Source: a virus
IMG/VR virus record: IMGVR_UViG_3300022698_000087
Coordinates: 1-63,855 of that record
Length of the DNA stretch: 63,855 nt
Strand: one strand, 5' to 3'
In this document: one piece after another, positions 1 to 63,855 of the stretch
How the letters are laid out: each line of letters starts with the position of its first letter
How positions within the stretch are numbered: position 1 is the first letter of the stretch
Position numbers and translations under genes: made by a program
The notes under the pieces: model-generated
What the model was told of the DNA's origin: nothing
The model's database searches: none
Seen by the model: the letters and a program-made list of their open reading frames with translations, nothing else

Positions 1-99
1 GACCAAGCGAAACCGCCGAAGAAGTCCTTGTGCTCTGCCTTAAAGGCTTCTGCGTCCTCGTGCTTCTCCAGCATGGCGTCTATGTGTCCACATGCCGTC
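1..99. repeat. Terminal direct repeat, left copy
   Basis: Positions 1-99 are identical to 63757-63855. A gene reads in frame across the joint, so the two copies represent one locus of a circular map. It is either assembly overlap of a circular or circularly permuted molecule or a very short terminal redundancy; the sequence alone cannot tell these apart. Confidence 0.97.
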
Positions 100-209
100 A
101 ATACTTGCTGATTGAAGAGGACGCCTCCGCCATACAGCCCCTTGCTATTGGACTTTATGGCCTGCGTCAGTTTGTATAGTGACAATTCGTTGTCAAAGTT
201 GAAGTTCAT
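1..209 (-). CDS. Hypothetical Cys-containing protein, N-terminal part (gene crosses the contig joint)
   Basis: This is the first part of a 211-codon gene that continues at 63855 and ends at 63330. The ATG at 207-209 has GGAGATGAGCAA before it and sits about 30 bp downstream of a promoter (240-268). The joined protein begins MNFNFDNELSLYK and ends with a CxxC-type pair (CVTCEH, then CENC), suggesting a small zinc-binding knuckle at the C terminus. The family is not recognised. The in-frame join over the 99-bp repeat is the best evidence that the map is circular. Confidence 0.85.
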   Translation of the reverse strand, partial: MNFNFDNELSLYKLTQAIKSNSKGLYGGGVLFNQQVLTACGHIDAMLEKHEDAEAFKAEHKDFFGGFAW

Positions 210-239
210 TTGCTCATCTCCGTGCTCTAGTATACTTAA

Positions 240-268
240 AGTATACTACATAAAACGGTCTGAGTCAA
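240..268 (-). promoter_or_regulatory. Promoter TTGACT-17-TATACT
   Basis: On the minus strand, -35 TTGACT (263-268) and -10 TATACT (240-245) are 17 bp apart. The -10 is followed by TTAAGTATACTAG, so a second GTATACT follows the first. It drives the gene that starts at 209 and crosses the joint, and probably the accessory operon running down from 63.8 kb. It shares the TATACTTTA start region with other accessory-region promoters. Confidence 0.85.
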
Positions 269-486
269 ACGACTTTCTCAAATCTGTCATGAAAATGTTC
301 GCAGGCCCGATAAAACGAATCGTCGATCATTCGGAGCCAAGATTCGAGAGGATCTGTTCCCCCTATCGTTGTTAAATCAAACACGGAAATCTCAAAGGGC
401 CCACAGCGAAAACCGCTGAAGGCCCCCTCGACACATATGATGTTTGCAGGATCTAGCATGGGCATACGCTCACATTCAGAAAACAT
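265..486 (-). CDS. Hypothetical protein, 73 aa
   Basis: This small ORF starts inside the end of the upstream gene (453-671), as coupled phage genes often do. No clear ribosome site precedes the ATG at 486, and an internal ATG at residue 8 is an alternative. The product is acidic, has two Cys and no membrane segment, and belongs to no family I recognise. Its stop overlaps the -35 box of the next promoter. Confidence 0.6.
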   Translation of the reverse strand: MFSECERMPMLDPANIICVEGAFSGFRCGPFEISVFDLTTIGGTDPLESWLRMIDDSFYRACEHFHDRFEKVV

Positions 487-671
487 GATGGGTCCGGAAC
501 AATGCCAAATAGCTGTTTACACTCATCCAAAGTGACTTCCCGAATATGTCCTTCAAAAGGATTGTCATCCTCTGCAATGAACACCCTACCGGAGAATTGG
601 AGAGTTATGCCATTCTTCCAGATATCTACCGCATCGTGTCCAGAATCTCTGGATAGTACTATTGTATGCAA
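453..671 (-). CDS. Hypothetical protein, 72 aa, TTG start
   Basis: The frame opens at a TTG (669-671) preceded by GAGGGGATGATACA, overlapping the stop of the SH3-repeat gene at 676. The protein is small with a Cys-rich C-terminal end (CFLNVSVCPC). The sequence EDDNPFEGHIREVTLDE suggests a soluble protein. No family is recognised. The non-ATG start fits translational coupling to the upstream gene. Confidence 0.6.
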   Translation of the reverse strand: MHTIVLSRDSGHDAVDIWKNGITLQFSGRVFIAEDDNPFEGHIREVTLDECKQLFGIVPDPSCFLNVSVCPC

Positions 672-675
672 TGTA

Positions 676-1638
676 TCATCCCCTCATGTTGCGACGGAGA
701 AAGGCTTCGACACGTTTCCATCCGTTATCGACGCCACCGCTCAGTTGTTTGTTGCGGACTGCCTGAAGCATGTCACGAACGCTTGAGAATGAGATCTCTG
801 CACCGTTGAGGCATATCTTGATGTTGTCCTCTACGAGGGACATTTGGCTGGCAAAGAATGTTCTTGTATTGCCGTCACTAAACCTTATCGTATATCGAAC
901 GGATCGACGTGATTTGTTGATTGTACTATTCACAATTACGCCGACAGTTCGTACACCGTCACGTTTCACTTCTACCGAGTCGCCTACCCTATATGTGTGA
1001 AGGCGTTTCTCGATAAGGTCCGGCCCGATCAACTCATATTGGAGATCGTCTGTAAAAATGCAGTAGCCGTGGTCCTTCTTTGATACGATGGTCCCCGTGA
1101 TTGTTAGGTTCTTAAGCACGCGGAGCTGGACGCGGTCGAATGGCTGAAGTTCGTGCTTCCATTTGTCTTGTGATGAAACAACACACTTCTCTGACAGATG
1201 TGCAGTTATCATATCAATCAGTGGATTTTTTGATAGCATCTGTTCCAACACCCATACGCCCCCGGTCCTTATTCCCTCAGACAGATTCTTGATGTCCCTG
1301 AAAGGAATGTTTCGCATTGCACCGCCTTTGAGCTTGACCACCGCCATGGCCGTGTCGGCCTTAATGAAGGTGCGAACTATTTGGCCATCCACCGGCCTAC
1401 CGTGGAAGCATGTCACTTTGTCATCAGGCCGCATAGAGCAGATCTTCTTAATGATGTCACTCTGGCGAATCACCGCGTGGGTGAACAGCTTCGTGTGGTC
1501 CATCAGAAGCGTAATCACCGGATTATCCGTAACATAGTTGTGTACTCCAATGACAGTTCCAACTCGGATACGCGGCTTTGATCCATCACGAAATGCCACG
1601 CGGGCTCTAACTCGGTCAAACACTTGTAATTGGTACAT
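676..1638 (-). CDS. Protein of four SH3/KOW-like beta-barrel repeats, 320 aa
   Basis: The ATG at 1638 has GGAGAGTGATTCA before it. The protein contains four similar modules of the pattern xDxVxxxx-xGxIVxx-xxxxxxV-xxxDIxxL, starting near residues 8, 71, 166 and 218 (FDRVRARV, DDKVTCFH, FDRVQLRV, GDSVEVKR). This is the look of KOW, Tudor or SH3-type small barrels, which usually bind nucleic acid or protein tails. The last about 50 residues are helical and basic. No named family is recognised; the repeat reading is mine and the function is not known. Gene 5491-5826 carries one similar module. Confidence 0.8.
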   Translation of the reverse strand: MYQLQVFDRVRARVAFRDGSKPRIRVGTVIGVHNYVTDNPVITLLMDHTKLFTHAVIRQSDIIKKICSMRPDDKVTCFHGRPVDGQIVRTFIKADTAMAVVKLKGGAMRNIPFRDIKNLSEGIRTGGVWVLEQMLSKNPLIDMITAHLSEKCVVSSQDKWKHELQPFDRVQLRVLKNLTITGTIVSKKDHGYCIFTDDLQYELIGPDLIEKRLHTYRVGDSVEVKRDGVRTVGVIVNSTINKSRRSVRYTIRFSDGNTRTFFASQMSLVEDNIKICLNGAEISFSSVRDMLQAVRNKQLSGGVDNGWKRVEAFLRRNMRG

Positions 1639-1660
1639 TGAATCACTCTCCTAAAGGGAG

Positions 1661-1682
1661 GGCCTGCCGTTCCAGGCCCACT
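1661..1682 (-). promoter_or_regulatory. Intercistronic hairpin
   Basis: GGGCCTG and CAGGCCC pair around a six-base loop, with flanking AAAGGGA/CTCTTT extending the stem. It lies between gene 1779-1991 and gene 676-1638 and has no U-tract, so it looks like an mRNA-stability or processing element, or a leader hairpin, rather than a strong terminator. Confidence 0.5.
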
Positions 1683-1778
1683 CTTTACCATTCGGTACTT
1701 CTGCCGATCACGGCGAAGCGTCGTAGGGTCGCATGTAGTTGAATGTTCCCCGTTGGATTGACGGCAACGGATAGGTTT

Positions 1779-1991
1779 CTAGTCTGAGTCTTCCACTGTG
1801 ATAATGTCCCCGATGTCGAGATCCATCTCATCACAGAAGGTTTCCAGATCATCGCAGAAGGCGACGACTGTTCCGGACTGGACCAGCTCTTCCAGATCAC
1901 GACCGTCAGAGCTGTGAGTATCAAGAACATCATCGGGGTCAACCTCTTTCGCATACCACTTTCCCGTCATTAGGGTTAGCCGATACCACAT
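1779..1991 (-). CDS. Acidic hypothetical protein, 70 aa
   Basis: The ATG at 1991 has an ideal GAGAGGAGAATAAT ribosome site. The product is strongly acidic (many D and E, ending TVEDSD) with a WYRL start and two Cys, and has no membrane segment. Small acidic early phage proteins often act as inhibitors or DNA mimics, but nothing here shows that role. No family is recognised. Confidence 0.75.
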   Translation of the reverse strand: MWYRLTLMTGKWYAKEVDPDDVLDTHSSDGRDLEELVQSGTVVAFCDDLETFCDEMDLDIGDIITVEDSD

Positions 1992-2007
1992 ATTATTCTC
2001 CTCTCAA

Positions 2008-2661
2008 CTACTTGTAGATCTTCAGGGCGATTTGTTTATTGTTGTCCAACAGGAACTGCGTATGGCAGATGCTACATTGGACTTGCTCATAACGCTCATT
2101 TGTTCGTTCCTTGACAAACATTTGAGCGTGCTTATCGCATTCAGGACAATTTCCCTCGTTAATCTCGTCAAACATCTGGCTCGATGTGAACTTAGGGATT
2201 TTCTTCTTCCTGAAGATCCTGGATAAGAGGCCCGGCTTCTTGGTATCTTTGACTTCCGGCCAGATCCCCTTATTGAGGACGGCCAGCATTCGAGCCTCGA
2301 TACCCGAATAGTCGCCACTCACCGTGACTTCATCGTGAAGCACTGTCACTTTGGCCTCAATATCGCTCTCTCTGAGCAACTTTCGGACACGTTCGATCTG
2401 TTCCTCGGCCGCAGCCACCTGGATCATAATTGCTGTTTTGGTGTCCCGTTGCGTGCGGTCAATGGCCTGCTCCTGGAATGCCGTAAGTCCACGTCCGTAG
2501 GCACTATCGGCCCCGATACCTTGTCCGTACATCGCAGCCATGCCTGCCTCCTTCATCGGCACCTTACAGTCGGCACACTTCGGGTTTTCCATAGTGAAGT
2601 AAGTACACCAATCTTTGCCGCCCACAGCGATTTTACTTGGTAGAAAATGCTTACAGTTCAT
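2008..2661 (-). CDS. Zinc-binding hypothetical protein, 217 aa
   Basis: The start overlaps the end of 2651-2962. Two Cys clusters flank the protein: CKH..C..C..C near the N terminus (residues 3-34) and a CPEC...CSIC pair near residues 174-198, each consistent with a zinc ribbon. Residues 75-125 are charged and helical, followed by a basic stretch near LSRIFRKKKIP. It sits in a run of Cys-rich genes with 2651-2962. The role is unknown; nucleic-acid or protein binding is a guess. Confidence 0.8.
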   Translation of the reverse strand: MNCKHFLPSKIAVGGKDWCTYFTMENPKCADCKVPMKEAGMAAMYGQGIGADSAYGRGLTAFQEQAIDRTQRDTKTAIMIQVAAAEEQIERVRKLLRESDIEAKVTVLHDEVTVSGDYSGIEARMLAVLNKGIWPEVKDTKKPGLLSRIFRKKKIPKFTSSQMFDEINEGNCPECDKHAQMFVKERTNERYEQVQCSICHTQFLLDNNKQIALKIYK

Positions 2662-2962
2662 CTTGGGCCTCTATTAGAAGAGCAAGTCCTTGTTCAAGAT
2701 CTCGGTTGCCGGTCCCAACACCGCGAACCATGGACGGACTACAAGTCACGCCAACCATCTTGGTTTTGCAGGTCTTACAAATCGGGGTAAACGGAACGTT
2801 CTGTTGAAGAACCCCACCGCATCCAGGACATGACCAGATTGCCGCCTCTTCGACCTTGATCTGATTTGAGATCTGTCCGCAGAAGGGGCAGATCATGTCA
2901 CCAGCTACGGTAACGGCATGTGTGGTTTTAATCTCTCGTTTGCAATTGTCACAGTGTTTCAT
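2651..2962 (-). CDS. Double zinc-ribbon protein, 103 aa
   Basis: The ATG at 2962 has GGAGAGATGAT before it and lies just downstream of a promoter (2985-3013); starts further upstream would fall before the transcription start. The product has CDNC with CPFC, then CPGC with CKTC, two rubredoxin-knuckle ribbons in the first 70 residues. A short acidic tail reads through into the start of 2008-2661. No specific family is recognised. Confidence 0.85.
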   Translation of the reverse strand: MKHCDNCKREIKTTHAVTVAGDMICPFCGQISNQIKVEEAAIWSCPGCGGVLQQNVPFTPICKTCKTKMVGVTCSPSMVRGVGTGNRDLEQGLALLIEAQDEL

Positions 2963-2984
2963 ATCATCTCTCCTAACTATGTAA

Positions 2985-3013
2985 AGTATACCACAAGTAT
3001 ACAACAGATGCAA
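2985..3013 (-). promoter_or_regulatory. Promoter TTGCAT-17-TATACT
   Basis: -35 TTGCAT (3008-3013) and -10 TATACT (2985-2990) on the minus strand are 17 bp apart. The spacer holds a second GTATACTT. The start region reads TATACTTTACATAG, as in the promoters at 6926 and 8149. A GTCCGATAA motif (3033-3041 on the complement) lies 20 bp upstream of the -35. Confidence 0.85.
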
Positions 3014-3032
3014 GCGAGAAATTAAAATTCAG

Positions 3033-3254
3033 TTATCGGACGCATGGTCTACTTGCCTCCATTAGCTTGATGGTCACAACTTTGTGTTCTCGAAAGTCTG
3101 TCCCCACAAGCCCGGCCTGCTGCATGGCGTCCCAGCTCTTTCTGAGACTATCGACCGAAGGCCACAGCCACCTGCCGCCCTCGTTCTGGACCCAGATTTT
3201 GCCGGAGACGCCATGTCTCAAGGCATACATAACAGATTGCGGGAGTTTGTTCAT
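3033..3254 (-). CDS. Hypothetical protein, 73 aa
   Basis: The ATG overlaps the rtcB stop (ATGA), so translation is coupled to rtcB. The protein has a W-rich middle (GGRWLWP) and the pattern SLRKSWDAMQQAG, typical of a small helical protein. The GTCCGATAA motif that recurs across this genome forms its last three codons including the stop. No family is recognised. Confidence 0.7.
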   Translation of the reverse strand: MNKLPQSVMYALRHGVSGKIWVQNEGGRWLWPSVDSLRKSWDAMQQAGLVGTDFREHKVVTIKLMEASRPCVR

Positions 3255-4453
3255 CCCTTAACAGAGACCAGCGGCCGCAGGATGTACTTCATTCTACACA
3301 GGTCCGCTTGATTTGCCATGACCTCTTCAATGTCTTTGTAGGCACCTGGAGCCTCGTCCAGCTTGTCTGGCGTAGACATGTCACACGCAACGCCAGCCGT
3401 CTCCAGCATCTCTTGCTGGAGATCTATGTCCAGTTTGTTCTTGGCGTCGGTTCGTGACATTGACCGACCGGCCCCATGGGACGTAGATAGATAGGACGCG
3501 ACATTTCCAGTGTGTTCCACAATATATGAAGTACTTCCCATAGATCCGGGAATGATTCCCAGGTTTCCTCGGTAGGGTCCGGCTACTCCCTTCCTGTGGA
3601 CAATGAGATTGTCTCCCATATGGTTCTCAACGCTGGCGTGGTTGTGACATATGTCAATAATCGATCCCCGGTCCACCTCAAGACTTCTGTACCTTGGCTT
3701 CAGTGCTTCAATAACTCGGCATAGAATGTGCTCACGATTTCTACGGGCGAACTCGATGCACAGCTCCATGTCTCGAATGTATTTCTTGAAGTATCGACTG
3801 TCCTTGTGAAAGAACGCTAGATCCCACGACTTTGGAATCGCCGAGAAATTGATGTTATTCTCTTCGGTGGCAATCCTATTCCAGTGATTGCAGGTCTTAT
3901 ATCCAAGGTTTCGAGATCCACTGTGGATCATCACCCACAATGTGTCTTCTTGGTCAGCCTGCACTTCGATGAAGTGATTGCCACCACCAAGAGTCCCCAA
4001 TTGATAGCGGGCCCTATCTCGTTCTTCCTGATAGACTGTCCCCATGTCACCATGCATTGGCATTTCAGTCCAATCACACGGCTCTTCGTTCCAGCTCTTT
4101 CCTACCTTGACATTGGCCAGGATTCTCTCACGAATGTCCCGCCGCTTGTCGTCCGACAACCGAGACCCTCTGGGCATTCCCTTGAGCCTGCAAGCGATCA
4201 TACCACAACCAATATCAACACCCACGGCGTTGGGCACAACTACGTCCTTTGTGGCCAGCACGCAGCCTATCGGCATACCGTAGCCACCGTGAGCGTCAGG
4301 CATAACGGCGATGTGCTTTCTAGCAAAGGGCAGGCTTTGGAGGTGCATTATCTGATCTCTGCACTTATCGTCCAGAGTTTCTGGATTCACCCAAAATAAT
4401 GCGTCCCACAAGGTGTTCCCGTATGCAGGATCTGCTATCCACTTCGTTATCAT
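3251..4453 (-). CDS. rtcB: RtcB-type RNA ligase
   Basis: RtcB joins RNA 2',3'-cyclic phosphate or 3'-phosphate ends to 5'-OH ends using GTP and Mn2+. The 400-residue protein has the family signatures: PDAHGGYG (52-59), GVDIGCGM with the metal-binding Cys83, GGGNHF (156-161), HSGSRNLG (177-184), and SHGAGRSMSR (325-334), which carries the guanylylated His326. The ATG at 4453 has GGAGGCAGAAAT and overlaps the upstream stop. In phages such ligases are thought to repair tRNAs cut by host anticodon nucleases; that role is inferred. Full length with no missing motif seen. Confidence 0.97.
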   Translation of the reverse strand: MITKWIADPAYGNTLWDALFWVNPETLDDKCRDQIMHLQSLPFARKHIAVMPDAHGGYGMPIGCVLATKDVVVPNAVGVDIGCGMIACRLKGMPRGSRLSDDKRRDIRERILANVKVGKSWNEEPCDWTEMPMHGDMGTVYQEERDRARYQLGTLGGGNHFIEVQADQEDTLWVMIHSGSRNLGYKTCNHWNRIATEENNINFSAIPKSWDLAFFHKDSRYFKKYIRDMELCIEFARRNREHILCRVIEALKPRYRSLEVDRGSIIDICHNHASVENHMGDNLIVHRKGVAGPYRGNLGIIPGSMGSTSYIVEHTGNVASYLSTSHGAGRSMSRTDAKNKLDIDLQQEMLETAGVACDMSTPDKLDEAPGAYKDIEEVMANQADLCRMKYILRPLVSVKG

Positions 4454-4758
4454 ATTTCTGCCTCCGTATTGTCGCGTATTTCTCTTAGCTTCTTCATCGC
4501 CCGAATAACTCGTTTGCCTCCGTCTGGATTGGAACATTGATGAGGAACTTCCTTTAGGATGTTCAGAGCCTCATCGATTCCAGTCCGCACTTCAGAGTAA
4601 AGTAGATTCAGAATCTTGGCTTTCGCCCTAATTTTATCGATCTCTGTATCATGTGTCCTATCAATAGAAACTCTGGACTGGACGTCGAGCTGAGCCTCCA
4701 CAAGTAGATGCCCGGCAACGCGGACGGTTCCTGTTCTGATGAACCTATGAACTTCCAT
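4450..4758 (-). CDS. Hypothetical helical protein, 102 aa
   Basis: The ATG at 4758 follows GGGGGAGACGAC; an in-frame start six codons upstream is less well placed. It overlaps both the upstream membrane gene and the rtcB start. The product is charged and mostly helical, without Cys clusters or membrane segments. Its position directly before rtcB suggests co-translation, but a link to RNA repair cannot be shown. Confidence 0.7.
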   Translation of the reverse strand: MEVHRFIRTGTVRVAGHLLVEAQLDVQSRVSIDRTHDTEIDKIRAKAKILNLLYSEVRTGIDEALNILKEVPHQCSNPDGGKRVIRAMKKLREIRDNTEAEI

Positions 4759-5020
4759 GTCGTCTCCCCCTGGCAACCTTTGCTCCCCAGTCTAGCACCT
4801 TTGTGGATACGGTCAATGACCAATCCTCAGCATTGTAGCCCATGAACAAGGCCACCGGAACAATTACCACCATGGCCAGATCGATCAAGGTGATAACTAG
4901 CATCACCAGGGCCATCAAGAACGTCAGACAGGCGAATAGAAGGCATCCAATCGCCTGCAACACTAGCCTGTATTCGTACCAAAGAAATAAGGCTATACAA
5001 CCATAGAGCAGGAGGGACAT
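4745..5020 (-). CDS. Small membrane protein with two hydrophobic segments, 91 aa
   Basis: The ATG at 5020 follows AAGGAAAGACAT. Residues 2-15 and about 22-60 are strongly hydrophobic (LLLYGCIALFLW, then LLFACLTFLMALVMLVITL and MVVIVPVALFMG), giving two or three membrane passes and a basic C-terminal tail. Size and topology would fit a holin, but it is not near a recognisable endolysin, so this remains one of several holin candidates. Confidence 0.75.
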   Translation of the reverse strand: MSLLLYGCIALFLWYEYRLVLQAIGCLLFACLTFLMALVMLVITLIDLAMVVIVPVALFMGYNAEDWSLTVSTKVLDWGAKVARGRRHGSS

Positions 5021-5433
5021 ATGTCTTTCCTTAAATGAAGGATCATTGTGCGATGTAGGCGCCTACATTCATCGCATTCGCACACGTGCCAATCGTCGAT
5101 AGGTGTATCGACTTCATCATTGTGGCGGTTTCGATACTCCAAGAAGCTTCCGATTGCATCGGCCGGTGTCGGGAAGCGATTGTATGTGTAGTGGCTATTC
5201 CAGTGCAGGCACCACGTGTCGTCCTCTACCCTGTAGAGACTTCCCTCGTGCGATTTCACATCTTGGCCCTGAGCAAGAGCCAATGCCCCCATAATTCGCC
5301 ACAGCGATGCTAGTGCATCATCATGGTCTGGATACGCAACCATCATCATTATACGCTGCTCACAATGAAGCGGCATACCTTGAAATGGGTGCAGGTAAAA
5401 GTCTACCTGATATATCGGGAATTTCTGTTCCAT
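4993..5433 (-). CDS. Hypothetical protein with C-terminal Cys cluster, 146 aa
   Basis: Starts at 5433 and 5448 are both possible; 5433 is chosen because GAGAGTAGAAGAT precedes it and the upstream option would follow directly on a strong hairpin. The protein ends with CECDEC and CPSC, a likely zinc site. The central part has W and Y residues but no recognised domain. It overlaps the start of the small membrane protein. Confidence 0.7.
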   Translation of the reverse strand: MEQKFPIYQVDFYLHPFQGMPLHCEQRIMMMVAYPDHDDALASLWRIMGALALAQGQDVKSHEGSLYRVEDDTWCLHWNSHYTYNRFPTPADAIGSFLEYRNRHNDEVDTPIDDWHVCECDECRRLHRTMILHLRKDICPSCSMVV

Positions 5434-5448
5434 ATCTTCTACTCTCAT

Positions 5449-5470
5449 GGTGGGGGCCGAAGCCCCCACC
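5449..5470 (-). promoter_or_regulatory. UUCG-tetraloop intercistronic hairpin
   Basis: In the transcript, GTGGGGGC and GCCCCCAC pair perfectly around TTCG, a C(UUCG)G tetraloop, one of the most stable RNA hairpins. It sits between the stop of 5491-5826 and the start at 5433 and has no U-tract, so it may protect the upstream mRNA or cause partial termination. Confidence 0.6.
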
Positions 5471-5490
5471 GGCCTCATGGTTTGTCTGTC

Positions 5491-5826
5491 CTACTGGACC
5501 TTCTTACAGCGAATCTTCCTTGTGACTCCGGTCACGTGAGACCGCTGGCACTTGAATCGCGTGTGGCTGCAGTCACCAAGGACGCCGCTTACGTGAGGCT
5601 TACCATGGGGACATCCCATTTCGGCACACTTGTCGGTTGCGGCTTCGCAGATCACGAGCACTTCCTTGGAGGCCTTCTTGATGAGACGCAGGCCAGAGGA
5701 GAAGATACGCTGCGTGCCGATGGATGTACGCACTTCAACGATTCTGGGGCTCGTCATTTTCTCGACAACAGCCTGCACCGGTGCGTCACCAGCTACGATA
5801 AGAACCAAATCACCTTTGCTGAACAT
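5491..5826 (-). CDS. Hypothetical protein with KOW/SH3-like module and Cys-rich tail, 111 aa
   Basis: The ATG at 5826 follows GAGGAGAACTGAG. Residues 3-48 (KGDLVLIVAG...VEVRTSIGTQRIFSSGLRLI) resemble one of the SH3/KOW-like modules in gene 676-1638. The second half has six Cys plus His, suggesting zinc binding, and a basic end (RKIRCKKVQ). Nucleic-acid binding is plausible but unproven. Confidence 0.75.
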   Translation of the reverse strand: MFSKGDLVLIVAGDAPVQAVVEKMTSPRIVEVRTSIGTQRIFSSGLRLIKKASKEVLVICEAATDKCAEMGCPHGKPHVSGVLGDCSHTRFKCQRSHVTGVTRKIRCKKVQ

Positions 5827-5827
5827 C

Positions 5828-6274
5828 TCAGTTCTCCTCAATTAGTCCGTGCTCTCTCGGAGAATCACAACCAAGCAATTCTCCCTTCAGGTTTTCCAAG
5901 GCCTCCTCAATTGGTATGAGAAGGGTCAAGGCCATATCTCGCGTCCACTCATAAGTGTACGCCGTGACGTTGCTTCGCTTTCTATGGTAGGAGCTGGTCA
6001 AGTGACCAAGCTTCCTAATGGCCTCTAGGGCCTGTGCCTGTCTCTTGGCACCTATTCGATCAAACTTGTCCATCAGTGACTCTTCAGACCCATCTGTTCC
6101 TTCGCACTGTGATGGAGTCACAAGCGTAGGCTGCTGCGGCACATCGACGTCTGCCGGTGCCTCCTGGGCCTTTTTGCTGAAGTCAACCATGGACCATTTG
6201 CCACATCCAGATTCACTTCCTGTACAGTCATCAGTGTAGTGGCCACATGATAGACATTTGGTTGCAATGCTCAT
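5828..6274 (-). CDS. Zinc-knuckle hypothetical protein, 148 aa
   Basis: The ATG overlaps the upstream stop (ATGA at 6271-6274). The N terminus has CLSCGHYTDDC...C, a CxxC-type zinc site, followed by a low-complexity PT/E linker (residues 35-65) and a helical domain. No family is recognised. The layout of knuckle, linker and helical domain suggests an adaptor or nucleic-acid binder. Confidence 0.75.
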   Translation of the reverse strand: MSIATKCLSCGHYTDDCTGSESGCGKWSMVDFSKKAQEAPADVDVPQQPTLVTPSQCEGTDGSEESLMDKFDRIGAKRQAQALEAIRKLGHLTSSYHRKRSNVTAYTYEWTRDMALTLLIPIEEALENLKGELLGCDSPREHGLIEEN

Positions 6275-6474
6275 AGCTCTCTCCAGTTGATGATTCCTTC
6301 GCCCGCCAAGGCTTCCCGAATGTCTTCGTCATCATGGCTAGACCCAGGAAGACTGATGGTTGTTGTTTCTTCGTAACCTGCCGCATAGGTGACTTCCAGT
6401 GTCACTTCGTGGTGCATCCCTGCGGCCATCTGCCGATCATAATCGGCGTCTGCTTGTCTGTCGTCATCCACCAT
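6271..6474 (-). CDS. Acidic hypothetical protein, 67 aa
   Basis: The ATG at 6474 has GGAGAGAGAA before it. The product is acidic throughout (MVDDDRQADADYD...DDEDIREAL). It is the first gene after about 440 bp of structured, non-coding leader transcribed from the promoter at 6926-6954, so its expression may depend on that RNA. No family is recognised. Confidence 0.75.
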   Translation of the reverse strand: MVDDDRQADADYDRQMAAGMHHEVTLEVTYAAGYEETTTISLPGSSHDDEDIREALAGEGIINWREL

Positions 6475-6479
6475 TTCTC

Positions 6480-6919
6480 TCTCCTGTTCTCTGACCTACT
6501 GTAAAGTCGTGGGATGATCCAAACTGGTTTGGTCCATGGACCTTTCCAGTTTGGACTATCGGCCTATCCCGTATGGCCGGTCACGGGGTTTGACTCTTGG
6601 TCCTTGACCCATGACAATTATCGATTGCTGCCCCCTTTACTCTCCAGCTCCGAAGAGCTTTGTAGGCGTGGACAGTCTCTAGTTGACGCCTCGTTGTTCG
6701 GTCTGAGAACCTACAGTAAAAGCTGGCTCCGGAAGGTAACGATCCTTCATCTTCCTAGCCTCATGCGTGACACTGACTGGCAATCAATGTCACGATCCCT
6801 GCCAGATCAAAGAAAGCTTAGCCATACTTTCAAAGACTTTGGGGCAAGAGGCTAGGCCGCATTGCCATAATGCTACGGAGCCGTTAATGTCATTTTCAAA
6901 GAGCTTTGTTCCTCACTAC
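6480..6919 (-). ncRNA. Candidate structured RNA or long 5' leader (about 440 nt)
   Basis: A strong promoter (6926-6954) reads into a stretch without a credible gene on the minus strand. The transcript folds with many helices: 6848-6856 with 6754-6762 (9 bp), 6788-6794 with 6766-6772 (7 bp), 6732-6736 with 6743-6747, 6721-6726 with 6644-6649, 6711-6715 with 6661-6665, 6686-6690 with 6665-6669, a C(UUCG)G hairpin at 6646-6659, 6560-6564 with 6575-6579, and a symmetrical rod at 6519-6554 (9 bp, AAA/AAA internal loop, 5 bp). It ends just before the ribosome site of 6271-6474. No known RNA family is recognised. It could be a free RNA or a cis-acting leader. Confidence 0.5.
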
Positions 6920-6925
6920 ACCTAA

Positions 6926-6954
6926 AGTATACACGATATTTTCTTTAGATGCAA
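6926..6954 (-). promoter_or_regulatory. Promoter TTGCAT-17-TATACT
   Basis: -35 TTGCAT (6949-6954) and -10 TATACT (6926-6931) are 17 bp apart on the minus strand, with start region TATACTTTAGGTGTAG. It drives the structured region and then 6271-6474. A GTCCGATAA motif on the complement of 6984-6992 lies 29 bp upstream of the -35. Confidence 0.85.
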
Positions 6955-6979
6955 GTGAAAACTTTGAGATTCACAACTT

Positions 6980-7216
6980 TCAGTTATCGGACTGAAGATC
7001 CTGAAGCTCCTCGGTTGTTTTTGCTCCAGGCTCATATACGAATAGGTATTGCTTCAGGTGGTCAAGATCTCGATAGGTATGGGTCACTTCATTGTGTCCC
7101 ACATGATCGTTCGTGATCCGAAGTTGATTGGTCCCCGCTACTTCGTAGATGATGTATCCCCACTGGCCCACCATCCATCGAACCTCATGTAGTGCCATGG
7201 CCTGTACGTTTCTCAT
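6980..7216 (-). CDS. Hypothetical protein, 78 aa
   Basis: The ATG at 7216 overlaps the stop of the metallohydrolase gene (ATGA). A second ATG six codons in is possible. The product is mixed and Tyr/His rich with no Cys cluster or membrane segment. The recurring GTCCGATAA motif forms part of its last codons. No family is recognised. Confidence 0.65.
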   Translation of the reverse strand: MRNVQAMALHEVRWMVGQWGYIIYEVAGTNQLRITNDHVGHNEVTHTYRDLDHLKQYLFVYEPGAKTTEELQDLQSDN

Positions 7217-7692
7217 AATCCGACTCTATTTATCTTGAATTGCCTATACAGCTCCATGGCAAACTTGTTCCCAATAAACTTTGTAACCATCTGCAGATGA
7301 ACTAAGCAGAAGATCGGCCCGTGTTTTTGTCCCCATGTCACAAGGTGAGCAAGCTCATGAATAGCTTGAAACTTGTCAGGGGACTTACCGAACTTCAATG
7401 TGAACGTCCCTGTGGCACGGTTCCTGCTGCAACATGCAGAGCCCGTTGTTCTTCTTCCGCTATATCGTACTGCAAAAGATACTTCACCGAAGTGAGTACA
7501 GAACCAAAGGCCTCTCACTATTTCCTTCAGGAACAGACTGTTTTCAGTAGGAGAGATCTGTGGGACATCAATCACTTTACGAAGGGCCCACTCTGATCTA
7601 TACTCTTTGATGCGTTGGAAGTCACGAGTCACCATTGGATACTTCGTAGCATCCCAAAGCGTCTTACAGTCCAGGTCGCTGTTTGTTATATA
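7213..7692 (-). CDS. Putative zinc metallohydrolase (HExxH), 159 aa
   Basis: The protein has HELAHLVTWGQKHG near its C terminus, a HExxH zinc motif with a downstream His, in the arrangement seen in small bacterial metallohydrolases of the TIGR04338 type. The start is uncertain: GTG at 7692 follows GGGGATAAGGCA and overlaps the upstream stop by a few bases, whereas the longest frame (GTG at 7794) has no ribosome site and overlaps by about 110 bp. A proteolytic or peptidoglycan role is possible; the substrate is unknown. Confidence 0.7.
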   Translation of the reverse strand, partial: YITNSDLDCKTLWDATKYPMVTRDFQRIKEYRSEWALRKVIDVPQISPTENSLFLKEIVRGLWFCTHFGEVSFAVRYSGRRTTGSACCSRNRATGTFTLKFGKSPDKFQAIHELAHLVTWGQKHGPIFCLVHLQMVTKFIGNKFAMELYRQFKINRVGL

Positions 7693-8105
7693 CACTGCCT
7701 TATCCCCAAGGTATATCCGCTTGTTCGGTTCATGGTCTTTCCCTTGAACGCCGAATCTAGTAGCTTCTGGAAGTTGCTTGCAATCTGTTGGCACCAGTGT
7801 TCTGCTAGTTCCGGATAGTCTTGGGAACTGTCAGTCCTTGGCACTACCGAGATTGACGTCAGACCACAGTACTCGTAAACAATCACTTCTGCATGATGAT
7901 TCTCAAGCAGAATATGCTCGTCATTGCTTGCCGAACGGTCGCAGGAGAAGAACGACGGCCATCTGGTTTCAATCAAGTCCATGATGTAGTCGATCTCTTC
8001 TCTCCACATATCCGCAGCAAGTGGATCGTCATCTTCGCACCAATCGGAAGAATCAATGTGGACCGTGATTGCCGCGTCATGATTATAGTATACGCCTCTG
8101 GGCAT
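7686..8105 (-). CDS. Hypothetical protein, 139 aa
   Basis: The ATG at 8105 has GGAGAGAGTAAA and is the first gene after the promoter at 8149-8177. The frame remains open further upstream but there crosses the promoter and the terminator, so the longer version is not real. The product is acidic in the N-terminal half, with several Cys and His. No family is recognised. Confidence 0.75.
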   Translation of the reverse strand: MPRGVYYNHDAAITVHIDSSDWCEDDDPLAADMWREEIDYIMDLIETRWPSFFSCDRSASNDEHILLENHHAEVIVYEYCGLTSISVVPRTDSSQDYPELAEHWCQQIASNFQKLLDSAFKGKTMNRTSGYTLGIRQCI

Positions 8106-8148
8106 TTTACTCTCTCCAAAAGATGTGTTTCGTTCTCCATCTACGTAA

Positions 8149-8177
8149 AGTATACTACATAGATTAAATCTATGCAA
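8149..8177 (-). promoter_or_regulatory. Promoter TTGCAT-17-TATACT
   Basis: -35 TTGCAT (8172-8177), 17-bp spacer that is itself palindromic (ATAGATTTAATCTAT overlaps it), and -10 TATACT (8149-8154), start region TATACTTTACGTAG. It lies immediately downstream of the terminator at 8189-8220 and drives 7686-8105 and the genes after it. Confidence 0.87.
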
Positions 8178-8188
8178 GTAGAAAATAT

Positions 8189-8220
8189 AAAAAATGCCGA
8201 GGCCCAGATGGGCCCCGGCA
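8189..8220 (-). terminator. Rho-independent terminator
   Basis: In the minus-strand transcript TGCCGGGGCCC pairs with GGGCCTCGGCA around a short loop and is followed by TTTTTT. It ends transcription of the serine-protease operon just before the next promoter. Confidence 0.9.
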
Positions 8221-8250
8221 CCGGAGGATGAGAAATGAGAGGGGAAGTGC

Positions 8251-9066
8251 TTAAAGAATGTCCAGAATCTCCTGGTCGAGATCCAGAACAGATTCGGCAT
8301 ATCCTATAACAGCACAATCAACAAGCCATTCTACATTGATGCCGACAAGTTTTCCATCTAGAAACATCGGGCCCCCACTGCATCCTGGAAAGGATAGCCC
8401 CTGATACAGAATGTAATTCTGGTTGTTTGTGTCTTTTTCATTTGACACCCGGCCCCACGTCATGATAAAATGCTGCTTCCACAAGTGCCCAGGAGGACAT
8501 CCAAAACAAATGATCTTTTCCCCAAGGTCCGGCCGTTTCATCGTCAGGTCCGCCCACACATCGCTAGAGCCGTCTATAATGACGGCCGCTAGATCATTGT
8601 CCGTGTCAAGCACGACTCGGACAATGTTCCACGTCTGGCCAGTGTATGCCGTCACAGCTCCAATTCCCCCGATGGTGAATAGCTTGGCCACATGTCTTGC
8701 CGTCAGCACAACATTATCGGACACAAATACTCCTGAGCCCATACCACCACCAAAGGCAGTCTCTATTCTAATAGAGACACACGGCCCTCGCAGCTGCTCG
8801 TATGTCAACCCGCCGTATCCATCGTCCGATAAAGAGTCCAACCCACCCTTTAGAGAGTCCAACCCACCCTTTAGAGAGTCCAACCCACCCTCTATGTCCT
8901 TCAAAGCGTGAAAGCTGGATAGGGCCCACTGGCGAGCGTTGTGGGATCGAAACTCGTTCTGGCTAGTTCTGATCTTCAGTTCCTTGACGTCTGCCTCCTG
9001 CCACGATGCCATCACCACCAGCAATCCCAGTACCAGTGTAATCAGAATGTTTGTTGCGGTCCTCAT
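8251..9066 (-). CDS. Membrane-anchored or exported trypsin-like serine protease, 271 aa
   Basis: The ATG at 9066 follows AGGAGAATTATTG. Residues 1-21 form a signal anchor (ILITLVLGLLVVMA), so the enzyme should work in the periplasm or at the cell surface. The catalytic triad is visible: His125 in TARHVA, Asp158 in DNDLAAV, Ser230 in PGCSGGP. Residues 59-79 are three tandem GGLDSLK repeats encoded by a 21-bp G-rich DNA repeat. A trypsin-fold protease that is not part of the head-maturation set is unusual in a phage; defence, lysis or superinfection roles are possible. Confidence 0.85.
   Translation of the reverse strand: MRTATNILITLVLGLLVVMASWQEADVKELKIRTSQNEFRSHNARQWALSSFHALKDIEGGLDSLKGGLDSLKGGLDSLSDDGYGGLTYEQLRGPCVSIRIETAFGGGMGSGVFVSDNVVLTARHVAKLFTIGGIGAVTAYTGQTWNIVRVVLDTDNDLAAVIIDGSSDVWADLTMKRPDLGEKIICFGCPPGHLWKQHFIMTWGRVSNEKDTNNQNYILYQGLSFPGCSGGPMFLDGKLVGINVEWLVDCAVIGYAESVLDLDQEILDIL
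8833..8893 (-). repeat. Tandem G-rich 21-bp repeat inside the protease gene
   Basis: Three 21-bp units carry AGGGTGGGTTGG on the coding strand and encode GGLDSLK repeats. The same GGGTGGGTTGG core occurs about nine times in non-coding DNA at 57689-57850, so the sequence appears to be maintained as DNA rather than only as protein. Confidence 0.8.
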
Positions 9067-9167
9067 CAATAATTCTCCTCATGTCTTCTGATATAGCTTT
9101 CCTTGTTGACTGCCGCAGCCGTCGCCAATTCATCCACAGAAAGACGACGGCCCTCAGTGACGCCCAC
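9066..9167 (-). CDS. Very small hypothetical protein, 33 aa, GTG start
   Basis: A GTG at 9167 opens 33 codons ending in a TGATG overlap with the protease ATG. The peptide (start GVTEGRRLSVDELATAAAVN) has a normal protein-like composition, unlike the overlapping longer frame. It fills the otherwise unexplained 100-bp gap after 9169-9522. The ribosome site is weak. Confidence 0.4.
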   Translation of the reverse strand: MGVTEGRRLSVDELATAAAVNKESYIRRHEENY

Positions 9168-9168
9168 C

Positions 9169-9522
9169 TCACTTGTTCCATACCCTGCAGTGTGCCAATC
9201 GATCCAAACCAAACGACGGGCACTCATAAACAGGAGTCACCATGTCGTTTTTCACGACGAGGTCATATAGAGCTTTCGCTTTCGGACAGTTCGCCTCAGA
9301 TCCAGGCTGGAACTTGTTGCACACATAGCACAAACAACTGTCGCGATGTGTACCCTTGAGATCACTTCGTACCCATACGAATTTTCCGTGATGCTGATAT
9401 CGTTCGTAGTTGGTTGTGTTCTTCGTCGAGGACACTATGGCCCGAACAATTCGTGTAGTTAGTATCACAATGCATAGTCCAAGGACAAGCACCGCACAGC
9501 CAATGTCAAGAAGGGAGGTCAT
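9169..9522 (-). CDS. Membrane-anchored Cys-rich protein, 117 aa
   Basis: The ATG at 9522 has AGGAGCCAAAT. Residues 1-30 are a single hydrophobic segment (LLDIGCAVLVLGLCIVILTT), followed by a soluble part with CLCYVC and further Cys and His, likely metal- or disulphide-bonded. It lies between the lipoprotein and the protease genes, all three predicted to be in the envelope. No family is recognised. Confidence 0.7.
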   Translation of the reverse strand: MTSLLDIGCAVLVLGLCIVILTTRIVRAIVSSTKNTTNYERYQHHGKFVWVRSDLKGTHRDSCLCYVCNKFQPGSEANCPKAKALYDLVVKNDMVTPVYECPSFGLDRLAHCRVWNK

Positions 9523-9540
9523 ATTTGGCTCCTAAATTAG

Positions 9541-9595
9541 GCTTGGCGGACGAGGGTTTATCCCCAAGTGGGCTCTTCTCATCCACCAAGCCACA
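9541..9595 (-). terminator. Long imperfect hairpin, possible terminator
   Basis: GGCTTGGTGGATGAG in the transcript pairs with CTCGTCCGCCAAGCC across about 25 bases, followed by TAATTTAGG. It separates the lipoprotein gene from 9169-9522. The U-tract is poor, so termination may be partial. Confidence 0.5.
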
Positions 9596-9609
9596 TTCCT
9601 TTGATTCTA

Positions 9610-10314
9610 TTAGAGGGTTGCCTGTGCTTCCTTGACGGCCTTTCTCGTTTCCGGCAGCTGTCCGTCCTTCAGCTGTTTGATGAGCTGCTTCGCCGCGTCT
9701 TCGCTCGGTTGGGTGTCGATGATCGTCTGGATGTTTCCGACGAGCTGTGTCACCGCCGTGGTCTTGATCTTCAACTGATTACTCAGAGCGGAAATGGTTT
9801 CCTGCAGGGCAGCTTCAGCTTCCTTTACCGCAGTGCTGACGGCGTCGGCCTTCTCAGCTTCCGCGTCTTCCTGGGTAATGTCGCCGGATCGCTTACGAGT
9901 CAAGCCCAAATAGCCAGCACCAAACGTGCCAAGGCCTAATATGCCCAGAGAGACGAGGCCGGTCTTTGCATTGAAGAGAAAGTCATGATTTGCTGTGGCC
10001 AGTTCCAGATCGGTTGTTACGGTGTTTGTAAGGATCTGGTCTTTCAGGTGTTTTGTCTCGGCCAGTTGTTTTAGTTCTTGGTCTGTAAGGGCGATAGCAG
10101 CTTTGAGATCGATTTCGAGCCGCTTAACATCGGCCAAGCTCGAATAGCCAAGGGGATTCTTGTAGTTTTCGCCGTCACCTAGACCGGCATCCTTCACATA
10201 GTTGATTGCGTCTTGGTCAGTCCGGCCCGGTGCCATCATCTCTGACAGTGTGCCGATGCATCCCGCCGAAATCATGGCGATAACCAATGCGGCAATTGCT
10301 AGTACTTTCTTCAT
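9610..10314 (-). CDS. Putative lipoprotein with internal membrane segment and coiled coil, 234 aa
   Basis: The ATG at 10314 follows GGAGACCTGAGTG; a GTG one codon earlier is an alternative. Residues 1-18 are a basic and hydrophobic signal ending in a lipobox-like MISAGC with Cys19. A second hydrophobic segment lies near residues 117-138 (VSLGILGLGTFGAGYLGL), and the flanking regions are long charged helices. A lipoprotein signal with a second membrane segment recalls unimolecular spanins, but there the membrane segment is C-terminal, so the fit is incomplete. Confidence 0.7.
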   Translation of the reverse strand: MKKVLAIAALVIAMISAGCIGTLSEMMAPGRTDQDAINYVKDAGLGDGENYKNPLGYSSLADVKRLEIDLKAAIALTDQELKQLAETKHLKDQILTNTVTTDLELATANHDFLFNAKTGLVSLGILGLGTFGAGYLGLTRKRSGDITQEDAEAEKADAVSTAVKEAEAALQETISALSNQLKIKTTAVTQLVGNIQTIIDTQPSEDAAKQLIKQLKDGQLPETRKAVKEAQATL

Positions 10315-10778
10315 CACTCAGGTCTCCTAAATAACCCTTCAACTACTGATTCAAGTGCAGCTACGTAGCCGCGTTTTCGTTTGATATATTCCCGATGAGC
10401 CTGTACTCTTAGATCCAGATTAGGAATGTTGTTGATGATCGATCTGGCCGCGTTGTATCTGGAGTCTAGTGCATCCTCCTCCATCTGCAATTTGGCGTAT
10501 TTGAGTACGTAGGTTTTCTCCGTACTGGAGATCCCCTCAATATTCATTGCCTTGTTTATCTGATCCTCAGTAGTTCGGCATATGATCTGTTTTCCAGATA
10601 CCAATGTCACACTGAAATCATCAAGGTTGGATGGAGTCTCATCCTTATCCTTGTCATAGTGAATCTCAAGGATCTCAGGCACCTGAGCATCCGCTATGGA
10701 CTGAGCAAACACGTCCGGAGTATCAGAGTAGACCTTGATTGTCTGTCCGTCCATAAAGATGATATCTATGGCTATCAT
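10314..10778 (-). CDS. Hypothetical protein, 154 aa
   Basis: The ATG at 10778 has GGAGTACTAA and follows the stop of 10779-11009 directly. The N-terminal half is beta-rich (IDIIFMDGQTIKVYS...VTLVSGKQIICRT) with two strand-turn-strand units; the C-terminal half is helical and basic. No family is recognised. It is coupled to the lipoprotein gene by a TGATG overlap. Confidence 0.75.
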   Translation of the reverse strand: MIAIDIIFMDGQTIKVYSDTPDVFAQSIADAQVPEILEIHYDKDKDETPSNLDDFSVTLVSGKQIICRTTEDQINKAMNIEGISSTEKTYVLKYAKLQMEEDALDSRYNAARSIINNIPNLDLRVQAHREYIKRKRGYVAALESVVEGLFRRPE

Positions 10779-11009
10779 TTAGTACTCCGTAGTAACATCC
10801 ATATCGACGCATTCGCCAAGCTCTGGAAAGAGGACGTCTACATCAGAGTGACCATGGATCTCTGTGAATGCGTATTCAAGGATGCGGCGATGTGTGTCTA
10901 TCAATTCGCCACCATCTTGACCTTCTACTGCACATTTGACAAGACATCCACTTTCGATGCGTGCCATGGCTGTGCCTCTTACGAACACGATTGCAATTGT
11001 AATATTCAT
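10779..11009 (-). CDS. Hypothetical protein, 76 aa
   Basis: The ATG at 11009 has GAGGACACT and lies 10 bp downstream of a consensus promoter -10. The protein begins with a beta-like hydrophobic stretch and contains two Cys in GCLVKC. It is the first gene of the 11.0-8.2 kb operon that encodes a lipoprotein, a membrane protein and the protease. Function unknown. Confidence 0.7.
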   Translation of the reverse strand: MNITIAIVFVRGTAMARIESGCLVKCAVEGQDGGELIDTHRRILEYAFTEIHGHSDVDVLFPELGECVDMDVTTEY

Positions 11010-11018
11010 AGTGTCCTC

Positions 11019-11047
11019 AGTATATCATTTCGTTGTGAGTCTGTCAA
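11019..11047 (-). promoter_or_regulatory. Consensus promoter TTGACA-17-TATACT
   Basis: -35 TTGACA (11042-11047) and -10 TATACT (11019-11024) on the minus strand are exactly 17 bp apart. It drives 10779-11009 and the envelope-protein operon down to the terminator at 8.2 kb. Confidence 0.92.
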
Positions 11048-11252
11048 CAACTTTCATTACATGTTTTAGGCCCATACTGGGAAGTTCTGACATGAATCCC
11101 AGCCAAGTCTTGTGGCACTTTAGGCACTTCCGAACAACTGCTCCATGGCTGTTTGGGACCACGCCGTAGTCCTCTGGAGTTACCCTCACAGGCACTCCAA
11201 GCTTTCCTTCACAGTGTCTACATCGTAGGGTGTAATCTCCTGGCGTTGCCAT
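11025..11252 (-). CDS. Zinc-finger protein, 75 aa
   Basis: The ATG at 11252 has GGAGAGATC. Two CxxC pairs (CRHC near residue 11 and CLKC near residue 43) form a likely zinc ribbon with a conserved W two residues after the second. Its 3' end overlaps the next promoter. It lies immediately downstream of the primase-helicase gene; no named family is recognised. Confidence 0.75.
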   Translation of the reverse strand: MATPGDYTLRCRHCEGKLGVPVRVTPEDYGVVPNSHGAVVRKCLKCHKTWLGFMSELPSMGLKHVMKVVDRLTTK

Positions 11253-11260
11253 GATCTCTC

Positions 11261-13624
11261 CTAAAATGGTGGCTCGTTAATTGACTCCGGGACATCCTGC
11301 CATACTGTCTTGAATCCGCTCACATGGTCCCAGGACTTTCGGCATTCACACAGGCTAGGTATTACAAAGCATCTGGGCTTTGTGCAGAAGTTAAGCCCGG
11401 TCTGTCCGCCCTTCCCCGGCATTGGGCTTTGACCTATGGTTTTGATCTCGGGGTAGCCCGCAGGGAGAACTCTCTTCATGAAGCGAGTTAGTCTGTTCAT
11501 CGAACATCGGTTCATGTAGTTCCCTGCGAACGTTTTGACAAAGTCGATGAGGTCCGCAAGTAGTTCGGTCTTAGCAATGATTAACTCCCACTCCTCGTGA
11601 CGGTTCAACACTTTACCTTCGTGAAGCTTGTCGTACCACCACGCCTCTTCTGGCGATAGATTCAACTGCTTCTGCTCCTGCAAGGCCTCGGTGTTTGGAG
11701 GCTCGCGGAGATCTACCTGCGTGACATCGTAGTTCATCAGGTAGTGAAGTAGGGCCTCATATCCGCCGTTGTTGAGCTGCTCATCGATAGCCTTGAAGTA
11801 CTTGGCATCTTTGCGGTGCTCTTCACTAACATCCAACATGCAGAAGCGTCGGTCATCCATCGCCACCGGAACAACCCACTCATTGTTGGACGCCATAATG
11901 AGATGAATATAGTTGGGAGATGCTTCTGCGTCGATACCCTTCTTTTCTACAATGATGTGCTCTTCTGTGATTATGGCTTTCAGAATACCTTCACTCTTCT
12001 TATCGCCCGCGAAGAACGCCTCATCGGCGAACAACACAACACAGTCACGCAGGTGGGCGTTGAATGATCCAACCAAGTGCTTGGAATTACTGATTGGAAC
12101 AAAGTGCTGGCCGAATAGATGTCCTACTTTCTTAGCGAAGAAGCTCTTACCAGTTCCCTGCTTTCCTCGAAGAACGATAGCAGTTCCGGCCGGTCGATCT
12201 GGATGCTGCACTGCGTCCGCAAGCCAAGCCATGACATATTTGAAGTAGCCCTCATCCTTTCCGCAAATATTGTCTCGAATGTGGTCCAGGAATAGCCCAC
12301 AATCTCCTGGTCTTGCTTCACAAGTGAACCCACGCCACAGGTTGAATGTCCCTGGGATTTCACGGCCTGGGACGAATACTATCTGGTCAAACTGTCTGCG
12401 GTGCTTGTGGAGCAACCACCACTTTCCCTTCGGCATAAACGTATCTTTACCGTCCTTGTCGGTTCCCACCTTGACATGTTGGTTCATGTATCTATTCTGG
12501 AAGTCGGCGAAGGTTTGTGTCTCTAGCTTTGGCCGTCCGAATGCGTGGTCGAACTCTTCGGAGATAACTCTGCACTTGCCACCCATCGATGAAATGACCG
12601 CGTGACGCTCATTAAGCTCCATCAATGATTTATCAACTGCACATTCCTTGGCCCGTTGGATCTGGCGAAGGGCGTAGGTCTCAGCACGTCCCTTGCACTG
12701 AAGCACTGACTCAGAGATTCCAAAGTCTTTATCTGTGATGATGGAGTAGATAACTTCATCGGATATCTGAGCACGTACCAGCTCGCACACTACGCAGAAT
12801 AGGGTTTCACTTCGTGACGTGAACCGTGTAGGATTATCTGGATCATGTCCCTGGGCAATGAGCACCTTAACCCACGGCTTTACTTCATCACCCAATTCGT
12901 CGAGGTCTTCAATTCGACGTATGTTTCCGGTGTCCACTTGCGGGGCCAGCTCTGACGTACCTCCAGAAAACCCAGAGGAGGCGGACATCTGCACATCCTG
13001 GGCTTTGGTGAAGTCTTCCAGAGGATAGGAAATGCTTTCATCAAAATGAACCAGTGCTGCCATGACTTCTGTTCGGCCCTTCTTACGCTTCTTTGCGTTT
13101 GGCCGATTCATTGTTCCAGGCAGTCGCATGATTCTGTCGATGTTGTGACAGCTGTCCCCTCCCAGGAGGATCTCCAGCTGCATATTGTATCTCTTGGCGT
13201 CCTCAGCCCTTTCAAGATTGCCATCGATAATGATGGGCTCCTCTAGCCTCCAGAACGCCTGATAGCCTCCACCGGAGAATATGACACAGGTGGGGACGGG
13301 CTTGAATTTCCTGATGCTTTCAAGGATTCGCTCTTGCTCAGCTTTGATGTCTTCACCGGCCCGAGGATCTACATCGACATGCAGGTACTCTACTGATTGG
13401 ATATTCTCTCGTGATGACTTCTTGTTCATGACCCCTATTGTGGGGTTTACTGAGAAGTAGATATTATGGGCTTGTCCCTGTGCGGTTAACCAGTCTTCTA
13501 ACTTCTGTGAGTCTTCTGCATTGAATGTGACTGTGTTGAGACGACCACCATCTACTGGTATGGCTGTAATTGTCCATGGACCATTAGGACGAAATTTCTG
13601 TAGGAACTCAAGAGCCTGTGACAT
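11261..13624 (-). CDS. PrimPol-helicase (archaeo-eukaryotic primase plus superfamily 3-type helicase)
   Basis: This 787-residue protein joins an N-terminal AEP-type primase domain, with the catalytic HVDVDPR motif and SGGGYQAFW plus RIMRLPGTMN, to a C-terminal AAA+ helicase with Walker A GKQGTGKS, acidic VLFADEAFFAG, sensor ASNNEW and arginine motif DDRRF. This architecture matches phage NrS-1-like PrimPol proteins (helicase part DUF5906). It should prime and unwind DNA at the phage fork. The start is set at 13624 after AAGGATATCGTTGACT; an ATG eight codons upstream is possible. It overlaps the nuclease gene. Confidence 0.93.
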   Translation of the reverse strand: MSQALEFLQKFRPNGPWTITAIPVDGGRLNTVTFNAEDSQKLEDWLTAQGQAHNIYFSVNPTIGVMNKKSSRENIQSVEYLHVDVDPRAGEDIKAEQERILESIRKFKPVPTCVIFSGGGYQAFWRLEEPIIIDGNLERAEDAKRYNMQLEILLGGDSCHNIDRIMRLPGTMNRPNAKKRKKGRTEVMAALVHFDESISYPLEDFTKAQDVQMSASSGFSGGTSELAPQVDTGNIRRIEDLDELGDEVKPWVKVLIAQGHDPDNPTRFTSRSETLFCVVCELVRAQISDEVIYSIITDKDFGISESVLQCKGRAETYALRQIQRAKECAVDKSLMELNERHAVISSMGGKCRVISEEFDHAFGRPKLETQTFADFQNRYMNQHVKVGTDKDGKDTFMPKGKWWLLHKHRRQFDQIVFVPGREIPGTFNLWRGFTCEARPGDCGLFLDHIRDNICGKDEGYFKYVMAWLADAVQHPDRPAGTAIVLRGKQGTGKSFFAKKVGHLFGQHFVPISNSKHLVGSFNAHLRDCVVLFADEAFFAGDKKSEGILKAIITEEHIIVEKKGIDAEASPNYIHLIMASNNEWVVPVAMDDRRFCMLDVSEEHRKDAKYFKAIDEQLNNGGYEALLHYLMNYDVTQVDLREPPNTEALQEQKQLNLSPEEAWWYDKLHEGKVLNRHEEWELIIAKTELLADLIDFVKTFAGNYMNRCSMNRLTRFMKRVLPAGYPEIKTIGQSPMPGKGGQTGLNFCTKPRCFVIPSLCECRKSWDHVSGFKTVWQDVPESINEPPF

Positions 13625-14036
13625 AGTCAACGATATCCTTAACGTCATTCGTCACGAGCACAGCCAATTGTCTATGAACCTCTTGGTTCTTTCCAGGCTT
13701 CGCGACGTAGTTGCACGCAGTATCAGCGTCGAATAGTAACCATTCCCGCGTCTTCGCAACATATAGAACAAGCCAAGCCCGTCCATCACTTATGCCTAGC
13801 TTGTCCAGGGCGTAGGCCCTACGCCTAAGCCACACTCTTTGTTGCGGGGAGAAGTGGGGGATGCGAATCGTTGTTGCTTCTTTGACCGGCCAATCCTCTA
13901 GGTATTTACATTCAATCCAACCACCGATGTACTGAATGTCAGGAGTGCCGGGATATGCAGGATTCTCAACGCTTGTAGCGTCTCGACCTGCCACATTCAG
14001 TGCTTTTACGAGAAGTTGTCTTTGTTGTTGTTCCAT
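13608..14036 (-). CDS. VRR-NUC-like PD-(D/E)xK nuclease, 142 aa
   Basis: The core reads PGTPDI (residues 29-34), GGWIECKY (39-46) and QRVWLRR, the D...ExK plus Q/R arrangement of small VRR-NUC or resolvase-like nucleases. Its place between DNA polymerase and PrimPol genes suggests a recombination or fork-processing role, perhaps branched-DNA cleavage. The ribosome site is weak; the next gene starts within its end. Confidence 0.85.
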   Translation of the reverse strand: MEQQQRQLLVKALNVAGRDATSVENPAYPGTPDIQYIGGWIECKYLEDWPVKEATTIRIPHFSPQQRVWLRRRAYALDKLGISDGRAWLVLYVAKTREWLLFDADTACNYVAKPGKNQEVHRQLAVLVTNDVKDIVDYVTGS

Positions 14037-14038
14037 GA

Positions 14039-14314
14039 TTAGCGGAGTCTAAGTCTCCACCTGTATGTCACGACTATTCTACCCATCTTGCCAGTCACTA
14101 CTGATCGACCTTCCGTTTGTAGTCTAATGTGTCTTCTCGATGTTCCGATTAGGAACCTAATCCTTGGTCTCTTTCTACATAGATGACCGTCGATTTGATC
14201 CCTGCCCACGCAAAATATGAGCATGAGCCCAAACAAGCATATTGAGAGTCCGAACCAAATTCTCTCAGCACGAGAGTCATTTAGACTCCAAAGATCCAAT
14301 GAAATCTTTATCAT
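14039..14314 (-). CDS. Small membrane protein, 91 aa
   Basis: The ATG overlaps the upstream stop (ATGA). Residues 20-37 (WFGLSICLFGLMLIFCVG) form one membrane segment followed by a very basic tail with many Arg. A single-pass protein with a cytoplasmic basic tail could tether DNA or replication proteins to the membrane, but this is speculation. Confidence 0.65.
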   Translation of the reverse strand: MIKISLDLWSLNDSRAERIWFGLSICLFGLMLIFCVGRDQIDGHLCRKRPRIRFLIGTSRRHIRLQTEGRSVVTGKMGRIVVTYRWRLRLR

Positions 14315-14715
14315 GATGTTTCCCTATATTCGCCATCAGCGGTGGGCTCATAAAACACCAATGTCACCAGCTCATGGGGTAGGAACCCGTCGTACACTTT
14401 TCGCATAACGGAATGCAGACCTGTAAATGTCCGGCACTCAGGGTCGTGCTCAAGCTCAAGCATCTTTCCATAGTGGATCAGGTCATTGAACGTCATCACT
14501 TTGGTGTCAAAGACGATTGCTCGCTCATCTCCGTCAACCAAAAATGGTTCGTATCCTTCGCTGCTTGCATCTCGAAGAACGATCTCCTCTCCAACAGTGA
14601 GGGTTGACCACTTGAGTCCTTTGCGTACCGTTAGATTGACACACGATTTGCCGTGGCCTGGAATATCCACAGGCTCGTGATTGTGAACATTGTTTTTGAA
14701 GAATAGTTGTCTCAT
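14311..14715 (-). CDS. Possible ASCH/PUA-like domain protein, 134 aa
   Basis: The ATG overlaps the polymerase stop. The stretch LTVRKGLKWSTLTVGEEIVL (residues 28-47) resembles the opening strands of ASCH-type PUA-like domains, which bind RNA or modified nucleotides; the rest contains FVVDGDERAIVFDTKV-like beta strands and a helical middle. The match is by eye and only partial, so the family is tentative. Confidence 0.65.
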   Translation of the reverse strand: MRQLFFKNNVHNHEPVDIPGHGKSCVNLTVRKGLKWSTLTVGEEIVLRDASSEGYEPFLVDGDERAIVFDTKVMTFNDLIHYGKMLELEHDPECRTFTGLHSVMRKVYDGFLPHELVTLVFYEPTADGEYRETS

Positions 14716-16664
14716 CCCATTGAGTCTCCCCAGTTGGTTCCGATCTCGATATCGACCTTCGACGGCACAACGAGCGGAACACAGGTTCTCATTATTTCAG
14801 CCATTTCAGTAGCAGTCTTCTCATCTTCTATTGTTGTATCAATTTCATCATGTATTTGCAACTGAATTCTGTAATTATTCTCATCCATGAGAACCATCGC
14901 CAGCTTCGTTTGATCTGCGGATGAACCCTGAATCAGGTTGTTTAGGGCTTTTCTCTCCATTCCTGCACCAGGAGGATAGTGGATATGCCGTCCGAGAATG
15001 GTCTTAATGAACCGCCTATTCCAGGCAACTCTCTCCACTCTTCGCTTAATGTCATCCAGGAATGGAACCTTCTGGTTGAACTCCTCAAGGAAGGCCCTCC
15101 CCTCTGGGCCTGCAACCACTCGTTCGATACCCTTGATGATTGCTACCTCGGTTGAGAATCCACAGCTACGACACATCTTCGCTTGGCCCATACCATAGGT
15201 CAGGCCCAGAAAGACGGCCTTGGCCCGCTTCCGAAGCTTCGCGAACAACTCTGGGTTATCGGCCTTTTTGATTCCGAAGGCCATTTCGGTGGTCATGTCA
15301 TGCCAATCGAATCCCTTATGAAAGCCGTCTACGGCGGGCTGTGTGCCTCTACAGCCTGCAATGTGTGCGTAGTGTACAAACATTCGTGGCTCTTGCTGGG
15401 AGTAGTCCATAGCGGCCCACAGGCCCCCCTCGTCTGGAAGGTAGATAGATCGCCACATCTTTCCCAAAATGGGGTGTCTGGATGGCTGCTGCTGCAGATT
15501 AGGGTCACAGGAGGACAATCGACCGGGGCCAGCTCCAACAACGTTATCACTGTTGTCATTCTGTCGTCTAAGCTGGTTGAACGTAGTATGAATTCTTCCA
15601 TTGACTGCATGCTTCTCAATTGAAGCAGCGAATGTATTCCGCACTTTGTTGTATGATCTTGCTTCTAGTATCGCTTTCACTACGGGGTGCTTCTTGTTGG
15701 GCTCTAAGAACTCTTTCTTTACTGAAGGCTGGCCCTCCGGAAACTTTTCTGATGGATCTGTCCGACCATATGGCACCCCCACTGCATCCAGTGCTGCAAC
15801 TACGAGTTTAGGCTTTGTTATTTCGTCTAAGGCAATCTTGACACCGGACTTCTCGTAGATGACCTTTAGAAACTCCAGTTCCTTTTCGATGGTCAGAGCC
15901 TTAACCTTCTCTAGTTGATCGAAGTCGATTCTTATCCCTCGACGTCTCATCTTTACGAGAACAGGAAGCACCCTACACTCAAGGTTGTAGATCCCCCAAA
16001 GATCCTGATCGTCGATGATCTTCTCTTGCTTACGAAGTATCTTCAGCGGTAGATCTCCATCGTCTTCCGCATAGGGCCCAACGTAGCGAGCCGGAAGTCT
16101 CCAGAGATCTTTCTTGGGGTGTAGGCCGTAGGCCTTTGCTGCTCGATTCAGGAGATCTTCATTCTTACCAATGAAGCCATATTTCTTTGCCTGTGTGTCG
16201 AGGCCATAGGATAGTTGGTTCTCATCAATAAGGGGCTCTGCAACTTGAATGTCCTTGAACTTAGCACTACGAAATACTATTCCCTCCTCAGCCATGAAGT
16301 CAAGATCATATCCGAGGTTTGCTCCACAAATACATCCCCTGTAGTCTCTGGATCGGTCCTTCATGTACTGTAATACATGGACCGGATTCATGTTGTCACC
16401 ACCGTCGTGACGTATAGGGAGATACCACTTCGGCCCATCTTCAATAGCCAAACTGATTCCCACAATATAGGCACCACGGCGAACGCCGGGCCCCAATGTT
16501 GTTAGCTGTTCATCCCTTGTCTCCGTATCAATACCAATCCTTTGGATGCCGTCCCACGACTGCGGAAGATCCGACATCTTTGGTGCCCTCCATGGACTTT
16601 CTGGTTTGAATAGCGGAACTTGCCCAGGACACCGATTCTTAAATTTTGCTGCCCCTCTAGCCAT
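14712..16664 (-). CDS. DNA polymerase, family A with 3'-5' exonuclease domain
   Basis: This is the replicative polymerase. Residues 46-48 (DTE), GYDLDF near 119 and YAEDDGD near 198 are the three exonuclease motifs. The polymerase has GRLSS...NLQ (381-391), motif A MDYSQQEPR with Asp420, motif B R478-K482-G487-YG491, and motif C HDE near 612. The O-helix position equal to E. coli Phe762 is Leu486. The 650-residue length fits phage enzymes lacking the 5' nuclease. The ATG at 16664 has AAAGGTTTC. No deletion of key residues is seen. Confidence 0.97.
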   Translation of the reverse strand: MARGAAKFKNRCPGQVPLFKPESPWRAPKMSDLPQSWDGIQRIGIDTETRDEQLTTLGPGVRRGAYIVGISLAIEDGPKWYLPIRHDGGDNMNPVHVLQYMKDRSRDYRGCICGANLGYDLDFMAEEGIVFRSAKFKDIQVAEPLIDENQLSYGLDTQAKKYGFIGKNEDLLNRAAKAYGLHPKKDLWRLPARYVGPYAEDDGDLPLKILRKQEKIIDDQDLWGIYNLECRVLPVLVKMRRRGIRIDFDQLEKVKALTIEKELEFLKVIYEKSGVKIALDEITKPKLVVAALDAVGVPYGRTDPSEKFPEGQPSVKKEFLEPNKKHPVVKAILEARSYNKVRNTFAASIEKHAVNGRIHTTFNQLRRQNDNSDNVVGAGPGRLSSCDPNLQQQPSRHPILGKMWRSIYLPDEGGLWAAMDYSQQEPRMFVHYAHIAGCRGTQPAVDGFHKGFDWHDMTTEMAFGIKKADNPELFAKLRKRAKAVFLGLTYGMGQAKMCRSCGFSTEVAIIKGIERVVAGPEGRAFLEEFNQKVPFLDDIKRRVERVAWNRRFIKTILGRHIHYPPGAGMERKALNNLIQGSSADQTKLAMVLMDENNYRIQLQIHDEIDTTIEDEKTATEMAEIMRTCVPLVVPSKVDIEIGTNWGDSMG

Positions 16665-17040
16665 GAAACCTTTCTAGGTTCGACCTGTTTACATTTATCA
16701 GGTATCCGTATTTGTCGATGTGAGATGTCATCCGTCGAACTATTGTCGGCCACCCATGCGTTTCTCCATGTGCATCCAAATCAAGGGCGTTTATTATATC
16801 AATGACGTCGGAATAGGCTGTCTTGGTCAAATCAATGGAGAAGCACTCTGGCATGGTGCAGGGTTGACGTTTGGTGAATACAGGCCGGTTTCTGTCATCA
16901 AGGCTGCAGCGTCCTCCCTGAAGGAACACACAGTCTTCACATGTAAACAGAGTCTTTTGGTTCTGTTTTCTTATCGCTGCTCGTATGGCTAATCGTATTA
17001 GCCTCGAAGTATCATCACACTTTTCAGATTCAGCCCCCAA
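16657..17040 (-). CDS. Cys-rich hypothetical protein, 127 aa, TTG start
   Basis: The frame opens with TTG at 17040 after GAAGGTAGTGC, overlapping the helicase stop. Six Cys in the middle (CEDCVF...GRC...CTMPEC) recall zinc or iron-sulphur sites. The C-terminal half is helical. It lies between the RecD-like helicase and DNA polymerase genes, so a replication accessory role is possible. No family is recognised. Confidence 0.7.
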   Translation of the reverse strand: MGAESEKCDDTSRLIRLAIRAAIRKQNQKTLFTCEDCVFLQGGRCSLDDRNRPVFTKRQPCTMPECFSIDLTKTAYSDVIDIINALDLDAHGETHGWPTIVRRMTSHIDKYGYLINVNRSNLERFHG

Positions 17041-18205
17041 GCACTACCTTCACTTTCTTTGCTGCCCGCGTCACTGCTGTGTACAGCCATTTGCTTCGAT
17101 CTTGTTCATTGAATACTCGGCTTTCGTCGAACACAATTACACTGTCCCACTGGCTGCCTTGTGACTTATGCACAGTCATTGCAAATCCGAACTCAAACTC
17201 CTCAGCTTCCTTGCGAACCCACGGAGGAAGTGACTTCCCAGACCGATCCAGGAAGTGATGCTTATGTGCTGTCACCGCCACATACTCTACCCCCTCTGGG
17301 TCTTTTAGCACCAGATCGATGTACTTGTCCTCAGTGTCCAAACATTGGTCCACAACCCAAATGCTTCCATTCAAAAGACAAGCTTCATGATTGTTGCGTA
17401 GACATACGACGCGGTCATTCTCTACAGGAAGATCAGATCCACAACCACGGAGAGCCCTTACTTTATTGTTGGTTGCTCTTTTGGTTGCGTTCGTGCCCAC
17501 CAGGATCTGGTCATATGTCATTACTTCTTTTGGAGATACTGATCCCCAAGGAACCAGCATGCCTCCGTCAGGAGATAGGTGGTCTCCACGTCTTATCTTG
17601 GTTGCCAGATCAATGATCGGATTTCCTTTGGCCTGTCGATGTATCTCAGTCAGCATAAAGTCTGGCTTTGCGTTGATAAACCACCCGGTGCCATATACCG
17701 GAGGAAGTTGAGCTGGATCTCCCAGAACGAGTACCTTAGTTCCGAACGACAGAAGGTCTTCTGCCATTTGTTGGTTGACCATAGAGCACTCATCTACAAC
17801 AACTAAGTCGGCCCGCTTCACCTCACTATCCTGATTCAGTACGAAGTGCGGTGCCTTCAGATTTGCCTGCTCTACTTCTATTTGCTGTTCAAGCGAATCC
17901 CTAAGCTCTTTGTCCTCTGTGTTCTCTAACTTATCCATCAGTTCCCGAAGCTTGAGCTGACTTTTCTCTTTCGGGGTATAGATGAGCTTGTGGATGGTGA
18001 ATGCCTCACAGCCTTTTTGCTGCAAGACGTAAGCTGCTTTTCCTGTATACGCACAGAACAACGTTCGGCCGGATGTCGCGACATGCTTGGCTAGGGTTGT
18101 CTTTCCTGTTCCAGCGTATCCGAATAGCCGGAACACCGGCTGGTCAGTTTTCATCCATCGATTGATTGCATCGATAGCTTGATTTTGCTGATGTGATAGG
18201 TTCAC
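17030..18205 (-). CDS. RecD/Dda-like superfamily 1 DNA helicase
   Basis: The 391-residue protein has Walker A GYAGTGKT (29-36), Walker B VVDECSMVN, motif III GDPAQLPPV, and the C-terminal UvrD_C_2 signature TVHKSQGSQWD followed by YTAVTRA. This is the layout of a 5'-3' SF1B helicase such as T4 Dda. It starts with GTG at 18205 with a poor ribosome site, following a strong hairpin after the SSB-like gene, which may lower its expression. Confidence 0.95.
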   Translation of the reverse strand: MNLSHQQNQAIDAINRWMKTDQPVFRLFGYAGTGKTTLAKHVATSGRTLFCAYTGKAAYVLQQKGCEAFTIHKLIYTPKEKSQLKLRELMDKLENTEDKELRDSLEQQIEVEQANLKAPHFVLNQDSEVKRADLVVVDECSMVNQQMAEDLLSFGTKVLVLGDPAQLPPVYGTGWFINAKPDFMLTEIHRQAKGNPIIDLATKIRRGDHLSPDGGMLVPWGSVSPKEVMTYDQILVGTNATKRATNNKVRALRGCGSDLPVENDRVVCLRNNHEACLLNGSIWVVDQCLDTEDKYIDLVLKDPEGVEYVAVTAHKHHFLDRSGKSLPPWVRKEAEEFEFGFAMTVHKSQGSQWDSVIVFDESRVFNEQDRSKWLYTAVTRAAKKVKVVLGG

Positions 18206-18229
18206 AGTATCACCAAAGAAATAGGAGGG

Positions 18230-18253
18230 CCCAGGGGCCCGAAGGCCCCCAGG
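18230..18253 (-). promoter_or_regulatory. UUCG-tetraloop hairpin after the SSB-like gene
   Basis: The transcript forms a 10-bp GC-rich stem (two G-U pairs) around TTCG. It lies between the stop of 18269-19099 and the helicase start. With no clean U-tract it probably stabilises the 3' end of the abundant upstream message or causes partial termination. Confidence 0.6.
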
Positions 18254-18268
18254 TTAGGAGAGAGCGTC

Positions 18269-19099
18269 TTAGAAGGGAGCAGGCTTGTCGCAGTCCTCTT
18301 CGCCGCCAGTGTTCTGCTTGCCGTGATCGACCTTGGCCTGACCACTGCTCACTTGATCGCGGAAGTCCTTACCTGCCAGGACAATGGGGTTGTCCGGGGC
18401 CATGAGGGACTCTTTGACGGAGTTACCGACCGGATCGATGCGGAAGTTAAAGAAGTCGCCCTTTGCATTGCTGTCGGAAACCGACCGGACCTTCAGCTGG
18501 AAGGCGAACAGCGGAGGACGGCCTTTGACCTGCATCATCGGGGTCATGATTCCCTTGTAGGCCTTGATCTTCGTGCTGCAGAAGGCAATCATGCACGGTG
18601 AAGTGTCTCCGGCCTCATCGACGAGGAGTCCGTACATATAGTAGGTCTCGACGAGGTCATGGGGGACGCCATCAGCCACCGGAACGGTGTACTTGCCGAA
18701 TTCCTTCGAGGCTTCCTTGGCCGAACGGACAACTTCGGAATCACATTCGTGAATGGCCACAAACCCGCCGCTATCTTTCTGCCGGTTCTTCCATTCAACG
18801 AACACATGCTCGGTGTAGCACGGGACGAATGTCACGCCGGTTTCGCCATCATACAGATCCCGACTGGCGGTGTTTATGAGCTGGCCAGCTTCGGCACCTT
18901 CAATGAACTCCGGTTTCGACTTCATAACCTGCGGACTGTTGACCTGGAGGATCGCCAGGAACGGAATCGTGCAGTCCTGTGTGCTTGTGTTCTCGAAGCC
19001 TTGGCCCGCCATGTCACCGTAGTCAAAGCTACCGCCGACCGCCAGGGCCGTGTTCTCATTCTTTTTCTTTGCCAAATCTGTTGTTTTCTTTGCTGCCAT
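18269..19099 (-). CDS. Putative single-stranded DNA-binding protein, 276 aa
   Basis: The ATG at 19099 has GGAGAACACAAGT. The protein has a Lys-rich N terminus, a beta-rich core (IPFLAILQVNSPQV...TGVTFVPCYTEHVFVEW), and an acidic C-terminal tail ending EEDCDKPAPF. An acidic tail with terminal Phe is typical of SSB and T7 gp2.5-type proteins. The core is a recurring phage family that I know only as a replication-region protein, so the SSB role rests on tail, context and the stability hairpin after the gene. Confidence 0.65.
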   Translation of the reverse strand: MAAKKTTDLAKKKNENTALAVGGSFDYGDMAGQGFENTSTQDCTIPFLAILQVNSPQVMKSKPEFIEGAEAGQLINTASRDLYDGETGVTFVPCYTEHVFVEWKNRQKDSGGFVAIHECDSEVVRSAKEASKEFGKYTVPVADGVPHDLVETYYMYGLLVDEAGDTSPCMIAFCSTKIKAYKGIMTPMMQVKGRPPLFAFQLKVRSVSDSNAKGDFFNFRIDPVGNSVKESLMAPDNPIVLAGKDFRDQVSSGQAKVDHGKQNTGGEEDCDKPAPF

Positions 19100-19132
19100 A
19101 CTTGTGTTCTCCAATTGGTTGCAACGGATTGG

Positions 19133-19708
19133 TTACTTCTTACTCTTTATCTCGACGACATCAACGCAATGCACGCCGAAAATATCCAGAGGGACTTCCT
19201 CTCCGGCATTAAGTCTCTTTGTGACAAACGATTTCACTGTGGACCCATGCACATCCAAATCCACAGAATGGTTGGGCCATCCTCGGCCGATGAGCTTCAG
19301 AAGTTTTTCCACCTTTTCAGCCTGAGTCTTATTGAATTCAATAATGACTCTTCGCTTTACCATTCCACCTTGGCCGTTATCGTCGAGCCACTTAATGGCC
19401 ACAGGCTTTCGGTCTTTGGAGATGTTGGTGAAGACCTTGTTGGTTAGCTTCAGAGGGAGACCGCTGGTTGTGCGAAGCTCAGTCTGACCTACAGACATGA
19501 ATAGTTCAGGAAGCTGCTCCTCAGCGATTCCTCTACGCTGAGACTCCAGTTTCTTCAGCTCCAACTTTTTACTGGCGATGTCCTTATCTAGTTGATGCAT
19601 CTCATCGGCAAGCTTTGAGATCTTGCCGAGGACATCAGTAGAATCGACAGTGTCTTCCTGCAGAGCGGAATAATCATACATCGGTATTTCGTCTTTCTTA
19701 CTGGCCAT
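19133..19708 (-). CDS. Replication-region coiled-coil protein, 191 aa
   Basis: Directly downstream of a consensus promoter. Residues 25-65 are a coiled coil (charged heptads ending KKLELKKLESQRR), followed by a beta-rich domain (LPLKLTNKVFTNIS...RRVIIEFNK). It ends with KSKK. The pair 19133-19708 and 18269-19099 is found together in the replication module; its biochemical role is not known to me. Confidence 0.75.
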   Translation of the reverse strand: MASKKDEIPMYDYSALQEDTVDSTDVLGKISKLADEMHQLDKDIASKKLELKKLESQRRGIAEEQLPELFMSVGQTELRTTSGLPLKLTNKVFTNISKDRKPVAIKWLDDNGQGGMVKRRVIIEFNKTQAEKVEKLLKLIGRGWPNHSVDLDVHGSTVKSFVTKRLNAGEEVPLDIFGVHCVDVVEIKSKK

Positions 19709-19729
19709 GTTCTCTCCTATTTGAGTGGC

Positions 19730-21202
19730 TTATGATCCAAGTATATCTGTTTCTGCGTCATATGTCAATAACCATTTTCGGATTTTTCCATCGACAACCA
19801 CAGATGCATTGTCGAACTTGGTCCGAAGGGATTCAATGATATCGATATCCTTGGTATTATCGGCCACAATATCGATATATCGAACACTCTGGGTCTGTCC
19901 GGCCCGGTGATTTCGGTCTTCGCTTTGATGGCGTTCTTTCATCTTGAAGCTGTTCGAGTAATAGATAGTTGTCCTGGCCTCGTTCAAGGTGTGACCTTCA
20001 CCCATACTATCAGGCGTTGCCACAATGAACTGAACATTCTCGACAGGTTCAGTCTTGAATCTGTATTTGTTGTCCTCTCGCTTCTCCTCATCTATCGATC
20101 CATCCCACCGAACTGCCTTATCTCCAAGCATTTCGCAGATGAGATCAATGTCCTTGATGAACCTAGCCCAGATGATTGCTTTGTGTGGAAGATCCTGCGT
20201 GATCTCATTGAGCATCTTGAGTCGAGGGTTGTCCTTCTCAATCATGATGCATTTGTCCTCTTCGCCGGTGGGAAGATATCCGCAGGCTACTTGCTGAAGC
20301 CTAAGCAGCCTTGTGATGGCTAGAGGAGTGAAGATCATCTCTCCGTCTACCTCTGCCATGAATTCCTCCTCAAGCTCTCTGTAGATCTTCCACTGCTTGG
20401 CAGTCATCTCGAAGCCCGCATAGGAGTAGAGTTTGGGGGGAAGGTCAAGAACATCTTCCTTCAGGACACGTGACGACATAGAGCTTACCAGTTGAGTAAG
20501 AAGTTCCATGTTCTTATATCCGACCAGCACATCGTACTCGCGGTCTTGAGCCCCGTTGTACCCCTTCTTCCACTCACCAAAGAAGGTCTTGAAGCACTGG
20601 AAACTACCAAGTCCGTACTCGGTCTCAGACCAGAACTTCTTGTTCAGGAATCGGAACTGAGTGTAGACATCGAACGGAGTATTGGTGATGGGCGTCCCAC
20701 ACAACGTTCGCTTGTATTTTGCATAGTCACCAGATGCCAACACGGTTCGTGTCACCTTGGCCGAGGGGGTCTTAATTCGGTTCGATTCATCGGCGATGTA
20801 GAGGCAACGATGCTTCGACAGAAACTTCCGAGCCAACTTCTTACCAGCCTCCGTCTTAATTCCTGGGTATGACATCGCCAAGATCGGAAGTTTGTTAGTG
20901 GTGAAGAGGATCTCCCATTCCTTCTGATGCTTCTTGGTTTTGGCTTTCTTTGTATGAAACGCTACAGCCTCATAGTCTAGTGACAAGTGGTCCGGGATCT
21001 CGTATCTGACCCAGTTGGTGTGAAGCCCGGAGGGGGCGAGGATGAATAGGGCGTCTATCTCTCCGGCCGCATGAAGCTTCTCGGCGGTTGCAAGGCCGAG
21101 CCACGTCTTGCCAGTACCCTGTTCCCAATGAATGGCTCGAACAGCATCCAAGCCGTGCTCATTAAGCTCTTTTAATTGATGACTGAATGGTTTTGTCTTC
21201 AT
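19730..21202 (-). CDS. SNF2-family DEAD/DEAH-type helicase, 490 aa
   Basis: Motif I is EQGTGKTW (27-34), motif Ia LAPSGLHTNW, motif II ADESNRIK, motif III SGDYAKYKRTLCGTPITN, and the C-terminal lobe has the SNF2-like DSMGEGHTLNEA and EDRNHRAGQ (motif VI). SNF2-type proteins translocate on dsDNA; phage versions are common next to polymerase genes. The ATG overlaps the upstream stop and follows AAGGTATATGC. The promoter for the next operon lies in its last codons. Confidence 0.93.
   Translation of the reverse strand: MKTKPFSHQLKELNEHGLDAVRAIHWEQGTGKTWLGLATAEKLHAAGEIDALFILAPSGLHTNWVRYEIPDHLSLDYEAVAFHTKKAKTKKHQKEWEILFTTNKLPILAMSYPGIKTEAGKKLARKFLSKHRCLYIADESNRIKTPSAKVTRTVLASGDYAKYKRTLCGTPITNTPFDVYTQFRFLNKKFWSETEYGLGSFQCFKTFFGEWKKGYNGAQDREYDVLVGYKNMELLTQLVSSMSSRVLKEDVLDLPPKLYSYAGFEMTAKQWKIYRELEEEFMAEVDGEMIFTPLAITRLLRLQQVACGYLPTGEEDKCIMIEKDNPRLKMLNEITQDLPHKAIIWARFIKDIDLICEMLGDKAVRWDGSIDEEKREDNKYRFKTEPVENVQFIVATPDSMGEGHTLNEARTTIYYSNSFKMKERHQSEDRNHRAGQTQSVRYIDIVADNTKDIDIIESLRTKFDNASVVVDGKIRKWLLTYDAETDILGS
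19740..19768 (-). promoter_or_regulatory. Consensus promoter TTGACA-17-TATACT
   Basis: -35 TTGACA (19763-19768), -10 TATACT (19740-19745), spacing 17, on the minus strand. It lies in the end of the SNF2 gene and drives 19133-19708, the SSB-like protein, RecD-like helicase, polymerase and PrimPol genes. Confidence 0.92.
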
Positions 21203-21465
21203 GCATATACCTTTGCGTTTAAGATTGTTTGAATTACTCCGTTTTCTTCAATGATGAAGATGTAGTTTCCAACTTCATTGAAGTCGAAGTCCAAGGCAAA
21301 GATTCCATCCTCTAGGACAAACGGAGAATGCTTTGTCACTTGGTTATTTCCAGGGTGGTGCTGGGGGCCGTAGACTCTGATTGATATAGTTGTGGTCTCT
21401 TCGTCTACGGCCGCGTACACCAGCCTGTCATACCCAGGTCGATATGTGGCTCTCTGGAACCTCAT
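21199..21465 (-). CDS. Hypothetical beta-rich protein, 88 aa
   Basis: The ATG at 21465 lies two codons after the upstream stop. The longer frame up to 21558 overlaps another gene and is unlikely. The sequence alternates hydrophobic residues (TTISIRVYG...FALDFDFNEVGNYIFIIEENG), suggesting a small beta sandwich like that of 21467-21829. It may form a pair with that gene. No family is recognised. Confidence 0.65.
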   Translation of the reverse strand: MRFQRATYRPGYDRLVYAAVDEETTTISIRVYGPQHHPGNNQVTKHSPFVLEDGIFALDFDFNEVGNYIFIIEENGVIQTILNAKVYA

Positions 21466-21466
21466 A

Positions 21467-21829
21467 TTACCCGAAGTGTCCCCCGCCTCCTGAACCGCCA
21501 GCAAGCAGCGTATCAATCTTCGATTCGACCGTCGCGACGTTGCCGCCAATCGACTCAAGGGAATAGCTGCCCACGATAAACTGCTTCACCAAATTTAGCC
21601 CAGTGTCGTCAACGAACGCCACAGACCAAATGCCGTCTGCGTCCGGGGCGAAAGACCCAGCGACAATCTTTGTTGATCCAATCTGAGTAAGCCCAGATCC
21701 GAGAGTTAGAGCTGTGCCAACCACAGCGTCGGCTTCGTCGTAGACAGTTGCCGTGGGATTGTCTGTGCCAGGATTTCCGTTGATTCTGACCCGAAAGTGA
21801 ATAGTGTCGCCTACCTTATACGTCTTCAC
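21467..21829 (-). CDS. Hypothetical beta-sandwich-like protein, 120 aa
   Basis: A GTG at 21829 has AAAGG eight bases before it and is preferred; the TTG two codons earlier is too close. The product has an Ig-like pattern (TIHFRVRINGNPGTDNPTAT, VGSYSLESIGGN) and a Gly-rich end. It resembles small structural phage proteins but lies in the replication half of the genome. Function unknown. Confidence 0.65.
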   Translation of the reverse strand: MKTYKVGDTIHFRVRINGNPGTDNPTATVYDEADAVVGTALTLGSGLTQIGSTKIVAGSFAPDADGIWSVAFVDDTGLNLVKQFIVGSYSLESIGGNVATVESKIDTLLAGGSGGGGHFG

Positions 21830-21831
21830 AA

Positions 21832-22254
21832 TCAAAACCTTTCTTCATATGAGAATTTGTGGCCGCTGCTACGCCGCAGCGTAACCATTGTCTCTGCAAG
21901 CATGTCCAGTTGTTGTTCTACGTGAAGATCGTTCTGAATCGAACTCATTGGGCCCTTATCATAGCTCCACTCATCCCATGCCGCAAACGTGATATGAAGT
22001 AGCTCATGGACCAACGTCTTCTCTTGATCGATGTCAACACATCCCTCGTACTTGGTTTTAGGGTCGGTGATCTTCACAGTGCATTGGCGTCTGGCCAAGT
22101 TCCATGACGCCTTTCCTGCAGCAGTAGAGTCACCACCTTGATCGATCATCTTCATTAGATGAAGATCAATACTCCAATAGTGAAGCCCAAGTTTTTCCTT
22201 CCAGTAGGCTACAGCCTCCTGAAGATCTTGGATCGATAGATCGGTATCTGCCAT
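21832..22254 (-). CDS. Putative zinc metallopeptidase (HELLH), 140 aa
   Basis: The motif VHELLHITFAAWDEW carries a HExxH zinc site, and ILEKTLVHELLH is preceded by an acidic strand, as in SprT- or WSS1-like small phage peptidases. ATG at 22254 and GTG at 22263 are both near GGAG. The substrate is unknown; a role in clearing DNA-protein links or in lysis are both conceivable. Confidence 0.75.
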   Translation of the reverse strand: MADTDLSIQDLQEAVAYWKEKLGLHYWSIDLHLMKMIDQGGDSTAAGKASWNLARRQCTVKITDPKTKYEGCVDIDQEKTLVHELLHITFAAWDEWSYDKGPMSSIQNDLHVEQQLDMLAETMVTLRRSSGHKFSYEERF

Positions 22255-22259
22255 ATCAC

Positions 22260-22577
22260 TCACACTCCGTAGAATTTGTAGTAGATTAGTAGAATGAGCC
22301 AGATCGTATTCATCGCAGTGATGAAGTATGTTGCTCTAAGGCTCCACTTCTGAGCTATGGATTTGTAGTAGTAAAGGTTCCAATAGCCCCAAACGGCGAA
22401 GAACGCGACGGCATAGATATTTACTCCAGCAACACTTCTATCGTGCAGTACCTGCATGATGTGCATGACAATGAAGAATCCGCCAGACAATTCAAACACA
22501 CTGTTGATTTGGTCAGATCGGCCTCTTCCATCCACGCTTTTCTGCTTGTTTCCATGCTTCATCGATGCAGACATCAT
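22260..22577 (-). CDS. Small integral membrane protein with three segments, 105 aa
   Basis: The ATG at 22577 follows AGAGAGGAAT. Three hydrophobic segments are visible (GGFFIVMHIMQVL, NIYAVAFFAVWGYWNLYYY, TYFITAMNTIWLILLIYY). The N terminus is basic. With three passes it could be a class I holin, but no endolysin is adjacent. It overlaps the upstream small gene. Confidence 0.75.
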   Translation of the reverse strand: MMSASMKHGNKQKSVDGRGRSDQINSVFELSGGFFIVMHIMQVLHDRSVAGVNIYAVAFFAVWGYWNLYYYKSIAQKWSLRATYFITAMNTIWLILLIYYKFYGV

Positions 22578-22692
22578 ATTCCTCTCTAGTAATTACTCCA
22601 GACAGCAAGTTGTAATTCAAGTCGTACACTTCGTGGGGGACAGACCGTCGTCTCGGCGTGTCCCCCTTGCCACCAGCCCAGGCCCCACTCAT
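22513..22692 (-). CDS. Hypothetical protein, 59 aa
   Basis: The ATG at 22692 overlaps the stop of the A1-like gene (ATGA) and follows GGAAAGTACAGAGC. The product has a Gly-rich N terminus, then YDLNYNLLSGVITREEYD, a helical hairpin pattern, and a basic end. It lies just after the internal promoter 22785-22813. No family is recognised. Confidence 0.65.
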   Translation of the reverse strand: MSGAWAGGKGDTPRRRSVPHEVYDLNYNLLSGVITREEYDVCIDEAWKQAEKRGWKRPI

Positions 22693-24296
22693 GCTCTGTA
22701 CTTTCCTTTCCAAACAGTGATAATGGTACGCTTACCGTTCGGGTACGTCACTATGTGCGAGTGAGACCAGCTTGACGGACCCCTATTGTACCACACATCA
22801 GACTTGATGTCAAACGATACTCCTGCAACGTATAGCCCATCATGGATTCCTGCCTTATGCAGATGACCTACGTTGGCCTTGCGTCCCATTCTACTCAGGT
22901 TCGACGGATTCCCTCGGGCTCCATCGGGGCCAAGATGTCCATGCATTCCGCACTCAATATTCGCTTCTGTGATTAGCAGGCTTTGGTCTTCCCTCAAGAA
23001 CGTTGCGATACTCTCTTCCAGCCCTAACATTCTGCAAGCGTGCTCTAGGACATGGAACTCTCTGCCGTAGGGATCGGCCTCCATGGCCTCATATACAGCG
23101 GCGTTGAGCTTCAACCACATTACTGCATTTTTTGGATCGTCTAGGCCGTCTCTACTGTCCAACCAACGCTCAATCCAGGGTCGGTCATGGTTGGCGTCTA
23201 CAACATAGGTGTGGCAAAAGTCTCGATATAGGCCGCGAAGGTGGTCATTGCATAACTGGAACTCTTTCTTAATGTCACTCCATCCACCAGATCGGATGAA
23301 GTTGCGAAACCGCGTATGAAGTGACTTACGTGACCAGTGGTTTGTCACTGAGCCTGCCATGATATCATGAACAAACTGAAACTTAGGGCGAAGCTCATCC
23401 AGCATTTTCTGAGAACACTTGTTGACACTCTCGTCTAGAAGCATTAGAGCGTGAGAATCTCCCCACGTGATGGCCTCAATTCGATCATTCTCATATACTA
23501 CGCCGCTCTCAACTACAACGTCAAGGTCGTATATTGTGCCATCATCTGTAGCGTTCAATTGACGCAGCCACCAATTTCCTTCACTATCTACCTCAACAAT
23601 CACAGCACCATAGCAGTGATGGAACTCCGCCTTCAGTCCTTCTCGCTTCTGAATGTAGTTACGCTGAGTGACGGTCCCTGTTGTGTAGTTGAATTTGGTG
23701 TTCTCTTTCCGTCCTGTAGCTATGGACTCCATAGCAAACTTCACTTGTGGAAAGATGGCTGAGGATCGGCCAGTATAAGACTCGAAGCCTGTTAGCGGTC
23801 GAACCGCCGTAGGGAGAATGTTCATTTCTCCACACCAGTATAGGTCGTTGGCAATGAGATAGCGTTCGTCCACAATGTATGGAACGATATTCTGGTCGTA
23901 CCAGAGTGATTCCTTATCCTTGGACTTGCCTCGCTTCACCGACTTCTTGCCGAAGGCGTTCTGGTTATAGCTAAATGTCCCCACCATCAACCGGGCATCG
24001 TAGTGTTCTGCAAGGGCCAACAAGTTTTTCCACACAGGAATATGCACGTGCGTATTGTTCTGAGCACTTGTTAGGATGTAACGCTTGATTCTACCTGCTC
24101 TAGGAAAGCGACACTTTACAGCTTCGACTCCGTGGACACTTCCGTCAACGAGTTTCTTGGTCCGATCTATTCCCGCTTTCTTTAGGTGGTGGTAGATGGA
24201 GGCTCTACCTATACCTAAGTCCTTAGCAGTGGCCTGAATGTTGCCTCCATGCTTCTGATACGAATTAACCACCTGTTCCATTGTCACCCTTGACAT
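22689..24296 (-). CDS. T5 A1-like metallophosphoesterase nuclease with N-terminal HTH, 535 aa
   Basis: The ATG at 24296 follows AAAGGATCGGC. Residues 5-40 form a Fis-like helix-turn-helix (GNIQATAKDLGIGRASIYHH). The rest carries calcineurin-type phosphoesterase motifs: GDSH (279-282), ANHD (369-372), a GMHGH (450-454) and GHLH (477-480), and ends with GPSSW...SH...YPNGKR, as in phage T5 pre-early protein A1 and relatives. A1 is tied to host DNA degradation in T5. The gene overlaps the HAD deoxynucleotidase gene, consistent with a DNA-breakdown unit. The enzymatic role here is inferred. Confidence 0.82.
   Translation of the reverse strand: MSRVTMEQVVNSYQKHGGNIQATAKDLGIGRASIYHHLKKAGIDRTKKLVDGSVHGVEAVKCRFPRAGRIKRYILTSAQNNTHVHIPVWKNLLALAEHYDARLMVGTFSYNQNAFGKKSVKRGKSKDKESLWYDQNIVPYIVDERYLIANDLYWCGEMNILPTAVRPLTGFESYTGRSSAIFPQVKFAMESIATGRKENTKFNYTTGTVTQRNYIQKREGLKAEFHHCYGAVIVEVDSEGNWWLRQLNATDDGTIYDLDVVVESGVVYENDRIEAITWGDSHALMLLDESVNKCSQKMLDELRPKFQFVHDIMAGSVTNHWSRKSLHTRFRNFIRSGGWSDIKKEFQLCNDHLRGLYRDFCHTYVVDANHDRPWIERWLDSRDGLDDPKNAVMWLKLNAAVYEAMEADPYGREFHVLEHACRMLGLEESIATFLREDQSLLITEANIECGMHGHLGPDGARGNPSNLSRMGRKANVGHLHKAGIHDGLYVAGVSFDIKSDVWYNRGPSSWSHSHIVTYPNGKRTIITVWKGKYRA
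22785..22813 (-). promoter_or_regulatory. Consensus-like promoter TTGACA-17-TACAAT
   Basis: -35 TTGACA (22808-22813) and -10 TACAAT (22785-22790) on the minus strand are 17 bp apart, inside the end of the A1-like gene. It would drive 22513-22692 and the SNF2-helicase operon. Confidence 0.8.
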
Positions 24297-24895
24297 GCCG
24301 ATCCTTTCATATTCAATGCGGGATAATCTACAATTCCAATCCACTTATCTAGTGCTGATGCGATCCAATTAACAGCACCACCCTCGAAGAATACATAGTC
24401 GAGGTGATTCCAAGGACGTGGCACCAATATGGCCGCTCCTCCAGCCTTTGACCAACGATAAACATTATCACTATTATCATCAATCAAAAGATCGTGGAAG
24501 CCGTGGGCAAACTCTTCCTTCGGAATGTGAGTGGGCACTATTCGGTGACGCAGCTCAGGGACATTGTCCGTCACCCACTTGGCTTTTCCGGTGTACGACC
24601 CGTCATTGTCCATAGGCTTTGTGAGAAGCCGCACATCTTCGGGCCTGAATCGATCCCACATCACCTGTAGGATCTCTTTCCCATCCACCATCCAAGGCAG
24701 GTTTGCCCAGAAGGCTGCGTCGCAATGCTCGCTTGCTTCTTTGTAGCTGGTGTTCGCTAGTGGAAAGAAGTCAAAACAACGTCCCCATGGCCACTGCTTG
24801 AGACCGCCATATGGGATGTCCATGGCTTTACATATTCCAGTGACGAAGTCTGCAAGGACTCCATCACAGTCGAGATTGATTCCGAAGTCTTGCAT
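24284..24895 (-). CDS. HAD-family 5'(3')-deoxyribonucleotidase-like protein, 203 aa
   Basis: The N terminus INLDCDGVLADF has the HAD nucleophile pair Asp9 and Asp11, LLTKP supplies motif II, KAKWV the Lys, and LLIDDNSDN motif III. This is the pattern of NT5C-type nucleotidases that remove phosphate from (deoxy)nucleoside monophosphates. It overlaps the DUF5664 gene (TAATG) and the A1-like nuclease gene, so it probably acts on nucleotides released from host DNA. The substrate is inferred. Confidence 0.88.
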   Translation of the reverse strand: MQDFGINLDCDGVLADFVTGICKAMDIPYGGLKQWPWGRCFDFFPLANTSYKEASEHCDAAFWANLPWMVDGKEILQVMWDRFRPEDVRLLTKPMDNDGSYTGKAKWVTDNVPELRHRIVPTHIPKEEFAHGFHDLLIDDNSDNVYRWSKAGGAAILVPRPWNHLDYVFFEGGAVNWIASALDKWIGIVDYPALNMKGSACQG

Positions 24896-26064
24896 TAGTC
24901 GTCATCTCCAATAGAGTGGAAGTTACTGCACTTACAGATTCTGATACCTTCCTTGTGAGATGTGCATCTATCAGAATAGAGACAATTCAGACACAGGGGC
25001 CCAATGCATACGCTTGCCTTCACACATGTTTGGCATGAACCACTGCTTCCCTCCGCATCTTTATCGAGAGCCCACTGGGGACACGTGCCTTCTCCAGGAA
25101 TGAATTGTCCGGCGTTGACCCTCAAAGCTCGGTCGCTGTAGTACTTTTGCTCCAGGGTTAAGCCGCGATCACCATGTTCTACCATGTCTGGAACCACTTC
25201 GTCGGCTTCGTATGCTGCACAACCATGGGTAGGCCCAGGAGGATCGTATGGGCATGGCAGATCCGGGCCGCGTCTCTTGCACATGTCACACAAGTTGAAT
25301 TGATTCTTAGGATACTCAAAACTAGGCTCGATCACTTTCTTGTCGGTGATGCGAATAGGCCTGTCGTCTACCCAGTTGCCCATCACTATGCTGTCCACCA
25401 ACACCGACATGCAGGATATGAACTTGGTCAAGTGACATAGACCACTATCAGGGTCTATGTCTGTGCCTGAAAGGAAGTCAGTGATGTGGCGAATACCTGC
25501 GTCGAAATATACGCTGCATCGTACGCCTGCGTCTCGGTAGTTGTGGCGTCCGTACTTGCGTCCACCTTCCATCATTCCTATAGCGGCTTCCAGAATAGCC
25601 CTCCAAGGAAGGACATGCCATGGCACCTTTGTCATGTCGATCTTCGGAACCGTGAACGTTGGCACGCAGTTATCACTGTGAACGAATGGCTCTACACATT
25701 TCGGATATGCCTGAACCACCTTTTCCGCCAGCTCATTCAGCGTCTTGACATGTAGCCCAGTGCTGCTTCTTCTGTCATGGTCGAGCCGACCTTCCATCAT
25801 AAGCAATCGCATAAACGCCACGTTTGCCATTGCGTCAGTGATGGTAGAAACATCATCATTACCTTCCCAGAAGGTAATCATTTGGCCGATGGCAATACTT
25901 CCCATCTCACAAATGGAGCTGTGGCCATCATTCATGAGACAGTCTAACCTTTGATTTTGAATGCTCTCAGCCATAAGTGCCGCACAATGTGAACTAAAGC
26001 AGCTCATTGGAACCTTCTTGATTCCAAGGGCATCTTTGGGATTTGTTGCCTTACTTTCGTGCAT
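24895..26064 (-). CDS. DUF5664-type dATP/dGTP pyrophosphohydrolase with Cys-rich C-terminal region, 389 aa
   Basis: The ATG at 26064 has GGGAGAAACTTG. The start ESKATNPKDALGIKKVP and the segment from about 145 to 225 (VLPWRAILEAAIGMMEGG, then KYG.HNYRD.GV, RHITDFLSGTDIDPDSGL) match the DUF5664 family, which includes the MazZ-type dATP/dGTP diphosphohydrolases. A stretch of about 90 residues between these parts (EMGSIAIGQMITFWEG...) resembles a MazG-like helical pair. The last 140 residues hold at least 12 Cys in CxxC groups. No PurZ-like gene is present, so a 2-aminoadenine genome is not supported. Confidence 0.8.
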   Translation of the reverse strand: MHESKATNPKDALGIKKVPMSCFSSHCAALMAESIQNQRLDCLMNDGHSSICEMGSIAIGQMITFWEGNDDVSTITDAMANVAFMRLLMMEGRLDHDRRSSTGLHVKTLNELAEKVVQAYPKCVEPFVHSDNCVPTFTVPKIDMTKVPWHVLPWRAILEAAIGMMEGGRKYGRHNYRDAGVRCSVYFDAGIRHITDFLSGTDIDPDSGLCHLTKFISCMSVLVDSIVMGNWVDDRPIRITDKKVIEPSFEYPKNQFNLCDMCKRRGPDLPCPYDPPGPTHGCAAYEADEVVPDMVEHGDRGLTLEQKYYSDRALRVNAGQFIPGEGTCPQWALDKDAEGSSGSCQTCVKASVCIGPLCLNCLYSDRCTSHKEGIRICKCSNFHSIGDDD

Positions 26065-26215
26065 CAAGTTTCTCCCGTCGTGATTTCTCTGTGAGGATCT
26101 TCCGGCCAAGAATCAGTTGTGCTTTTCGTGCGGCCTTGAGCCCTAATGTTGCCATGAAGTCTCGATAAACTCTTTCCGCCGCAGCTTCAATCTGCGTATT
26201 GTCAACGTGTGGCAT
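26051..26215 (-). CDS. Small hypothetical protein, 54 aa
   Basis: This gene fills the gap before the DUF5664 gene. The ATG at 26215 has GGAGAGAGAA, and the TAA at 26051 overlaps the next start. The product is a basic helical protein (MPHVDNTQIEAAAERVYRDF ... EKSRREKLDARK). Good ribosome site, length and overlap make it convincing. Function unknown. Confidence 0.8.
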   Translation of the reverse strand: MPHVDNTQIEAAAERVYRDFMATLGLKAARKAQLILGRKILTEKSRREKLDARK

Positions 26216-26236
26216 TTCTCTCTCCAGGACGTTGGT

Positions 26237-26470
26237 TTACTGTGCCAGGGCCTGTCCAATGGCCAGAAATGTGCCTCCAGCAATCGCCACTACCAGAATG
26301 CCGACGATTATCATTACGGCCTTAGTTCCTGCCGACTGAGCCAAGTTTCTTAGGGCTCTGAGGAAGTGCATATCCTCCTGCACCTTGATAGGATCTGACA
26401 GGTCGAATCCAAGTTTGGTTAGTGTTGATGTTACTGCCGTTTCAACTACCTGCTCTGTTTGAGCATCCAT
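26237..26470 (-). CDS. Single-pass membrane protein, holin candidate, 77 aa
   Basis: The ATG at 26470 follows AAGGATCTGAC and a consensus promoter. The first 45 residues are soluble and helical; residues 52-72 (AVMIIVGILVVAIAGGTFLA) form one membrane helix near the C terminus. Lying at the end of the tail genes, it could be a holin or other lysis protein, but no endolysin is recognised beside it. Confidence 0.7.
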   Translation of the reverse strand: MDAQTEQVVETAVTSTLTKLGFDLSDPIKVQEDMHFLRALRNLAQSAGTKAVMIIVGILVVAIAGGTFLAIGQALAQ

Positions 26471-26502
26471 GTCAGATCCTTTCAATATTCAATATGTTCT
26501 TC

Positions 26503-26531
26503 AGTATAGCACTGTCAGAACACAATGTCAA
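26503..26531 (-). promoter_or_regulatory. Consensus promoter TTGACA-17-TATACT
   Basis: -35 TTGACA (26526-26531) and -10 TATACT (26503-26508), spacing 17, minus strand. It drives 26237-26470, the DUF5664 protein, the HAD nucleotidase and the A1-like nuclease, and separates them from the tail operon. Confidence 0.93.
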
Positions 26532-26704
26532 GCACTTTCTTGCTGCTTCCTTCTTCTCCGTATCTTCGGTTTAACGGACCCCTCGTCCACGGCCTTTTTC
26601 ACTCTCTCAACTGCTTCAAGAGCCAATAAGCCATGTGATTTTAGGACCATATCACAGACCCCCATTACTGCCTTGATTCCGCTGTCTTCAAGAATCGTCT
26701 TCAT
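26528..26704 (-). CDS. Small basic protein after the tail fibre, 58 aa
   Basis: The ATG at 26704 has GGAGAGATGAT and the stop overlaps the -35 box of the next promoter. The product starts MKTILEDSGIKAVMGV and ends with a very basic tail (KPKIRRRRKQQ). It is the last gene of the tail operon. No family is recognised. Confidence 0.8.
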   Translation of the reverse strand: MKTILEDSGIKAVMGVCDMVLKSHGLLALEAVERVKKAVDEGSVKPKIRRRRKQQESA

Positions 26705-26717
26705 ATCATCTCTCCAA

Positions 26718-27581
26718 TTACGATAGTAGAACTGTCACGGCACCTGCGTCGGCGTCGTTATATACAAATCTAACCGCGTCATCATCAGAGTCACTCCAAA
26801 TGAGAAGTTCTCCAGCTGATGGTGAAGGCTGTGATGATTGACGAATGCGTCGAGGATGAAACTCAGCAGAGCCAACGAAGGATAAGTTGCCCGTAGAGCC
26901 AACGGACAGATAATTCGTCGTCTGATCTCCGAAGCGACAATCCCCAAGCACCTCAAACACCGCGTTTGGAATGCACATGATACCAACCCTTCCAGTGGCC
27001 GCATCTGTTCGGAATAGGTTACTCTTTCCGCTTGTTCCTTCAACCCTAACGTCTAGATCTTGAGCGTTCTCGTTTACTACAATGAACCCACTGTTCGGTA
27101 GGCACTTCAGAAAGCTATAGAAGGTTGATACGTCGTCACCTTCAGCCGTAGCTAGTTCGGAATATTCCAGAGAGTATTCGTCAGTACCACCGGTATGATA
27201 TGCAAACATTCTCCATGCTCTGCCAGCACCGATAGCATAGGTCTTAGCATCAGGGCCATCATAATAACCCCTAATGATTTTATTCCAGTTGTCCCCGGAA
27301 TAACAAATCTCGGAAGCTGCCGGATAGTCACTTGCATCAGTGAACATGTTGATTCCTGTATGCTCATCTGTGTCGCTATCCTTGCCCCGAACCGCAAGCT
27401 GAAACGATCCCTTCAGACCGGTAATAGCTCCTGTGCCTATGTTGAGAGCTACACCGGCGAATGTGGGCACTGTCGTTTCCTTGAATGTCCCGTCGTCATT
27501 GAACACGGTCTCGGTCAGCCACGTCTTCAGTGCCAGATCCCAAACGTCTGGGTTACTTCCATTTGTGGGGTATGTTGCCAT
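26718..27581 (-). CDS. Putative tail fibre or spike protein, 287 aa
   Basis: The ATG at 27581 has GGGAGATAAC. The protein is Gly-, Ser- and Thr-rich and beta-like, with NAVFEVLGDCRFGDQTTNYLS as found near the ends of phage fibres and virion proteins. It follows the large tail tip protein gene. Its receptor role is inferred from position and composition. Confidence 0.75.
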   Translation of the reverse strand: MATYPTNGSNPDVWDLALKTWLTETVFNDDGTFKETTVPTFAGVALNIGTGAITGLKGSFQLAVRGKDSDTDEHTGINMFTDASDYPAASEICYSGDNWNKIIRGYYDGPDAKTYAIGAGRAWRMFAYHTGGTDEYSLEYSELATAEGDDVSTFYSFLKCLPNSGFIVVNENAQDLDVRVEGTSGKSNLFRTDAATGRVGIMCIPNAVFEVLGDCRFGDQTTNYLSVGSTGNLSFVGSAEFHPRRIRQSSQPSPSAGELLIWSDSDDDAVRFVYNDADAGAVTVLLS

Positions 27582-27583
27582 TG

Positions 27584-30445
27584 TTATCTCCCAAAGAGGC
27601 CTGAGCCGAAGGTGCCGATTCCAAAACCGCCACTGGCTAAAGCGTACAGGTTATCAAAAATCAAGACGGCGTAGGCGTCGTCACTACTGGACGGTGCATC
27701 TATCCGAAGAAGCAGCTCGTCACTTGTGGTTGAATCGGTATGTCTTACCTCAATGATGTCCCCGGCAGTCACTCCGGCCAAATTACCGGCCGTGTTTCCT
27801 GCGGCAATTACAGTCGTCAGCGTACCGCCGTTTACCTTCACCTGAAGATCTGAGGCAATGGCCCCTTCCAGGCTGAATGCATAGGTGCCTGTTGTTGGGG
27901 CCGTGTATTGCTCTGACAGCTGACCAGTGTCGATAATGCCTAGATACTGCTCACCTGTAAGCTCTGATGTCACAGACACAAAAGCCTTTGTTTCCTGCAG
28001 AGCCTCATAAGTGACAGTGCTATAGACATGCTTTGTTGCAACTGCAACTGTCATCTCAGTAGGAAGCCCATCGAAATACCGAATAAGCTTCGTCCTACCT
28101 GGGCCTGTGATGGATGCAGCTCCACCATTCCAGGCCCCTGTGATGACCGCCACGGCCCCATCGTATATCTTCACGGCGTATTCCGTCGTATTGGCTGAAG
28201 GAAAGTCTCCGTTGATTGTGGAGGCGTCCACGCCTAACTGAGACAGCTCATCATAGATTCGGTAGTCTCTTCGATTGAAATCCAGCGACACACCTGAATC
28301 GATGCTGATACTTGTTGGCCACAGAACACTATTGATCTCCAGCTCGGTCGGAGGATAGGGTCTACGCTCTCTGTAGTCCGTCGTAACCTGCATAACCACC
28401 AGATCCGGGTCCGTCGTGCTAACCTCCTCATCCTCATCGTCATATGGCAACAGGCGAACGTCAACCGTCGTGTCTGGGTCTACCACTGTGGTCATCAATG
28501 GCATTTTGCCCAGAAGGGTGACGGTCTCGCCTTCGATGTGTGAGGTAGGAGCTGAGTCCAGCATTCCTCGGTAACACCCAGAGAGGCGTATTCCGTCCGT
28601 GATCGCGGTCGATGATTGAAAGGCCACGAACTCATCACCTATCTTGACCAAATTGTATAGATTATTTCCTATATCATAATCTGACGCAGTATCTGTGGCC
28701 ATCCCGGCGTTGTTTGGATCGACCATGATGATGTCGATGGTTGTGTCGTCTTGAGCAATGGCCGAATCAAGGTTGGCCATGATAACAAAGTCTGATGACT
28801 GACCCGCGTCATAATACGTCCCAGCCGGAGGAGACCCATTACGCTGTTGAATGTAGTATCCAGATTCTCCCTGCTTCGTGGACTGCCCAGAGGTTAGAAC
28901 TCGGCCTTCCGTGGCAAGCTCATCTCTACGGCTAATGGCGTATGGTGCTTCTATTGCTAACTGCTCATCCTCATCGAATGGGATAAGGTCTGTTTCAATG
29001 AACGTCCCTGTTTTGGATGTCACCCCGAACGAACTATCGGTCCAATTGAATACATCTTGAACAACTGAGATGGTTATGGTCTGCGAATCATAAGTGCCGA
29101 AATCCACCTCTGTGACACGCATTGGTAGATCTGTGATAACTACTTTTCCATGAGAGAAGTTGAACAGCAGAACTTCCCCCTTATGCGTATCATGCAGAGA
29201 TCGATCCACAACGAATCGGCCCTTGCTTAGAGGATACGATGCTGCCCTAAGCTCTCTCCAAGCTATGGAGCTGGCCAGGGCCTTATCCTTAACACCATCA
29301 AGCTTAATGGTTAGGGGAACTATCTGTCCCTGGATAAGGATATTGGCCTGATCTTGGGCGGGCTGATAGTTCCAATCATAGGCGTCCGTCAGAGACCGGT
29401 CCCTGAACTTAACTCGAACACTGTTTGGTGTGCCGTGCCATGTTGATCTCTGAAAATCCATCACTTGTTTAATGTTGGACGCATCGAGACTTCTCAAAGA
29501 ACCGATGGAATAATCTTCTCGGACAAGCGTACATCTCCACTGGCCCGTATATGGATCTTGCCAGAACGAACCCGCAATTTGCTTCTCAATCATTGCCAGA
29601 AGCTCATCGCCAGTCATCTCACTTGATGCAGTGTAGGAAAATCCATTCCCTTCACTGTAGAGAGTATCAGCTACAGATCGAAACTCAGCCTTATTTACTG
29701 ATATGTCACCATCAGAAGCATAGCCCCACCGTGTATTCGTGAGCACCTCGTATCCCACCTCCATGGGATTGGCGTCGTCCGAATTTACTATTGGATAAGT
29801 GCAGGCAAGATCGGTAGGAATGCGTTGCACCTCGAATGACCAAGGCTTCACTGACGGACTCTTCCCGATATAGCCTTGCTCAAATACCACATGAGCAGTG
29901 CCTCGATATGCTGGACATGGATCTTGAAACGTATCTTTATAGGTCCAACCAATACTTAGTGGAAGCAGTGATACTAGCTTTCTTCGATCCCTCTGAGGCG
30001 TAGACAGATAGGTAGAGACATTCTGAGTCGAGTTTCCTGGGTAAAATGTCACGTACCCCTTGACACCACCTCCCTTGATCCAGAAACGAGTCTCTGTAGA
30101 TAGGCTGCCCTCCCACACCAGCTTATCACCGATCCAGATCTTGGATAGTGTCACCGGGCCCTCACAGATTGCCATCTGCATTCCAACGTAGTACTTATAT
30201 CCGACAGTCTGTGATCCTCCAAAGATGCCGGACGATTTGGTGATGGCCTTTTTGCTGAAGTCACCATACCAAATGACATTGGGCCCCTCTATTCTACTTT
30301 TGCCCCACTGCTTAGGGATGATGCGTCCGTGTGTCGCTGTTGGGAAATCAATATCCTCAAGCTTTGCAGAGGGGATCTTCACCTTTGCAGCAAGAAACTG
30401 CATTGCTATCTGGGCACCAACGAAAAGTAGGGCAAACCAAAACAT
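27584..30445 (-). CDS. Large tail tip protein (J-like central fibre), 953 aa
   Basis: Start ATG at 30445 in a TAATG overlap with the BR0599-like gene. The first 20 residues are hydrophobic (FWFALLFVGAQIAMQFL), followed by KLEDIDFPTATHGRIIPKQWG, the typical beginning of tip proteins from phages with DUF2163/BR0599-type neighbours. The middle (residues 250-450) resembles J-like tail hub folds and the last about 150 residues are beta-rich with Gly-rich end (GGFGIGTFGSGLFGR). It should form the tail tip and contact the host. Confidence 0.85.
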   Translation of the reverse strand: MFWFALLFVGAQIAMQFLAAKVKIPSAKLEDIDFPTATHGRIIPKQWGKSRIEGPNVIWYGDFSKKAITKSSGIFGGSQTVGYKYYVGMQMAICEGPVTLSKIWIGDKLVWEGSLSTETRFWIKGGGVKGYVTFYPGNSTQNVSTYLSTPQRDRRKLVSLLPLSIGWTYKDTFQDPCPAYRGTAHVVFEQGYIGKSPSVKPWSFEVQRIPTDLACTYPIVNSDDANPMEVGYEVLTNTRWGYASDGDISVNKAEFRSVADTLYSEGNGFSYTASSEMTGDELLAMIEKQIAGSFWQDPYTGQWRCTLVREDYSIGSLRSLDASNIKQVMDFQRSTWHGTPNSVRVKFRDRSLTDAYDWNYQPAQDQANILIQGQIVPLTIKLDGVKDKALASSIAWRELRAASYPLSKGRFVVDRSLHDTHKGEVLLFNFSHGKVVITDLPMRVTEVDFGTYDSQTITISVVQDVFNWTDSSFGVTSKTGTFIETDLIPFDEDEQLAIEAPYAISRRDELATEGRVLTSGQSTKQGESGYYIQQRNGSPPAGTYYDAGQSSDFVIMANLDSAIAQDDTTIDIIMVDPNNAGMATDTASDYDIGNNLYNLVKIGDEFVAFQSSTAITDGIRLSGCYRGMLDSAPTSHIEGETVTLLGKMPLMTTVVDPDTTVDVRLLPYDDEDEEVSTTDPDLVVMQVTTDYRERRPYPPTELEINSVLWPTSISIDSGVSLDFNRRDYRIYDELSQLGVDASTINGDFPSANTTEYAVKIYDGAVAVITGAWNGGAASITGPGRTKLIRYFDGLPTEMTVAVATKHVYSTVTYEALQETKAFVSVTSELTGEQYLGIIDTGQLSEQYTAPTTGTYAFSLEGAIASDLQVKVNGGTLTTVIAAGNTAGNLAGVTAGDIIEVRHTDSTTSDELLLRIDAPSSSDDAYAVLIFDNLYALASGGFGIGTFGSGLFGR

Positions 30446-31239
30446 TATAGTCCCTCGAAAGGATTCCCAGCCAAGTATGGACATCCGTCAAAGTTATCTG
30501 TATTAGAGAACTTTGATAAGCATGTCTCAATTGTCCTATCACATCCAGCAAAGACATCCACAGACTCAGCCAATACCGTAGAATAGAATGGAAGGGACAA
30601 AGTCAGGACATCTCCTGTTTGATCGATAATTAACCTATGATCCTCAACGCCCAAAGCGACGTATCCTCCTGTAGCCCATCCTGTGCCTTTCGATGCAGAA
30701 AGCCCAGGGACGGTGATGGTACGTCCAGACACAGCCGACACGTTGCCTGTGAATTTATAGGACGACTTCAGGATCGTGCAGCCGGTGCTGAATAATACAT
30801 GGTTGCAGGTGTTCTGAAAAGTCCTATCGGTGATTGACTTACTGTAGGCACTTGCTGATGGGATGACCATCAGGTCAGCACTTGACATGTCATTCGTAAA
30901 CATCACATTCCTGATCTCTCCAGTGAAGACCATCTGAACGTCACTCGGGAGAGATCTGTGATATGCATGAATTGCCAAGTAGCATAGGCTACTTGGGCTC
31001 ATGTTCAAAAACATCACAGGAAAGTCATGATCGGACGGAAGTGTTACCCTAACTTCCTCTGAAGCTTTGGATGTGATCGATCCTCGCTTGATCTCAAGAG
31101 GCTCATAATCATATCCGCCATATGAGATCGCTGCCTCGACAGAGTTATGGACGAAGAACGCCTCGCTACCCACCGTGAGGGTATAAAGCTCTACCTTACT
31201 TCCACCAGCTGCCGAAGCCTCTATGTCCGAAAAGGCCAT
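30445..31239 (-). CDS. BR0599/DUF2163-like tail protein, 264 aa
   Basis: The C-terminal pattern C(8)...CLSKFSNTDNFDGCPYLAGN is the signature of the BR0599 family found between distal tail and tip proteins in siphophages and gene transfer agents. The N-terminal half is beta-rich with GGSKVELYTLTVG. Start and stop overlap both neighbours (TAATG), showing a tightly coupled tail cluster. Probable tail tip component. Confidence 0.87.
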   Translation of the reverse strand: MAFSDIEASAAGGSKVELYTLTVGSEAFFVHNSVEAAISYGGYDYEPLEIKRGSITSKASEEVRVTLPSDHDFPVMFLNMSPSSLCYLAIHAYHRSLPSDVQMVFTGEIRNVMFTNDMSSADLMVIPSASAYSKSITDRTFQNTCNHVLFSTGCTILKSSYKFTGNVSAVSGRTITVPGLSASKGTGWATGGYVALGVEDHRLIIDQTGDVLTLSLPFYSTVLAESVDVFAGCDRTIETCLSKFSNTDNFDGCPYLAGNPFEGL

Positions 31240-33716
31240 TACGTGATTACCTCTTTAACTGCCACCATGCACTTTGATTGTCCAAGTGCATTATAGTGTA
31301 TCAAAACAATGTCATCTGTGTCAAGCCTAACTTCGGATAAAAACTCGATTCTGTTGATATCATCCACGGCGATATCGTATGGCCATGCAGCATCAACTGT
31401 AATCTGCTCCTCGGCGGTACTGTTCTCTACGCTGGCGGTAATCTCTCGATCAAGGACTGTGCCGTCTACGAGATGAACTCGAATATACTTCTTAGATTCT
31501 CGTTGATATGCGTTAAGTGCATATCCAACATTGTCCATAATCAACGCCGTACTTCCTATGGATAGATCTTGGTTTGGAAGTAGATCCTTCGAGAATGTGG
31601 GAATGTAAAATGTCACCCACCTACCCTTCAGGCTGTGAAGAAGTTGTCTAAGCTCCCAAAGCTCTTGGCGGCTCTTGGTGACGAAGCCCTTAACACTGTT
31701 TCTTTTTGAGTGACCCCATAGATCATACTGTGAAAACACGCCCGTCGTATTGTCTCTGGTGTACACTCTAGTCTCGAACACTTCCTCCAGAGATCCATCA
31801 ACTACATTAGGTCCGTCCAGCAAGACCTTTCCGCCAAACGTATTCCATGCACCTGTGTCTGCAATGTCATTCTCCGTGGCTAGGGTGTATACCCTAAGCT
31901 TCACTTGCTGATCGTTATTCAGTGATTTCACTGATGGAGTGGTTGGCTCTACGTATGCAGCCATGAGAGGCATCACTTGCGTGCCAATAGCGTGTGAGTT
32001 AGTCACCGCAGAATCAAGTTCGATGGTGGTAGAGGTCATCGACACAATTTCTCTTGTGTCATACGTATACTTATCCGTTAGGACAACAACGTATCCACCT
32101 ACGTAGAAGTTGGCGTAGCTTGTTGTATTTACATTGATTGTTGTTGTCGTACCAGCAACCGCCGCTGAGGTCAAGAATGACGGCTCATGCCATGCCGGGA
32201 CAGCAACGATCTTTGATTGCCTATCATACAGGAACAGCTCCATCCGTCTGCGGTCTTCCGAGATGCTCATCTCGAACATCCCTCTAGGGTACTGTCTTCC
32301 TGATGTTCTTTGCTCCGTCCCATTGATCTTTTCGATGATCTTCGTATCAAACTGTATGTGCTCCCTGAGCGGAGACTCCGGTCGAATCGGAAGAAGCACA
32401 ATCCTAGTACCTGTGATTGTGATGGTGTACTCTTCTCCAGTTGACAGCGTAAGAGTGTAGGTCGAATCAATTCCGAATCCACCAGAGAGACCGACGTTTA
32501 CAATGAATTGAAGTCCGCTCTGAGAATCGATATTAAACGGAGTTGCAGGGACGCCTGTCACAGTGACACCTGTTGCTAGATCTGACGTAATACTGGATAC
32601 CGTTATCGCATCATTCCTATCTGCGTTGTACAGCTCACAGTTTATCGTCGTCGCACTGATGATGTTGCCGAGAGCCTGAACCGTTCTGGGTATAAGGTGA
32701 GCGTGCTCAAACCATTGGGCATCAATGGCATCGAACTCACCACCAGTATGTTCGTTTTGATCCATTGCGGTTTGATCGATATGCTCATCTGACCCAAGCC
32801 CAGGGATCTCGGCCATCTCTTGTGGTCTTGGGGCCGATCCTACTGAGATTCCTCCTATGGCTATGCCCGCATCCCATCCAGTACCATCAGCTGTATCAGG
32901 ATCATCCATCAATGTCCCAACGTTGTAGATCGAACTGGAGTCTGGAGCTATAGTCATAACTCCTTCACCAGAGAATGTGATTACAGGTCTGTAGGTGACA
33001 TTGGGGGCGACGATCATACTGCCAGTTCCCGTGAATGTAACCGCCACATACTCCGTCGAACCGCCTCCTGGAGGATCTACCGGGGGGTCATCACCTGTGT
33101 AGGATGGACTACTTACCTCAGTGAGGGTTGCCCCACCCATCTCATCAGTCCCATCTGTTCCAAGAATGTGGTGAGCTTGAAGATTGGCATACTGAATATC
33201 CTGTGGATTGGTTCCAGCTGCCAATGATGCGATCTCTGCCCCGGATAGAGCAATGTCCCACATCGCAAAGTGAGCAAGCTGACCCGTGTAGTAAACTCCA
33301 GGAGAGCTACTTCCATATCTGCATCCAAGGCTCACATGTGTTGTAGATCCAGCTGCCTGTGACGTTGTGGTCTGAGCGTAAGATGCACCGTCTAGGTACA
33401 CCTCTCTATTGTTATCACTTGTAAACACCACAACAGCACAATGCCAAGTGCTGTTCTGAGGATATGGTGACGCACAGAAGGTGTATGCCCAACCTGAATT
33501 GTATGAGGCAACCGCGATTGGATAATTAGGACTCTGATCTCCACGCAGCTGACATTGGTTCTGCTTATTACTGCCATCGTCGTCAGAGACCATGATGGCA
33601 TTGCTGCTGCTTTGTGAAACATCAGATGTCTTAAACCACACCAGTATCGTCTTTGGATAGGCGTTTACTGGTGTGGTTCTATATGCGTAATTTGATCCGC
33701 TAAGAACTAAGGACAT
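31239..33716 (-). CDS. Tail tip protein with N-terminal LamG-like domain, 825 aa
   Basis: Residues 1-175 form a LamG/concanavalin-like lectin domain (ILVWFKTSD, WHCAVVVFTSDNNREVYLDG, AHFAMWDIALSGAEI), likely carbohydrate binding. A DP-rich linker follows, then a beta domain with P.I..PV...VT near residue 370, and a 400-residue C-terminal part ending near the promoter-like site at 31295. Its order before the BR0599-like and J-like genes suggests a distal tail or baseplate role. The lectin domain may bind host or environmental glycans. Confidence 0.82.
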   Translation of the reverse strand: MSLVLSGSNYAYRTTPVNAYPKTILVWFKTSDVSQSSSNAIMVSDDDGSNKQNQCQLRGDQSPNYPIAVASYNSGWAYTFCASPYPQNSTWHCAVVVFTSDNNREVYLDGASYAQTTTSQAAGSTTHVSLGCRYGSSSPGVYYTGQLAHFAMWDIALSGAEIASLAAGTNPQDIQYANLQAHHILGTDGTDEMGGATLTEVSSPSYTGDDPPVDPPGGGSTEYVAVTFTGTGSMIVAPNVTYRPVITFSGEGVMTIAPDSSSIYNVGTLMDDPDTADGTGWDAGIAIGGISVGSAPRPQEMAEIPGLGSDEHIDQTAMDQNEHTGGEFDAIDAQWFEHAHLIPRTVQALGNIISATTINCELYNADRNDAITVSSITSDLATGVTVTGVPATPFNIDSQSGLQFIVNVGLSGGFGIDSTYTLTLSTGEEYTITITGTRIVLLPIRPESPLREHIQFDTKIIEKINGTEQRTSGRQYPRGMFEMSISEDRRRMELFLYDRQSKIVAVPAWHEPSFLTSAAVAGTTTTINVNTTSYANFYVGGYVVVLTDKYTYDTREIVSMTSTTIELDSAVTNSHAIGTQVMPLMAAYVEPTTPSVKSLNNDQQVKLRVYTLATENDIADTGAWNTFGGKVLLDGPNVVDGSLEEVFETRVYTRDNTTGVFSQYDLWGHSKRNSVKGFVTKSRQELWELRQLLHSLKGRWVTFYIPTFSKDLLPNQDLSIGSTALIMDNVGYALNAYQRESKKYIRVHLVDGTVLDREITASVENSTAEEQITVDAAWPYDIAVDDINRIEFLSEVRLDTDDIVLIHYNALGQSKCMVAVKEVIT
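31295..31324 (-). promoter_or_regulatory. Possible internal promoter TTGACA-18-TACACT
   Basis: A TTGACA (31319-31324) and TACACT (31295-31300) on the minus strand are 18 bp apart inside the tail tip gene. Coding constraint makes chance occurrence likely, so this is tentative. Confidence 0.35.
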
Positions 33717-34102
33717 TAGTCAATTTCCACAGTAAGATCACCAGCAGGAATCTCTATATTCACACCTGTTGTGACAGCGATGGATGATAGGCTCAGATCT
33801 GCTAAGGAAATCACCATCAACAGATTTCCAGACGTCAACGCATCATACAACGCGAAGTGTGTGATGGTCCCCTGGTTTCCAGTTGCTATGTCGAATGTGA
33901 TGTCTGCATCGTTCGTGACATTCTGACTATCTCCTGGAAGAGACGTAAGGGTATACGAACCAAACGCCTCTCTGGCGTACCCATTACCTGTTGGCTCCGT
34001 GAAAGAGGACTCGGTCGCCGCTGTACCATAGGCCACATACACCGTAAAGTCAGTGAACATTGTATCTAGAAGATGATGCTCCATGTAGTCTGAAAAGCTC
34101 AT
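33716..34102 (-). CDS. Minor tail protein, 128 aa
   Basis: The start MSFSDYMEHHLLDTMF with later TVYVAYGTA, NGYAREAFG and DALTSGNLLM matches a widespread virion-protein family found near fibres in phages of aquatic metagenomes. It overlaps both neighbours by TAATG and ATGA. A small beta-structured adaptor or fibre component is likely. Confidence 0.78.
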   Translation of the reverse strand: MSFSDYMEHHLLDTMFTDFTVYVAYGTAATESSFTEPTGNGYAREAFGSYTLTSLPGDSQNVTNDADITFDIATGNQGTITHFALYDALTSGNLLMVISLADLSLSSIAVTTGVNIEIPAGDLTVEID

Positions 34103-35133
34103 TATGTCACCTTATTGTAAATGATTCCCATGTTCCAGGACTCTTGGTTATTGTTGAGGATTCGAGCCTTCCTTACTCCAGGAAACGCCATCCAAGTTTC
34201 ACCGCCAACAGCAATCTCTTCATCTGGATCAATGCCGTCCAAATGAATCATCCCGACATTCTCCATCTTTCCGAGATAATACCAGTTCTGGCTTCCACTC
34301 CCTGCATCACCATCTATGTAGAAGAAGTGGTTGGGAATGATCGGAATGAATCCATTCTGAAGATCCGGAACCATCCATCCAAATTGTCTAACCGCAATAC
34401 CATTTCTAATGTTACATGAAATACGAACACGGTCAGTTCCACCTCTATCTGTACCAAGCAATGCGTCGGAGGAGCTTGCATTACAGCAATGTCCCCACTT
34501 CCCTCCACTTGGCTGACTTGGAAGACCTTCACAATGAAGCGTGGCCCCCGCATCAATGCCATAGTTATACGTTCCACCTGTTGGATAGTATCCTCCATCA
34601 GTTAGAATGCTGTGGGGAACGCCGTTTGGTGCGTCATACTGACCAAAGTTGTCTTGAGGATTCCAGTGGTGTCCGCCACACCATGCTCCTCCGGTCCACG
34701 TCCCATGCTTCGTGATCTGCCCAAACCCGAAGTGCCGGTAAAGCCCAGGAGAGAATTCGAGGACGATATGAATGGCGTAGGGATTGGTGTAGGCGAAGAA
34801 GTGGTACGCCGTGAATGGTCCTGCCCCTATGTTGTTAACGTTTCGACCAGAGTAGATATTGGCCAGAACCGAATTTCCATTCCCTGAGTCGTCTGCCTGA
34901 AGCCACGGAGTTTGGGCGGACCCACCAGCATACCCCAACGCCTGATACATGGCGATGTGGTCGGTGGTATCCCAATAGAATGTCACATAGACATCATCGG
35001 CCGGTCGGCTAATGGACAGGAAGTGATTCACTGCATCGTAATTATCTACGGTGAATCCATTGGCAGCGACGAACGTTTGAAGATCGCTCATTAGATCAGT
35101 TTGGTCTGTGGCCGTAGATGTCTGATATGCCAT
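34102..35133 (-). CDS. Tail virion protein, paralog of 35135-36877, 343 aa
   Basis: The N terminus (TATDQTDLMSDLQTFV) and C terminus (ending GGETWMAFPGVRKARI...) align by eye with those of the 580-residue neighbour, which has extra repeats inserted between the shared parts. The middle is rich in Gly, Trp and aromatic residues. Such proteins are probably displayed on the tail; the host ligand is not known. Confidence 0.8.
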   Translation of the reverse strand: MAYQTSTATDQTDLMSDLQTFVAANGFTVDNYDAVNHFLSISRPADDVYVTFYWDTTDHIAMYQALGYAGGSAQTPWLQADDSGNGNSVLANIYSGRNVNNIGAGPFTAYHFFAYTNPYAIHIVLEFSPGLYRHFGFGQITKHGTWTGGAWCGGHHWNPQDNFGQYDAPNGVPHSILTDGGYYPTGGTYNYGIDAGATLHCEGLPSQPSGGKWGHCCNASSSDALLGTDRGGTDRVRISCNIRNGIAVRQFGWMVPDLQNGFIPIIPNHFFYIDGDAGSGSQNWYYLGKMENVGMIHLDGIDPDEEIAVGGETWMAFPGVRKARILNNNQESWNMGIIYNKVT

Positions 35134-35134
35134 A

Positions 35135-36877
35135 TTACTCTTCCTTTATCGCGAAGAAGTAGTTTCTGTTTGTCTTGTTGCAGTTAGAGAAGGCTCTGTA
35201 CCTTGTGGTCCCAATGATGATTCTGCTCTCAGATGTCACGATCCCTGCCGGATTGAACTTAAATACTCCACGCATGTTTCCATACATCTTACTATCATAG
35301 TAGTTTATGACCGTACACGGAATCAACGTGAATTCCCCATTCGGCCCCTTTAGGGCGTCTTGATTGGAGGATATCGTGACATCATCTGTGAATATTGACG
35401 CCCACGTCTGATTATCATTTCCATACCAATTGTTTGGAGCAGCCTGTGCTGAGTAGTCACATCCTGCTCCTGGTTGGATCTTACCCGCAAGATTGAATGT
35501 TGTAGGAATACCGCTGCTTAGATACCAGTTCTGGATAATCTTCCAGCTCCCATCGGGAGAACGCAAATGTCCCGGCCCGACGTTTGAGCTTGATGCTCCT
35601 GGATGATCCATTCCAGCGTAATCAACACCAGAGTAATCATAAGGATATCCACTTACGAGATTACCAACCAACAGCTGTGAGTAGGCGTATTCACTATCAG
35701 TTAGATAGGCATCTAACTCTCCAAGATACATGTTCGGATATACTGAACCAACCTTGAAGGCACCTACGATTCTTGTATCCTGCACCGATATCCAGTAGCT
35801 GATGGATGCGGGGACAGTGCCTCCCGATAGTGGAACATAGCACGCTTTCGGACTGGAACTTCCAGGCTGCTCATCCCACGGCGTAGAAAGAGAATTGAAC
35901 CCCGTGAACCCGCACAGCTCGTACAGGTAAGCGTCGTCAGGAGATGTCACCTTAAAACCACGCCACCCCAAGTACTGGTCGGATGTAGTATTGTGGATCA
36001 TCAAGTACTTGGTTTCGTAAGTGTCGTCATCCCACGCCATAGTGAGCGTCAGACCAGATCCAGTTCCACCGGATGTAGCAGCTGCATTACTAGGGGTGGT
36101 GCTGTATTCACCTGCGGTGATAATAGTGACGGCCGTAGGTACACCAGCACTTACCGTATCAATTCTAACCGTGCAAGGATCTGTGTATGTCCCACCCACA
36201 ACTGTCACTATGTCATTCTCTGTGTATCCAGTTCCAGCCGCAGAGATCACAGCAGCTGTTGCCTCCTGCTCTTCATAATCCACCAATACCTCCCACGCCG
36301 TATCAGTGTATGTCACCGTGAACTTCGCCCCGGTGCCAGAGCCGCTGGAGGTATTCTGGCTGACTGGATTACTGGCCTGCGACGTATACACACCTGAATC
36401 TGAGATATGCACCCCAGTAATGATGCCGGTCTCTGAGCTAAAGGTCAGATCGACCGTCAGGCTCGTGCCAGATCCATCGGTAGTCGTAGCCACAGGATTA
36501 CTGGGTGTTGCCGAACAGATCCCTGGGTTATTGACCTGAAGCCCAGTGACGACTCCGCTGGATTCCGATGTCACCTCTAGCTCCGGTGTGACACTGTACG
36601 TACCTGAATCAGGATAGATCTTGTCTCCAACCGAATAACCAGATCCGCCAGCGTTAACCGCAGCCACAGTCACAATGTCACCAGAACTAATTGAGATCAC
36701 TTCAAGCTCGGGCTCGTGATATTTGGTGCCACTTGCCAACGTTATTGTATCACCGAGGGCATAGTCGGTTCCTCCGTCATACACTGTAACAGCAGATATA
36801 TGGTCATCCTGAACCAAATTGCTGAGCTGATCCAGCATGTCCTGATAGTCCGTAGCTGTTCCCTTGAACCAAGCCAT
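35135..36877 (-). CDS. Tail virion protein with inserted beta-repeats, 580 aa
   Basis: Shares N and C termini with 34102-35133. Between them, about residues 30-300 hold four units of about 75 residues with the consensus GxGYxxGDxVTVxGGT...TVxxVxxGxVTAV...G.YSxTPSNP. The same unit family is found in the head protein 44517-45803, so the repeats are mobile modules. Likely an exposed Ig-like spacer or adhesin arm. The ATG at 36877 is four bases after the tape-measure stop region. Confidence 0.82.
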   Translation of the reverse strand: MAWFKGTATDYQDMLDQLSNLVQDDHISAVTVYDGGTDYALGDTITLASGTKYHEPELEVISISSGDIVTVAAVNAGGSGYSVGDKIYPDSGTYSVTPELEVTSESSGVVTGLQVNNPGICSATPSNPVATTTDGSGTSLTVDLTFSSETGIITGVHISDSGVYTSQASNPVSQNTSSGSGTGAKFTVTYTDTAWEVLVDYEEQEATAAVISAAGTGYTENDIVTVVGGTYTDPCTVRIDTVSAGVPTAVTIITAGEYSTTPSNAAATSGGTGSGLTLTMAWDDDTYETKYLMIHNTTSDQYLGWRGFKVTSPDDAYLYELCGFTGFNSLSTPWDEQPGSSSPKACYVPLSGGTVPASISYWISVQDTRIVGAFKVGSVYPNMYLGELDAYLTDSEYAYSQLLVGNLVSGYPYDYSGVDYAGMDHPGASSSNVGPGHLRSPDGSWKIIQNWYLSSGIPTTFNLAGKIQPGAGCDYSAQAAPNNWYGNDNQTWASIFTDDVTISSNQDALKGPNGEFTLIPCTVINYYDSKMYGNMRGVFKFNPAGIVTSESRIIIGTTRYRAFSNCNKTNRNYFFAIKEE

Positions 36878-36879
36878 AT

Positions 36880-39333
36880 TTACCTCGCGTTAGATTTTTT
36901 CGTTTCCATAGTGTTGACGATGATGTTCTGGCCTTCTGAGCTTCTCATTGCCGCGTAGGCCTTCTCCATGCTGTCAACAACAATGACATTGATGTTCTGC
37001 TGATTTGCTTCTCCGCTGCCGCTCTGAGGCCCAGAGATCTGGTTGTTGGGGATGATTGTGCCGGGCGATGCTGGCTGAAAGACCTCAGGCCCTCGCTCTC
37101 CTACCACGACCGGCATGGCCGGAGTCACGTGACCCCCTAGTGCCTTTCCACCCATCTGACTTCCTAGCGTTCCAAACGCTTTTCCAAGAGGGCCACCTAT
37201 GGCGTTACCTAGAGCCTGGAAAGCCTTCATCAACATCATCTGAGCAAGCAATCTACTAAGATCCGCAATTAGAGAGGATACAAAGCTCTTCCAGTCCATC
37301 TTACCTGTAGCCACAAAGTTGGCCAATGCTGAAGTCATATTATCAAAGGCATTCACCACAACATCTTCAGCCGTAGAAGCGAAGTCACTAATGGTCATCC
37401 CTGCCTTTAGGAATCCACGCTCGATTCCGTCTACTGCAACTGTGGACGTTTCAAGCATCTCATACTTCAGCTCACGCATCTTCAACGTGTACTGATCGAA
37501 GTCAATTATACGCTTATCCTCTGGACGCTGTGACATCTCAGTCCACAGATCATTGAGAGCCTGCACTTCACCAATAAGACGTCCAGCATCACCTGTCATC
37601 TCTTTAATCAACTGACTCTGCACCGGAGTCGGAGACCATCTACCTTCATTTCCACCAACAGGTCCACCTGTATTTCTGGACTCAGCCAGCTTGTCAGCTC
37701 TTCCTAGAAGGTCATCCACCCCTGATCGAACGAGCGTAGACATATTGAACCCACGCATGAACGCTTCGCCTAACGTCTCTCCACTCTTCTCAACCTTGAA
37801 CTTGAATCTACTCATTGAGTTTTCTGCTGTGGCATCTTCGATAGCGTTTCTCATATGGTCCCCGAAGTTTCCGAAACCATCACGAGCTGCATTCTTGAAT
37901 GACAAAGCTGCCTGATCTGAAAACCGTCTTGCCTCTGTTAGATTCCCAGCCATCGCCTGCTTCACAGCGGCCGATAGTGCGATGAGGCCAGCCTTGATGA
38001 ACTGCATTTGCACAGAGAACGCTCTTCCAATTGCATCGAACACAGCAACGATAGAATCCTTCACCCACTCGAAGCCGTCGATCATGAGATTCCATGCTTC
38101 CCGTGCTCTGTCGGGAATGTTTTGGATTACCGCAACAACAACCTGACCAGCACCCACAAAGAATCCAATGAACTTGTCAATGAACGAAGCGACATCCTGA
38201 AGAATCAGCGACAATGTCACTTCGTATTCAGTATTAAGATCTCCGGCATCCATAATTCCAGATATCGAATCCCTCAATGCCGCGTACAGTGTCTTGGCGT
38301 TTTCCCCAAGAACTGTCATTAGGTCCGCCAGAGTGGCAGAAGAGTCATTGGCGATTTTGATCTTATCCGAGTATACAGCTATGGCCGCTGCAGCAGTCAA
38401 GAATAGAGCAGCAAGGGGATGAGCCCGAAGAAGTACTGTACTGAATAGCTTCATCTGTGCAATCACTTGAATTAGATTTCTGAGGAGCACCGTTCCCAGA
38501 ACGGCACCAGCTACTGCTGCCACCCTCCCCAGAAGATCCATATTATCTGCCGCCCACAGAAGAGCCTGTGCAATTCTTGGTGTGATCTGATACGTCTGAT
38601 CCAGTTCTCCAACAAATCTTATGATAGATGACCGAAGAACAGTCATTGCCTGATTGACCGTTGGGATAGTCTTGGCAAATCTGTCTGCAAGGCTTTTCTC
38701 TGCTTCATTGAACGCCTTAATCAATTCCTTTGATGTAAGCCTACCTTGGAACCCAAGCTCTCTAAGCTCACCTCGTGACACTCCAAAGTGATCCTTGATG
38801 ACATCAACAACGATGGGAAGCTGTTCCATGACAGCTCGAAGTTCGTCACCACGTAGAGCGTTCGACGCCAACGCCTGAGAGAACTGAACCATACCCCACT
38901 GAGCTTCGCGAGCAGTTACACCGGACAGGATGATGGCGTGGTTCAATTGAGTAGAGAACCTAACAACGTCATCCATTTCCATGCCCATTTGCTTTGTGTT
39001 GATTGCGACTCGGGAGTACATGTCGATGTTGGCCTCCATCGACGATCTAGTGTCACGACTCATCTTGTACACTGCATCCATAGCGGCATGCAGCTCATAA
39101 TTTCCTTCGGTGACAACGCGGAGCCGGTTAAGCATTGTGGCATACGAATCTGCAAGAAGAATTGTATCCTTCAGCACCTTCGCAGATATCAAACCACCAA
39201 GCACCGTCTTTAGTCGGCTCATTTGGTTTGTGGTTTGGTCTCCAGCCGTACCGATATCCTGGATGCGACGCTTGACTACGCGAGCACCATCCTCGCGAAT
39301 CTCAATTAGAAGTAGCTCTTTGTTATCAGCCAC
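36880..39333 (-). CDS. Tail tape measure protein, 817 aa
   Basis: The protein has the tape-measure core near residues 55-230 (LADSYATMLNRLRVVTEG, SRDTRSSMEANIDMYSRVA, LRGDELRAVMEQLP), a membrane-like stretch near 285-320, and a C-terminal region (WKSFVSSLIADLSRLLAQMM) as in lambda-type tape measures. Its length sets the tail length. The start is a GTG at 39333 with AAGGACGG upstream, overlapping the neck gene; the longer ATG frame has no ribosome site. Confidence 0.9.
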   Translation of the reverse strand: MADNKELLLIEIREDGARVVKRRIQDIGTAGDQTTNQMSRLKTVLGGLISAKVLKDTILLADSYATMLNRLRVVTEGNYELHAAMDAVYKMSRDTRSSMEANIDMYSRVAINTKQMGMEMDDVVRFSTQLNHAIILSGVTAREAQWGMVQFSQALASNALRGDELRAVMEQLPIVVDVIKDHFGVSRGELRELGFQGRLTSKELIKAFNEAEKSLADRFAKTIPTVNQAMTVLRSSIIRFVGELDQTYQITPRIAQALLWAADNMDLLGRVAAVAGAVLGTVLLRNLIQVIAQMKLFSTVLLRAHPLAALFLTAAAAIAVYSDKIKIANDSSATLADLMTVLGENAKTLYAALRDSISGIMDAGDLNTEYEVTLSLILQDVASFIDKFIGFFVGAGQVVVAVIQNIPDRAREAWNLMIDGFEWVKDSIVAVFDAIGRAFSVQMQFIKAGLIALSAAVKQAMAGNLTEARRFSDQAALSFKNAARDGFGNFGDHMRNAIEDATAENSMSRFKFKVEKSGETLGEAFMRGFNMSTLVRSGVDDLLGRADKLAESRNTGGPVGGNEGRWSPTPVQSQLIKEMTGDAGRLIGEVQALNDLWTEMSQRPEDKRIIDFDQYTLKMRELKYEMLETSTVAVDGIERGFLKAGMTISDFASTAEDVVVNAFDNMTSALANFVATGKMDWKSFVSSLIADLSRLLAQMMLMKAFQALGNAIGGPLGKAFGTLGSQMGGKALGGHVTPAMPVVVGERGPEVFQPASPGTIIPNNQISGPQSGSGEANQQNINVIVVDSMEKAYAAMRSSEGQNIIVNTMETKKSNAR

Positions 39334-39757
39334 GGAGCAACCGTCCTTCCCTAAGCACCGCTTTAGCTGCAGCAATCGCAAAGTTGGTCATCCCAGCCCT
39401 TGCCTGCATAGATGACCCTCTATCCAGATCAAAGATATAGCTCACTGGATTAGCGATATAGATGTTTCCTCTGCCTATCTTCCAGCCCTTAATAGCGTTC
39501 GCAGCGTTGGTCAACGCCTCTGCACTGGCCACCTGCCTATTTGTGTCCACACTATCTGTGGCTGGAGGATCGGTGTGCTTTCTTTTCGGAGATCCAAATG
39601 ACGCCTTCCAATTGACCATGGCATTGCCAGTCTTGACCGGCGTCCTCATGATGGCCTCAGATGCTGCAGCGATTGCGGCCTCCCTGATGACTTTACTTGT
39701 GTTTGCCATCATGGTATCACTGACTGCGTTCATTCTGCTCAGAAAGCTCTTGGCCAT
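39326..39757 (-). CDS. HK97 gp10-like neck/tail-completion protein, 143 aa
   Basis: Motifs VKTGNAMVNWKASFG (residues 41-56) and NPVSYIFDLDRGSSMQARAGM (98-118) match the gp10-like head-tail joining family. The promoter at 39764-39792 puts the transcription start at or one base from the ATG, with no ribosome site, so this message should be leaderless. The TATAAT -10 is six bases before the ATG. Confidence 0.85.
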   Translation of the reverse strand: MAKSFLSRMNAVSDTMMANTSKVIREAAIAAASEAIMRTPVKTGNAMVNWKASFGSPKRKHTDPPATDSVDTNRQVASAEALTNAANAIKGWKIGRGNIYIANPVSYIFDLDRGSSMQARAGMTNFAIAAAKAVLREGRLLRG

Positions 39758-39763
39758 GGTGTG

Positions 39764-39792
39764 ATTATATCACATATTATAGGACTTTACAA
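39764..39792 (-). promoter_or_regulatory. Late promoter TTGTAA-17-TATAAT with embedded GTCCTATAA
   Basis: On the minus strand -35 TTGTAA (39787-39792), 17 bp, -10 TATAAT (39764-39769); CACACC then the ATG of the neck gene. The spacer contains GTCCTATAA (39777-39785), the recurring 9-mer. Confidence 0.75.
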
Positions 39793-39794
39793 GC

Positions 39795-40124
39795 TTAATC
39801 TTTCTTTTTCCTGGCCACGTGTTTCAAAAATGCTTGATCCATCAGCCGGATATGATATTGCATATCCTCCGACTCTTCCTCATCTAGTTCATGCTTTCTA
39901 CAGAATTCATCTATGTAGAAAGAAGGTATGGGGGCCGGGCCCCACCCCATTGGCCTACAAGTGTTAAGCTCCAAGAACGCCTCAAAGTATAGCTCCAGAC
40001 CGTGTAACAGGTCTGGAGCGTTTTGGATACGTTCAGGGAGCGGTTTCTTCCGCAAGAAGCACTCCCGGATCAGTCTCTTCTCTACCTGACCTAGATCCAG
40101 GTAATAGGTCAGGCAGTCAATCAG
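39795..40124 (-). CDS. gpT-like part of the tail assembly chaperone, reached by -1 frameshift
   Basis: The open frame runs on from the slippery site at 40124-40130 in the -1 frame, starting LIDCLTYYLDLGQVEKR and ending VARKKKD. Fused to the gpG-like protein it makes about 253 residues, as in lambda gpGT. No ribosome site or convincing start lies inside it, and it sits between the gpG-like gene and the tape measure, exactly where gpT-type extensions occur. Confidence 0.82.
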   Translation of the reverse strand: MIDCLTYYLDLGQVEKRLIRECFLRKKPLPERIQNAPDLLHGLELYFEAFLELNTCRPMGWGPAPIPSFYIDEFCRKHELDEEESEDMQYHIRLMDQAFLKHVARKKKD

Positions 40125-40555
40125 TTTCCCGAATCGACTTCGTTGATCTCGGCACGGAACAGAGAGATATTGTCCGCCGTCTTGACGATGTCTTGGAAAA
40201 GATTCTGTTGGGCAGCCAATACGGCCATACAGTTCTCTTCATTGAATGGAAGCTCAATATCGGCATCATCATCGTTCTTGGTGATGATGTCTTTGGTGAA
40301 GCCCTTCCACCCAAGAATGACTGTTCGAGCATAGGCCTTCTGAAAGATCATAGTGAGGATTTCCTCATTGATGGTCTCAGTTTGGATAGCCCTTCGGTAT
40401 GGCTTGCACAGCCGAGCCATTTCCTTTGTGAATCTCTTGTTGGAACCACCGGCCCTAGCCACCCGAAGCTCGACGCCTGGGGCATACTCTATGATAATTC
40501 CTTCCTTCTCGACCGTATCACTGGTCTCATACATCTTACGCAGCGGATTACTCAT
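40121..40555 (-). CDS. gpG-like tail assembly chaperone, 144 aa
   Basis: The ATG at 40555 has GGAGATTAACA. It follows the tail tube gene and precedes the tape measure, the usual place for gpG. The protein (start MSNPLRKMYETSD) is a mixed alpha/beta domain with conserved CKPYRRAI. Its last codons contain the slippery GGGAAAC directly before the stop, giving gpG or, after slippage, gpGT. Confidence 0.85.
   Translation of the reverse strand: MSNPLRKMYETSDTVEKEGIIIEYAPGVELRVARAGGSNKRFTKEMARLCKPYRRAIQTETINEEILTMIFQKAYARTVILGWKGFTKDIITKNDDDADIELPFNEENCMAVLAAQQNLFQDIVKTADNISLFRAEINEVDSGN
40124..40130 (-). promoter_or_regulatory. Programmed -1 ribosomal frameshift site GGGAAAC
   Basis: In the zero frame the codons read TCG GGA AAC TGA; G-GGA-AAC is a classic XXXYYYZ heptamer (lambda uses GGGAAAG). 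Slipping one base back reads GGG AAA CTG and enters the gpT-like frame to 39795. Confidence 0.88.
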
Positions 40556-40578
40556 TGTTAATCTCCAAATCAAAGTAG

Positions 40579-40599
40579 GGCCCAGGGACGTCCTGGGCC
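40579..40599 (-). promoter_or_regulatory. Intercistronic hairpin after tail tube gene
   Basis: GGCCCAGG and CCTGGGCC pair around a short GACGT-type loop. The same hairpin with almost the same sequence occurs at 43883-43905 after another structural gene. No U-tract; likely 3'-end protection of an abundant message or attenuation. Confidence 0.65.
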
Positions 40600-40615
40600 T
40601 GTTGGTTAGTTTTGG

Positions 40616-42154
40616 TTAGGCGGCGGCGTCCGGCAGATAATCCCAGAACATCATCATGAGCGTATGGTCCATGCCATCGATGGCGAGCGATCCAATCGAC
40701 GCTTCATGGGACAATGGCAGCTTGATTGATTCGTCCTTTGTCACATCAAGTGTTCCATCACCAAGGGAGAGTAGAGGGATGTCGAAGGATACGCCACTGT
40801 TTTCCTTCGTGAAGTGGATATCCATAGTGACATCGCTGTTTGCTCTAACCGCAGCAATTGAAGCAACATCAACGAAGAACACAGTGACATCACCAGTGAC
40901 CTGGAAGTCACCGTGTGTGGCGTCAAATGCTCCCAATGTTCCAATGGCCTTATCCATGCTGATATTGTTGTTGATGGTTATGTTCAGCTCTTCAGCGAAT
41001 GCGAACAAGGGCGTAGGATTGGAATCAGTATCACTCACCACGGCCATGTTGATTCTTGGCACGTTGCTTGATGTGTTAAACGCCTTCTCCTCCACAGCTG
41101 AGACTCTGGTACCGCTCTTGATACCCACGGCACCGGTTCTTGTTTCGTGGTCCGTTGCCATGAATGCAAGGTCAATCATGACTTTATCCGAGGTAGGAGT
41201 ATTCACCGTCAGTTCACTCGGAACTGCTCCAACAAGGTACTCAGCCTGAATCTGAGTCGGCTGCGAATTGTCGGGGGCCCCCAGCTTTCGTTCAATGTTG
41301 TATGTTCTGCGAACAATGCTGGTAACGGCTCCTGTCTCATTCTTCAGCACTCTCGGGAAGAAGATCTGAATGGTCTTACCTGCACCGGCGTCAGTAGCTA
41401 GATCTTCCTCTGACTTGTCTATGACAATCTGATTTGCCGCGATGGATCGAACTCGGCATCGTCCCATGCCGCTGGTGTCGAACTGCGTCGCTGCAGAGTC
41501 ACCACCAATGTAGATGAATTCGCCAGGGACGAGTCCAAAATCGGTAAGGTCTTTGGTGGTTGTAGTCAAAACAGGAAGATCCCCGGACGAATCAACTTCG
41601 AGATCTCCAGAGGAGAATTGATAACCTACCTGAACAAGCGTGGCCGTCGCCGGAGGAGTCTCATCAACCACAGTCTCATTGACTGTGAGTGATCCAGAAG
41701 CAGCTGCCGTGACAAGCTTCAAACCATTATTGCTTGCGTTCGTGAAATTGGCTGCGTGAACTAAATCCCCAGCCTCAAATACATCCAAGCCGGATGCAGC
41801 TTCGTAATCATTGCCGGTCCCATCAACATTCGTGATTTCGCTGGACCCACCAAACTCAACCTTCGTGCGAAGGTCGGCGAAGAAGAAACCCTGCATCAGA
41901 TCCTGAAGGCCCTTCTGAACCAAGTCATGATTCATGGTCCCAGCAGCGTCCAGGTCAACGATTGTCCCCTTACGCTTTTGTCGGTCAGTCCGGAACGTGG
42001 TACGAGTCACTTGGGTGATGGTGCCACCGAAATCCGAAAAGGTATTCACGTCCAAGGGACGCCAGACGGGAGAGCCCGGCAGTGTCCCAATGCTGGCCTC
42101 TTCAGCATATGCGGTAGCCACCACATTTGAATTCATCTTATTCACAGCTGCCAC
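40616..42154 (-). CDS. Major tail tube protein with C-terminal Ig-like region, 512 aa
   Basis: The GTG start at 42154 has GGAGATTTGCC. The protein reads MAAVNKMNSNVVATAYAEEA and has the beta-rich tube pattern (RTTFRTDRQKRKGTIVDLDA), with a later region of AVSLDPDTG.. type strands; at 512 residues it is larger than the minimal tail tube and carries extra domains. It lies between tail terminator and gpG genes and is followed by a stability hairpin. Confidence 0.85.
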   Translation of the reverse strand: MAAVNKMNSNVVATAYAEEASIGTLPGSPVWRPLDVNTFSDFGGTITQVTRTTFRTDRQKRKGTIVDLDAAGTMNHDLVQKGLQDLMQGFFFADLRTKVEFGGSSEITNVDGTGNDYEAASGLDVFEAGDLVHAANFTNASNNGLKLVTAAASGSLTVNETVVDETPPATATLVQVGYQFSSGDLEVDSSGDLPVLTTTTKDLTDFGLVPGEFIYIGGDSAATQFDTSGMGRCRVRSIAANQIVIDKSEEDLATDAGAGKTIQIFFPRVLKNETGAVTSIVRRTYNIERKLGAPDNSQPTQIQAEYLVGAVPSELTVNTPTSDKVMIDLAFMATDHETRTGAVGIKSGTRVSAVEEKAFNTSSNVPRINMAVVSDTDSNPTPLFAFAEELNITINNNISMDKAIGTLGAFDATHGDFQVTGDVTVFFVDVASIAAVRANSDVTMDIHFTKENSGVSFDIPLLSLGDGTLDVTKDESIKLPLSHEASIGSLAIDGMDHTLMMMFWDYLPDAAA

Positions 42155-42164
42155 GGCAAATCTC

Positions 42165-42590
42165 CTAATCTACAATAAGTTCATACTCGAATTCGGCAAG
42201 AACATCTGATTTGTACCAGCCACCGTCTTGGCCTACTTCTATTTCAGATATCCGCCTAAACCAAATGTCACTATCCGTTGACGCTCTCAATGCTGTTGCA
42301 AATGCATTCGAGAGCGTATCGCTCTTCACTAGCCCATCACCGTAAGTGGTGAAGATTTCAATATTCAAAAAGCCAGTCTGGCGGTGCTTACTTCCGCCGT
42401 CCTTGCGGGCAAGAGAGGATCGATCTCCTACTCTATGCCTGACCGTCGCACGAATCCAATCGACTGATGTGTCGTCTGGCCTCTGATTCTCGTTATCGTC
42501 AAAGAACATGTTGGTTATGGACTGAGCTGTCGCCACGGTTTCAACCAAAGCAAGCATCCAATCTCTAGCGTCAGCTCTTGAAGATATCAT
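42165..42590 (-). CDS. Tail terminator-like protein, 141 aa
   Basis: Position between the head-closure and tube genes, size and mixed alpha/beta pattern (SSRADARDWMLALVETVATA, FLNIEIFTTYGDG, EFEYELIVD) fit tail terminators of the lambda gpU type. The ATG at 42590 is close to TATAGGA. Family assignment is from order and pattern. Confidence 0.75.
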   Translation of the reverse strand: MISSRADARDWMLALVETVATAQSITNMFFDDNENQRPDDTSVDWIRATVRHRVGDRSSLARKDGGSKHRQTGFLNIEIFTTYGDGLVKSDTLSNAFATALRASTDSDIWFRRISEIEVGQDGGWYKSDVLAEFEYELIVD

Positions 42591-42599
42591 TCCTATATT

Positions 42600-42959
42600 T
42601 TACTTTCTCACTTGCAAAATGTAAAGCAAAATATCGGACCCTGACGTGATTTTATCAACACCAACCACATTCCAGGATGATGTATCCAGAGAGTCCACAA
42701 CCTTGAATCCGGACGTAATATCTAGTGTATCACTAGGAATTACTAGAACCTTTTGATCCCCTATCCGAACATGATCCCCATCGATCTGCCGTTCCTTGTA
42801 TCTGACGAAGACTCCGTACATGTTTACAGGAGTACCATCAACCTTACCTCGCCATGCTTTGCCAGCTACTGCCGCAGACCCAGGATGGTAGAGGTTGAGC
42901 GTCCTGCCCTCCTCCTGGATCAACTCCTCAACCCATTGCCACTCTTCAGGAAGTGCCAT
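42600..42959 (-). CDS. Head closure / connector protein, 119 aa
   Basis: The ATG at 42959 has GGGAGAGCGTGAT. It begins MALPEEWQWVEELIQEEGRT and has a small beta barrel pattern (VFVRYKERQIDGDHVRIGD, KVLVIPSDTLDI), typical of head-closure or stopper proteins. It overlaps the adaptor gene upstream and lies before the tail terminator. Confidence 0.75.
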   Translation of the reverse strand: MALPEEWQWVEELIQEEGRTLNLYHPGSAAVAGKAWRGKVDGTPVNMYGVFVRYKERQIDGDHVRIGDQKVLVIPSDTLDITSGFKVVDSLDTSSWNVVGVDKITSGSDILLYILQVRK

Positions 42960-42960
42960 A

Positions 42961-43479
42961 TCACGCTCTCCCAAGTGTGCGTCTTGGAGACTCCAGAAGC
43001 TTAGTCTTTTTCATCTTCCCATCGGCAGCTGGATACGCTTTCCACGGAGTCTTCGATGGGCTTACATACTCCGTTTCTCTTTCAATCACGTCGGCTTTTC
43101 GTCTGGTTCTCTTGACCTGTCGGCCAGATCCATCCACATTGGACGCAGGATACAACGACCCACTCAAAGCAGGCAAGGTATACTCAGCACAGGCCTCTTC
43201 CAGTTCAGTTGGATAGCCATCAAGTTCCCATCCAGTGTTGGGGTCGTAGACCCCAGATCGCGGACACTCGGTGGATTGATCCGAATCCTCCCGAGAGCCC
43301 GCGAACGTCCATCTGGAGTCCATGTAATCCGTTGCCCTGACTATCGCCTGTTGGATTTCCGTATCCGTGGCGGTATAGGCATTTCCTCTCGTGTCGTGAT
43401 AGTCCTTAAAGAACGCGACCGAGATATACGCCGTAGCGTCTGATGCTGGATTATCTGGATCTTGAACTACGAAAGCCAT
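42961..43479 (-). CDS. Head-tail adaptor (DnaT-like connector fold), 172 aa
   Basis: YISVAFFKDYHDTRGNAYTA followed by IQQAIVRATDYMDSRW is the signature of the family often labelled DnaT-like but serving as a head-tail adaptor. The C-terminal third is basic (RQVKRTRRKADV). It overlaps the preceding gene (43467) and the connector after it. Confidence 0.82.
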   Translation of the reverse strand: MAFVVQDPDNPASDATAYISVAFFKDYHDTRGNAYTATDTEIQQAIVRATDYMDSRWTFAGSREDSDQSTECPRSGVYDPNTGWELDGYPTELEEACAEYTLPALSGSLYPASNVDGSGRQVKRTRRKADVIERETEYVSPSKTPWKAYPAADGKMKKTKLLESPRRTLGRA

Positions 43480-43856
43480 GTTCTCACAACCTCAACAACC
43501 TCGTCCTTTGTCACCGTGGGGTCTTCCATCAACTCCGCGATGTCTTTGATTTTCGGATGAGCAGTAGCGTGTTTATCCACCCACTCCTCTTTATCGATTC
43601 CATTGCAGGCCTCGATGATCTTCATCTGTCGTTCGTTAGGCTCTTTCGCTTCAGGCTCTTTCACTTTCGGTGCCTCTTGCACCTTCGGGATCGATACTTC
43701 CACTTGATAGCATCTCTCGAAATATGTGGTGATGCCAGTGATCTCAGTGGGGGAGCCGATGAACTCACAGTGGCCACCTACAAACTGATAGCCATTCAAC
43801 TTGATTGTCTTCCCCTCCATAGGGCCAGTCAGGGTCATGCGGATTTTGGTATTCAT
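43467..43856 (-). CDS. Head-region hypothetical protein, 129 aa
   Basis: The ATG at 43856 has GGAGACTGTTAA. Residues 1-50 are beta-like (MTLTGPMEGKTIKLNGYQF), then a PK/EP-rich linker (VPEAPKVKEPEAKEPNERQ) and a helical end. Position between decoration-like genes and the adaptor suggests a minor head component. No family is recognised. Confidence 0.7.
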   Translation of the reverse strand: MNTKIRMTLTGPMEGKTIKLNGYQFVGGHCEFIGSPTEITGITTYFERCYQVEVSIPKVQEAPKVKEPEAKEPNERQMKIIEACNGIDKEEWVDKHATAHPKIKDIAELMEDPTVTKDEVVEVVRTWLS

Positions 43857-43882
43857 TTAACAGTCTCCAAGAATAAGTAATT

Positions 43883-43905
43883 GGGCCCAGGGACGTCCTG
43901 GGCCC
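43883..43905 (-). promoter_or_regulatory. Intercistronic hairpin after head protein gene
   Basis: GGGCCCAGG and CCTGGGCCC pair around GACGT, nearly identical to the hairpin at 40579-40599. It follows the stop of 43919-44491. Repeated use after structural genes suggests an mRNA 3'-end stabiliser. Confidence 0.7.
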
Positions 43906-43918
43906 TTGATCTCAGTTC

Positions 43919-44491
43919 TTAGTGACCACTACCGAGCTTGTACAACAGTTGAGGGGTGGCAACCTGGACAAGCGTAACACTCAACGCAGCACCGGCCGCA
44001 CCTTCATGGACCAGCGTAGTAAAGAACTCGCTGAAATTGATGGTGGGGTCGCTCCAGGTCGTCGGCGGCAGAAACTCACAAGTGACAGTGCTATCACCGA
44101 TGCCGTCCGAAGTCTCAGCAATGGTCAGGACATTGGTGCCCGTATCGTACGCGGCACCCGCGATGGAGTCCGTCGCATTCAGGGCGGTCACAAGCAGAGC
44201 ACCGATAGTGTCGGCGGTAGCACTTTCGGCACCGGTGACAGTCACGGTCTCCACAGCAGCACCTTCGTCATCAACGATAGTGATCTTGGCCCGCCAGCCT
44301 TCCAGGTCGGCAGCATCGGCCATAGCCGTAGCCGTGGCAGCGGCCCAAGCAGCGTCGCTGGGCAGGGCCACAGAGGCCTTAGCCACCTTCAGGGCTTCGG
44401 CTGCGGTATGGGCCACAACGATAAACGTGTCTTTACCTTCTTCAAGAAAGGTCTTCGCAGTCGCGGGCAATTGTACGTGATATAGTCCCAT
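43919..44491 (-). CDS. Head decoration-like protein, paralog of 44517-45803, 190 aa
   Basis: The ATG at 44491 has GGAGACCCAA; frames extending further upstream overlap the neighbour. N terminus (MGLYHVQLPATAKTFLEEGK) and the alternating ATVTV segments are similar to both ends of the 428-residue neighbour, without its repeats. Probable minor head or decoration protein. Confidence 0.75.
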   Translation of the reverse strand: MGLYHVQLPATAKTFLEEGKDTFIVVAHTAAEALKVAKASVALPSDAAWAAATATAMADAADLEGWRAKITIVDDEGAAVETVTVTGAESATADTIGALLVTALNATDSIAGAAYDTGTNVLTIAETSDGIGDSTVTCEFLPPTTWSDPTINFSEFFTTLVHEGAAGAALSVTLVQVATPQLLYKLGSGH

Positions 44492-44516
44492 TTGGGTCTC
44501 CTCTATTTCGTGGTTA

Positions 44517-45803
44517 TTAGTTCTTGAACTGGCCGATGATCCTGTTGCTTGTCCCCGTTGACAAGATGTCGAACGAAAGATTGTCAGTGGCCGAACCTTC
44601 TGAAGTGACTTCGTCAATGAACTCAGAAGTCAGATCATTCTCGGCAGCATCAGCAACTGCAACTGTCAACGTCTCATCGCCGATATTGTCGTATGCATCC
44701 CAGGCCAGCGTAAATGTGGCCTCAGATCCAGATCCACCAGTGACCGATACGGGATTCGTAGGGACGACGGAGTACGCCCCAGCCTCAGACACCGTGACGG
44801 CCGTGATGGCTCCATCAGTGACTTCTGACACGGTGAGCGTTGCGGGCGTGGTGGATGTACCCCCAACTACCGTCAGTACATCGTCAACTTCGTAACTTGT
44901 CCCACCATCTGCCACTGCACTCACCGCCGTCACAAATTCGCCCCAGGTCGCCGTGATAGTGCAGCCTGTGCCATTCCCACCGGTGGTGGATACGGGGTTA
45001 CTCGGGGTTGCCGAATACTCTCCTGGCTCAGTGACAGTGACGGTCAAAACTTCACCCGAACCGCCAACAGTAGCGACCGTGACAGTGGATGCTGTGGTAG
45101 CAGTACCACCGGACAGAGTCAGGACATCATCAACCTGATACCCAGTGCCCTGAGTATCACTCACAGCAGCGGTCAGCTTATATGCCCAGGTGAGCGTTAG
45201 CTGGCAGCCGGTGCCCCCGCCGCCCGTAGTGTCGGCGTCATTCGCCGGAGTCGCCGTGTAGGTTCCTGCCTCGGTGATGGTGACTCCAGTGACGGCTCCA
45301 TCTGTATCGACGGTCGCTACGGTGACTGTAGCCGCCGTGGTGGAGGTGCCACCGGAAACCGTCAGCACATCGCCAACCTCATACCCATGACCACCATCGG
45401 CGATTGCGGATACGGCGTCAACGGCTATCTCATCATTACCAAGACCGACAATCAGGGTGCCTGAGATCTCGTTGACAGCATCTACCGTCCACGTAGCGGT
45501 CAGCCCTTCGGCCACCAACAAGGCAGTCAACGCTTCAGCAACCTCTTCCCAGGTGTCACCGCTTACGGCTGTGTACTCTACGCTTACCCCGCCCCCTGTT
45601 TCGACGGAGAACGTAATGCCGCTCAGATTCTGAGGGATCGCCGTGATTGTAGCGTTGTCCCACACTGTATCGTTGTCATTAGTTCGAGCAGCCTTTACCA
45701 GGGCCAGGGCGGCGGTAGAGTCCACGGCCTCGACAATGACCGTAGTGACGCCGTCAAAGACCAGCGACTGGGCAGCAGCAGCTAGAGAGATGTTGTAGAG
45801 CAT
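44517..45803 (-). CDS. Head protein with inserted tandem beta-repeats, 428 aa
   Basis: The ATG at 45803 has GGAGATTCCG. Residues 1-130 and about 360-428 align with the shorter neighbour 43919-44491, and three units of about 75 residues (GGHGYEVGDVLTVSGGTSTT and relatives) are inserted between. The same unit family lies in the tail protein 35135-36877. As it follows the capsid gene it may be a head fibre or decoration protein. Confidence 0.8.
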   Translation of the reverse strand: MLYNISLAAAAQSLVFDGVTTVIVEAVDSTAALALVKAARTNDNDTVWDNATITAIPQNLSGITFSVETGGGVSVEYTAVSGDTWEEVAEALTALLVAEGLTATWTVDAVNEISGTLIVGLGNDEIAVDAVSAIADGGHGYEVGDVLTVSGGTSTTAATVTVATVDTDGAVTGVTITEAGTYTATPANDADTTGGGGTGCQLTLTWAYKLTAAVSDTQGTGYQVDDVLTLSGGTATTASTVTVATVGGSGEVLTVTVTEPGEYSATPSNPVSTTGGNGTGCTITATWGEFVTAVSAVADGGTSYEVDDVLTVVGGTSTTPATLTVSEVTDGAITAVTVSEAGAYSVVPTNPVSVTGGSGSEATFTLAWDAYDNIGDETLTVAVADAAENDLTSEFIDEVTSEGSATDNLSFDILSTGTSNRIIGQFKN

Positions 45804-45826
45804 CGGAATCTCCAGACAGAAAGCAT

Positions 45827-45850
45827 GGGAGGGACAATGTTGTCCCTCCC
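45827..45850 (-). promoter_or_regulatory. Hairpin after the major capsid gene
   Basis: GGGAGGGACA and TGTCCCTCCC form a perfect 10-bp stem around ATGT. It lies between the capsid stop and the head-fibre gene. Likely role in message stability or in reducing read-through from the most expressed gene. Confidence 0.72.
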
Positions 45851-45862
45851 AATGACCGGTTC

Positions 45863-46780
45863 TTAGTTCGTGATGCCGTCCGCACAGGCGAGGCCGAGCT
45901 GGCTGAACAGTGCCAAGCCGCAATACCACTTGATACGCCAGATGTGCTCATCGGCGTCTTCCTTCTCGCCCACATCGACAACATGCAGACCGTAGGCATT
46001 CTGGGCGGTCAGGCCCATCAGACCGGTCTTACCATCGCCGTCATCGAAGACCCCAGCGAAGATCGTGGTCAACGCGGTTCCGGACCCCTTCGTCTGGGTG
46101 ATCGGGATGTAGTCATTCCGAAGAATGGGAACGCCCGAGTAACTGGGGACATTCCGGCCGCTGGGCAGCGTGAACACTTCCAGCATGGTGACGCCACCAA
46201 GGGCACGCAGCAACGACTTGTACGAACGGATAGTCCTGGCGTGCATCAACATGTAGTCAACGTCGCCGTCCTTGGCCGTAACAAGGTCCAAGGTCTCATC
46301 CATGATCTCAAAGCTCAGAGCCGAGCCGTTGGCACCGGTCGTCGCCTTCTGGCTGGTAGCACACAGGTTAATCAGACCATTGAACTGATTCGCAGCACCA
46401 GTGCCGTTGATGACCTGATTCTGGAAGTTACGACCAGCATTCTTGGCCTTCGACGCGATCTGGACGCCCGTCTGGCTATTCATGGACGAACGAGTCGCCT
46501 CAATCATGCCATCCACCTCGGCGTCACCGATGATCTTAACCAGGGTGCTAGTCACCTGGGTGAAGGTCGCGGCGGACTTCGCCGTGATGGTATCACCAAC
46601 ACCGGCACTCTGGACGTCACCAAGAGCGTTCTCTCGGTTGTAGGCCAGTGCGTTGCCGTCGATGCCAGTAAAAGGCATGAGGTCGTACATGTGGTTGACC
46701 GTGATAATCGACTCAATCAGACCGGCGATAAGCTCATTCTCTGCAAGCTTAGCGGATTCAACTAGGGTAACACTTGCCAT
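45863..46780 (-). CDS. Major capsid protein, 305 aa
   Basis: Starts MASVTLVESAKLAENELIAG and continues with IESIITVNHMYDLMPFTGIDGNALAYNRE, the beginning typical of HK97-fold capsids in this phage group. The ATG at 46780 has GCTGAGGAGTCAATAGCA. It has its own promoter 46885-46914 and is followed by a stable hairpin. No N-terminal delta domain is evident; a separate scaffold gene precedes it. Confidence 0.9.
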   Translation of the reverse strand: MASVTLVESAKLAENELIAGLIESIITVNHMYDLMPFTGIDGNALAYNRENALGDVQSAGVGDTITAKSAATFTQVTSTLVKIIGDAEVDGMIEATRSSMNSQTGVQIASKAKNAGRNFQNQVINGTGAANQFNGLINLCATSQKATTGANGSALSFEIMDETLDLVTAKDGDVDYMLMHARTIRSYKSLLRALGGVTMLEVFTLPSGRNVPSYSGVPILRNDYIPITQTKGSGTALTTIFAGVFDDGDGKTGLMGLTAQNAYGLHVVDVGEKEDADEHIWRIKWYCGLALFSQLGLACADGITN

Positions 46781-46884
46781 TGCTATTGACTCCTCAGCAT
46801 GTTAGTTCGCAATTTCTTCAAGCACATCGAAGACCATCGCGGTCATGGCCAAGGGTCGCCCTTGCCGGTGCTTCCATTGTGGGT

Positions 46885-46914
46885 ATTATAACATTTATCG
46901 GACCTGGAAGTCAA
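46885..46914 (-). promoter_or_regulatory. Late promoter TTGACT-18-TATAAT with embedded GTCCGATAA
   Basis: -35 TTGACT (46909-46914) and -10 TATAAT (46885-46890) on the minus strand are 18 bp apart, with GTCCGATAA (46895-46903) in the spacer. It drives the major capsid gene. It overlaps an inverted repeat (46897-46940). Confidence 0.82.
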
Positions 46915-46940
46915 GAAAAAATCTTACTTCCAGGTCCGAT
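46897..46940 (+). terminator. Inverted repeat / possible plus-strand terminator overlapping a late promoter
   Basis: A perfect 15-bp inverted repeat (46897-46911 with 46926-46940) is followed on the plus strand by TTTTCTTTTA. On the minus strand the same DNA holds the -35 and two copies of the GTCCGAT half-motif in opposite orientation, so it may also act as an operator. Confidence 0.55.
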
Positions 46941-46947
46941 TTTTCTT

Positions 46948-47763
46948 TTAGTCTCTGCGTCCCGGTTTTCCTGCCAGACCGGCAGCGATACCTGCCGAAA
47001 TCTTATCGGCGGGAGTCATGTTTTTGGTATCTCCCTTTCGAGGAGCCAAGGGGGTCTGTCTGGTATGGGCACCACCACCCTGTGAGGCCTGCTTGGACGG
47101 AAACAGCTGACGATACTCATCCTGGCCAGACATTTCCATCAACAGCTCATCAGGACGCATCAGCTCGCCAGCCCGCTCCGTGGTTTTGGAGTAGCGGGGC
47201 TGACCATTGGCATCCACAACAACCACCTGCGGCTTACCGTCGATCTCTTGGACCTGCATCTGCTGACGGACGAATGGAGCTACCAACTTCGGTGACAGAC
47301 CGGGCCACGTTGTAGCTGCGGCCATGACACTGGTATCCATCATGTAGGAGTGAAGCTCAGACCTTGCCTTACCAAGTTCTGTCTCATGGTTCGAGTTAGC
47401 CGCAGCCAAGGCCTCTGCATGCTGCTTCTTGATTGTATCGATACGAGCAGCAACCTCCTGTTGGCCATGAGACGCCTTGCTGGTTAGTTCTTCAATCTTG
47501 GCCTTCACGGACTCAGCGATTGTGGCCGGATCACTGCCGAACTCTGACAATGCGGACAAATCTACGGCACTATCCTTAGCAGACTTGTTCTCGTTTCTCA
47601 GTCGCTCAATGACGGCCTGTTGCCCAGAGAGCACAGAGATCGCCGTGGCGGTGATTTGGTCGTCACGGAGTGTAAACTCGCCGCTGTCTGCGTCCTCCAC
47701 ATAGAAGACCTGCAGATTAGTGTCCACTTCACTCAGTGACTTGATTTTCTTCGGTATTCTCAT
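46948..47763 (-). CDS. Capsid scaffolding protein, 271 aa
   Basis: The ATG at 47763 has AAAGGACAGAAG. The protein is highly charged and helical with a long coiled coil (about residues 45-130, LSEFGSDPATIAESVKAKIE), followed by a Gln- and Lys-rich tail, as expected for a scaffold between portal and capsid genes. It overlaps the portal gene end by about 35 bases. Confidence 0.8.
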   Translation of the reverse strand: MRIPKKIKSLSEVDTNLQVFYVEDADSGEFTLRDDQITATAISVLSGQQAVIERLRNENKSAKDSAVDLSALSEFGSDPATIAESVKAKIEELTSKASHGQQEVAARIDTIKKQHAEALAAANSNHETELGKARSELHSYMMDTSVMAAATTWPGLSPKLVAPFVRQQMQVQEIDGKPQVVVVDANGQPRYSKTTERAGELMRPDELLMEMSGQDEYRQLFPSKQASQGGGAHTRQTPLAPRKGDTKNMTPADKISAGIAAGLAGKPGRRD

Positions 47764-49186
47764 CTTCTGTCCTTTCACTAGAGGTACGGATTACATGGCG
47801 TGGTCGATCCCCGACCACAAAGTCTTCTGACAACAAGCCTCTACGTTGAAGCTCATACAAGTACTCTTCGGTTGTGATTGCACCACGTTCCCAAGAAGTG
47901 TAGAGTGTTTGAAGTTCTGCAGCTTCCGGCGACGTGAACTCTGTGGGAATTGTTCCTTTACCTGTGTGATTTGACTTCATCCAGGCTGACATCATCCAGA
48001 ATGCAAAATTCATCGCATCATTGAATCTGAAAACACAGTCTTGAAGCGGAGATGTCGCCTCAGTTGTGTCGAGATTTCTTGCCGAAGCAGATTCGCGGTC
48101 TGGTCTTTCTTTTGTGAACTCCGCTCCGTAAGACTGCATCCTCTTTTCAAGATCGGCAAGATCTTCACGACCGGCCTTTATGGCGGCTCCCTTATGCTCC
48201 ACGTAGTAAAACCTTGCAGTGGGGTCCGGAGTATATAGCCACTCTTTTGGTCCAATGACCAAGTGACCTTCCTCATCATCACCACCAGAACATGCAAGCA
48301 TCGGAAACCGCGACACCGTCAAGATCGAGATCTGGTCCGACATTGACTGCCAGTGACGTATGTTCAGATCAACAAGATCATCAAGCGGAGATCTTCCTGT
48401 CATGAATCCAGTTCTGTCCGCATAGAATGTCACCATCGGAATGAAGTCGATGTCCATCGCCCAAGTCTCATTGATGTACCACTCTTCACTCTCATCTTGA
48501 CGCCAAATATCCACCCTGACTTTCTGAACGAAGTCAGGATCTTCTTCGGTCCCCATGTTGATGTAGTCAAGCTCAAGGACTCTTATTTGCTCTGAGACAA
48601 CTTCTTCCCACCCATCCAGCTCAACAACGTCTTCCTTGATACGCACATGGGTCAGGATCTCTTTACCATCACGACGTGACGCCAACGCAAAGATTACCTG
48701 CTCGGGCATGATGTGGACCAGATAGGGACGAATGCCAAGAGCGTCGTCGTCAGCCAGCGTTCGTATGGTGTACGGATCATCAATTCTTGGGAACTCTACC
48801 AGGACGTGACTAAACGCTTTAGCCACACCATCGCGGAACCAACGTCTTGCGAACACATCGATATTGTTGCCGTTGAGATCGACATCGTCCATCATGGGAA
48901 CCAAGTGAGGAGAAAAGTCCTCGGTAAACTGCACCTTCGATGCAAACGGACGTCCTACCCAACTGCGGAGAGTTAGATCGGTCATGTTAAATAGGACATT
49001 TCCCCTTATCCGCTCCTCATAGTGCTTCGGAGACTCATGCTCATGCCTTGGTGCCATACGCTCCCTTGCCTCACGCATAGGATCAGTTCCACCAAGAACC
49101 GTACTCATCTTCAACCACTTGGGGGCCATTGCGTTGTAGGCCATGCTAGGAGTAGAGACATCAGCCTTTTGCTTTTTCTTCGCCAT
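47729..49186 (-). CDS. Portal protein (DUF4055), 485 aa
   Basis: APKWLKMSTVLGGTDPMREA, PRHEHESPKHYEERI and FNMTDLTLRSWVGRPF match the DUF4055 portal family. Residues 360-400 (RDGKEILTHVRI...SVEELDY) include the stem-like region. It sits between the large terminase and scaffold genes, as expected. The last 15 residues are Glu/Thr rich. Confidence 0.9.
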   Translation of the reverse strand: MAKKKQKADVSTPSMAYNAMAPKWLKMSTVLGGTDPMREARERMAPRHEHESPKHYEERIRGNVLFNMTDLTLRSWVGRPFASKVQFTEDFSPHLVPMMDDVDLNGNNIDVFARRWFRDGVAKAFSHVLVEFPRIDDPYTIRTLADDDALGIRPYLVHIMPEQVIFALASRRDGKEILTHVRIKEDVVELDGWEEVVSEQIRVLELDYINMGTEEDPDFVQKVRVDIWRQDESEEWYINETWAMDIDFIPMVTFYADRTGFMTGRSPLDDLVDLNIRHWQSMSDQISILTVSRFPMLACSGGDDEEGHLVIGPKEWLYTPDPTARFYYVEHKGAAIKAGREDLADLEKRMQSYGAEFTKERPDRESASARNLDTTEATSPLQDCVFRFNDAMNFAFWMMSAWMKSNHTGKGTIPTEFTSPEAAELQTLYTSWERGAITTEEYLYELQRRGLLSEDFVVGDRPRHVIRTSSERTEDENTEENQVTE

Positions 49187-49187
49187 A

Positions 49188-50687
49188 TCACCATGTCCTC
49201 TGTATGATTGAACGTCGGGTCCATCTCAAACGATATCTCCAAGCGTCACCTGCATGATCTTCGACCTTGGCATTAACGTCGTCTAAGTCTTTATCATCTC
49301 TAGGCAAGCACGGAACTGTTCGCCTAGAATCAGCACATCTCTCACAAACAAATATCCCAGGATTCTCTCGCATTCCATCTTCAGGTATAGCACCCTTTAG
49401 CCTCTCACGAATCTGTTGCCAGCCGTGCTTACGAGATCCTTTGGACTTGTCTACAGCGTCCCAATAGATTCCTTCTTTCTTCATGTCACCGGCCACAGTC
49501 TTGGCCCCGTCCACCAAAGCAAAGATCTGACTATCTGCCGGTCCCCTCTTGATGCGACCACGAAGGCCCATTTCCTTTTCTCTAATCCGAATCTGACGAG
49601 CGATCTCTCTGGAAGTCATGTTGAGACCTTCGTTCTCATCTCCGTGACTTCCGTAGTACTCATCAAACAAGAACAGGTCTCCTTTGACAGTGCCAATCTT
49701 TCGTCCATACAGCTCAATAGGCTCACCACTACTTTCGGCCCACCAACAGACCGCGAACGGCTTGGACTGCCCGTGGTCGTAGGACCGATTCAAGAACCAT
49801 CCACTCTTGCGTAGTAGGATGTATGGAATGTTCTGAATCACATGAATTCTCTCATTCCACAGATCATCGAACATGCCACCAGAGGTGATGTCCCAGTCTC
49901 CGTAGACCCATGCACGCAGCTCGGCCTCATTACGTGCAGCGGCTCGAAGCTTCTGCACGTAGTCTGGTTGTGACATCAACAAGATCTTGTTCTCAGAAAG
50001 CGAGCTTCTAATGGCTACTCGCGGAGGCTCGATGTCACCTGCCTTGTTCGTTGCGTCACGAATAACTTCACCGATTAGCATATTGCCCGCCATCGGAAGT
50101 CGGAATCTTCTCTTGACCCAGTTATGCCCAGGGCCGTAGGGGTTCGTGGTCGCCCTAATGCGGCAAAGCTTCGCGACCTGTGGGTGCGTTGATCGGCACA
50201 AAGAGTGAAGGGGCGTATAGCATTCACTGTCAGGCCATGTGGTCAATTCTTCAAACGCCATCCACGAAAACGAGTGACCGTGATAGCTCCAATACTCCTG
50301 GGGCCGCTGTATGTGTCGAAACTTGAGAGTCTCACCAGTGGGCCATGTCCATGTTTTGGCCTGCTTGTTGTACTCTGCCTGTGGCCATATCTTCTTGATC
50401 CACTTCAGAGATTTATTGATGACATCATCAAGCTCTGGAAACGTTCTTCTGAATAGGATTCCCTTCCACTCTTCGCCGAATCCAATACCTACGTGACGTA
50501 GAAAGTCCATCAAGAGGACGTCTGTCTTACCTCCACCACGGTTTCCGGCAAGCAACGCCTCATAGATCGGACATCGTAGAAACGCTTCCTGACTTCCAGG
50601 CTGTGGAAACCAAATGGCTGGAGTGCCATTGATGTATGCACGGAGCATACCATCCTCATCGAGTTTCCAGACAACCTGCTCTGCCAT
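49188..50687 (-). CDS. terL: Large terminase subunit, 499 aa
   Basis: Walker A is LLAGNRGGGKTD (45-55), Walker B WMAFEEL (about 145-151), and the nuclease part has FLFDEYYG (about 330-337) and DSQIFALVDG (about 385-394). The protein packages DNA into the prohead and cuts it. Start overlaps the small gene upstream (TAATG). All key motifs present. Confidence 0.95.
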   Translation of the reverse strand: MAEQVVWKLDEDGMLRAYINGTPAIWFPQPGSQEAFLRCPIYEALLAGNRGGGKTDVLLMDFLRHVGIGFGEEWKGILFRRTFPELDDVINKSLKWIKKIWPQAEYNKQAKTWTWPTGETLKFRHIQRPQEYWSYHGHSFSWMAFEELTTWPDSECYTPLHSLCRSTHPQVAKLCRIRATTNPYGPGHNWVKRRFRLPMAGNMLIGEVIRDATNKAGDIEPPRVAIRSSLSENKILLMSQPDYVQKLRAAARNEAELRAWVYGDWDITSGGMFDDLWNERIHVIQNIPYILLRKSGWFLNRSYDHGQSKPFAVCWWAESSGEPIELYGRKIGTVKGDLFLFDEYYGSHGDENEGLNMTSREIARQIRIREKEMGLRGRIKRGPADSQIFALVDGAKTVAGDMKKEGIYWDAVDKSKGSRKHGWQQIRERLKGAIPEDGMRENPGIFVCERCADSRRTVPCLPRDDKDLDDVNAKVEDHAGDAWRYRLRWTRRSIIQRTW

Positions 50688-51031
50688 TACTTATCTTCAA
50701 TCAAGATGGAGTACTTGAAGTTCTCGCATGTTTCGCAATCTAGTGTTTCACAGAGCTTCATGGAGCACTTTTTAGTTCCAGAGAATCTGTATCCACAATT
50801 TTTGCATTTCGTGTCGGGCGGACTCACCAGCCACTTCTTTACGGCCTCCATACAAACTTCCGGAGAGATGTTGTCTCCGTATCGCTCATTCAATGTTTCA
50901 GCGGCGGCCGCGACTCCCACCAGGGCCACATCCTTGTCGAAGCGACACTCAACCATCATCTTGACATTCGGCTTCACCTTGCTGCACACATACACTGTCA
51001 ATCCTTGATGTGTCAACTCTAGCTCCAGCAT
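50687..51031 (-). CDS. Zinc-binding hypothetical protein, 114 aa
   Basis: The ATG at 51031 has GGGAGAAACAGT. The C-terminal half has CKNCGYRFSGTKKCSMKLC...CETC, a zinc ribbon with six or more Cys. It lies between the two terminase genes and overlaps both. A packaging accessory role is possible but unproven. Confidence 0.75.
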   Translation of the reverse strand: MLELELTHQGLTVYVCSKVKPNVKMMVECRFDKDVALVGVAAAAETLNERYGDNISPEVCMEAVKKWLVSPPDTKCKNCGYRFSGTKKCSMKLCETLDCETCENFKYSILIEDK

Positions 51032-51485
51032 ACTGTTTCTCCCACTCATCAGGGTCCAAGGACGTTTGGACTACAAGAACGCCAGCTTTGACGTTCGCAT
51101 CAACGGATACATGTTCACGATATTTGGGGTTATTGGCCTTAGCCAAAGCCAACAGCAGTGTGTCACTGTACTGTCGCTCAGTGGCAACAAGCTTACCCTT
51201 GAAGTAGATCCCCTTGGGCACCCCGTTGATAGCACGATCATGAACTGCAGCATCAATCAGCTCAGCATATCCACGCATCGCGGCCAATTCACGCTCTTTC
51301 AGCTCATCATCTGTACGCATCAAATAAGACATCCGGCCAGGGTCCACTCCAGCCATCATGGCAGAGTGTCTCTTTCTCCCTGACGTCTCCAAGTGCCCCA
51401 AATACAGCTTAATTTGGGCCTCTGTGATGTCCGGAAGGGCCGGAAGCTTCTTATCAACGTCGATTTTTACTGGTAATTTCGTCAT
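50949..51485 (-). CDS. Small terminase subunit-like protein, 178 aa
   Basis: Basic protein with HTH-like RHSAMMAGVDPGRMSYLM, then GVPKGIYFKGKL and YSDTLLLALAKANNPKYR, as in phage TerS-type proteins. It precedes TerL in the late operon. The ATG at 51485 lies only 10 bases after the -10 of the late promoter (51495-51523), so the message should have almost no 5' leader. Confidence 0.8.
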   Translation of the reverse strand: MTKLPVKIDVDKKLPALPDITEAQIKLYLGHLETSGRKRHSAMMAGVDPGRMSYLMRTDDELKERELAAMRGYAELIDAAVHDRAINGVPKGIYFKGKLVATERQYSDTLLLALAKANNPKYREHVSVDANVKAGVLVVQTSLDPDEWEKQYAGARVDTSRIDSVCVQQGEAECQDDG

Positions 51486-51494
51486 TCTGCGTAG

Positions 51495-51523
51495 ATTATA
51501 GGACATATCGACGCAGAAGTCAA
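51495..51523 (-). promoter_or_regulatory. Late promoter TTGACT-17-TATAAT with embedded GTCCTATAA
   Basis: -35 TTGACT (51518-51523), 17 bp, -10 TATAAT (51495-51500); GTCCTATAA (51496-51504) overlaps the -10 itself. It opens the packaging/head operon with transcription start about 3 nt before the TerS ATG. Confidence 0.88.
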
Positions 51524-51530
51524 GAAAATT

Positions 51531-51743
51531 CTACTCTAAACCCTCGATTCTGACATTTCCCGTCAATTCGACGGTCTTTATGCGTCCCCGGTCGTTCTTC
51601 TGATACATCCAGACCTTTCCGAGGTCCGTATCCGCCGTGTGAGCCGTTGGAATGTGCTCGTCATCAACGAAGATCTTGAGTCCTTTGCTGATTGCGGCCA
51701 TCTCACTGAATCCTGGGTCTGTCTTGATTGCTGATATTCTCAT
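51531..51743 (-). CDS. Hypothetical protein, 70 aa
   Basis: The start overlaps the upstream stop (TGATG). The product is small and charged with no Cys cluster and no membrane segment. It is the last gene of the operon from 54.6 kb before the late promoter. No family is recognised. Confidence 0.65.
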   Translation of the reverse strand: MRISAIKTDPGFSEMAAISKGLKIFVDDEHIPTAHTADTDLGKVWMYQKNDRGRIKTVELTGNVRIEGLE

Positions 51744-52045
51744 CAGAATAGCTCCAACTGTTGGCCCACCTTCACCTGTACTGGTCTAAGGGCCTTCTCT
51801 CTGTTATCAATGAATTCCTTCCGCTCCAGAATGATCTCTTCACTTGCCCGCACTACGCCCAGGAGGGCTCGTTGGTGATTCTTCGGGATCTCCGGGCCGT
51901 GGGCATAGTGCAGTGTCTCATCCATGAACTCCTGGTCTGTCATTCCCATATACTTCCACGGGAACACGTCCATATTGACGTTTAGACCGCACGGCCTGCA
52001 GTGCTTGGAGATGAACTCAGGAGTCAGGAAGTCGAATCTTGACAT
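51743..52045 (-). CDS. Hypothetical protein, 100 aa
   Basis: The ATG at 52045 has GAGGAAGAA and lies inside the end of 52024-52206. The product has FDFLTPEFISKHCRPCGLNV and a long helical C-terminal half. Function unknown. Confidence 0.65.
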   Translation of the reverse strand: MSRFDFLTPEFISKHCRPCGLNVNMDVFPWKYMGMTDQEFMDETLHYAHGPEIPKNHQRALLGVVRASEEIILERKEFIDNREKALRPVQVKVGQQLELF

Positions 52046-52206
52046 TTCTTCCTCATGGCCTCCCGGCAGATCGGACTATGTCCCTCTGTCAGGCTTACCT
52101 TGAGCCCGCCATCGGCTTCATAGTTTCGGCCGCATGCCGGACAGATGTTTACAGGCACCTTCTTATACGGAAACCTGAGCCACGGATATAGGTCGTTTAT
52201 ATTCAT
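52024..52206 (-). CDS. Small zinc-knuckle protein, 60 aa
   Basis: CPACGR near residue 22 with later C and HSPIC suggests a zinc site. Start in a coupled overlap (GGAATGA). It is one of several small Cys-containing proteins in this operon. Function unknown. Confidence 0.65.
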   Translation of the reverse strand: MNINDLYPWLRFPYKKVPVNICPACGRNYEADGGLKVSLTEGHSPICREAMRKKCQDSTS

Positions 52207-52430
52207 TCCGGATGATATACAATTTGGTGGGAGATTTCTTCCGTTCCGTCATCGCTCAAGACATGGATGTCACTTCCTGGGGCCGCTGGCGGCACACAGT
52301 CAATCTCCTCTCCGTAGCCTGTTGATACCGTAATGGCCCGACTCCCATCATCCATCGCAGCACTGATGCGAACGTCCTCTACATATTTTACGAGTTTTGA
52401 TCCATCCTGATAATAGATTCTCAGAATCAT
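52203..52430 (-). CDS. Hypothetical protein, 75 aa
   Basis: The ATG at 52430 has TAGGAGACCAAGAGA. Beta-rich pattern (MILRIYYQDGSKLVKYVEDV) with an acidic end. No family is recognised. Confidence 0.65.
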   Translation of the reverse strand: MILRIYYQDGSKLVKYVEDVRISAAMDDGSRAITVSTGYGEEIDCVPPAAPGSDIHVLSDDGTEEISHQIVYHPE

Positions 52431-52654
52431 TCTCTTGGTCTCCTATAGATTGCATATTCGTGGGGCTTCAACGCAGCATCAACTGCTATTGGAATCCCGA
52501 ATACCGCGTCACATGTTGTCATTGTTGATGACAGTGACATCAGCTCAGGCATGAGCCTCCACCCCACCACGATCTTGAAGGGCTCTGTGACATCGTCGTC
52601 CAGAGCCTCTGCAAGATCGTTGAGCAGCTTGTCTCTAGTTCTGAGCGGCGGCAT
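52427..52654 (-). CDS. Hypothetical protein, 75 aa
   Basis: Starts within the end of 52635-53039 and ends in a coupled overlap with 52203-52430. Contains a helical hairpin (LLNDLAEALDDDV) and hydrophobic MPELMSLSSTMT. Weak ribosome site. Function unknown. Confidence 0.6.
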   Translation of the reverse strand: MPPLRTRDKLLNDLAEALDDDVTEPFKIVVGWRLMPELMSLSSTMTTCDAVFGIPIAVDAALKPHEYAIYRRPRE

Positions 52655-53039
52655 AGGTCTTCGACTTCAGGACGATATCCACCAGGGCTACCTCTATGTG
52701 TCCCATGTTCTGGATCACGTCTTCTGCGGCGATCTCGATCACTTCCGGCTCTCCGTCAGGCGGTGCCAGGATGACCTTGAACTTGTCACCCTCGAATTGG
52801 TAGATGAGGCGAACACTGCGTGACATCAAGAACATCATGACGCCGGACCAACGCTGATTCACGCCTTGGACTCGCTTGAGCAGCTCCAGGATCATCTTCG
52901 GCCAATTCGACCAATACTTCTTGCGGATCGCGTTCTCTTGGGCCAGCATATTCGGCTCAACCACGTTAAGCTCTTTCTTCTTCTGGTTTCTCTTCCTTGC
53001 CAGTTTCTGCCTGTCTACAGGATGTCTGCGTGGGTTCAT
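52635..53039 (-). CDS. Hypothetical protein with basic N terminus, 134 aa
   Basis: The N-terminal 27 residues are very basic (RKRNQKKKE), then a helical region and a beta-rich end (KFKVILAPPDGEPEVIEIAA). The basic tail suggests nucleic-acid contact. It overlaps both neighbours. No family is recognised. Confidence 0.7.
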   Translation of the reverse strand: MNPRRHPVDRQKLARKRNQKKKELNVVEPNMLAQENAIRKKYWSNWPKMILELLKRVQGVNQRWSGVMMFLMSRSVRLIYQFEGDKFKVILAPPDGEPEVIEIAAEDVIQNMGHIEVALVDIVLKSKTYAAAQN

Positions 53040-53533
53040 CTCTTAACTCCTACAAAGTATATCTTTCTGACGATGTTCTTCGGTGGCCACTCCAGCTTGA
53101 CGCCTACGTTTAGCATCGTAGCAGTGACATCCATCCCCATCGCCTCGGGACATTCGGTCATTACTAGGTTCAGGCGAGTGTGATCTTTTCGGTGCTCTTC
53201 CATCCATGCATCACAGTGTTGTCGCAGGAACTTCCTAACTGAGCCTTGCCAGTAAAGACAACACTCCAACTGCCGTTTGCTCCAAAGTGGATGTAGTGTC
53301 TGCATTCTTCTGACGTGGGCACCAAAATTGAACTCTGCCCATAAAGCCCAGGAGGGCGACGTTGTGTCGAAGAACTCGTGCCATAGCGGAGCGTCCGGAG
53401 GACATGTGGCCCGCTTGCCGTAGTTGGGGCATCCCTTTGGGTGATTCGGATAGGGCCTGCAGCACAATCCACGGATGTGGGTCGGATGCAGGATCACCTC
53501 AGTCAGTTGTTTGGTGCGGAAGGTGCAGTCCAC
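53036..53533 (-). CDS. Cys-rich (possibly Fe-S or zinc) protein, 165 aa
   Basis: The GTG at 53533 follows AAAGGATCAAGAATA; ATG frames further upstream overlap other genes. GLCCRPYPNHPKGCPNYGKR and CPP follow, with six Cys, recalling DUF2284-like predicted metal-binding proteins. The C-terminal half is helical. Function unknown. Confidence 0.7.
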   Translation of the reverse strand: MDCTFRTKQLTEVILHPTHIRGLCCRPYPNHPKGCPNYGKRATCPPDAPLWHEFFDTTSPSWALWAEFNFGAHVRRMQTLHPLWSKRQLECCLYWQGSVRKFLRQHCDAWMEEHRKDHTRLNLVMTECPEAMGMDVTATMLNVGVKLEWPPKNIVRKIYFVGVKR

Positions 53534-53625
53534 TATTCTTGATCCTTTTCGTACCAGTCCAGTACTACGGTCATGGCGTTGTTGTCGGCCCCCAGGTATC
53601 CTACCACTCTCTTTGTTATTGACAT
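53533..53625 (-). CDS. Very small hypothetical protein, 30 aa
   Basis: An ATG at 53625 lies within the end of the HD gene, and its TAG overlaps the GTG start of 53036-53533 (TAGTG). The peptide MSITKRVVGYLGADNNAMTV has normal composition. Two coupling overlaps support it, but it has no ribosome site of its own. Confidence 0.45.
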   Translation of the reverse strand: MSITKRVVGYLGADNNAMTVVLDWYEKDQE

Positions 53626-54239
53626 AGTTTGAAGCTTTCAATCCCAAGGTCGTAAAGCCACTTGTCGAGATGTCTGCTGGCAACGTAGTCAGCCAAGTGG
53701 GTAAACTGTGCCACCTTACTGCAGCTCAGGTAGATCGATTCCTGATGAGTAATCTCGTGTGTCCACTTTCCCATGTGGAGTTTCACTGCGTTGAGAATGC
53801 TAATATGGGAGGACTGCGAAATCAAATCCCTCACGTTAGGGTTCTCTTGAAGATATCTGTTGACCGTGTCGGCACAATAACGGCCGTGGCCTCGTCTGGC
53901 AGTGAGATGGTCCGGAAATGATTGAGCCTCATCTGACACACTGCCCCGCTTGAACATGTCGTGGAGCAAGACGGCACAGATAATCTCATCTCTGGACTCA
54001 GCATCGTCCTCATGCCACCCCTCAGAAAGAGAGGTGGCAAATCGGACGGCCAGTTTTGTATGAAGGACCAGACCTCCAGGCCTAGTACATGCTTCAGGAT
54101 GCTTTCCAGTGCTGCTCGCTGGGATGGTCCAGAAATAGGCAGGACATAGATCGTCGAAGATACATTCGACCCATGTTCTCTTGAAGACGGATTGGATGCT
54201 CAGTAGCTCTTCTCTGAACACATCTTTCGCGTTAGGCAC
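53616..54239 (-). CDS. HD-domain phosphohydrolase, 207 aa
   Basis: The GTG at 54239 has GGAGCGTAAA and follows the upstream stop; the ATG further upstream lies inside another gene. Motifs: HT in GGLVLHT (His60), HD in LLHDMFK (His93-Asp94), His in RRGHGR (about 122) and KLHMGKW, and D in HLADYVASR. This fits HD hydrolases with nucleotide or RNA substrates (YhaM-like arrangement). It may act in nucleotide metabolism with the DUF5664 enzyme, but the genes are in different operons. Confidence 0.8.
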   Translation of the reverse strand: MPNAKDVFREELLSIQSVFKRTWVECIFDDLCPAYFWTIPASSTGKHPEACTRPGGLVLHTKLAVRFATSLSEGWHEDDAESRDEIICAVLLHDMFKRGSVSDEAQSFPDHLTARRGHGRYCADTVNRYLQENPNVRDLISQSSHISILNAVKLHMGKWTHEITHQESIYLSCSKVAQFTHLADYVASRHLDKWLYDLGIESFKLCQ

Positions 54240-54240
54240 T

Positions 54241-54552
54241 TTACGCTCCTTTACCTGTTCCGCTGCATCTGGTGCAGGTTGTTTGACCGACGGTTTTTCT
54301 ACCACCACACACCGGACATACGCCCGGCACCAGGACTCGCTTGCTGTCGATGGTCTGACCATCGTTATCCATGAAGAAGACTCGATCCCCGTGGTACAGC
54401 CTGACCTGAATGCCGTGGAACTCATCATCCAGTAGCGGATAGCATTGGAGAACAACGAAATCGTCTCCGGCCTCGTGGTTCTTCCAGACCGCTCTCTCCA
54501 GCTCCATAATCTGCTTGTCATTCCGGTGGTCGTCTTGAATCTTCACAAACAT
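54241..54552 (-). CDS. DnaJ-type zinc finger protein, 103 aa
   Basis: The ATG at 54552 has CAGGAGAATGCAG; a GTG further upstream is less likely. The C terminus has CPVCGGRKTVG...CTRCSGTGKG, matching the DnaJ-type CxxCxGxG zinc finger. The N-terminal part is beta-rich with VRLYHGDRVFFMDNDG. First gene after the promoter 54624-54652. Confidence 0.75.
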   Translation of the reverse strand: MFVKIQDDHRNDKQIMELERAVWKNHEAGDDFVVLQCYPLLDDEFHGIQVRLYHGDRVFFMDNDGQTIDSKRVLVPGVCPVCGGRKTVGQTTCTRCSGTGKGA

Positions 54553-54623
54553 CTGCATTCTCCTGACTATGGTTTCTACTATCTCTACAGGCACTTACCC
54601 ATATATCTCTCATTCATTCCCTA

Positions 54624-54652
54624 ATTCTACCACATTCATGTTCGAGGGTCAA
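54624..54652 (-). promoter_or_regulatory. Promoter TTGACC-17-TAGAAT
   Basis: -35 TTGACC (54647-54652), 17 bp, -10 TAGAAT (54624-54629), minus strand. It lies next to AT-rich DNA and the motif array at 54692-55064 and drives the operon ending at 51531. Confidence 0.8.
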
Positions 54653-54691
54653 TGGCTATTTTATAAAATAATTGTGGATAGAGAATATCCA

Positions 54692-55064
54692 TTATAGGAC
54701 TTTTGGGGTTGGTTGATTTTTTTGAAATTTTGAAACTCAAAACCTCACGCAGTGGTGACGGGTGCCAGGAAGGGGCGTCCGATAATTCATGGGGGGAAAG
54801 GCCCCTATACCCGTTATTATCGGACCATAAATCCTCGATCTAATGCAATGAGCGATGATATTATCGGACCACAATGAGTGGCCTCGGTCGATGGTTATAG
54901 GACGTTCGATATTATAGGACGTGTGTTATGGGACGTCGATATTATCGGACGTGGTAGGTCCGATAACAAGGGCACAACATAACCTGTCTTATCGGACGTT
55001 GGTTATAGGACGTGCCAGCTGGCTGGTCCGATAATAAATCACGCACCACCTGGACGTCCGATAA
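54692..55064. repeat. Array of 13 GTCC(G/T/C)ATAA motifs in non-coding DNA
   Basis: Thirteen copies of TTAT(C/A/G)GGAC or its complement occur in 373 bp: nine as TTATxGGAC (54692, 54817, 54861, 54895, 54912, 54926, 54942, 54989, 55003) and four as GTCCGATAA (54777, 54958, 55026, 55056). No convincing ORF. Flanked by an AT-rich stretch (54652-54725), a TGTGGATAG DnaA-box-like 9-mer (54673-54681) and a promoter. Candidate origin, operator array or both. Confidence 0.85.
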
Positions 55065-55086
55065 TAAATTCTGATGGCCAAACGTT

Positions 55087-55121
55087 CGGCCCGCGTTGGT
55101 GGGTTAGTCCAACGCGGGCCG
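55087..55121 (-). terminator. Long perfect hairpin, possible terminator or intercistronic element
   Basis: A 13-bp perfect stem (CGGCCCGCGTTGG with its complement) with a short loop lies between the end of the accessory operon (55152) and the motif array. No U-tract on either strand, so the role is uncertain. Confidence 0.55.
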
Positions 55122-55151
55122 ATGTGAGAAAGGAAGTGCTAAGCCAGTGGA

Positions 55152-55700
55152 TTAGGCTGGCGGATTTGCTTCTTTCACGTGGTTGAATTGATCTTGTTCG
55201 ATGTCAACAGGCTTATCATGAATGTATAGGTGGCCTTGTCCATCTACTTGCACGCTTGCGGATATCAGGCTTTCGACATCGACGAAATCTTCTGGCGTGT
55301 CGCCGTATTCGCTACACGTTAGAGCGTGATCGTGTCCGATCTGGTCTGGATGTTGGCGGTATTTGGGCCATTCACATATACAACCACTGTAGAGATAGTC
55401 GGGCCCATTCGCTCCGGCCGGAGTCTGTTTGTAGTCAAGCCAAACGCAATGGACGCCAAGCACTTCCCGTAAACGTTCCCAAATCACAAGCACCACTTTC
55501 GGGTCTACGTCCGATAAGATGTCAATTCGACATCCTGGCTCTACTCTGTTCATGTTTCCGCGTTTCACGTGAACGCTTGACCACATCGGGGTTACATTCG
55601 TGACAAGCCGATAGCTTGACAGAATAACGGCCGAACGTCTGGCGATTTCCATTGGCAATGTGTTCATTGTCGGAACACTGAGAAATAGTCTACTCTTCAT
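55152..55700 (-). CDS. Hypothetical protein, 182 aa
   Basis: The ATG at 55700 has AAAGGGCAACCC. A possible zinc site is C..C near residues 112-122 with CICEWPKYRQHPDQIGHDH; the C-terminal half is beta-like. It is the last gene of the operon from 57.4 kb. No family is recognised. Confidence 0.7.
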   Translation of the reverse strand: MKSRLFLSVPTMNTLPMEIARRSAVILSSYRLVTNVTPMWSSVHVKRGNMNRVEPGCRIDILSDVDPKVVLVIWERLREVLGVHCVWLDYKQTPAGANGPDYLYSGCICEWPKYRQHPDQIGHDHALTCSEYGDTPEDFVDVESLISASVQVDGQGHLYIHDKPVDIEQDQFNHVKEANPPA

Positions 55701-55748
55701 GGGTTGCCCTTTCTACTGTGGTTTGGTTTCTTGCTATCAAGTGGCCTA

Positions 55749-55771
55749 TGGCGTCCATACGATGGACGCCA
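55749..55771 (-). promoter_or_regulatory. Intercistronic hairpin
   Basis: GGCGTCCAT and ATGGACGCC form a perfect 9-bp stem around ACG, with a flanking GT/AC pair. It lies between genes 55799-56023 and 55152-55700. Confidence 0.6.
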
Positions 55772-55798
55772 CAAGGCACACGATAGAAAGGGATTTGT

Positions 55799-56023
55799 CT
55801 AGGCGTCAAGCCACGAATCGATAACGCTCTTGGCTTGCGTCTTGTTGTCGAATTTGCCCATGAATTCGTCGGCCGAATTCCAGACGACACACATAATGCC
55901 ATCGTCCAACGTGTATCCACGGTAGGACTCAGAATCCGGGCAATTGTCTTTCATGAATTCGCCCATTGTTGTTCCAGTCTGGCTTGCGTTCTTGGCGTCG
56001 AAATCTGTTCTGTAATCGTCCAT
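55799..56023 (-). CDS. Small acidic protein, 74 aa
   Basis: The ATG at 56023 has AAAGGGTGTAACA; frames opening further upstream cross the promoter at 56125-56152. MDDYRTDFDAKNASQTGTTM suggests a soluble acidic protein. No family is recognised. Confidence 0.7.
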   Translation of the reverse strand: MDDYRTDFDAKNASQTGTTMGEFMKDNCPDSESYRGYTLDDGIMCVVWNSADEFMGKFDNKTQAKSVIDSWLDA

Positions 56024-56124
56024 TGTTACACCCTTTCTCACATTAGGCAAATCAAAGTTGCTAACACTAGAAACCCCATTTGCCTTGCCGATATGTTGTT
56101 GAATATCATTGTTCCCATACTTAT

Positions 56125-56152
56125 AGTATAATGCACACTTGGAAAGATGCAA
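56125..56152 (-). promoter_or_regulatory. Promoter TTGCAT-16-TATACT
   Basis: -35 TTGCAT (56147-56152) and -10 TATACT (56125-56130), spacing 16, minus strand; TTTGCA with 17 bp is the alternative register. It drives 55799-56023 and 55152-55700. It belongs to the TTGCAT-type set. Confidence 0.7.
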
Positions 56153-56160
56153 ACGGAAAA

Positions 56161-56403
56161 TCAGATTTTTCCAGACATTACGGCTGCATATTCAATGAAA
56201 TTACGTTTGTGATAGTGTAGGGCAAGCCGATACATGGCTTTACGTGCAAGCCTTGTGTAGCTATGTGGTTTCATCCTATCAAAGAACATTCGGCACACTT
56301 GACGATTTGACGTCCCAACGTGAACACGTCCCATAAACCATTCAACCATCGGAGCATTCGCCTTGACCGTCTCTACTGTTATTATCGGACGTTTGTGTTT
56401 CAT
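56161..56403 (-). CDS. Small basic protein, 80 aa
   Basis: The ATG at 56403 has GGAGAGACTGAGCC. Basic and His-rich helical protein (SYTRLARKAMYRLALHYHKRN). The recurring motif at 56382-56390 lies in its first codons (RPIIT). No family is recognised. Confidence 0.65.
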   Translation of the reverse strand: MKHKRPIITVETVKANAPMVEWFMGRVHVGTSNRQVCRMFFDRMKPHSYTRLARKAMYRLALHYHKRNFIEYAAVMSGKI

Positions 56404-56406
56404 GGC

Positions 56407-57027
56407 TCAGTCTCTCCATTCTGGGAATACTGGCGTTTCGCATTTGATTTCGCGATAGACTTGCAAGAACGATCTATCACGTAATCCATTTTTCCGTCTA
56501 ATGGCGTACCATATGACGGCTTGATATCCAGCTGGCGTTGCGTTGCATCGTCTGGCGTCTTGGCGAATCTTGCGTTCAAGTCTGGCGTATATGCTTGGCG
56601 TCAAGGCCTTGTGCTTTATGCCGTACGCTCTACAAATCCAAACGTCAATTGTTACAACGTCCAAATTGCCCTTGAGATTTGCAGCAAATCGAGAAACCTT
56701 AGGGCCATGTATCGGCTTGCGTTGAAAAGATCGGAGCACGTTGTCCAAATGTGCTGGCATTAGCGAGCCAAGCACATCGGCCAATTTCTCTGGCTTGGCG
56801 TCACGATTCAAGTAAGCTTGCATAATCTCTACGGACATTCTCCAATTCTTCTTTACCGATATTCTTGGCGAAGTGCTTGCCAGGATATCGACGAACGTTT
56901 CCCAGTATGGGCCCCATAGACTTTGAATAAGTGCTTTGGAGTCTTGATACCACGTTAACGCCGAATAGTCGATTTCGTCAAGCTTGCATCTAAGACGCAA
57001 GCGAATTTTCTGTTTCTTCTTTGCCAT
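56407..57027 (-). CDS. Hypothetical helical protein, 206 aa
   Basis: Starts MAKKKQKIRLRLRCKLDEID with a basic N terminus. The middle (FAANLKGNLDVVTIDVWICR, then AYGIKHKALTP) resembles a phage family with HhH-like helices, also seen in some actinobacterial phages. The last part holds QAVIWYAIRRKNG. Function unknown. Its start is coupled to 57027-57197. Confidence 0.7.
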   Translation of the reverse strand: MAKKKQKIRLRLRCKLDEIDYSALTWYQDSKALIQSLWGPYWETFVDILASTSPRISVKKNWRMSVEIMQAYLNRDAKPEKLADVLGSLMPAHLDNVLRSFQRKPIHGPKVSRFAANLKGNLDVVTIDVWICRAYGIKHKALTPSIYARLERKIRQDARRCNATPAGYQAVIWYAIRRKNGLRDRSFLQVYREIKCETPVFPEWRD

Positions 57028-57197
57028 TACTTAAGGCCCCCGCTCATAAAGTTTTCCCATTGAATCCGCAAAGCCTTATGGTATTGGCGTTTTGTGAGTC
57101 TTTCACCACATCGGCCACAGTAGTATCTTGATAGGCCAAATCTAGTAGTCCTTAACCCTGGCCGATGATATAGAAATAGGCAAATTAGTCGTTTCAT
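57027..57197 (-). CDS. Small zinc-knuckle protein, 56 aa
   Basis: An ATG at 57197 opens 56 codons ending in TAATG overlap with 56407-57027. The product has YYCGRCGERL, a CxxC pair, with a basic N terminus. Too short to be noticed by length alone, but the overlap and ribosome-like GGGGGCCCACC support it. Confidence 0.65.
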   Translation of the reverse strand: MKRLICLFLYHRPGLRTTRFGLSRYYCGRCGERLTKRQYHKALRIQWENFMSGGLK

Positions 57198-57208
57198 CGG
57201 TGGGCCCC

Positions 57209-57367
57209 CTAGTTGTTCTGCAGAACGCGGATAGTGTCCGCGTATGACTTTTCACAGGCTTTACTTGTTTCGTTGGCCCAACGTCCACAGGAAACCGCAA
57301 GCCATATAAGGAATAGAAACCCCATTCCAACGATTGCCATCTTTGTTATCATTCTTGCGTTGAACAT
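57209..57367 (-). CDS. Small membrane protein, 52 aa
   Basis: The ATG at 57367 has GAAAGGGAAAACCG. Residues 8-27 (KMAIVGMGFLFLIWLAVSCG) form one membrane segment; the rest is hydrophilic. First gene of the operon after the promoter 57408-57436. Function unknown. Confidence 0.7.
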   Translation of the reverse strand: MFNARMITKMAIVGMGFLFLIWLAVSCGRWANETSKACEKSYADTIRVLQNN

Positions 57368-57407
57368 CGGTTTTCCCTTTCTAATGTGGTTTCGTTTCTC
57401 TACTTAC

Positions 57408-57436
57408 AGTATACACAATATGAGCAAGAAAACAAA
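57408..57436 (-). promoter_or_regulatory. Promoter TTTGTT-17-TATACT
   Basis: -10 TATACT (57408-57413) with start region TATACTGTAAGTAG as in the accessory promoters; -35 TTTGTT is poor (57431-57436). It drives the operon 57367-55152. Confidence 0.6.
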
Positions 57437-57455
57437 CATAGACAGAAAAATTCTA

Positions 57456-57484
57456 TTGACGTTTTCCATATAATAGGATACACT
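57456..57484 (+). promoter_or_regulatory. Possible plus-strand promoter TTGACG-17-TACACT
   Basis: TTGACG (57456-57461) and TACACT (57479-57484) on the plus strand are 17 bp apart and point into the second motif array, where no plus-strand gene is visible. If real it would make a non-coding or primer-like transcript. Tentative. Confidence 0.35.
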
Positions 57485-57507
57485 GGAGAAGATGCACCAA
57501 AATAATG

Positions 57508-57659
57508 TTATCGGACTATGGAACCAATATGGTCCGATAATGTCTAATGTTATGGGACCACGGAGGTCACTTGTTATCGGACGTTGGCTGCGTGCATGTT
57601 ATCGGACGTGTGACTGCGGGCAGGTTATCGGACGTGTGACTGCGGGCAGGTTATCGGAC
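57508..57659. repeat. Second array of seven GTCC(G/C)ATAA motifs, partly in 26-bp tandem repeats
   Basis: Copies at 57508, 57550, 57574, 57599, 57625 and 57651 in one orientation and 57532 in the other. The last three are spaced by 26 bp in tandem repeats (ttatcggacgtgtgactgcg core). No gene. Together with the array at 54.7-55.1 kb it brackets the 55.1-57.4 kb operon. Confidence 0.88.
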
Positions 57660-57688
57660 GTGTGACTGTGTTAGATAGACATCAAACA

Positions 57689-57850
57689 CCAACCCACCCT
57701 CTGCAGAAGCCAACCCACCCTTTGACAAGGCCAACCCACCCTCAACCCACCCTTCGCAGGTGCCAACCCGCCCTCTAAGGCCGCGTCCAGAAGCCAACCC
57801 ACCCTCTGCAGGCTCCAACCCACCCTCAACCCACCTTCAATCCGCCCTTG
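57689..57850 (-). repeat. G-rich repeat GGGTGGGTTGG, about nine copies
   Basis: Copies of CCAACCCACCCT or variants on the plus strand, at 57689, 57710, 57731, 57742, 57763, 57794, 57815 and two degenerate copies to about 57850. On the minus strand this gives runs of GGG suitable for G-quadruplex formation. A minus-strand frame (57671-57982) crosses it, but its start lies one base from a -10 and there is no ribosome site. Confidence 0.8.
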
Positions 57851-58135
57851 AAGCTCTGAGGCCCAGAGGAGCACGCAGAGCACGTGTCGCCGGGTATTTG
57901 AGCCCAGTCGGTCGCTATCTGCCAGGGGTAGATCAACTTTGTGATCCAAAGCTTTCAAAAGTGGTTCTTGGTTGTACTCCATAAGTATAGTATTTATATA
58001 CTCTTAACAACTTATCAACAAATACAACATTTATTTAGTCAGTAAGAAACTACAGATCCACCAACAACCTCGCGTGTTCCTGGGCCCTGAAAATCCTCCG
58101 AAGTGAAAACAAAGTGGTAAAAGTTGTCTTCTTGT

Positions 58136-58160
58136 TAAGTCCTTCAACCATAAGCACTTA
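58136..58160. repeat. 25-bp direct repeat, copy 1
   Basis: The 25-bp TAAGTCC...GCACTTA unit occurs here and at 58206-58230, exactly 70 bp apart. It is nearly symmetrical at its ends (TAAGT/ACTTA), and copy 1 lies between AAAGTGGT and ACCACTTT, an inverted pair. Confidence 0.85.
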
Positions 58161-58205
58161 GTCGTCATTACTAAGAACCACTTTTTCAAAAAGCTGTCCA
58201 CTACG

Positions 58206-58230
58206 TAAGTCCTTCAACCATAAGCACTTA
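58206..58230. repeat. 25-bp direct repeat, copy 2
   Basis: Exact second copy of 58136-58160. It may be a binding site pair or RNA element. Located just after a run of ACAATCG-type short repeats. Confidence 0.85.
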
Positions 58231-58256
58231 CATTTTCTCTACTGCACAGCTAGGCA

Positions 58257-58415
58257 AAATACAATCGTCATAATCGTTACAACCATATCTAATCGTCACA
58301 ATCGATACTGAAATAATCACTACAATCGATACAATCGGAAATGCCATAATCCATACAACCGGCACAAATAGAAAAAGACCACCAGTTTGGTAGCCTTTTC
58401 GTAATCGATACAACC
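58257..58415. repeat. Degenerate iterons of about 9-10 bp (ACAATCGAT-like)
   Basis: Units such as atacaatcg, tcataatcg, ttacaacca, tcacaatcg, actacaatcg and atacaatcgg repeat about every 9-10 bp over 150 bp. A small minus-strand frame (58228-58413) with a hydrophobic stretch crosses them but starts with TTG and has no ribosome site. Iteron-like binding sites for a replication or regulatory protein are the better explanation. Confidence 0.6.
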
Positions 58416-58423
58416 GCTACAGA

Positions 58424-58864
58424 TTATATAAACCAGTTCGGAAGCTCCTCCACTTCGCCACTGGCCAGTCCGCGAATGGCCATGAATCCAGATCTAGCAA
58501 CCGTTCGGGGCTTCCGAGACTCCCTGATGGGGGCCTCGGCTTCACATCCCGTCCACGCTCGATCTAGGGCCTGGAGCGTCTTGTACCACACTCTTTTCGT
58601 GTAGCAGTTCATCCAGTACCATCCCTCGCGGTGCCTGAGAGCGTAGCAGCCCTCTGTGACCGGCCACGCGGTCATTTCCGACATCGTATGGCCCCGCTCG
58701 TTGACCAGCTCCAGATCGTCCCACAGGAGGCCCTGCTTGGCCATCATGCCGGAGACCTTCAAGGCCACAATCGCCCGATCTCTGGATTGGTAGCCGAGCA
58801 CGGCTCCTTCCTTCCTCGGACCCGGCGTGAACACGTCGCCACCCTTCATTCTAAGCCACCACAT
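58424..58864 (-). CDS. Hypothetical protein, 146 aa
   Basis: The ATG at 58864 is in a TAATG overlap with the upstream stop; ATG eight codons upstream is inside the neighbour. W-rich N terminus, then VALKVSGMMAKQGLLWDDLE and a helical region. The C terminus is acidic (LASGEVEELPNWFI). Last gene before the repeat region. No family is recognised. Confidence 0.7.
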   Translation of the reverse strand: MWWLRMKGGDVFTPGPRKEGAVLGYQSRDRAIVALKVSGMMAKQGLLWDDLELVNERGHTMSEMTAWPVTEGCYALRHREGWYWMNCYTKRVWYKTLQALDRAWTGCEAEAPIRESRKPRTVARSGFMAIRGLASGEVEELPNWFI

Positions 58865-59151
58865 TAGGCATCTCCAGACCAAACACATTTGATATTTGAT
58901 ACGGGCACATCTTCGTCAATCCACCATGCGTTCCCAAACTTGTTGTGATGGTCAGGAAGCTTGTGACAATTGTTGGGGCTGTATCCGTGAACCGAATAAA
59001 TCACCCTACGTTGAACCTTGATAGCCCAAGCCATCGCGGCGGTTATGGAGTCGAAGCCGCGTACAGGCTTTAGTATTGCGTCGGTTTTTCGATACCTCCA
59101 AGCTAATTTACCTGTAGCTACATGGTACAGTGTTAGCGGTTTGCCGTCCAT
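58864..59151 (-). CDS. Hypothetical protein, 95 aa
   Basis: The ATG at 59151 has GAAGAGGAGACGAT. Contains YHVATGKLAWRYRKTDAILK and several His (HKLPDHHNKFG), perhaps a metal site. It overlaps the HNH gene end. No family is recognised. Confidence 0.7.
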   Translation of the reverse strand: MDGKPLTLYHVATGKLAWRYRKTDAILKPVRGFDSITAAMAWAIKVQRRVIYSVHGYSPNNCHKLPDHHNKFGNAWWIDEDVPVSNIKCVWSGDA

Positions 59152-59443
59152 ATCGTCTCCTCTTCAGATTCTCAGCGAATGTCACAAGCTCCAGGTGCTC
59201 CGGATTGCAACAGGCTCGATTGTAGCAAGTATGGTCCACCGTGAGACCGGTCGGCATGTCACCAACGAAGCAGGCCCACGACACTCGATGCACGCGGTGA
59301 ATCCGACCGTCGTACCAGATCTTCCCGTAGCCGTGTTTGTCAAGGCAGCGAGCCCAGGACCAGCAGTCACCGTCAATCCGGAGACCGGCCAGCAGGCGAT
59401 AGACCACACTGGGCTCCCAGATCCTTGTCACGGCGTCGATCAT
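59108..59443 (-). CDS. HNH endonuclease, 111 aa
   Basis: The ATG at 59443 has CGGAGGCACACATAGG and overlaps the upstream stop. The motifs GDCWSWARC, GYGKIWYDG...HRVSW and TVDHTCYNRACCNPEHLELV with AEN are the HNH_3 pattern of small phage homing-like nucleases. Whether it is a free-standing homing nuclease or a DNA-processing enzyme is unknown. Confidence 0.87.
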   Translation of the reverse strand: MIDAVTRIWEPSVVYRLLAGLRIDGDCWSWARCLDKHGYGKIWYDGRIHRVHRVSWACFVGDMPTGLTVDHTCYNRACCNPEHLELVTFAENLKRRRYGRQTANTVPCSYR

Positions 59444-59667
59444 CCTATGTGTGCCTCCGAAGCGAGGACCGGGGGACGCCATTCGATGTAGTGCGTAGGT
59501 TCCCACTGTCTCGTTGCTATTTTGAAGGTAAGGCCATCAGCAGACACACAGACGAAGTATTCCCCGTCGCTCTTCCAGTATCCAACCACGGCAATGTCAC
59601 GGCCTTCGCAGCCCAGCAACACAAGTTGGCCGGTCTTGGCCAGATCGTCAATCGGTTTCCAGTCCAT
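59440..59667 (-). CDS. Small protein with WxPI repeat pattern, 75 aa
   Basis: MDWKPIDDLAKTGQLVLLGC with later WKSDGEYFVC and W.P.HYIEWRPP resembles a phage family defined by W-P-I...GxxVLL and PTHW motifs (DUF551-like). Similar openings occur in 59695-60300 and 61230-61586, so these are paralogs. Start at 59667 with GGGAGAACAAGTG, or GTG at 59670. Confidence 0.7.
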   Translation of the reverse strand: MDWKPIDDLAKTGQLVLLGCEGRDIAVVGYWKSDGEYFVCVSADGLTFKIATRQWEPTHYIEWRPPVLASEAHIG

Positions 59668-59694
59668 CACTTGTTCTCCCAGTATTCTCTCAGC

Positions 59695-60300
59695 TTAACC
59701 TAGATAGACACGTTCTTTCTTGCTGTTCACGATGAAGCTTTCCCACCTCTCCGGGTCGAAGTATGAATTGGCTCTATGAGCCCACGCCGGATAGGATGGA
59801 ATCATCTTAGGCTGTCGATTTTGAGACGGAGACATCGGATGAATGTTGACGAGACCGCCACCCTCGTAGGTGCGTAGCTTCTGCATATAGCGATCATACT
59901 GCTCATCGGTGTAGAGACGGACTCCCCGGAAGTAGAAGTGATAGCAGGCCTTAACAAGTACCCTGCGTAGGCTTTCGTATCCGATTGCGGCCTCTTGGAT
60001 CTGGCGACGGGTCCAGTAGCTCTTGCATACGTTGTCCTCCATGTCACCAAGGATATTGAACTGAGCGAGCATGTAGTGCGTAGGCGTCCAGTCAGGCCCT
60101 TTGCCGTGGTCGTCCTGCCACCAGCCAGACAGATTTGTCGATACGCATCCCTGGGCGTTGATGTCGAATGTGGTTTCTTGTGGCCCCACCCAGCGATAGA
60201 GTCCTATATTGGTTACAGCACCAATAGTATTGACGCCGACAAGTATGATCTGGCGTCCGTCTTTCGGTGCTTCACTTATCGGGTAGCACTTGTGCATCAT
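59695..60300 (-). CDS. Hypothetical protein with WxPI-like domain, 201 aa
   Basis: The ATG at 60300 has GGAGAGATAGTC. N-terminal part (YPISEAPKDGRQIILVG...W..PTHYML) matches the WxPI family of 59440-59667; the remaining 130 residues are basic with no recognised domain. It follows a hairpin-containing leader from the promoter at 60450-60478. Confidence 0.72.
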   Translation of the reverse strand: MMHKCYPISEAPKDGRQIILVGVNTIGAVTNIGLYRWVGPQETTFDINAQGCVSTNLSGWWQDDHGKGPDWTPTHYMLAQFNILGDMEDNVCKSYWTRRQIQEAAIGYESLRRVLVKACYHFYFRGVRLYTDEQYDRYMQKLRTYEGGGLVNIHPMSPSQNRQPKMIPSYPAWAHRANSYFDPERWESFIVNSKKERVYLG

Positions 60301-60322
60301 GACTATCTCTCCTTTACTATGT

Positions 60323-60358
60323 GGGCTCCCAACCGGTCATCAGTCCAATTGGGAGCCC
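60323..60358 (-). promoter_or_regulatory. 5'-leader hairpin
   Basis: GGGCTCCCAA and TTGGGAGCCC form a perfect 10-bp stem in the leader between the promoter (60450-60478) and the ATG at 60300. It could modulate translation of the following gene or stabilise the transcript. Confidence 0.6.
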
Positions 60359-60449
60359 TCGACGTATTTTAATAAGCAAATGAGGTCGTGGCTACCGCAT
60401 GATAAGCTCCTCCAAAAGGTTTCGACTTTCTCTTCATCACTCGTCCCTA

Positions 60450-60478
60450 ATTGTACCAGAAAGGCCAAGGGATGTCAA
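60450..60478 (-). promoter_or_regulatory. Consensus-like promoter TTGACA-17-TACAAT
   Basis: -35 TTGACA (60473-60478) and -10 TACAAT (60450-60455), spacing 17, minus strand, about 150 bp upstream of 59695-60300. Confidence 0.82.
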
Positions 60479-60660
60479 GAAGTTTCTTTCCACTCCCACG
60501 GCCACAGCTTCACGGCGTATCCGTCGTCCCCCATGACCCAGGTGCCTCGGCGACCATTGACCTCCGGCAGGGTGGTCATCTCTCGACCGTTAGTGAGCCC
60601 GAAGTTCATGCCGTGAATGTCGATATCGCGTGTCAAGATTATCTTCTTAGCATGAGCCAT
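60475..60660 (-). CDS. Hypothetical protein, 61 aa
   Basis: An ATG at 60660 lies just after the stop of the small zinc gene; the longer frame with GTG at 60747 would overlap that gene almost completely. The product has HGMNFGLTNGREMTTLPEV and WVMGDDGYAVKLWPWEW. Start choice is uncertain. Confidence 0.55.
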   Translation of the reverse strand: MAHAKKIILTRDIDIHGMNFGLTNGREMTTLPEVNGRRGTWVMGDDGYAVKLWPWEWKETS

Positions 60661-60790
60661 CGCAGGGACGCCATCCACAAATATCGCAGGCCATAGGAGA
60701 ATCTCCGCATCCTTCAGCGGCTTCTCCGTCAATAGTTGGTGAGCCACATTGGGGGCACTCTCCGTTGATATCCTCTTCTCGATACTCCAT
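60647..60790 (-). CDS. Small zinc-ribbon protein, 47 aa
   Basis: An ATG at 60790 opens 47 codons to a TAA at 60647. The product (MEYREEDINGECPQCGSPTI... ACDICGW ...CDGSC) carries three CxxC groups, a convincing zinc ribbon, in a gap otherwise filled by a GTG-started frame of poor composition. No good ribosome site. Confidence 0.6.
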   Translation of the reverse strand: MEYREEDINGECPQCGSPTIDGEAAEGCGDSPMACDICGWRPCDGSC

Positions 60791-60804
60791 TGAATTACAG
60801 CAGC

Positions 60805-61233
60805 TCATTTATTCCACTCTCTCCTCTCTATGACGAAGTGTCTCCCATGCTTTGCTCGAATGTCACGGGCTACTCTGTTCATATAGGTTGTCTGTCTGTT
60901 TAGTGCGGCCTTTGTTCCTTCAAAGGCGATGATTCCTTCTCTAGTCACAGATCCTACTCTGATGAATCCAGCCGCCATTAGCCGTTCGTAGATTTCGTGC
61001 TTAGCATCTTCGCATGCAAAGTCATAACTATGCCACTCCGGATGTTCCCCCGACCTATCAAGCTCATCGCAGACATTCCAAGCCTCATCAATCTTATCCT
61101 TAATGTCCTGTAGCTCAGGAACTCCAGGAAGTTTGAACAGCACTGAGATGTGATTGAAAAGGTCACACCCGATCATTTCTCCGGAGGGACAGATCCAGCC
61201 GAATCCAGTTTTGTAGATCTCATCAGTATTCAT
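60805..61233 (-). CDS. Hypothetical protein, 142 aa
   Basis: The ATG at 61233 overlaps the upstream stop (ATGA). The first part has GFGWICPSGEMIGCDLF, then a helical middle (LPGVPELQDIKDKIDEAW) and a basic end. No family is recognised. Confidence 0.7.
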   Translation of the reverse strand: MNTDEIYKTGFGWICPSGEMIGCDLFNHISVLFKLPGVPELQDIKDKIDEAWNVCDELDRSGEHPEWHSYDFACEDAKHEIYERLMAAGFIRVGSVTREGIIAFEGTKAALNRQTTYMNRVARDIRAKHGRHFVIERREWNK

Positions 61234-61586
61234 TTGAACGGTAACTCCTTCCAATAGTGCATGTCGAGCTGTGTAGGACATACTGTTTCATAATCGCACC
61301 ACGTCTTCTCCAGATCATCAAAGTAGACGGCACCCGCAGTAAGGTCGTCCCCACGAAATCCACATACAGCAATGACAGTACCATCCTTCGGGGCTTCCTT
61401 CATCGGCTTCCATGCCAGTATCTTCTCAGCGTCCGCACAGTTTTGAATGGCCACGGCCACCTCCGTCCGCATGACGATAGATTCGATAGGCATTGGCGGA
61501 ATGGTGTTACTGTTCACTGGCAGAAGGAAGATCTCCACCAGCTTCTTGTCACGCATCGATGTATCACGCAGTACGATCTTTAGCAT
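61230..61586 (-). CDS. Hypothetical protein with WxPM/WxPI-like domain, 118 aa
   Basis: The ATG at 61586 overlaps the upstream stop region; the longer GTG-type frame is less likely. The C-terminal half (LAWKPMKEAPKDGTVIAVCG ... MHYWKELPF) matches the WxPI family of 59440-59667 and 59695-60300. Function unknown. Confidence 0.7.
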   Translation of the reverse strand: MLKIVLRDTSMRDKKLVEIFLLPVNSNTIPPMPIESIVMRTEVAVAIQNCADAEKILAWKPMKEAPKDGTVIAVCGFRGDDLTAGAVYFDDLEKTWCDYETVCPTQLDMHYWKELPFK

Positions 61587-61879
61587 GGTGTGAACTCGCA
61601 ATCATCGTGGTACTCTCGCAGCCAGTCCATGATTCTGTTCCGGTCATGCTCACATTGACATCGGAAGATGATTTTGCCGTCACAGGCTATGCCATAATTC
61701 AGTGGCTCTTCGGTGCGGACGTATCCAAATGGAAGACCTTGTTCGTCCGTGATATGGGCGGGTACACCTAACCAGGGAGTACGTTCCACCCAGGCGGCTG
61801 CATCCTCTAACGCCATAGCTAGAGAACGATCAGGACGTTTTGAGTCCTCAATCTTCAGTGTGATTGTCACAAGTTTCAT
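61580..61879 (-). CDS. Hypothetical protein, 99 aa
   Basis: The ATG at 61879 has TGGAGGTTTACG. Contains MALEDAAAWVERTPWLGVP and a CQCEHDRN/C cluster. No family is recognised. It is closely followed by 61230-61586. Confidence 0.7.
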   Translation of the reverse strand: MKLVTITLKIEDSKRPDRSLAMALEDAAAWVERTPWLGVPAHITDEQGLPFGYVRTEEPLNYGIACDGKIIFRCQCEHDRNRIMDWLREYHDDCEFTPC

Positions 61880-61912
61880 CGTAAACCTCCAACGATAATG
61901 TCGTCGAACATC

Positions 61913-62230
61913 TTAAGCTTCACAGTTCTCAAGCTCTCTCCTTTCAATGATCTCTGTTTCGGTCAGTCCACAGACGCGGCACTGTCGAATCCCAGTACAT
62001 GGAATGCGTCCGGTGTACGGCATGTGCTCGTGCTTGCACTCATACACCTCAAAGATGAATCCGTAGGTGGTGACGAACGATTTGCCATCCTGAAGAGATC
62101 GTACATCTTCTCCAGCGGCCTTATACGCTGCTAACGCCGGGCTTACCGCCCATTGAAGGCTGTAGTCCTGCAGGCGTCGTCCTTCTCGTCTCCAAACGAC
62201 AAACGGCTTCATGCTTTTACTTCTCTTCAC
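61913..62230 (-). CDS. Hypothetical protein with C-terminal Cys pairs, 105 aa
   Basis: A GTG at 62230 has GGAGTAGCACC; an ATG six codons later is possible. MKRSKSMKPFVVWRREGRRL opens, followed by CKHEH and CTGIRQCRVCG, likely a zinc site. No family is recognised. Confidence 0.68.
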   Translation of the reverse strand: MKRSKSMKPFVVWRREGRRLQDYSLQWAVSPALAAYKAAGEDVRSLQDGKSFVTTYGFIFEVYECKHEHMPYTGRIPCTGIRQCRVCGLTETEIIERRELENCEA

Positions 62231-62240
62231 GGTGCTACTC

Positions 62241-62450
62241 CTAGAATGGCTTCCACGTCAGTCGGTCTAAGATCCAGCTGTTTACCGACCATGTAAATCT
62301 CTGCTCAAGTCGTTTTCTATGTCCCAGCTCCTCGATAGTTCGGAACACCTTGATGTCCCTCGGCCGGAAGCAGTGGATACACCAGCCATCAATAATCACT
62401 CTTCGGCATTCTGGACATATCTTATACAGATTGTTCTTTAATGATGCCAT
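62241..62450 (-). CDS. Small zinc-knuckle protein, 69 aa
   Basis: The ATG at 62450 with GAGGTTAGATTCA is preferred over an earlier ATG inside the upstream gene. CPECRR and CIHC form a zinc site within the first 30 residues. Basic C-terminal half. Function unknown. Confidence 0.65.
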   Translation of the reverse strand: MASLKNNLYKICPECRRVIIDGWCIHCFRPRDIKVFRTIEELGHRKRLEQRFTWSVNSWILDRLTWKPF

Positions 62451-62874
62451 TGAATCTAACCTCAGTCTCACTTCCTCGATGTTCGGAGTCGGCAAGCAGC
62501 CTTCCTGCCGCAGATGCCACGTGGGCCGGAAAGATGACTATCTCCTCACCGTCAAGCTCCTCAGTGGCCGGACGCATGGAGTCATGGATCAGCTGCTTCA
62601 GATCCTCGACGATATGCCCAGAGCAGTAGCCAGCGGCCTTTAGCGTCCGCCAGACGTCCCTCAGTTCCGAAAGCTGATCGGCAGAATCACAGCTGAAGTT
62701 CATACTTCGCTTCGCAAGGATCGACTCTGCCATATTGCGTTCGGCCTGAAGATCTTCATGGTTTGCCGTGGTGACATCTTCCAGAGCCTTATCGATTTGC
62801 TGCATTCGATAACGAATGGCCGCACTCGGCAGCTTATGAAGCTTTTCACTTATTGCACCCCAGCCTATCTTCAT
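62422..62874 (-). CDS. Hypothetical helical protein, 150 aa
   Basis: The ATG at 62874 has GTGGGGGTGATGTG and overlaps the upstream stop. Highly helical and charged (KLHKLPSAAIRYRMQQIDKA, IHDSMRPATEELDGEE). No Cys cluster. Function unknown. Confidence 0.72.
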   Translation of the reverse strand: MKIGWGAISEKLHKLPSAAIRYRMQQIDKALEDVTTANHEDLQAERNMAESILAKRSMNFSCDSADQLSELRDVWRTLKAAGYCSGHIVEDLKQLIHDSMRPATEELDGEEIVIFPAHVASAAGRLLADSEHRGSETEVRFNGIIKEQSV

Positions 62875-63086
62875 CACATCACCCCCACAATTTCGTATTC
62901 GTTTCCACCCGTGTTGAATTTGGCTCCCACGTGAAGGGACATCGGAAGCTTGTGCATGGCCACATATCCATCCTCTGCCCACTGACCAAGATTATACCCA
63001 GTCAGTTCACGAAGATACAGCAGCTTTCTGGACCGGCCGTTGATTCGGCAATGTATCCGTGTCTGAAATCTCACTAGCTTAATCAT
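62874..63086 (-). CDS. Hypothetical protein, 70 aa
   Basis: The ATG at 63086 has GGTGGAGGAACTG and overlaps the upstream stop (TGATG). Contains RIHCRINGRSRKLLYLRELT, basic and mixed. No family is recognised. Confidence 0.68.
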   Translation of the reverse strand: MIKLVRFQTRIHCRINGRSRKLLYLRELTGYNLGQWAEDGYVAMHKLPMSLHVGAKFNTGGNEYEIVGVM

Positions 63087-63337
63087 CAGTTCCTCCACCA
63101 GCACGAAGTTGCTATTCCACTAATGCCCATCCCATATGCCTCTTTCGTTCGGTCGATGTGGTGGTTCTCCATGATATGCATAGTCGTGATTCCATCCACG
63201 TCTCTTTGCATTGTCACCACATGCTGGTGTTCGTCCAGCAACCCCTTACAGGCCTCTTCCTCCATGATGGCAATCAGGAACACCTTACCTCCAGCACAGG
63301 TTCGCTTGAACATTAGACCAGCGTGTGGTTTAGCCAT
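63086..63337 (-). CDS. Hypothetical protein, 83 aa
   Basis: The ATG at 63337 overlaps the end of the joint-crossing gene. The product has ACKGLLDEHQHVVTMQRDV and several His and Cys. No family is recognised. Confidence 0.68.
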   Translation of the reverse strand: MAKPHAGLMFKRTCAGGKVFLIAIMEEEACKGLLDEHQHVVTMQRDVDGITTMHIMENHHIDRTKEAYGMGISGIATSCWWRN

Positions 63338-63855
63338 TCATCACCTCACAATTCTCGCAGGCACTTCCGTCCCCCATGGCATGCTCACACGTCACGCAGG
63401 GAAGACCATCTTCATCAATGTCCATATCCTTCTCACAGAAGGCGTCCAGCTCTGACAAGGTCACGCCGGTGCCGTCCGCGTAGATGTCCTTCGGATCTGT
63501 CCACTCTGGAAAGTCACCATAGGCGTCCGTCTTGTGCAGCTTGCCGTCTATGCCGACCTTCCAGCCACAGTCCGCGTCGCCCACCTGGGCGTTCTGGATG
63601 GCGTCGTCAATCTCACTGGGCTTGACTGCAGGAATACCTGCAAAGAAGGTCTCTCCGACGAAGTCGTGGGCCGTCAGGCCAACACCCAGGAGCTGATACA
63701 TATCCAGCAGATGAGCACAGCTTTTGCCCCGTGCCTTCCGCCAGTCTGTGTAGTACGACCAAGCGAAACCGCCGAAGAAGTCCTTGTGCTCTGCCTTAAA
63801 GGCTTCTGCGTCCTCGTGCTTCTCCAGCATGGCGTCTATGTGTCCACATGCCGTC
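63330..63855 (-). CDS. Hypothetical Cys-containing protein, C-terminal part (gene crosses the contig joint)
   Basis: Continuation of the gene starting at 209: residues 37-211 lie here, ending at the stop 63330. The C-terminal 30 residues hold CVTCEH...CENC, a likely zinc site. An internal ATG at 63830 is not the true start, because the reading frame continues unbroken across the joint to a well placed ATG. Confidence 0.85.
   Translation of the reverse strand, partial: TACGHIDAMLEKHEDAEAFKAEHKDFFGGFAWSYYTDWRKARGKSCAHLLDMYQLLGVGLTAHDFVGETFFAGIPAVKPSEIDDAIQNAQVGDADCGWKVGIDGKLHKTDAYGDFPEWTDPKDIYADGTGVTLSELDAFCEKDMDIDEDGLPCVTCEHAMGDGSACENCEVMNG
63757..63855. repeat. Terminal direct repeat, right copy
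   Basis: Exact copy of 1-99. With this copy removed the unit length is 63,756 bp. Confidence 0.97.

Follow-up and report, generated by a model that had tools for sequence, protein, structure and literature searches.

Gene neighbourhood and relatives of the RNA locus

The window analysed here, i.e., the whole virus record of 63,855 bases, represents a siphovirus-like phage with phage primase, DNA polymerase, and tail genes, and with a portal protein that shares approximately 46% identity with its counterparts in Pseudomonas virus YuA and Bordetella phage relatives. The RNA locus is bounded by a 78-aa gene (6980-7216) on one side and a 67-aa gene (6271-6474) on the other and fills the gap between them; the genes around it lie on the minus strand. 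The gene for the RNA ligase RtcB is located 2 kb downstream of the RNA array, on the same strand. Upstream, genes for a trypsin-like serine protease (8251-9069, minus) and a protein with a HELAH metalloprotease-like motif (7213-7794, minus) are kept across relatives. No relative of a neighbouring 148-aa protein was found in bacterial genomes, and searches with single neighbour proteins gave no matches. The main features are the following:

6926..6954, minus: sigma-70-type promoter TTGCAT-N17-TATACT, recognized from sequence and conserved in relatives
6896..6904, minus: boxA-like antitermination motif GCTCTTTGA
6724..6882, minus: unit 1, tRNA-like cloverleaf (ARAGORN intron mode, unconstrained fold, covariation)
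6627..6724, minus: unit 2, four-helix RNA conserved across 4 phages (both sides changed in 6 pairs)
6722-6709, minus: first spacer-motif copy CUUUUACUGUAGGU, which is the 5' strand of unit 2 helix P1
6510..6570, minus: unit 3, a GGGAU/AUCCC stem enclosing a rod whose internal loop is AAA/AAA (predicted fold)
6494..6507, minus: second spacer-motif copy CUUUACAGUAGGUC, 3' of unit 3 (sequence)
3251..4537, minus: RtcB RNA ligase gene (phrog_1075, E 8e-107; PF01139, E 3.5e-97)

Contigs with the same gene order were obtained through relatives of the primase and then compared by sensitive blastn. The noncoding slot was detected in L003, L004, L011 (L067 denotes this contig too), and L069; L066 and L070 share the leader. 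In L005 and L068, nothing occupies the slot and the genes follow directly, and in L003 it is filled by ordinary tRNA-Ile and tRNA-Gln. RtcB is encoded downstream in the window, L003, L004, L005, L066, and L070. In L003, the tRNA genes are directly followed by a gene (L003:17392-18201) for a protein of 270 aa in which the motif KHNG resembles that of ATP-dependent ligases; it matches PF01068 weakly (18.6 bits, cut-off 26.2) and is perhaps a second repair ligase in the slot.

A predicted untranslated transcript carrying an array of structures

The original prediction assumed a good promoter reading into a region with no credible open reading frame, and both statements hold. The promoter, on the minus strand, consists of TTGCAT (6954-6949) and TATACT (6931-6926) boxes separated by a 17-nt spacer and is conserved in six related contigs (L003, L004, L011, L069, L070, and L066); it escaped generic promoter scans, whose 9-of-12 rule it does not reach. 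Transcription presumably starts near 6919. The boxA-like motif occurs as a single copy in the window, against 0.78 expected by chance, and its CTTTGA core is kept in 7 of 7 aligned leaders. In rRNA operons, boxA is described as bound by NusB/NusE (PMC4807359). A 113-aa plus-strand ORF (6514-6855) was rejected: it is antisense to the neighbour genes, it matches relatives only where the RNA is conserved, and it is not open in L004. Promoter, boxA, and the lack of translation together point to an untranslated product. The minus-strand RNA 6921-6475 is predicted to be more stable than its shuffles (-158.3 vs -131.7 +/- 5.9 kcal/mol, z -4.5, reached by 0 of 100 shuffles). The plus-strand fold of the region gives z -3.9, and a plus-strand transcript, being antisense to the neighbouring genes, was set aside.

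The structural elements named from the sequence alone were recovered as well. The pairing of 9 bp noted across some 90 bases joins CCUAGCCUC (6856-6848) to GAGGCUAGG (6762-6754), within the unit 1 anticodon arm; in unit 2, AGCUC/GAGCU is capped by the UUCG loop; and the AAA/AAA rod lies at 6557-6517, in unit 3. The proposal of a structured RNA outside known families agrees with the lack of any Rfam family match, and covariation among homologues, named in advance as a check able to overturn the proposal, was looked for and found in units 1 and 2. What has to be revised is the idea of one RNA of about 440 nt and of unrecognized kind. Instead, two or more independent structures are arrayed at the locus, and the first is an insert-bearing tRNA cloverleaf. 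A single large RNA was rejected since the modules come and go separately, L004 having lost the body of unit 1 and L066 and L070 being without unit 2.

Unit 1, a tRNA-like cloverleaf

Unit 1 has the 7-bp acceptor, 4-bp D, 5-bp anticodon, and 5-bp T stems that define a tRNA cloverleaf, with discriminator A6724 and no encoded CCA. Its parts are:

6882-6876/6731-6725, minus: acceptor stem
6873-6859, minus: D arm
6856-6852/6758-6754, minus: anticodon stem
6759..6851, minus: 93-nt insert in the anticodon arm (predicted fold: 4 bp added to the stem, followed by a three-way junction bearing two hairpins)
6748-6732, minus: T arm

In intron mode, ARAGORN made one call in the window, c[6724,6882], and none in 30 shuffles. 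The same mode called the L011 copy and two copies in L069 (L069a and L069b), and looser settings added L070 and L066. About seven other hits were made among 136 real loci; at this rate, any given 500-base slot is unlikely to be hit by chance, and chance does not account for the repetition at one position. Among these other hits, L017 proved to be a chimera of overlapping tRNAs, and L096 and L108 look like chance. A tRNA cloverleaf with an AT-rich 49-nt insert in the anticodon loop was also called at L039:2485-2622, on an RtcB-bearing 208-kb phage contig, and is possibly a related oddity. The unconstrained minimum-energy fold gives the cloverleaf, with the anticodon arm opening into a three-way junction, in the window, L011, and L069a copies; no such cloverleaf appears in the corresponding fold of L069b or L070. 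The Rfam tRNA model RF00005 scored 38.6 and 28.8 bits (cut-off 29) on the two L069 copies, with anticodon loops of approximately 101 and 74 nt, and its gathering score was not reached in the window.

The main support for unit 1 comes from covariation. In the alignment of five related copies, with the inserts excised and 70 columns retained, 97.1% of the cells are paired and 14 of 21 pairs are changed on both sides. None of 500 shuffles reached any of the measures, and slid structures gave at most 6 doubly changed pairs. The compensatory changes fall in all four helices. In every copy, the D and T arms leave almost no freedom in where the anticodon-stem strands lie, and this helix was therefore not freely picked.

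It could be argued that these are decayed, functionless tRNA genes. The T and D loops are degenerate in some copies, and in L004 the body of unit 1 is lost, reduced to a bare acceptor-like hairpin (L004:15255-15283, GGGGCC-CCGU-GGCCCC). The degenerate T loop of the window copy, AUCGUUA, fits a mimic and fits decay too. However, compensatory changes in all four helices of unit 1 and the strongly conserved sequence of unit 2 speak against decay, which we regard as highly improbable. As side observations, the L004 hairpin resembles a terminator just upstream, and L011:759-830 (minus) holds a further tRNA-like unit without insert; it scores 45.4 bits against Rfam tRNA, and U33 seems to be missing from its anticodon loop.

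The insert in the anticodon arm

The insert, variable in sequence among copies, prolongs the anticodon stem (to 9 bp in the window) instead of leaving a loop. A decoding tRNA requires U33 and a purine at position 37, and a 7-nt anticodon loop with these residues is absent from the unspliced unit 1 RNA. Every possible cut was tried in both stem registers, a test that random sequence passes in 28% of registers. No cut gives a decoding-competent loop in L069a and L070, in either register, and such cuts exist in one register only in the window and L011 copies; thus, two of five cloverleaf copies can form no such loop.

These results bear on the possibility of unit 1 being a genuine tRNA gene interrupted by an anticodon-arm intron, which would be excised by a host or phage nuclease, the halves being joined by RtcB. 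The good tRNA bodies in L069, the insertion into the anticodon loop, where tRNA introns also lie, the presence of RtcB in the same gene block, and the ordinary tRNAs filling the slot in L003 are all consistent with it. However, the decoding loop fails in the copies named above, and no tRNA splicing endonuclease or archease was found in the window record. RtcB is present in most relatives, but in L067 (11639-11926, minus), which has kept units 1 and 2, only a C-terminal part is left and a TGA interrupts it; no RtcB was found on the L069 contig, which ends approximately 4.7 kb past the RNA. Taken together, the failed decoding loops, the continuation of the stem, the lack of endonuclease and archease in the window record, and the state of RtcB in L067 and L069 favour a non-decoding tRNA-like RNA. 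We keep splicing as a rival and consider it unlikely. In a more specific form of it, a non-group-I intron in a phage tRNA gene would be removed by an anticodon-directed nuclease, with RtcB as the sealing ligase; this hitherto unknown bacterial form of protein-based tRNA splicing appears somewhat less likely again.

The insert could also be compared to the intervening sequences of bacterial 23S rRNA, being trimmed by RNase III with the halves left unjoined, or simply being tolerated. To our knowledge, no intervening sequence has been found in a tRNA. The extension of the stem as a long duplex of variable sequence suits this explanation, and intervening sequences are known in rDNA (mentioned in PMC3984707). 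However, a nicked, non-decoding tRNA gives no reason for compensatory pairing in the acceptor and anticodon stems, which makes this explanation very doubtful. The matched base-pair changes in related phages suggest rather that unit 1 is a working RNA that imitates tRNA and does not read codons.

Units 2 and 3 and the spacer motif

Unit 2 is the best conserved stretch of the locus, with strong sequence conservation. It comprises four helices: P1 (6722-6715/6641-6634, minus), P2, P3 with a nearly invariant 16-nt loop, and P4 capped by UUCG, which in L011 is enlarged by a long hairpin. In the alignment of the window, L004, L011, and L069 copies, in which P1 was positioned manually for L069 and L011 and two copies had their loops shortened, 85 of 86 cells are paired. 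The doubly changed pairs fall in P1 (four), P2 (one), and P4 (one), and slid controls gave 0-1. P3 is invariant (GAACAACGAGGCGUCAaCUA...CUGUCCACGCCUACAA, with the loop nearly so) and has no covariation support. The covariance model R1 finds unit 2 in these four phages only, among 65 loci and 19 whole records. Exact-pattern scans returned the same phages only in viral contigs and nothing in bacterial genome contigs. Unit 2 is a new, previously undescribed compact RNA, placed at the same locus in all four phages and with a structure separate from that of unit 1; it probably serves as a binding site for protein or is one more tRNA-shaped element.

The nearly invariant loop, such as a binding site would have, raises the question whether the array is a cis-acting leader, i.e., an element that mediates processive antitermination or regulation of the operon with RtcB. 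The boxA-like motif and promoter lie directly upstream, and a scan between the array and the RtcB gene revealed no convincing terminator. However, a leader would not need a cloverleaf with tRNA consensus residues, and L005 and L068 have the same genes without the array. A leader role is improbable.

Counterparts of unit 3, with other sequences, were recognized by eye in the same place in L004 and L011. The spacer motif is also present 3' of units in L004, L011, and L069, and a motif like GCUUUUAnUGUAG follows most units; it may be a processing site.

Proposed function

From the computed structures, their covariation, the shared position, and the conserved promoter and boxA, we infer a model of processing, stability, and a decoy role. 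The array's own promoter would drive an untranslated transcript containing a small set of structured RNAs, and the boxA-like signal would shield it from Rho, as in rRNA operons. Unit 1 would be tRNA-derived, with acceptor, D, anticodon-stem, and T helices kept and the anticodon loop replaced by the folded 93-nt insert. RNase P and RNase Z of host tRNA maturation could then excise and stabilize it, and no codon would be read. In laboratories, "tRNA scaffolds" are built to stabilize RNA, and unit 1 may be their natural counterpart. It is proposed, with about even chances in our judgement, that the array consists of non-decoding tRNA mimics that compete for tRNA-acting host factors, most plausibly the anticodon nucleases of phage defence. 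The mimics would act alongside RtcB, which reseals cleaved tRNAs. The presence of RtcB does not prove a decoy, as it is present in L005 without the array RNA and phage tRNA clusters are often near RtcB. It is also worth noticing that the independent sequences are few, five cloverleaves and four unit 2 copies.

We know of no phage tRNA mimic in which a large folded domain takes the place of the anticodon arm. The open-access literature yielded no insert-bearing phage tRNA-like RNA, which is weak evidence of absence; standard tRNA scans overlook such insert-bearing genes. A cloverleaf, a new covarying element, and RtcB in one block offer a test case for phage RNA decoys, and even tRNA splicing, directed against anticodon-loop nucleases.

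Comparison with known RNAs

None of 4227 Rfam models reached its gathering score in the window, and none was convincing at E 10 in the region. The best weak match by E-value, IMES-2, scored 16.1 bits of the 54.7 needed, and ARAGORN found no tmRNA in the window. ROOL and GOLLD are, like the array, large structured phage RNAs; they differ in size and architecture and have no Rfam match in the window. A likeness may be drawn to T4 RNA C and RNA D, stable RNAs that are encoded in a phage tRNA operon and have no known role; no insert-bearing cloverleaf is known to us for either.

Group I introns, which are approximately 200 nt or more in length, occur in bacterial tRNA anticodon loops, the same arm in which unit 1 carries its insert. 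However, 93 nt is far below known group I size, and no group I Rfam model matched up to E 10. According to a 2014 review, all phage group I introns described till then were in protein-coding genes, despite the many phage tRNA genes (PMC3984707). The introns of archaeal and eukaryotic tRNAs share with unit 1 the position in the anticodon loop, and RtcB-type ligation is possible; the differences are the lack of a splicing endonuclease in the record, the lack of a consistent functional loop, and the bacterial-type promoter.

The bacterial Y RNA, YrlA, was considered as a candidate and rejected: its model has no match in the window, where neither a Ro-binding stem nor a Ro60/Rsr/TROVE gene was found, and a match in L011 scored 20.9 bits (cut-off 69), with broken outer pairs and no Ro60. 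In the YrlA model, an outer stem encloses the T arm followed by the D arm, whereas unit 1 keeps the normal tRNA order. The two are nevertheless alike in setting, YrlA of the rsr-yrlBA-rtcBA RNA repair operon being, similarly to this locus, a tRNA-mimicking noncoding RNA near RtcB, and its tRNA-like domain was proposed to be in competition with an anticodon nuclease (PMC7790460).

Follow-up and report, generated by a model that had tools for sequence, protein, structure and literature searches.

Of the tailed phages seen only in metagenomes, most have unknown replication origins and late-gene switches. The locus considered here, a gene-free stretch of a virus record packed with copies of one 9-mer, GTCC(G/T/C)ATAA, raises the question of what such an array is for: the original prediction named three possibilities, namely an origin, a sponge for a regulator and a stoperator-like array. 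The reading that we lean towards, with somewhat less than even confidence, is that this array and a second one hold the initiator-type boxes of a replication origin, and that single copies of the same box are operators of late promoters.

The window, by which we mean the whole stretch analysed, is a 63,855-base virus record with nearly all genes on the - strand, and its gene set comprises terS, TerL, portal, scaffold, capsid, tail, PolA, helicases and a RepB_primase/DUF5906 primase-helicase. Judging from its proteins, it is distantly related to Pseudomonas phage YuA (Mesyanzhinovviridae). Its core proteins share ~45-50% identity with their counterparts in YuA, Sphaerotilus phage SN1 and further Mesyanzhinovviridae (~47% with YuA over seven core proteins), TerL, portal, PolA and primase-helicase are homologous, and gene order is shared; the label Mesyanzhinovviridae-like refers to this homology and gene order and is not a formal family placement. 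No named phage matches the window at the DNA level, and nearer relatives from IMG/VR have core proteins ~71% identical to its own (two of these records, G064 and G065, are apparently one phage in part). Of the long proteins that were compared, the one with the highest identity to the relative G001, at 83%, is an A1-like DNA transfer protein with an N-terminal HTH (22689-24344, phrog_1745).

That the 9-mer is denser than chance allows was borne out by the shuffle count proposed with the original prediction. The region 54692-55064 holds 13 exact GTCC(G/T/C)ATAA sites in both orientations (4 +, 9 -), compared with a maximum of 2 per 373 bp in 200 shuffles, and it is indeed gene-free, with no ORF of 60 aa or more between 54594 and 55152. 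Both strands of the whole window carry 31 exact GTCCNATAA sites, against 1.5 expected from dinucleotide shuffles and a maximum of 5 in all among 200 shuffles of the window; any other gapped 9-mer reaches at most 7 per 373 bp. A second array (7 sites, 57508-57659) and 11 single sites had been overlooked. The two arrays together hold 20 of the 31 sites in mixed orientation, and 23 of the 31 are oriented with transcription. The first array and its surroundings comprise the following:

54692-55064, no strand assigned: array 1, 13 GTCCNATAA sites, with an ordered core of 12 sites at 54777-55064
54791-54805, no strand assigned: GGGG..AAAGG-CCCC inverted repeat (GGGGAAAGGCCCC hairpin) between core sites 1 and 2, kept in five phages by alignment
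54977-54983, no strand assigned: ACATAAC within array 1, invariant in five phages by alignment
54657-54745, no strand assigned: AT-rich flank of array 1
54624-54652, - strand: sigma70-like promoter TTGACC-N17-TAGAAT adjoining array 1

Both the AT-rich stretch and the promoter-like sequence that had been noticed beside the array are present, and G001 has a strong promoter at the equivalent place (10102-10130). The DnaA-box-like 9-mer also exists (TGTGGATAG, 54673-54681) but is not kept in G001; the conserved parts of this region are the boxes, the GGGGAAAGGCCCC hairpin and ACATAAC.

A search of related phages, likewise suggested at the outset, found the order, orientation and near-base spacing of array 1 kept in five phages, with the common pattern >40<44<..<14<16<17>30<14<23>30>. 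The spacings in the window are 40, 44, 34, 17, 14, 16, 16, 31, 14, 23 and 30, and the first twelve sites of G001 repeat the order and orientation at 41, 44, 24, 28, 14, 16, 17, 30, 14, 23 and 30; G063, L155 and G067 follow the same grammar with few sites gained or lost, and G064 carries a reduced version. Box columns of the five-phage alignment are 86% identical, against 47% for spacer columns. Conserved spacing despite this drift in sequence is, we infer, a requirement of an ordered protein-DNA complex, whereas a plain sponge could do without it. In the relatives, array 1 is found on the upstream side of terS, and in the window it is 3.2 kb from that gene.

When DNA stability was ranked per 60-mer by nearest-neighbour energies, weak DNA was found beside both arrays. 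The 60-mer adjoining array 1, at 54657-54716, is the third least stable of the window, and the least stable belongs to the neighbourhood of array 2:

57508-57659, no strand assigned: array 2, 7 sites, the final four 25-26 bp apart
57689-57836, + strand: AACCCRCC (CCAACCCACCC) repeats downstream of array 2, in one polarity, in the same order in G001, G063 and G064
57981-58040, no strand assigned: least stable 60-mer of the window and candidate unwinding element, ~320 bp beyond the last array-2 site

The order of boxes, AACCCRCC repeats of one polarity and weakest 60-mer of the record holds in all four distinct phages with array 2 intact (G000, G001, G063, G064), and the weakest 60-mer lies 300-380 bp beyond the last array-2 box in each. 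Fixed spacing in relatives and adjacent least stable DNA speak for the origin among the functions first proposed; the lack of any switch in GC skew speaks against it, and so does the coincidence of other weak regions of a genome with ordinary promoters. This region has further repeats. On the other strand, 57732-57753 reads AGGGTGGGTTGAGGGTGGGTTG, a possible G-quadruplex with shorter G-runs in G001, and two more repeat families lie to the right of the weakest DNA, at 58119-58230 and 58259-58424: one is a pair of 42 bp with TAAGTCCTTCAACCATAAGCACTTA, and the other resembles ATACAATCG. CCAACCCACCC recurs as coding repeats at 8838-8890 in ORF 8251-9069 and at 54319-54434 in the G001 homologue, in both cases close to two GTCCGATAA sites.

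The single sites fall partly in promoters and partly in or beside genes:

51495-51523, - strand: terS promoter TTGACT-N17-TATAAT, its -10 box supplied by the site at 51496-51504 (GTCCTATAA)
46885-46914, - strand: capsid promoter TTGACT-N18-TATAAT, with the site 46895-46903 in its spacer
46897-46940, - strand: long inverted repeat, about 12-19 bp, enclosing the capsid promoter, its arms co-varying between phages
39764-39792, - strand: promoter-like TTGTAA-N17-TATAAT, with the site 39777-39785 in its spacer
55509-55517, + strand: single site within ORF 55152-55700
56328-56336, + strand, and 56382-56390, - strand: two single sites within ORF 56161-56403
8714-8890: two sites (8714 -, 8824 +) and three CCAACCCACCC repeats within ORF 8251-9069
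3033-3041, - strand: single site that includes the stop codon of ORF 3033-3254
6984-6992, - strand: single site adjoining the stop codon of ORF 6980-7216
30755-30763, - strand: single site within a tail-region gene, probably a chance occurrence

Sigma70-like promoters hold three of the 11 single sites. The terS promoter is the top-scoring sigma70-like promoter of the window, and the TATAA of its GTCCTATAA site forms the -10 box. In all six records checked that contain the terS and capsid genes (G000, G001, G064, G065, G066, G067), each of these two promoters carries one site, on the -10 box or in the spacer; the single sites of the structural region are non-random. The counterpart of 39764-39792 in G001 is a promoter-like sequence with a degenerate site (85516-85544), and the G001 homologue of ORF 8251-9069 likewise has two sites, together with CCAACCCACC repeats. 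Boxes at the -10 or in the spacer of a promoter normally block RNA polymerase, and the position of the boxes at terS and capsid makes repression likelier than activation there. The capsid-promoter inverted repeat is also found in the same gap of G001, G064, G066 and G067, and its co-varying arms suggest selection for a hairpin, in RNA or in DNA, at which read-through transcripts are perhaps processed. The window has a second family of promoters, TTTGCATC-N-TATACT, seen at 56125-56153 (-) and at many gene starts in G001 and G002, at early-type genes; its layout resembles the CTTTACTTCTTC..CACTATACTT elements of YuA, which are annotated as phage-cofactor dependent.

The boxes, their conserved order, the weak DNA and the overlap with promoters are observed directly, and the box system could be a docking system that links DNA copying to structural-gene timing. 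In the mechanism that we propose, GTCCNATAA (on the other strand TTATNGGAC) would be the recognition box of one sequence-specific DNA-binding protein, presumably the same for all copies. Some 12 boxes in array 1 and 7 in array 2, held at fixed distances, would load this protein into an ordered complex, which may help to melt the adjacent weak DNA at 54657-54716 and 57981-58040, and the melted DNA would then be the loading place of the phage primase-helicase. On the terS -10 box and in the capsid spacer, the same protein would hold back the structural genes, and this repression would end once the protein is drawn off, for example by the multiplying copied arrays, which might thereby act as a titration timer. 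One 9-mer shared by an origin-like array and the promoters of terS and capsid offers a testable route for coupling copying to the structural genes.

The motif also extends beyond the window's group. A pattern of three spaced sites matches 105 stretches in viral contigs, and, besides relatives of the window, two unrelated groups are highly motif-rich: a group of larger phages (G025-G032, G036) and a group of small, podovirus-like ones (G038, G040, G058). All three lineages leave base five free, tolerate A to G at base six and keep bases 3 and 8 strict or nearly so; the larger-phage group additionally tolerates other changes, e.g. C to T at base four. The sites of the unrelated lineages are mostly one-way, with some over gene starts. 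The clusters of the larger phages overlie small genes, for the most part in a single orientation and here and there across start codons, and look more like an operator or stoperator field. Since the unrelated lineages generally lack weak DNA next to their clusters, the motif by itself does not necessarily imply an origin, and the same box may serve different ends in different phages. Nor does the motif track kinship within the wider family: G047 has it at 43% identity, and relatives at 45-60% are without it or almost so. A literature search found no phage family described with the motif, which is weak evidence of absence given that subscription papers were largely outside its reach. Matches of the pattern in bacterial genomes were set aside, as they are mostly short-period tandem repeats (9, 12, 21, 22, others). 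Many bacteria (L204-L320, genome_contigs) carry GTCCNATAA tandem minisatellites of period 9, 12, 21 or 22, and some of the 21-bp minisatellites could be coding heptads with Leu-Ser-Asp (TTATCGGAC). One stretch of a Heimdallarchaeota MAG chromosome (L318 4091-5760) contains densely crowded TTATCGGAC copies, much as the larger phages do, and we take it to be a provirus or a mis-binned phage.

Which protein might bind the box? Two products of the window come into consideration by function or position:

11261-13648, - strand: primase-helicase (RepB_primase + DUF5906), candidate replicative helicase
56407-57027, - strand: DUF7178 protein with a DNA-glycosylase-like fold, between arrays 1 and 2

None of the candidate initiators examined explains all motif-bearing phages. 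Profile searches found no protein family common to the three motif-rich groups, and the unrelated motif-rich records tested, some of them fragments, have no DUF5906 primase-helicase. Together these results point to a host protein, which is the simplest binder because no family occurs in all three groups and the motif is independent of kinship; a small, fast-changing phage protein may bind it instead, and the binder is most likely either a host protein or a small unrecognised phage protein. That unrelated phages use one motif, with no common protein family found, suggests a host factor not yet described and may be of help in identifying the host. A bolder form of this idea, which we think unlikely, is that a host-encoded DnaA-like initiator with TTATNGGAC specificity serves three or more unrelated phage lineages in both replication start and late-transcription timing. 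The dnaA neighbourhoods of 11 bacteria carrying pattern matches, with at most one TTATNGGAC, lent no support to a host DnaA with a matching box.

Several specific candidates were rejected. Phage-encoded DnaA domain IV (Bac_DnaA_C) was sought in 47 records and scored over the cut-off in none of the motif-bearers. The DUF7178 protein, whose fold is only weakly glycosylase-like, occurs in the window's group and some unrelated motif-rich phages and is absent from most others. The protein at 13608-14036, in the position of the YuA 'putative repressor' region, is by eye a PD-(D/E)xK nuclease and is kept in motif-free relatives; the HTH match at 22689-24344 is the A1-like DNA transfer protein; and a BCS1-like AAA ATPase, which in G063 and G001 is close to array 1, was not found in the window.

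The main rival to the origin reading is a purely transcriptional system, in which a repressor would occupy arrays and late promoters in the operator/stoperator style of cluster A mycobacteriophages, with no replication role. Sites within the terS and capsid promoters, the orientation of 23 of 31 sites with transcription, the overlap of some with stop codons and the mostly one-way sites of the unrelated lineages, some over gene starts, would all suit it. We nonetheless consider it somewhat doubtful, since two thirds of the sites are gathered in two clusters where orientation is mixed and spacing fixed, these clusters flank the weakest DNA, and no HTH repressor was recognised among the proteins scanned (small ORFs in part), save for the HTH on the A1-like DNA transfer protein. 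Spacing also bears on a decoy that would titrate a host DNA-binding protein, adopted by several unrelated phages of hosts sharing that protein: a sponge depends on the number of sites and would not require the near-base conservation of spacing that is seen, and the boxes in promoters would be left unexplained. Such a decoy seems quite unlikely to us, even though the motif is dense, with similar tolerated changes, in three lineages without a common protein family and is distributed independently of phage kinship. Of the regulator sponge first suggested, the regulator part is supported by the single sites within late promoters, and the plain sponge fits the conserved spacing poorly.

Could the boxes instead be iterons bound by the phage's own primase-helicase, in the style of P4 alpha or SaPI Rep and without a host factor? 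The window enzyme resembles the NrS-1 and SaPI5 primase-helicases in fold, its C-terminal part is winged-helix-like in the structure model, and YuA relatives with this primase-helicase have iterons of their own. The absence of DUF5906 from the unrelated motif-rich records tested (some fragments), and a motif that G047 has at 43% identity but nearer relatives (45-60%) wholly or almost wholly lack, make this very unlikely. A packaging (pac) or partition site is the least credible explanation and highly improbable: array 1 is upstream of terS in relatives, but it is 3.2 kb from terS in the window, array 2 is further still, boxes occur in promoters, and no par genes were recognised in the window.

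The origin reading, with its promoter operators, can be set against known systems. The stoperators of L5-type cluster A mycobacteriophages comprise more than 20 copies of one asymmetric site, some in promoters and biased with transcription (PMC9283540). The window shares all of these traits, including an operator inside a promoter, here late rather than early. The cluster A sites are however 13-mers spread genome-wide with an identified repressor, whereas those of the window are mostly clustered at fixed spacing; with 20 of 31 sites in two mixed arrays, instead of single dispersed sites in short intergenic gaps oriented with transcription, and with no repressor gene found among the proteins scanned, a stoperator-like array in the strict sense is not what we see.

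Iteron origins, where spacing matters for cooperative Rep binding (PMC4980987), are a further comparison. Those of plasmids RK2, R6K and P1 and lambda ori have repeated boxes, set spacing and an adjacent AT-rich unwinding element, and the arrays likewise present multiple copies of one putative binding site in non-coding DNA, constrained spacing and orientation, and adjacent AT-rich DNA, most strongly at array 2. Iterons differ in being mostly 17-22 bp, in two to seven copies, with a known Rep; the window has a 9-mer in ~12 and 7 copies, in mixed orientation and without a recognised binder. SaPI and P4 replicons have iterons beside AT-rich DNA, and their primase-helicases share the fold of the window's enzyme, but the lack of DUF5906 in the unrelated motif-rich records tested (some fragments) and a motif independent of kinship argue against box binding by that enzyme.

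Nearer at hand, the terminase-upstream regions of YuA, SN1 and G010 likewise comprise a gap without genes ahead of terS, in which 9-bp repeats adjoin the weakest DNA of the genome; there the motif is of AAGTTAAGT type, the layout palindromic and the weak DNA made of short simple repeats. In YuA and G010, AAGTTAAGT-type repeats abut the two weakest 60-mers, which precede terS and the helicase operon respectively, and, unlike in the window, one repeat region stands at each operon start. A comparable site with a changed motif thus recurs in the wider family, which counts in favour of the origin reading. These paired palindromic arrays, which adjoin simple repeats of TATC, AAG or TAA where both main operons begin, resemble origins or promoters, and the YuA record marks one active promoter in each of its two gaps. 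The YuA/G010 repeat regions are:

L096 10860-11180
L097 400-850
L062 15750-16110
L064 6870-7210

The DnaA box is TTATNCACA, and bacterial oriC resembles the window in its 9-mer with a free fifth base (TTATNGGAC against TTATNCACA), its several boxes with weak DNA and its single promoter boxes. The last four bases of the DnaA box are unlike those of TTATNGGAC, and the consensus here is TTATNGGAC, not TTATNCACA. Because no initiator was recognised, and the DnaA consensus and domain searches were both negative, we assign the arrays to neither class; by analogy, they may work like an iteron or DnaA-box origin, and the promoter boxes like a phage operator.

Follow-up and report, generated by a model that had tools for sequence, protein, structure and literature searches.

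In the TnpI/IRS system of Tn4430, the core of a tyrosine recombinase is accompanied by further copies of its motif as direct repeats, and these influence transcription too. Phage operators normally diverge along with their repressors. XerC is not known to act as a transcription factor. The dif sites of XerCD chromosome dimer resolution possess the left arm GTCC[C/G/T]ATAA in Desulfovibrio, Geobacter, Anaeromyxobacter, Myxococcus and Syntrophus (PMC2731167) and IntA of R. etli is stated to use TCCGATAAGCATTACTTATCGGA, likewise with such arms (PMC4928290). Repressors of the mycobacteriophage L5 type are described as monomers on asymmetric sites the orientation of which follows transcription (PMC9283540). 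The known IMEX named in a review are vibriophages with a dif-like attP (PMC5357621).

The window, the whole stretch of 63,855 nucleotides that was analysed, is an entire IMG/VR record, that of a tailed phage whose genes lie almost all on the minus strand. The phage is regarded as YuA-like because its terminase shares 53% identity with the terminase of Pseudomonas phage YuA and Sphaerotilus phage SN1. These two phages, the nearest named relatives checked and intended as positive controls, contain neither TTATCGGAC nor TTATGCGAA. In the window, on the other hand, a 9-bp word is massed in two arrays, which are read here, with a probability of roughly 0.45, as asymmetric TTAT(C>A,G)GGAC sites for one protein with the specificity of XerC, likeliest the host XerC or a close mimic, that would regulate transcription.

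Array B and its surroundings

Array B (57508..57659) consists of seven TTAT[C/G]GGAC sites, six on the plus strand (57508, 57550, 57574, 57599, 57625 and 57651) and one on the minus strand (57532). A preceding sequence-only reading had counted seven copies of one 9-mer, which holds for the six exact copies of TTATCGGAC, while the seventh, at 57550, is the one-mismatch variant TTATGGGAC and one of the seven lies on the opposite strand. Its placement of three copies in 26-bp tandem repeats is borne out by the last three sites with a period of exactly 26 bp and by Tandem Repeats Finder, which reports a plus-strand repeat of period 26 with 3.7 copies and 94% matches (57573..57668). In the whole window the exact 9-mer is observed 21 times versus 0.35 times expected, a count reached by none of 100 shuffles, and with A, C or G allowed at position 5 there are 31 sites versus a mean of 1.14 and a largest count of 6 in 200 first-order Markov simulations. 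The seven sites in the 152 bp of array B compare to one in the densest 152 bp of any simulation. Within both arrays, position 5 is the sole variable base (four A, two G), with no other one-base variant, and the 21 exact sites of the window are split into 14 on the plus and 7 on the minus strand of a genome transcribed almost wholly from the minus strand.

The operon between the arrays (55152..57367, minus strand) is composed of small genes of no known function, among them a DUF7178/phrog_3842 gene at 56407-57027; some distant relatives of the encoded protein in mycobacteriophage records are annotated 'glycosylase'. With the first gene at 57209-57367 and the last at 55152-55700, array B is situated upstream and array A (54692-55064) past the end of the operon, in agreement with the initial view that array B precedes the operon and that the two arrays bracket it. 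Both arrays surround the same operon also in the relatives G003, G011, G028 and G036, the last two of which agree in the compared array sites and flanks. A candidate promoter TTGTTT-N16-TATACT (57408..57435, minus strand), located between the first gene and array B, has a weak -35 and is absent from the promoter scan list. In G003, G011 and G028 the first operon gene has a TATACT-type promoter at the same place, and array B sits between this promoter and GGGTGGGTTGG-type repeats. Likewise, GGGTGGGTTGG repeats flank array B of the window on its far side (57689..57848, minus strand).

Several other elements have been observed. The GGGTGGGTTGG repeats occur also at 8838-8891 as in-frame GGLDS repeats inside a trypsin-like protease gene (8251-9069), the exact 24-bp repeat AAGTCCTTCAACCATAAGCACTTA is present twice (58137-58160 and 58207-58230) and about nine units of degenerate, iteron-like ATACAATCG/ATACAACCG repeats extend over 58259-58430. 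Downstream of array A, a promoter-like TTGACC-N17-TAGAAT (54624..54652, minus strand) is directed towards the genes below 54600. An Rfam search of 54400-58500 gave no family.

The sequence-only reading had further proposed that the 26-bp period places neighbouring sites on opposite faces of the helix. Neighbouring sites of array B are mostly 24-26 bp apart in the window, and in G028, where one site is TTATTGGAC, the distances are 25, 26 and 25 bp; G003 and G011 have other distances. Spacing is thus loose, 26 bp is not a fixed feature and the half-turn is arithmetic only. Across 27 records, direct site spacings peak at 14-16, 24-26, 30 and 33-34 bp without a clear 10.5-bp periodicity. The interpretation as a protein-binding array bracketing an operon gains from the conservation of the repeats in relatives and far more widely, while its helix-face alternation is not general.

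The dif-like core of array A and sites within promoters

Array A (54692..55064, both strands) comprises 13 TTAT[C/A/G]GGAC sites the order and spacing of which are kept in relatives. The site at 54989 and a TTATGT six bases on constitute a dif-like core ACGTCCGATAA-GACAGG-TTATGTTGTGC (54972..54999, minus strand) with a XerC-type arm, 6 bp and a TTATGT arm which is, however, not followed by NAA. Relative to this core site, array sites are located at -67, -37, -14, 0, 30/31, 47, 63 and 77 in the window and in loci L106 and L240, with positions 30, 63 and 77 missing in L010 and -37 missing in L116. Sites are 90-98% identical across relatives versus 36-70% for the spacers. In L009, the downstream block is displaced by exactly 10 bp, one helical turn; phasing matters in array A rather than in array B. 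This strict architecture is the mark of a putative phased protein complex.

Throughout viral DNA, TTATGT is found at +6 of 9 of 1080 GTCC[C/G/T]ATAA sites, and as six of these nine dif-like cores share the array type of the window, they represent about four independent settings. Other offsets from 0 to 29 have zero to two such sites each except 20 (six sites) and 21 (three sites), an excess attributed to a tandem site that lies some 14 bp upstream. On the XerD side, the arms of the phage cores fit TTATGT only and not TTATGTNAA, with the exception of L111, and enrichment of isolated XerD arms was looked for and not found. As the central hexamers (gacagg, gaccag, tccctg, ttggcg, tcgggg and others) differ mutually and no listed centre equals any centre of 28 dif-like sites of Planctomycetota, integration at the host dif is unlikely.

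Single copies of the word occur also inside promoters. The promoter of the major head gene (phrog_212), TTGACT-N18-TATAAT (46885..46914, minus strand), harbours a 9-mer within its spacer (46895-46903), and in that of the small terminase gene (phrog_4044), TTGACT-N17-TATAAT (51495..51523, minus strand), a 9-mer overlaps the -10 (51496-51504). Both sites point the way of their genes, which, as suggested by gene content, would be late genes. A terminase promoter TTGAC[A/T]-N17-TATAAT with a site over the -10 and a head promoter with a site filling the spacer are common to G000, G003, G013 and G028/G036, the head promoter of G028/G036 having TATGAT and hence standing outside the one-mismatch promoter list. 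Seven records contain 50 promoters that deviate by no more than one mismatch, and 9 of these have the site inside them (G000 2/8, G003 2/9, G013 2/6, G028 1/9, G036 1/5, G039 1/9, G011 0/4). Sites at such places usually act as operators, and the isolated copies within consensus sigma-70 promoters of the YuA-like group are, by their position, candidate operators. In another phage group, group B, a promoter-like block (G001 87966, G004 137728, G007 14377 and G010 15990) has a TTATACAC(A/C) word, resembling a DnaA box, before GTCCGATAA.

The word in other viruses and genomes and its identity with XerC arms

A pattern of three sites has been detected in 63 viral stretches, of which 55 are dispersed with unrelated flanks versus 0 of 11 for the reversed word, and a pattern of two sites in at least 119 viral stretches. 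In 41 records, chosen for holding arrays, the 9-mer by far exceeds the reversed word in, for example, G003 (44 vs 0) and G001 (40 vs 1), and in 15 of the 27 records examined no 9-mer of the analysed sequence is more over-represented, at GC contents from 0.34 to 0.65. The flanks show a preference only for A or G before the word and for GT behind it in the YuA-like group; the preferred 11-mer TTATCGGACGT is the reverse complement of ACGTCCGATAA. Arrays on genome contigs are rare and mostly plain tandem repeats (80 of 82 stretches examined). Seven genome-contig stretches were inspected, four of them labelled Planctomycetota, which, having been picked by eye, constitute weak evidence for a host. 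Among the top literature matches no discussion of the 9-mer as a phage motif was found, and equally the literature matches listed include no report on XerC with phage arrays, regulation, titration or Planctomycetota.

Individual genome records deserve mention. L167 (CP070695.1, about 92-94 kb), on a chromosome labelled Heimdallarchaeota, has 16 TTATNGGAC sites, a group-B phage gene and masked N, and this piece looks viral or misassembled. In G048, a Sedimentisphaerales MAG, 92 scattered TTATCGGAC versus 5 copies of the reversed word represent a possible host regulon or composition effect. At L145, L170 and L206, three to four TTATCGGAC are located between a tRNA or tmRNA gene and an integrase-like gene, resembling integrative elements; Pfam gave no recognition of these three proteins, so that 'integrase' is our own reading. 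Arm-type sites of an integrase were rejected as an explanation, as twelve other loci of the same protein family in eight other Planctomycetota genomes (L324-L335) are without 9-mers.

The reverse complement of the array word, GTCC(G/C/T)ATAA, is the XerC half-site of dif in several Deltaproteobacteria, with the same position free. Furthermore, ACGTCCGATAA is the left arm of dif-like sites in Planctomycetota. With a general dif pattern, 19 sites were obtained in 18 of 199 Planctomycetota genomes, 7 of them with GTCCGATAA. The pattern GTCCNATAA-N6-TTATGTNNA is matched once each in 28 of 294 such genomes and has no match in the other 266; all 28 sites carry GTCCGATAA though the fifth base was left free, and the reversed control gave one match.

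Arrays based on XerC half-sites of other clades are nearly absent from viruses. Three-site arrays of TTATGCGAA, the XerC arm of Pseudomonas and many beta-proteobacteria, amount to 6 in viral contigs, 2 of them dispersed, which is not above the reversed-word control (11, 0 dispersed). A general XerC strategy is consequently not seen and would be confined to hosts with the GTCCNATAA arm; this near-absence counts against the general form of the XerC idea. Arrays of TTATGCGCA in viral contigs amount to 8, mostly from one homologous group with a palindromic word. In another virus group (L357, L359, L360, L361 and L364), small arrays of the palindrome TTATGCGCATAA or its halves have been noticed.

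Candidate binders, competing explanations and known systems

Protein clustering of 27 records found no DNA-binding family common to all array records, which would be expected if the binder is encoded by the host. The widest families are general replication and packaging genes, a dGTP-diphosphohydrolase-like gene and a trypsin-like protease; the latter (Trypsin_2, 8251-9069 in the window, with a hydrophobic N-terminus) occurs in 14 of 27 array records of different phage groups. Profile-profile comparison for a common phage binder covered 1367 of 12011 pairs and brought out only a zinc-ribbon likeness, and the predicted structures of 58424-58888 (mean pLDDT 72) and of a group-B protein (64) had no match at an E value of 0.001 or better. 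A DnaA-type binder was dismissed as well, with the DnaA C-terminal domain over the cut-off in 0 of 41 array records and one hit below threshold. Phage-encoded proteins of no known function could bind the word.

That the phage encodes a repressor of its own which, like that of mycobacteriophage L5, occupies its site (here the 9-mer) as a monomer and shuts down late promoters and elongation, the dif match being convergence, is an alternative considered rather unlikely. It would account for the operator positions in the head and terminase promoters and for an asymmetric site in many copies. It is difficult to reconcile with sites massed on both strands in two arrays, where L5 sites are oriented with transcription, with the lack of a candidate repressor common to the array records and with a word that stays the same in viruses of 32-65% GC among which no common regulators are detectable. 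The dif geometry with a 6-bp centre, the phased flanking sites and the 10-bp block shift, together with Xer-sized recombinases (open frames of 299-308 amino acids) in G001, G004, G007 and G016, would fit with array A as a Xer-type recombination site with accessory half-sites in the style of cer or the IRS of Tn4430, which resolves or integrates phage DNA with array B as a remote accessory cluster; this is improbable, as a PF00589 protein is absent in 36 of 41 array records including G000 and the sites in late promoters are left unexplained.

Iterons of a replication origin, for a phage or host initiator, might be suspected from arrays on both strands beside AT-rich DNA (54650-54740), from the other repeat classes adjoining array B and from the resemblance of TTATNGGAC to the DnaA box TTATNCACA. 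Sites within late promoters, a GC skew without a sign change at the arrays and the DnaA domain count given above render this highly improbable. Chance or a simple, functionless tandem duplication is barely credible: although the 26-bp units of the window are near-identical and most genome-contig matches are plain tandem repeats, shuffles, Markov simulations and the reversed-word control contradict it, and positions have been kept while spacers diverged.

The arrays are very probably functional protein-binding sites. That the putative binder has XerC-type specificity is given a slightly better than even chance and regulation as the main role even odds, while host XerC itself is a guess at the identity of the binder, one that the constant word and the lack of a regulator shared among the phages speak for. 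Recurrence and dif match suggest a control system in which a DNA-binding protein of the host is borrowed or mimicked. A protein with the XerC specificity of Planctomycetota and several Deltaproteobacteria, in a presumed planctomycete host, would bind the 9-bp sites. At the isolated late-promoter sites the bound protein would block RNA polymerase in the role of a repressor on its operator, at array A a phased complex would be built around the dif-like core, and array B as a dense cluster upstream of the early-operon promoter might tune that promoter or soak up protein.

A far-reaching version, distinctly unlikely, is that many unrelated tailed phages of hosts with a GTCCNATAA dif have independently adopted host XerC to hold late promoters early in infection, with the arrays titrating it. 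Replication would multiply the arrays and draw XerC off, and late genes would be turned on once copy number exceeds XerC supply, which, if true, would make the arrays a copy-number timer based on a housekeeping recombinase. It is unusual for a 9-bp regulatory word to stay constant across many uncultured phages that are unrelated. Should the XerC link hold, phage gene control would be tied to the dif/Xer system and a large set of orphan viruses would obtain a sequence-only clue to their hosts, Planctomycetota or former Deltaproteobacteria; if the dif match is convergence, a widespread phage regulator with a fixed site is still to be found.

Among known systems, TnpI/IRS of Tn4430 differs in that G000 is without a detectable tyrosine recombinase. 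The attP of the IMEX CTXphi, TLCphi and VGJphi is similar in that a phage lacking an integrase of its own carries a dif-like site, whereas the core centres of the phages analysed here match no dif centres found and half-site arrays are added. With the operators and stoperators of cluster A mycobacteriophages (L5, TipsytheTRex), the window has in common that a short asymmetric site is present more than 20 times (21 exact copies, or 31 if position 5 is left free), at some places over promoters, but unlike stoperators its sites are gathered in arrays on both strands, the orientation of the exact sites (14 plus, 7 minus) does not follow the L5 pattern and the word is common to unrelated viruses. 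The dif left arm has the same nine-base word, the same variable position and the preferred 2-bp extension, and array A reproduces the ATAA-N6-TTAT geometry of dif; in contrast to dif, the phage carries many half-sites in arrays, mostly without a XerD arm, and places them also in promoters.
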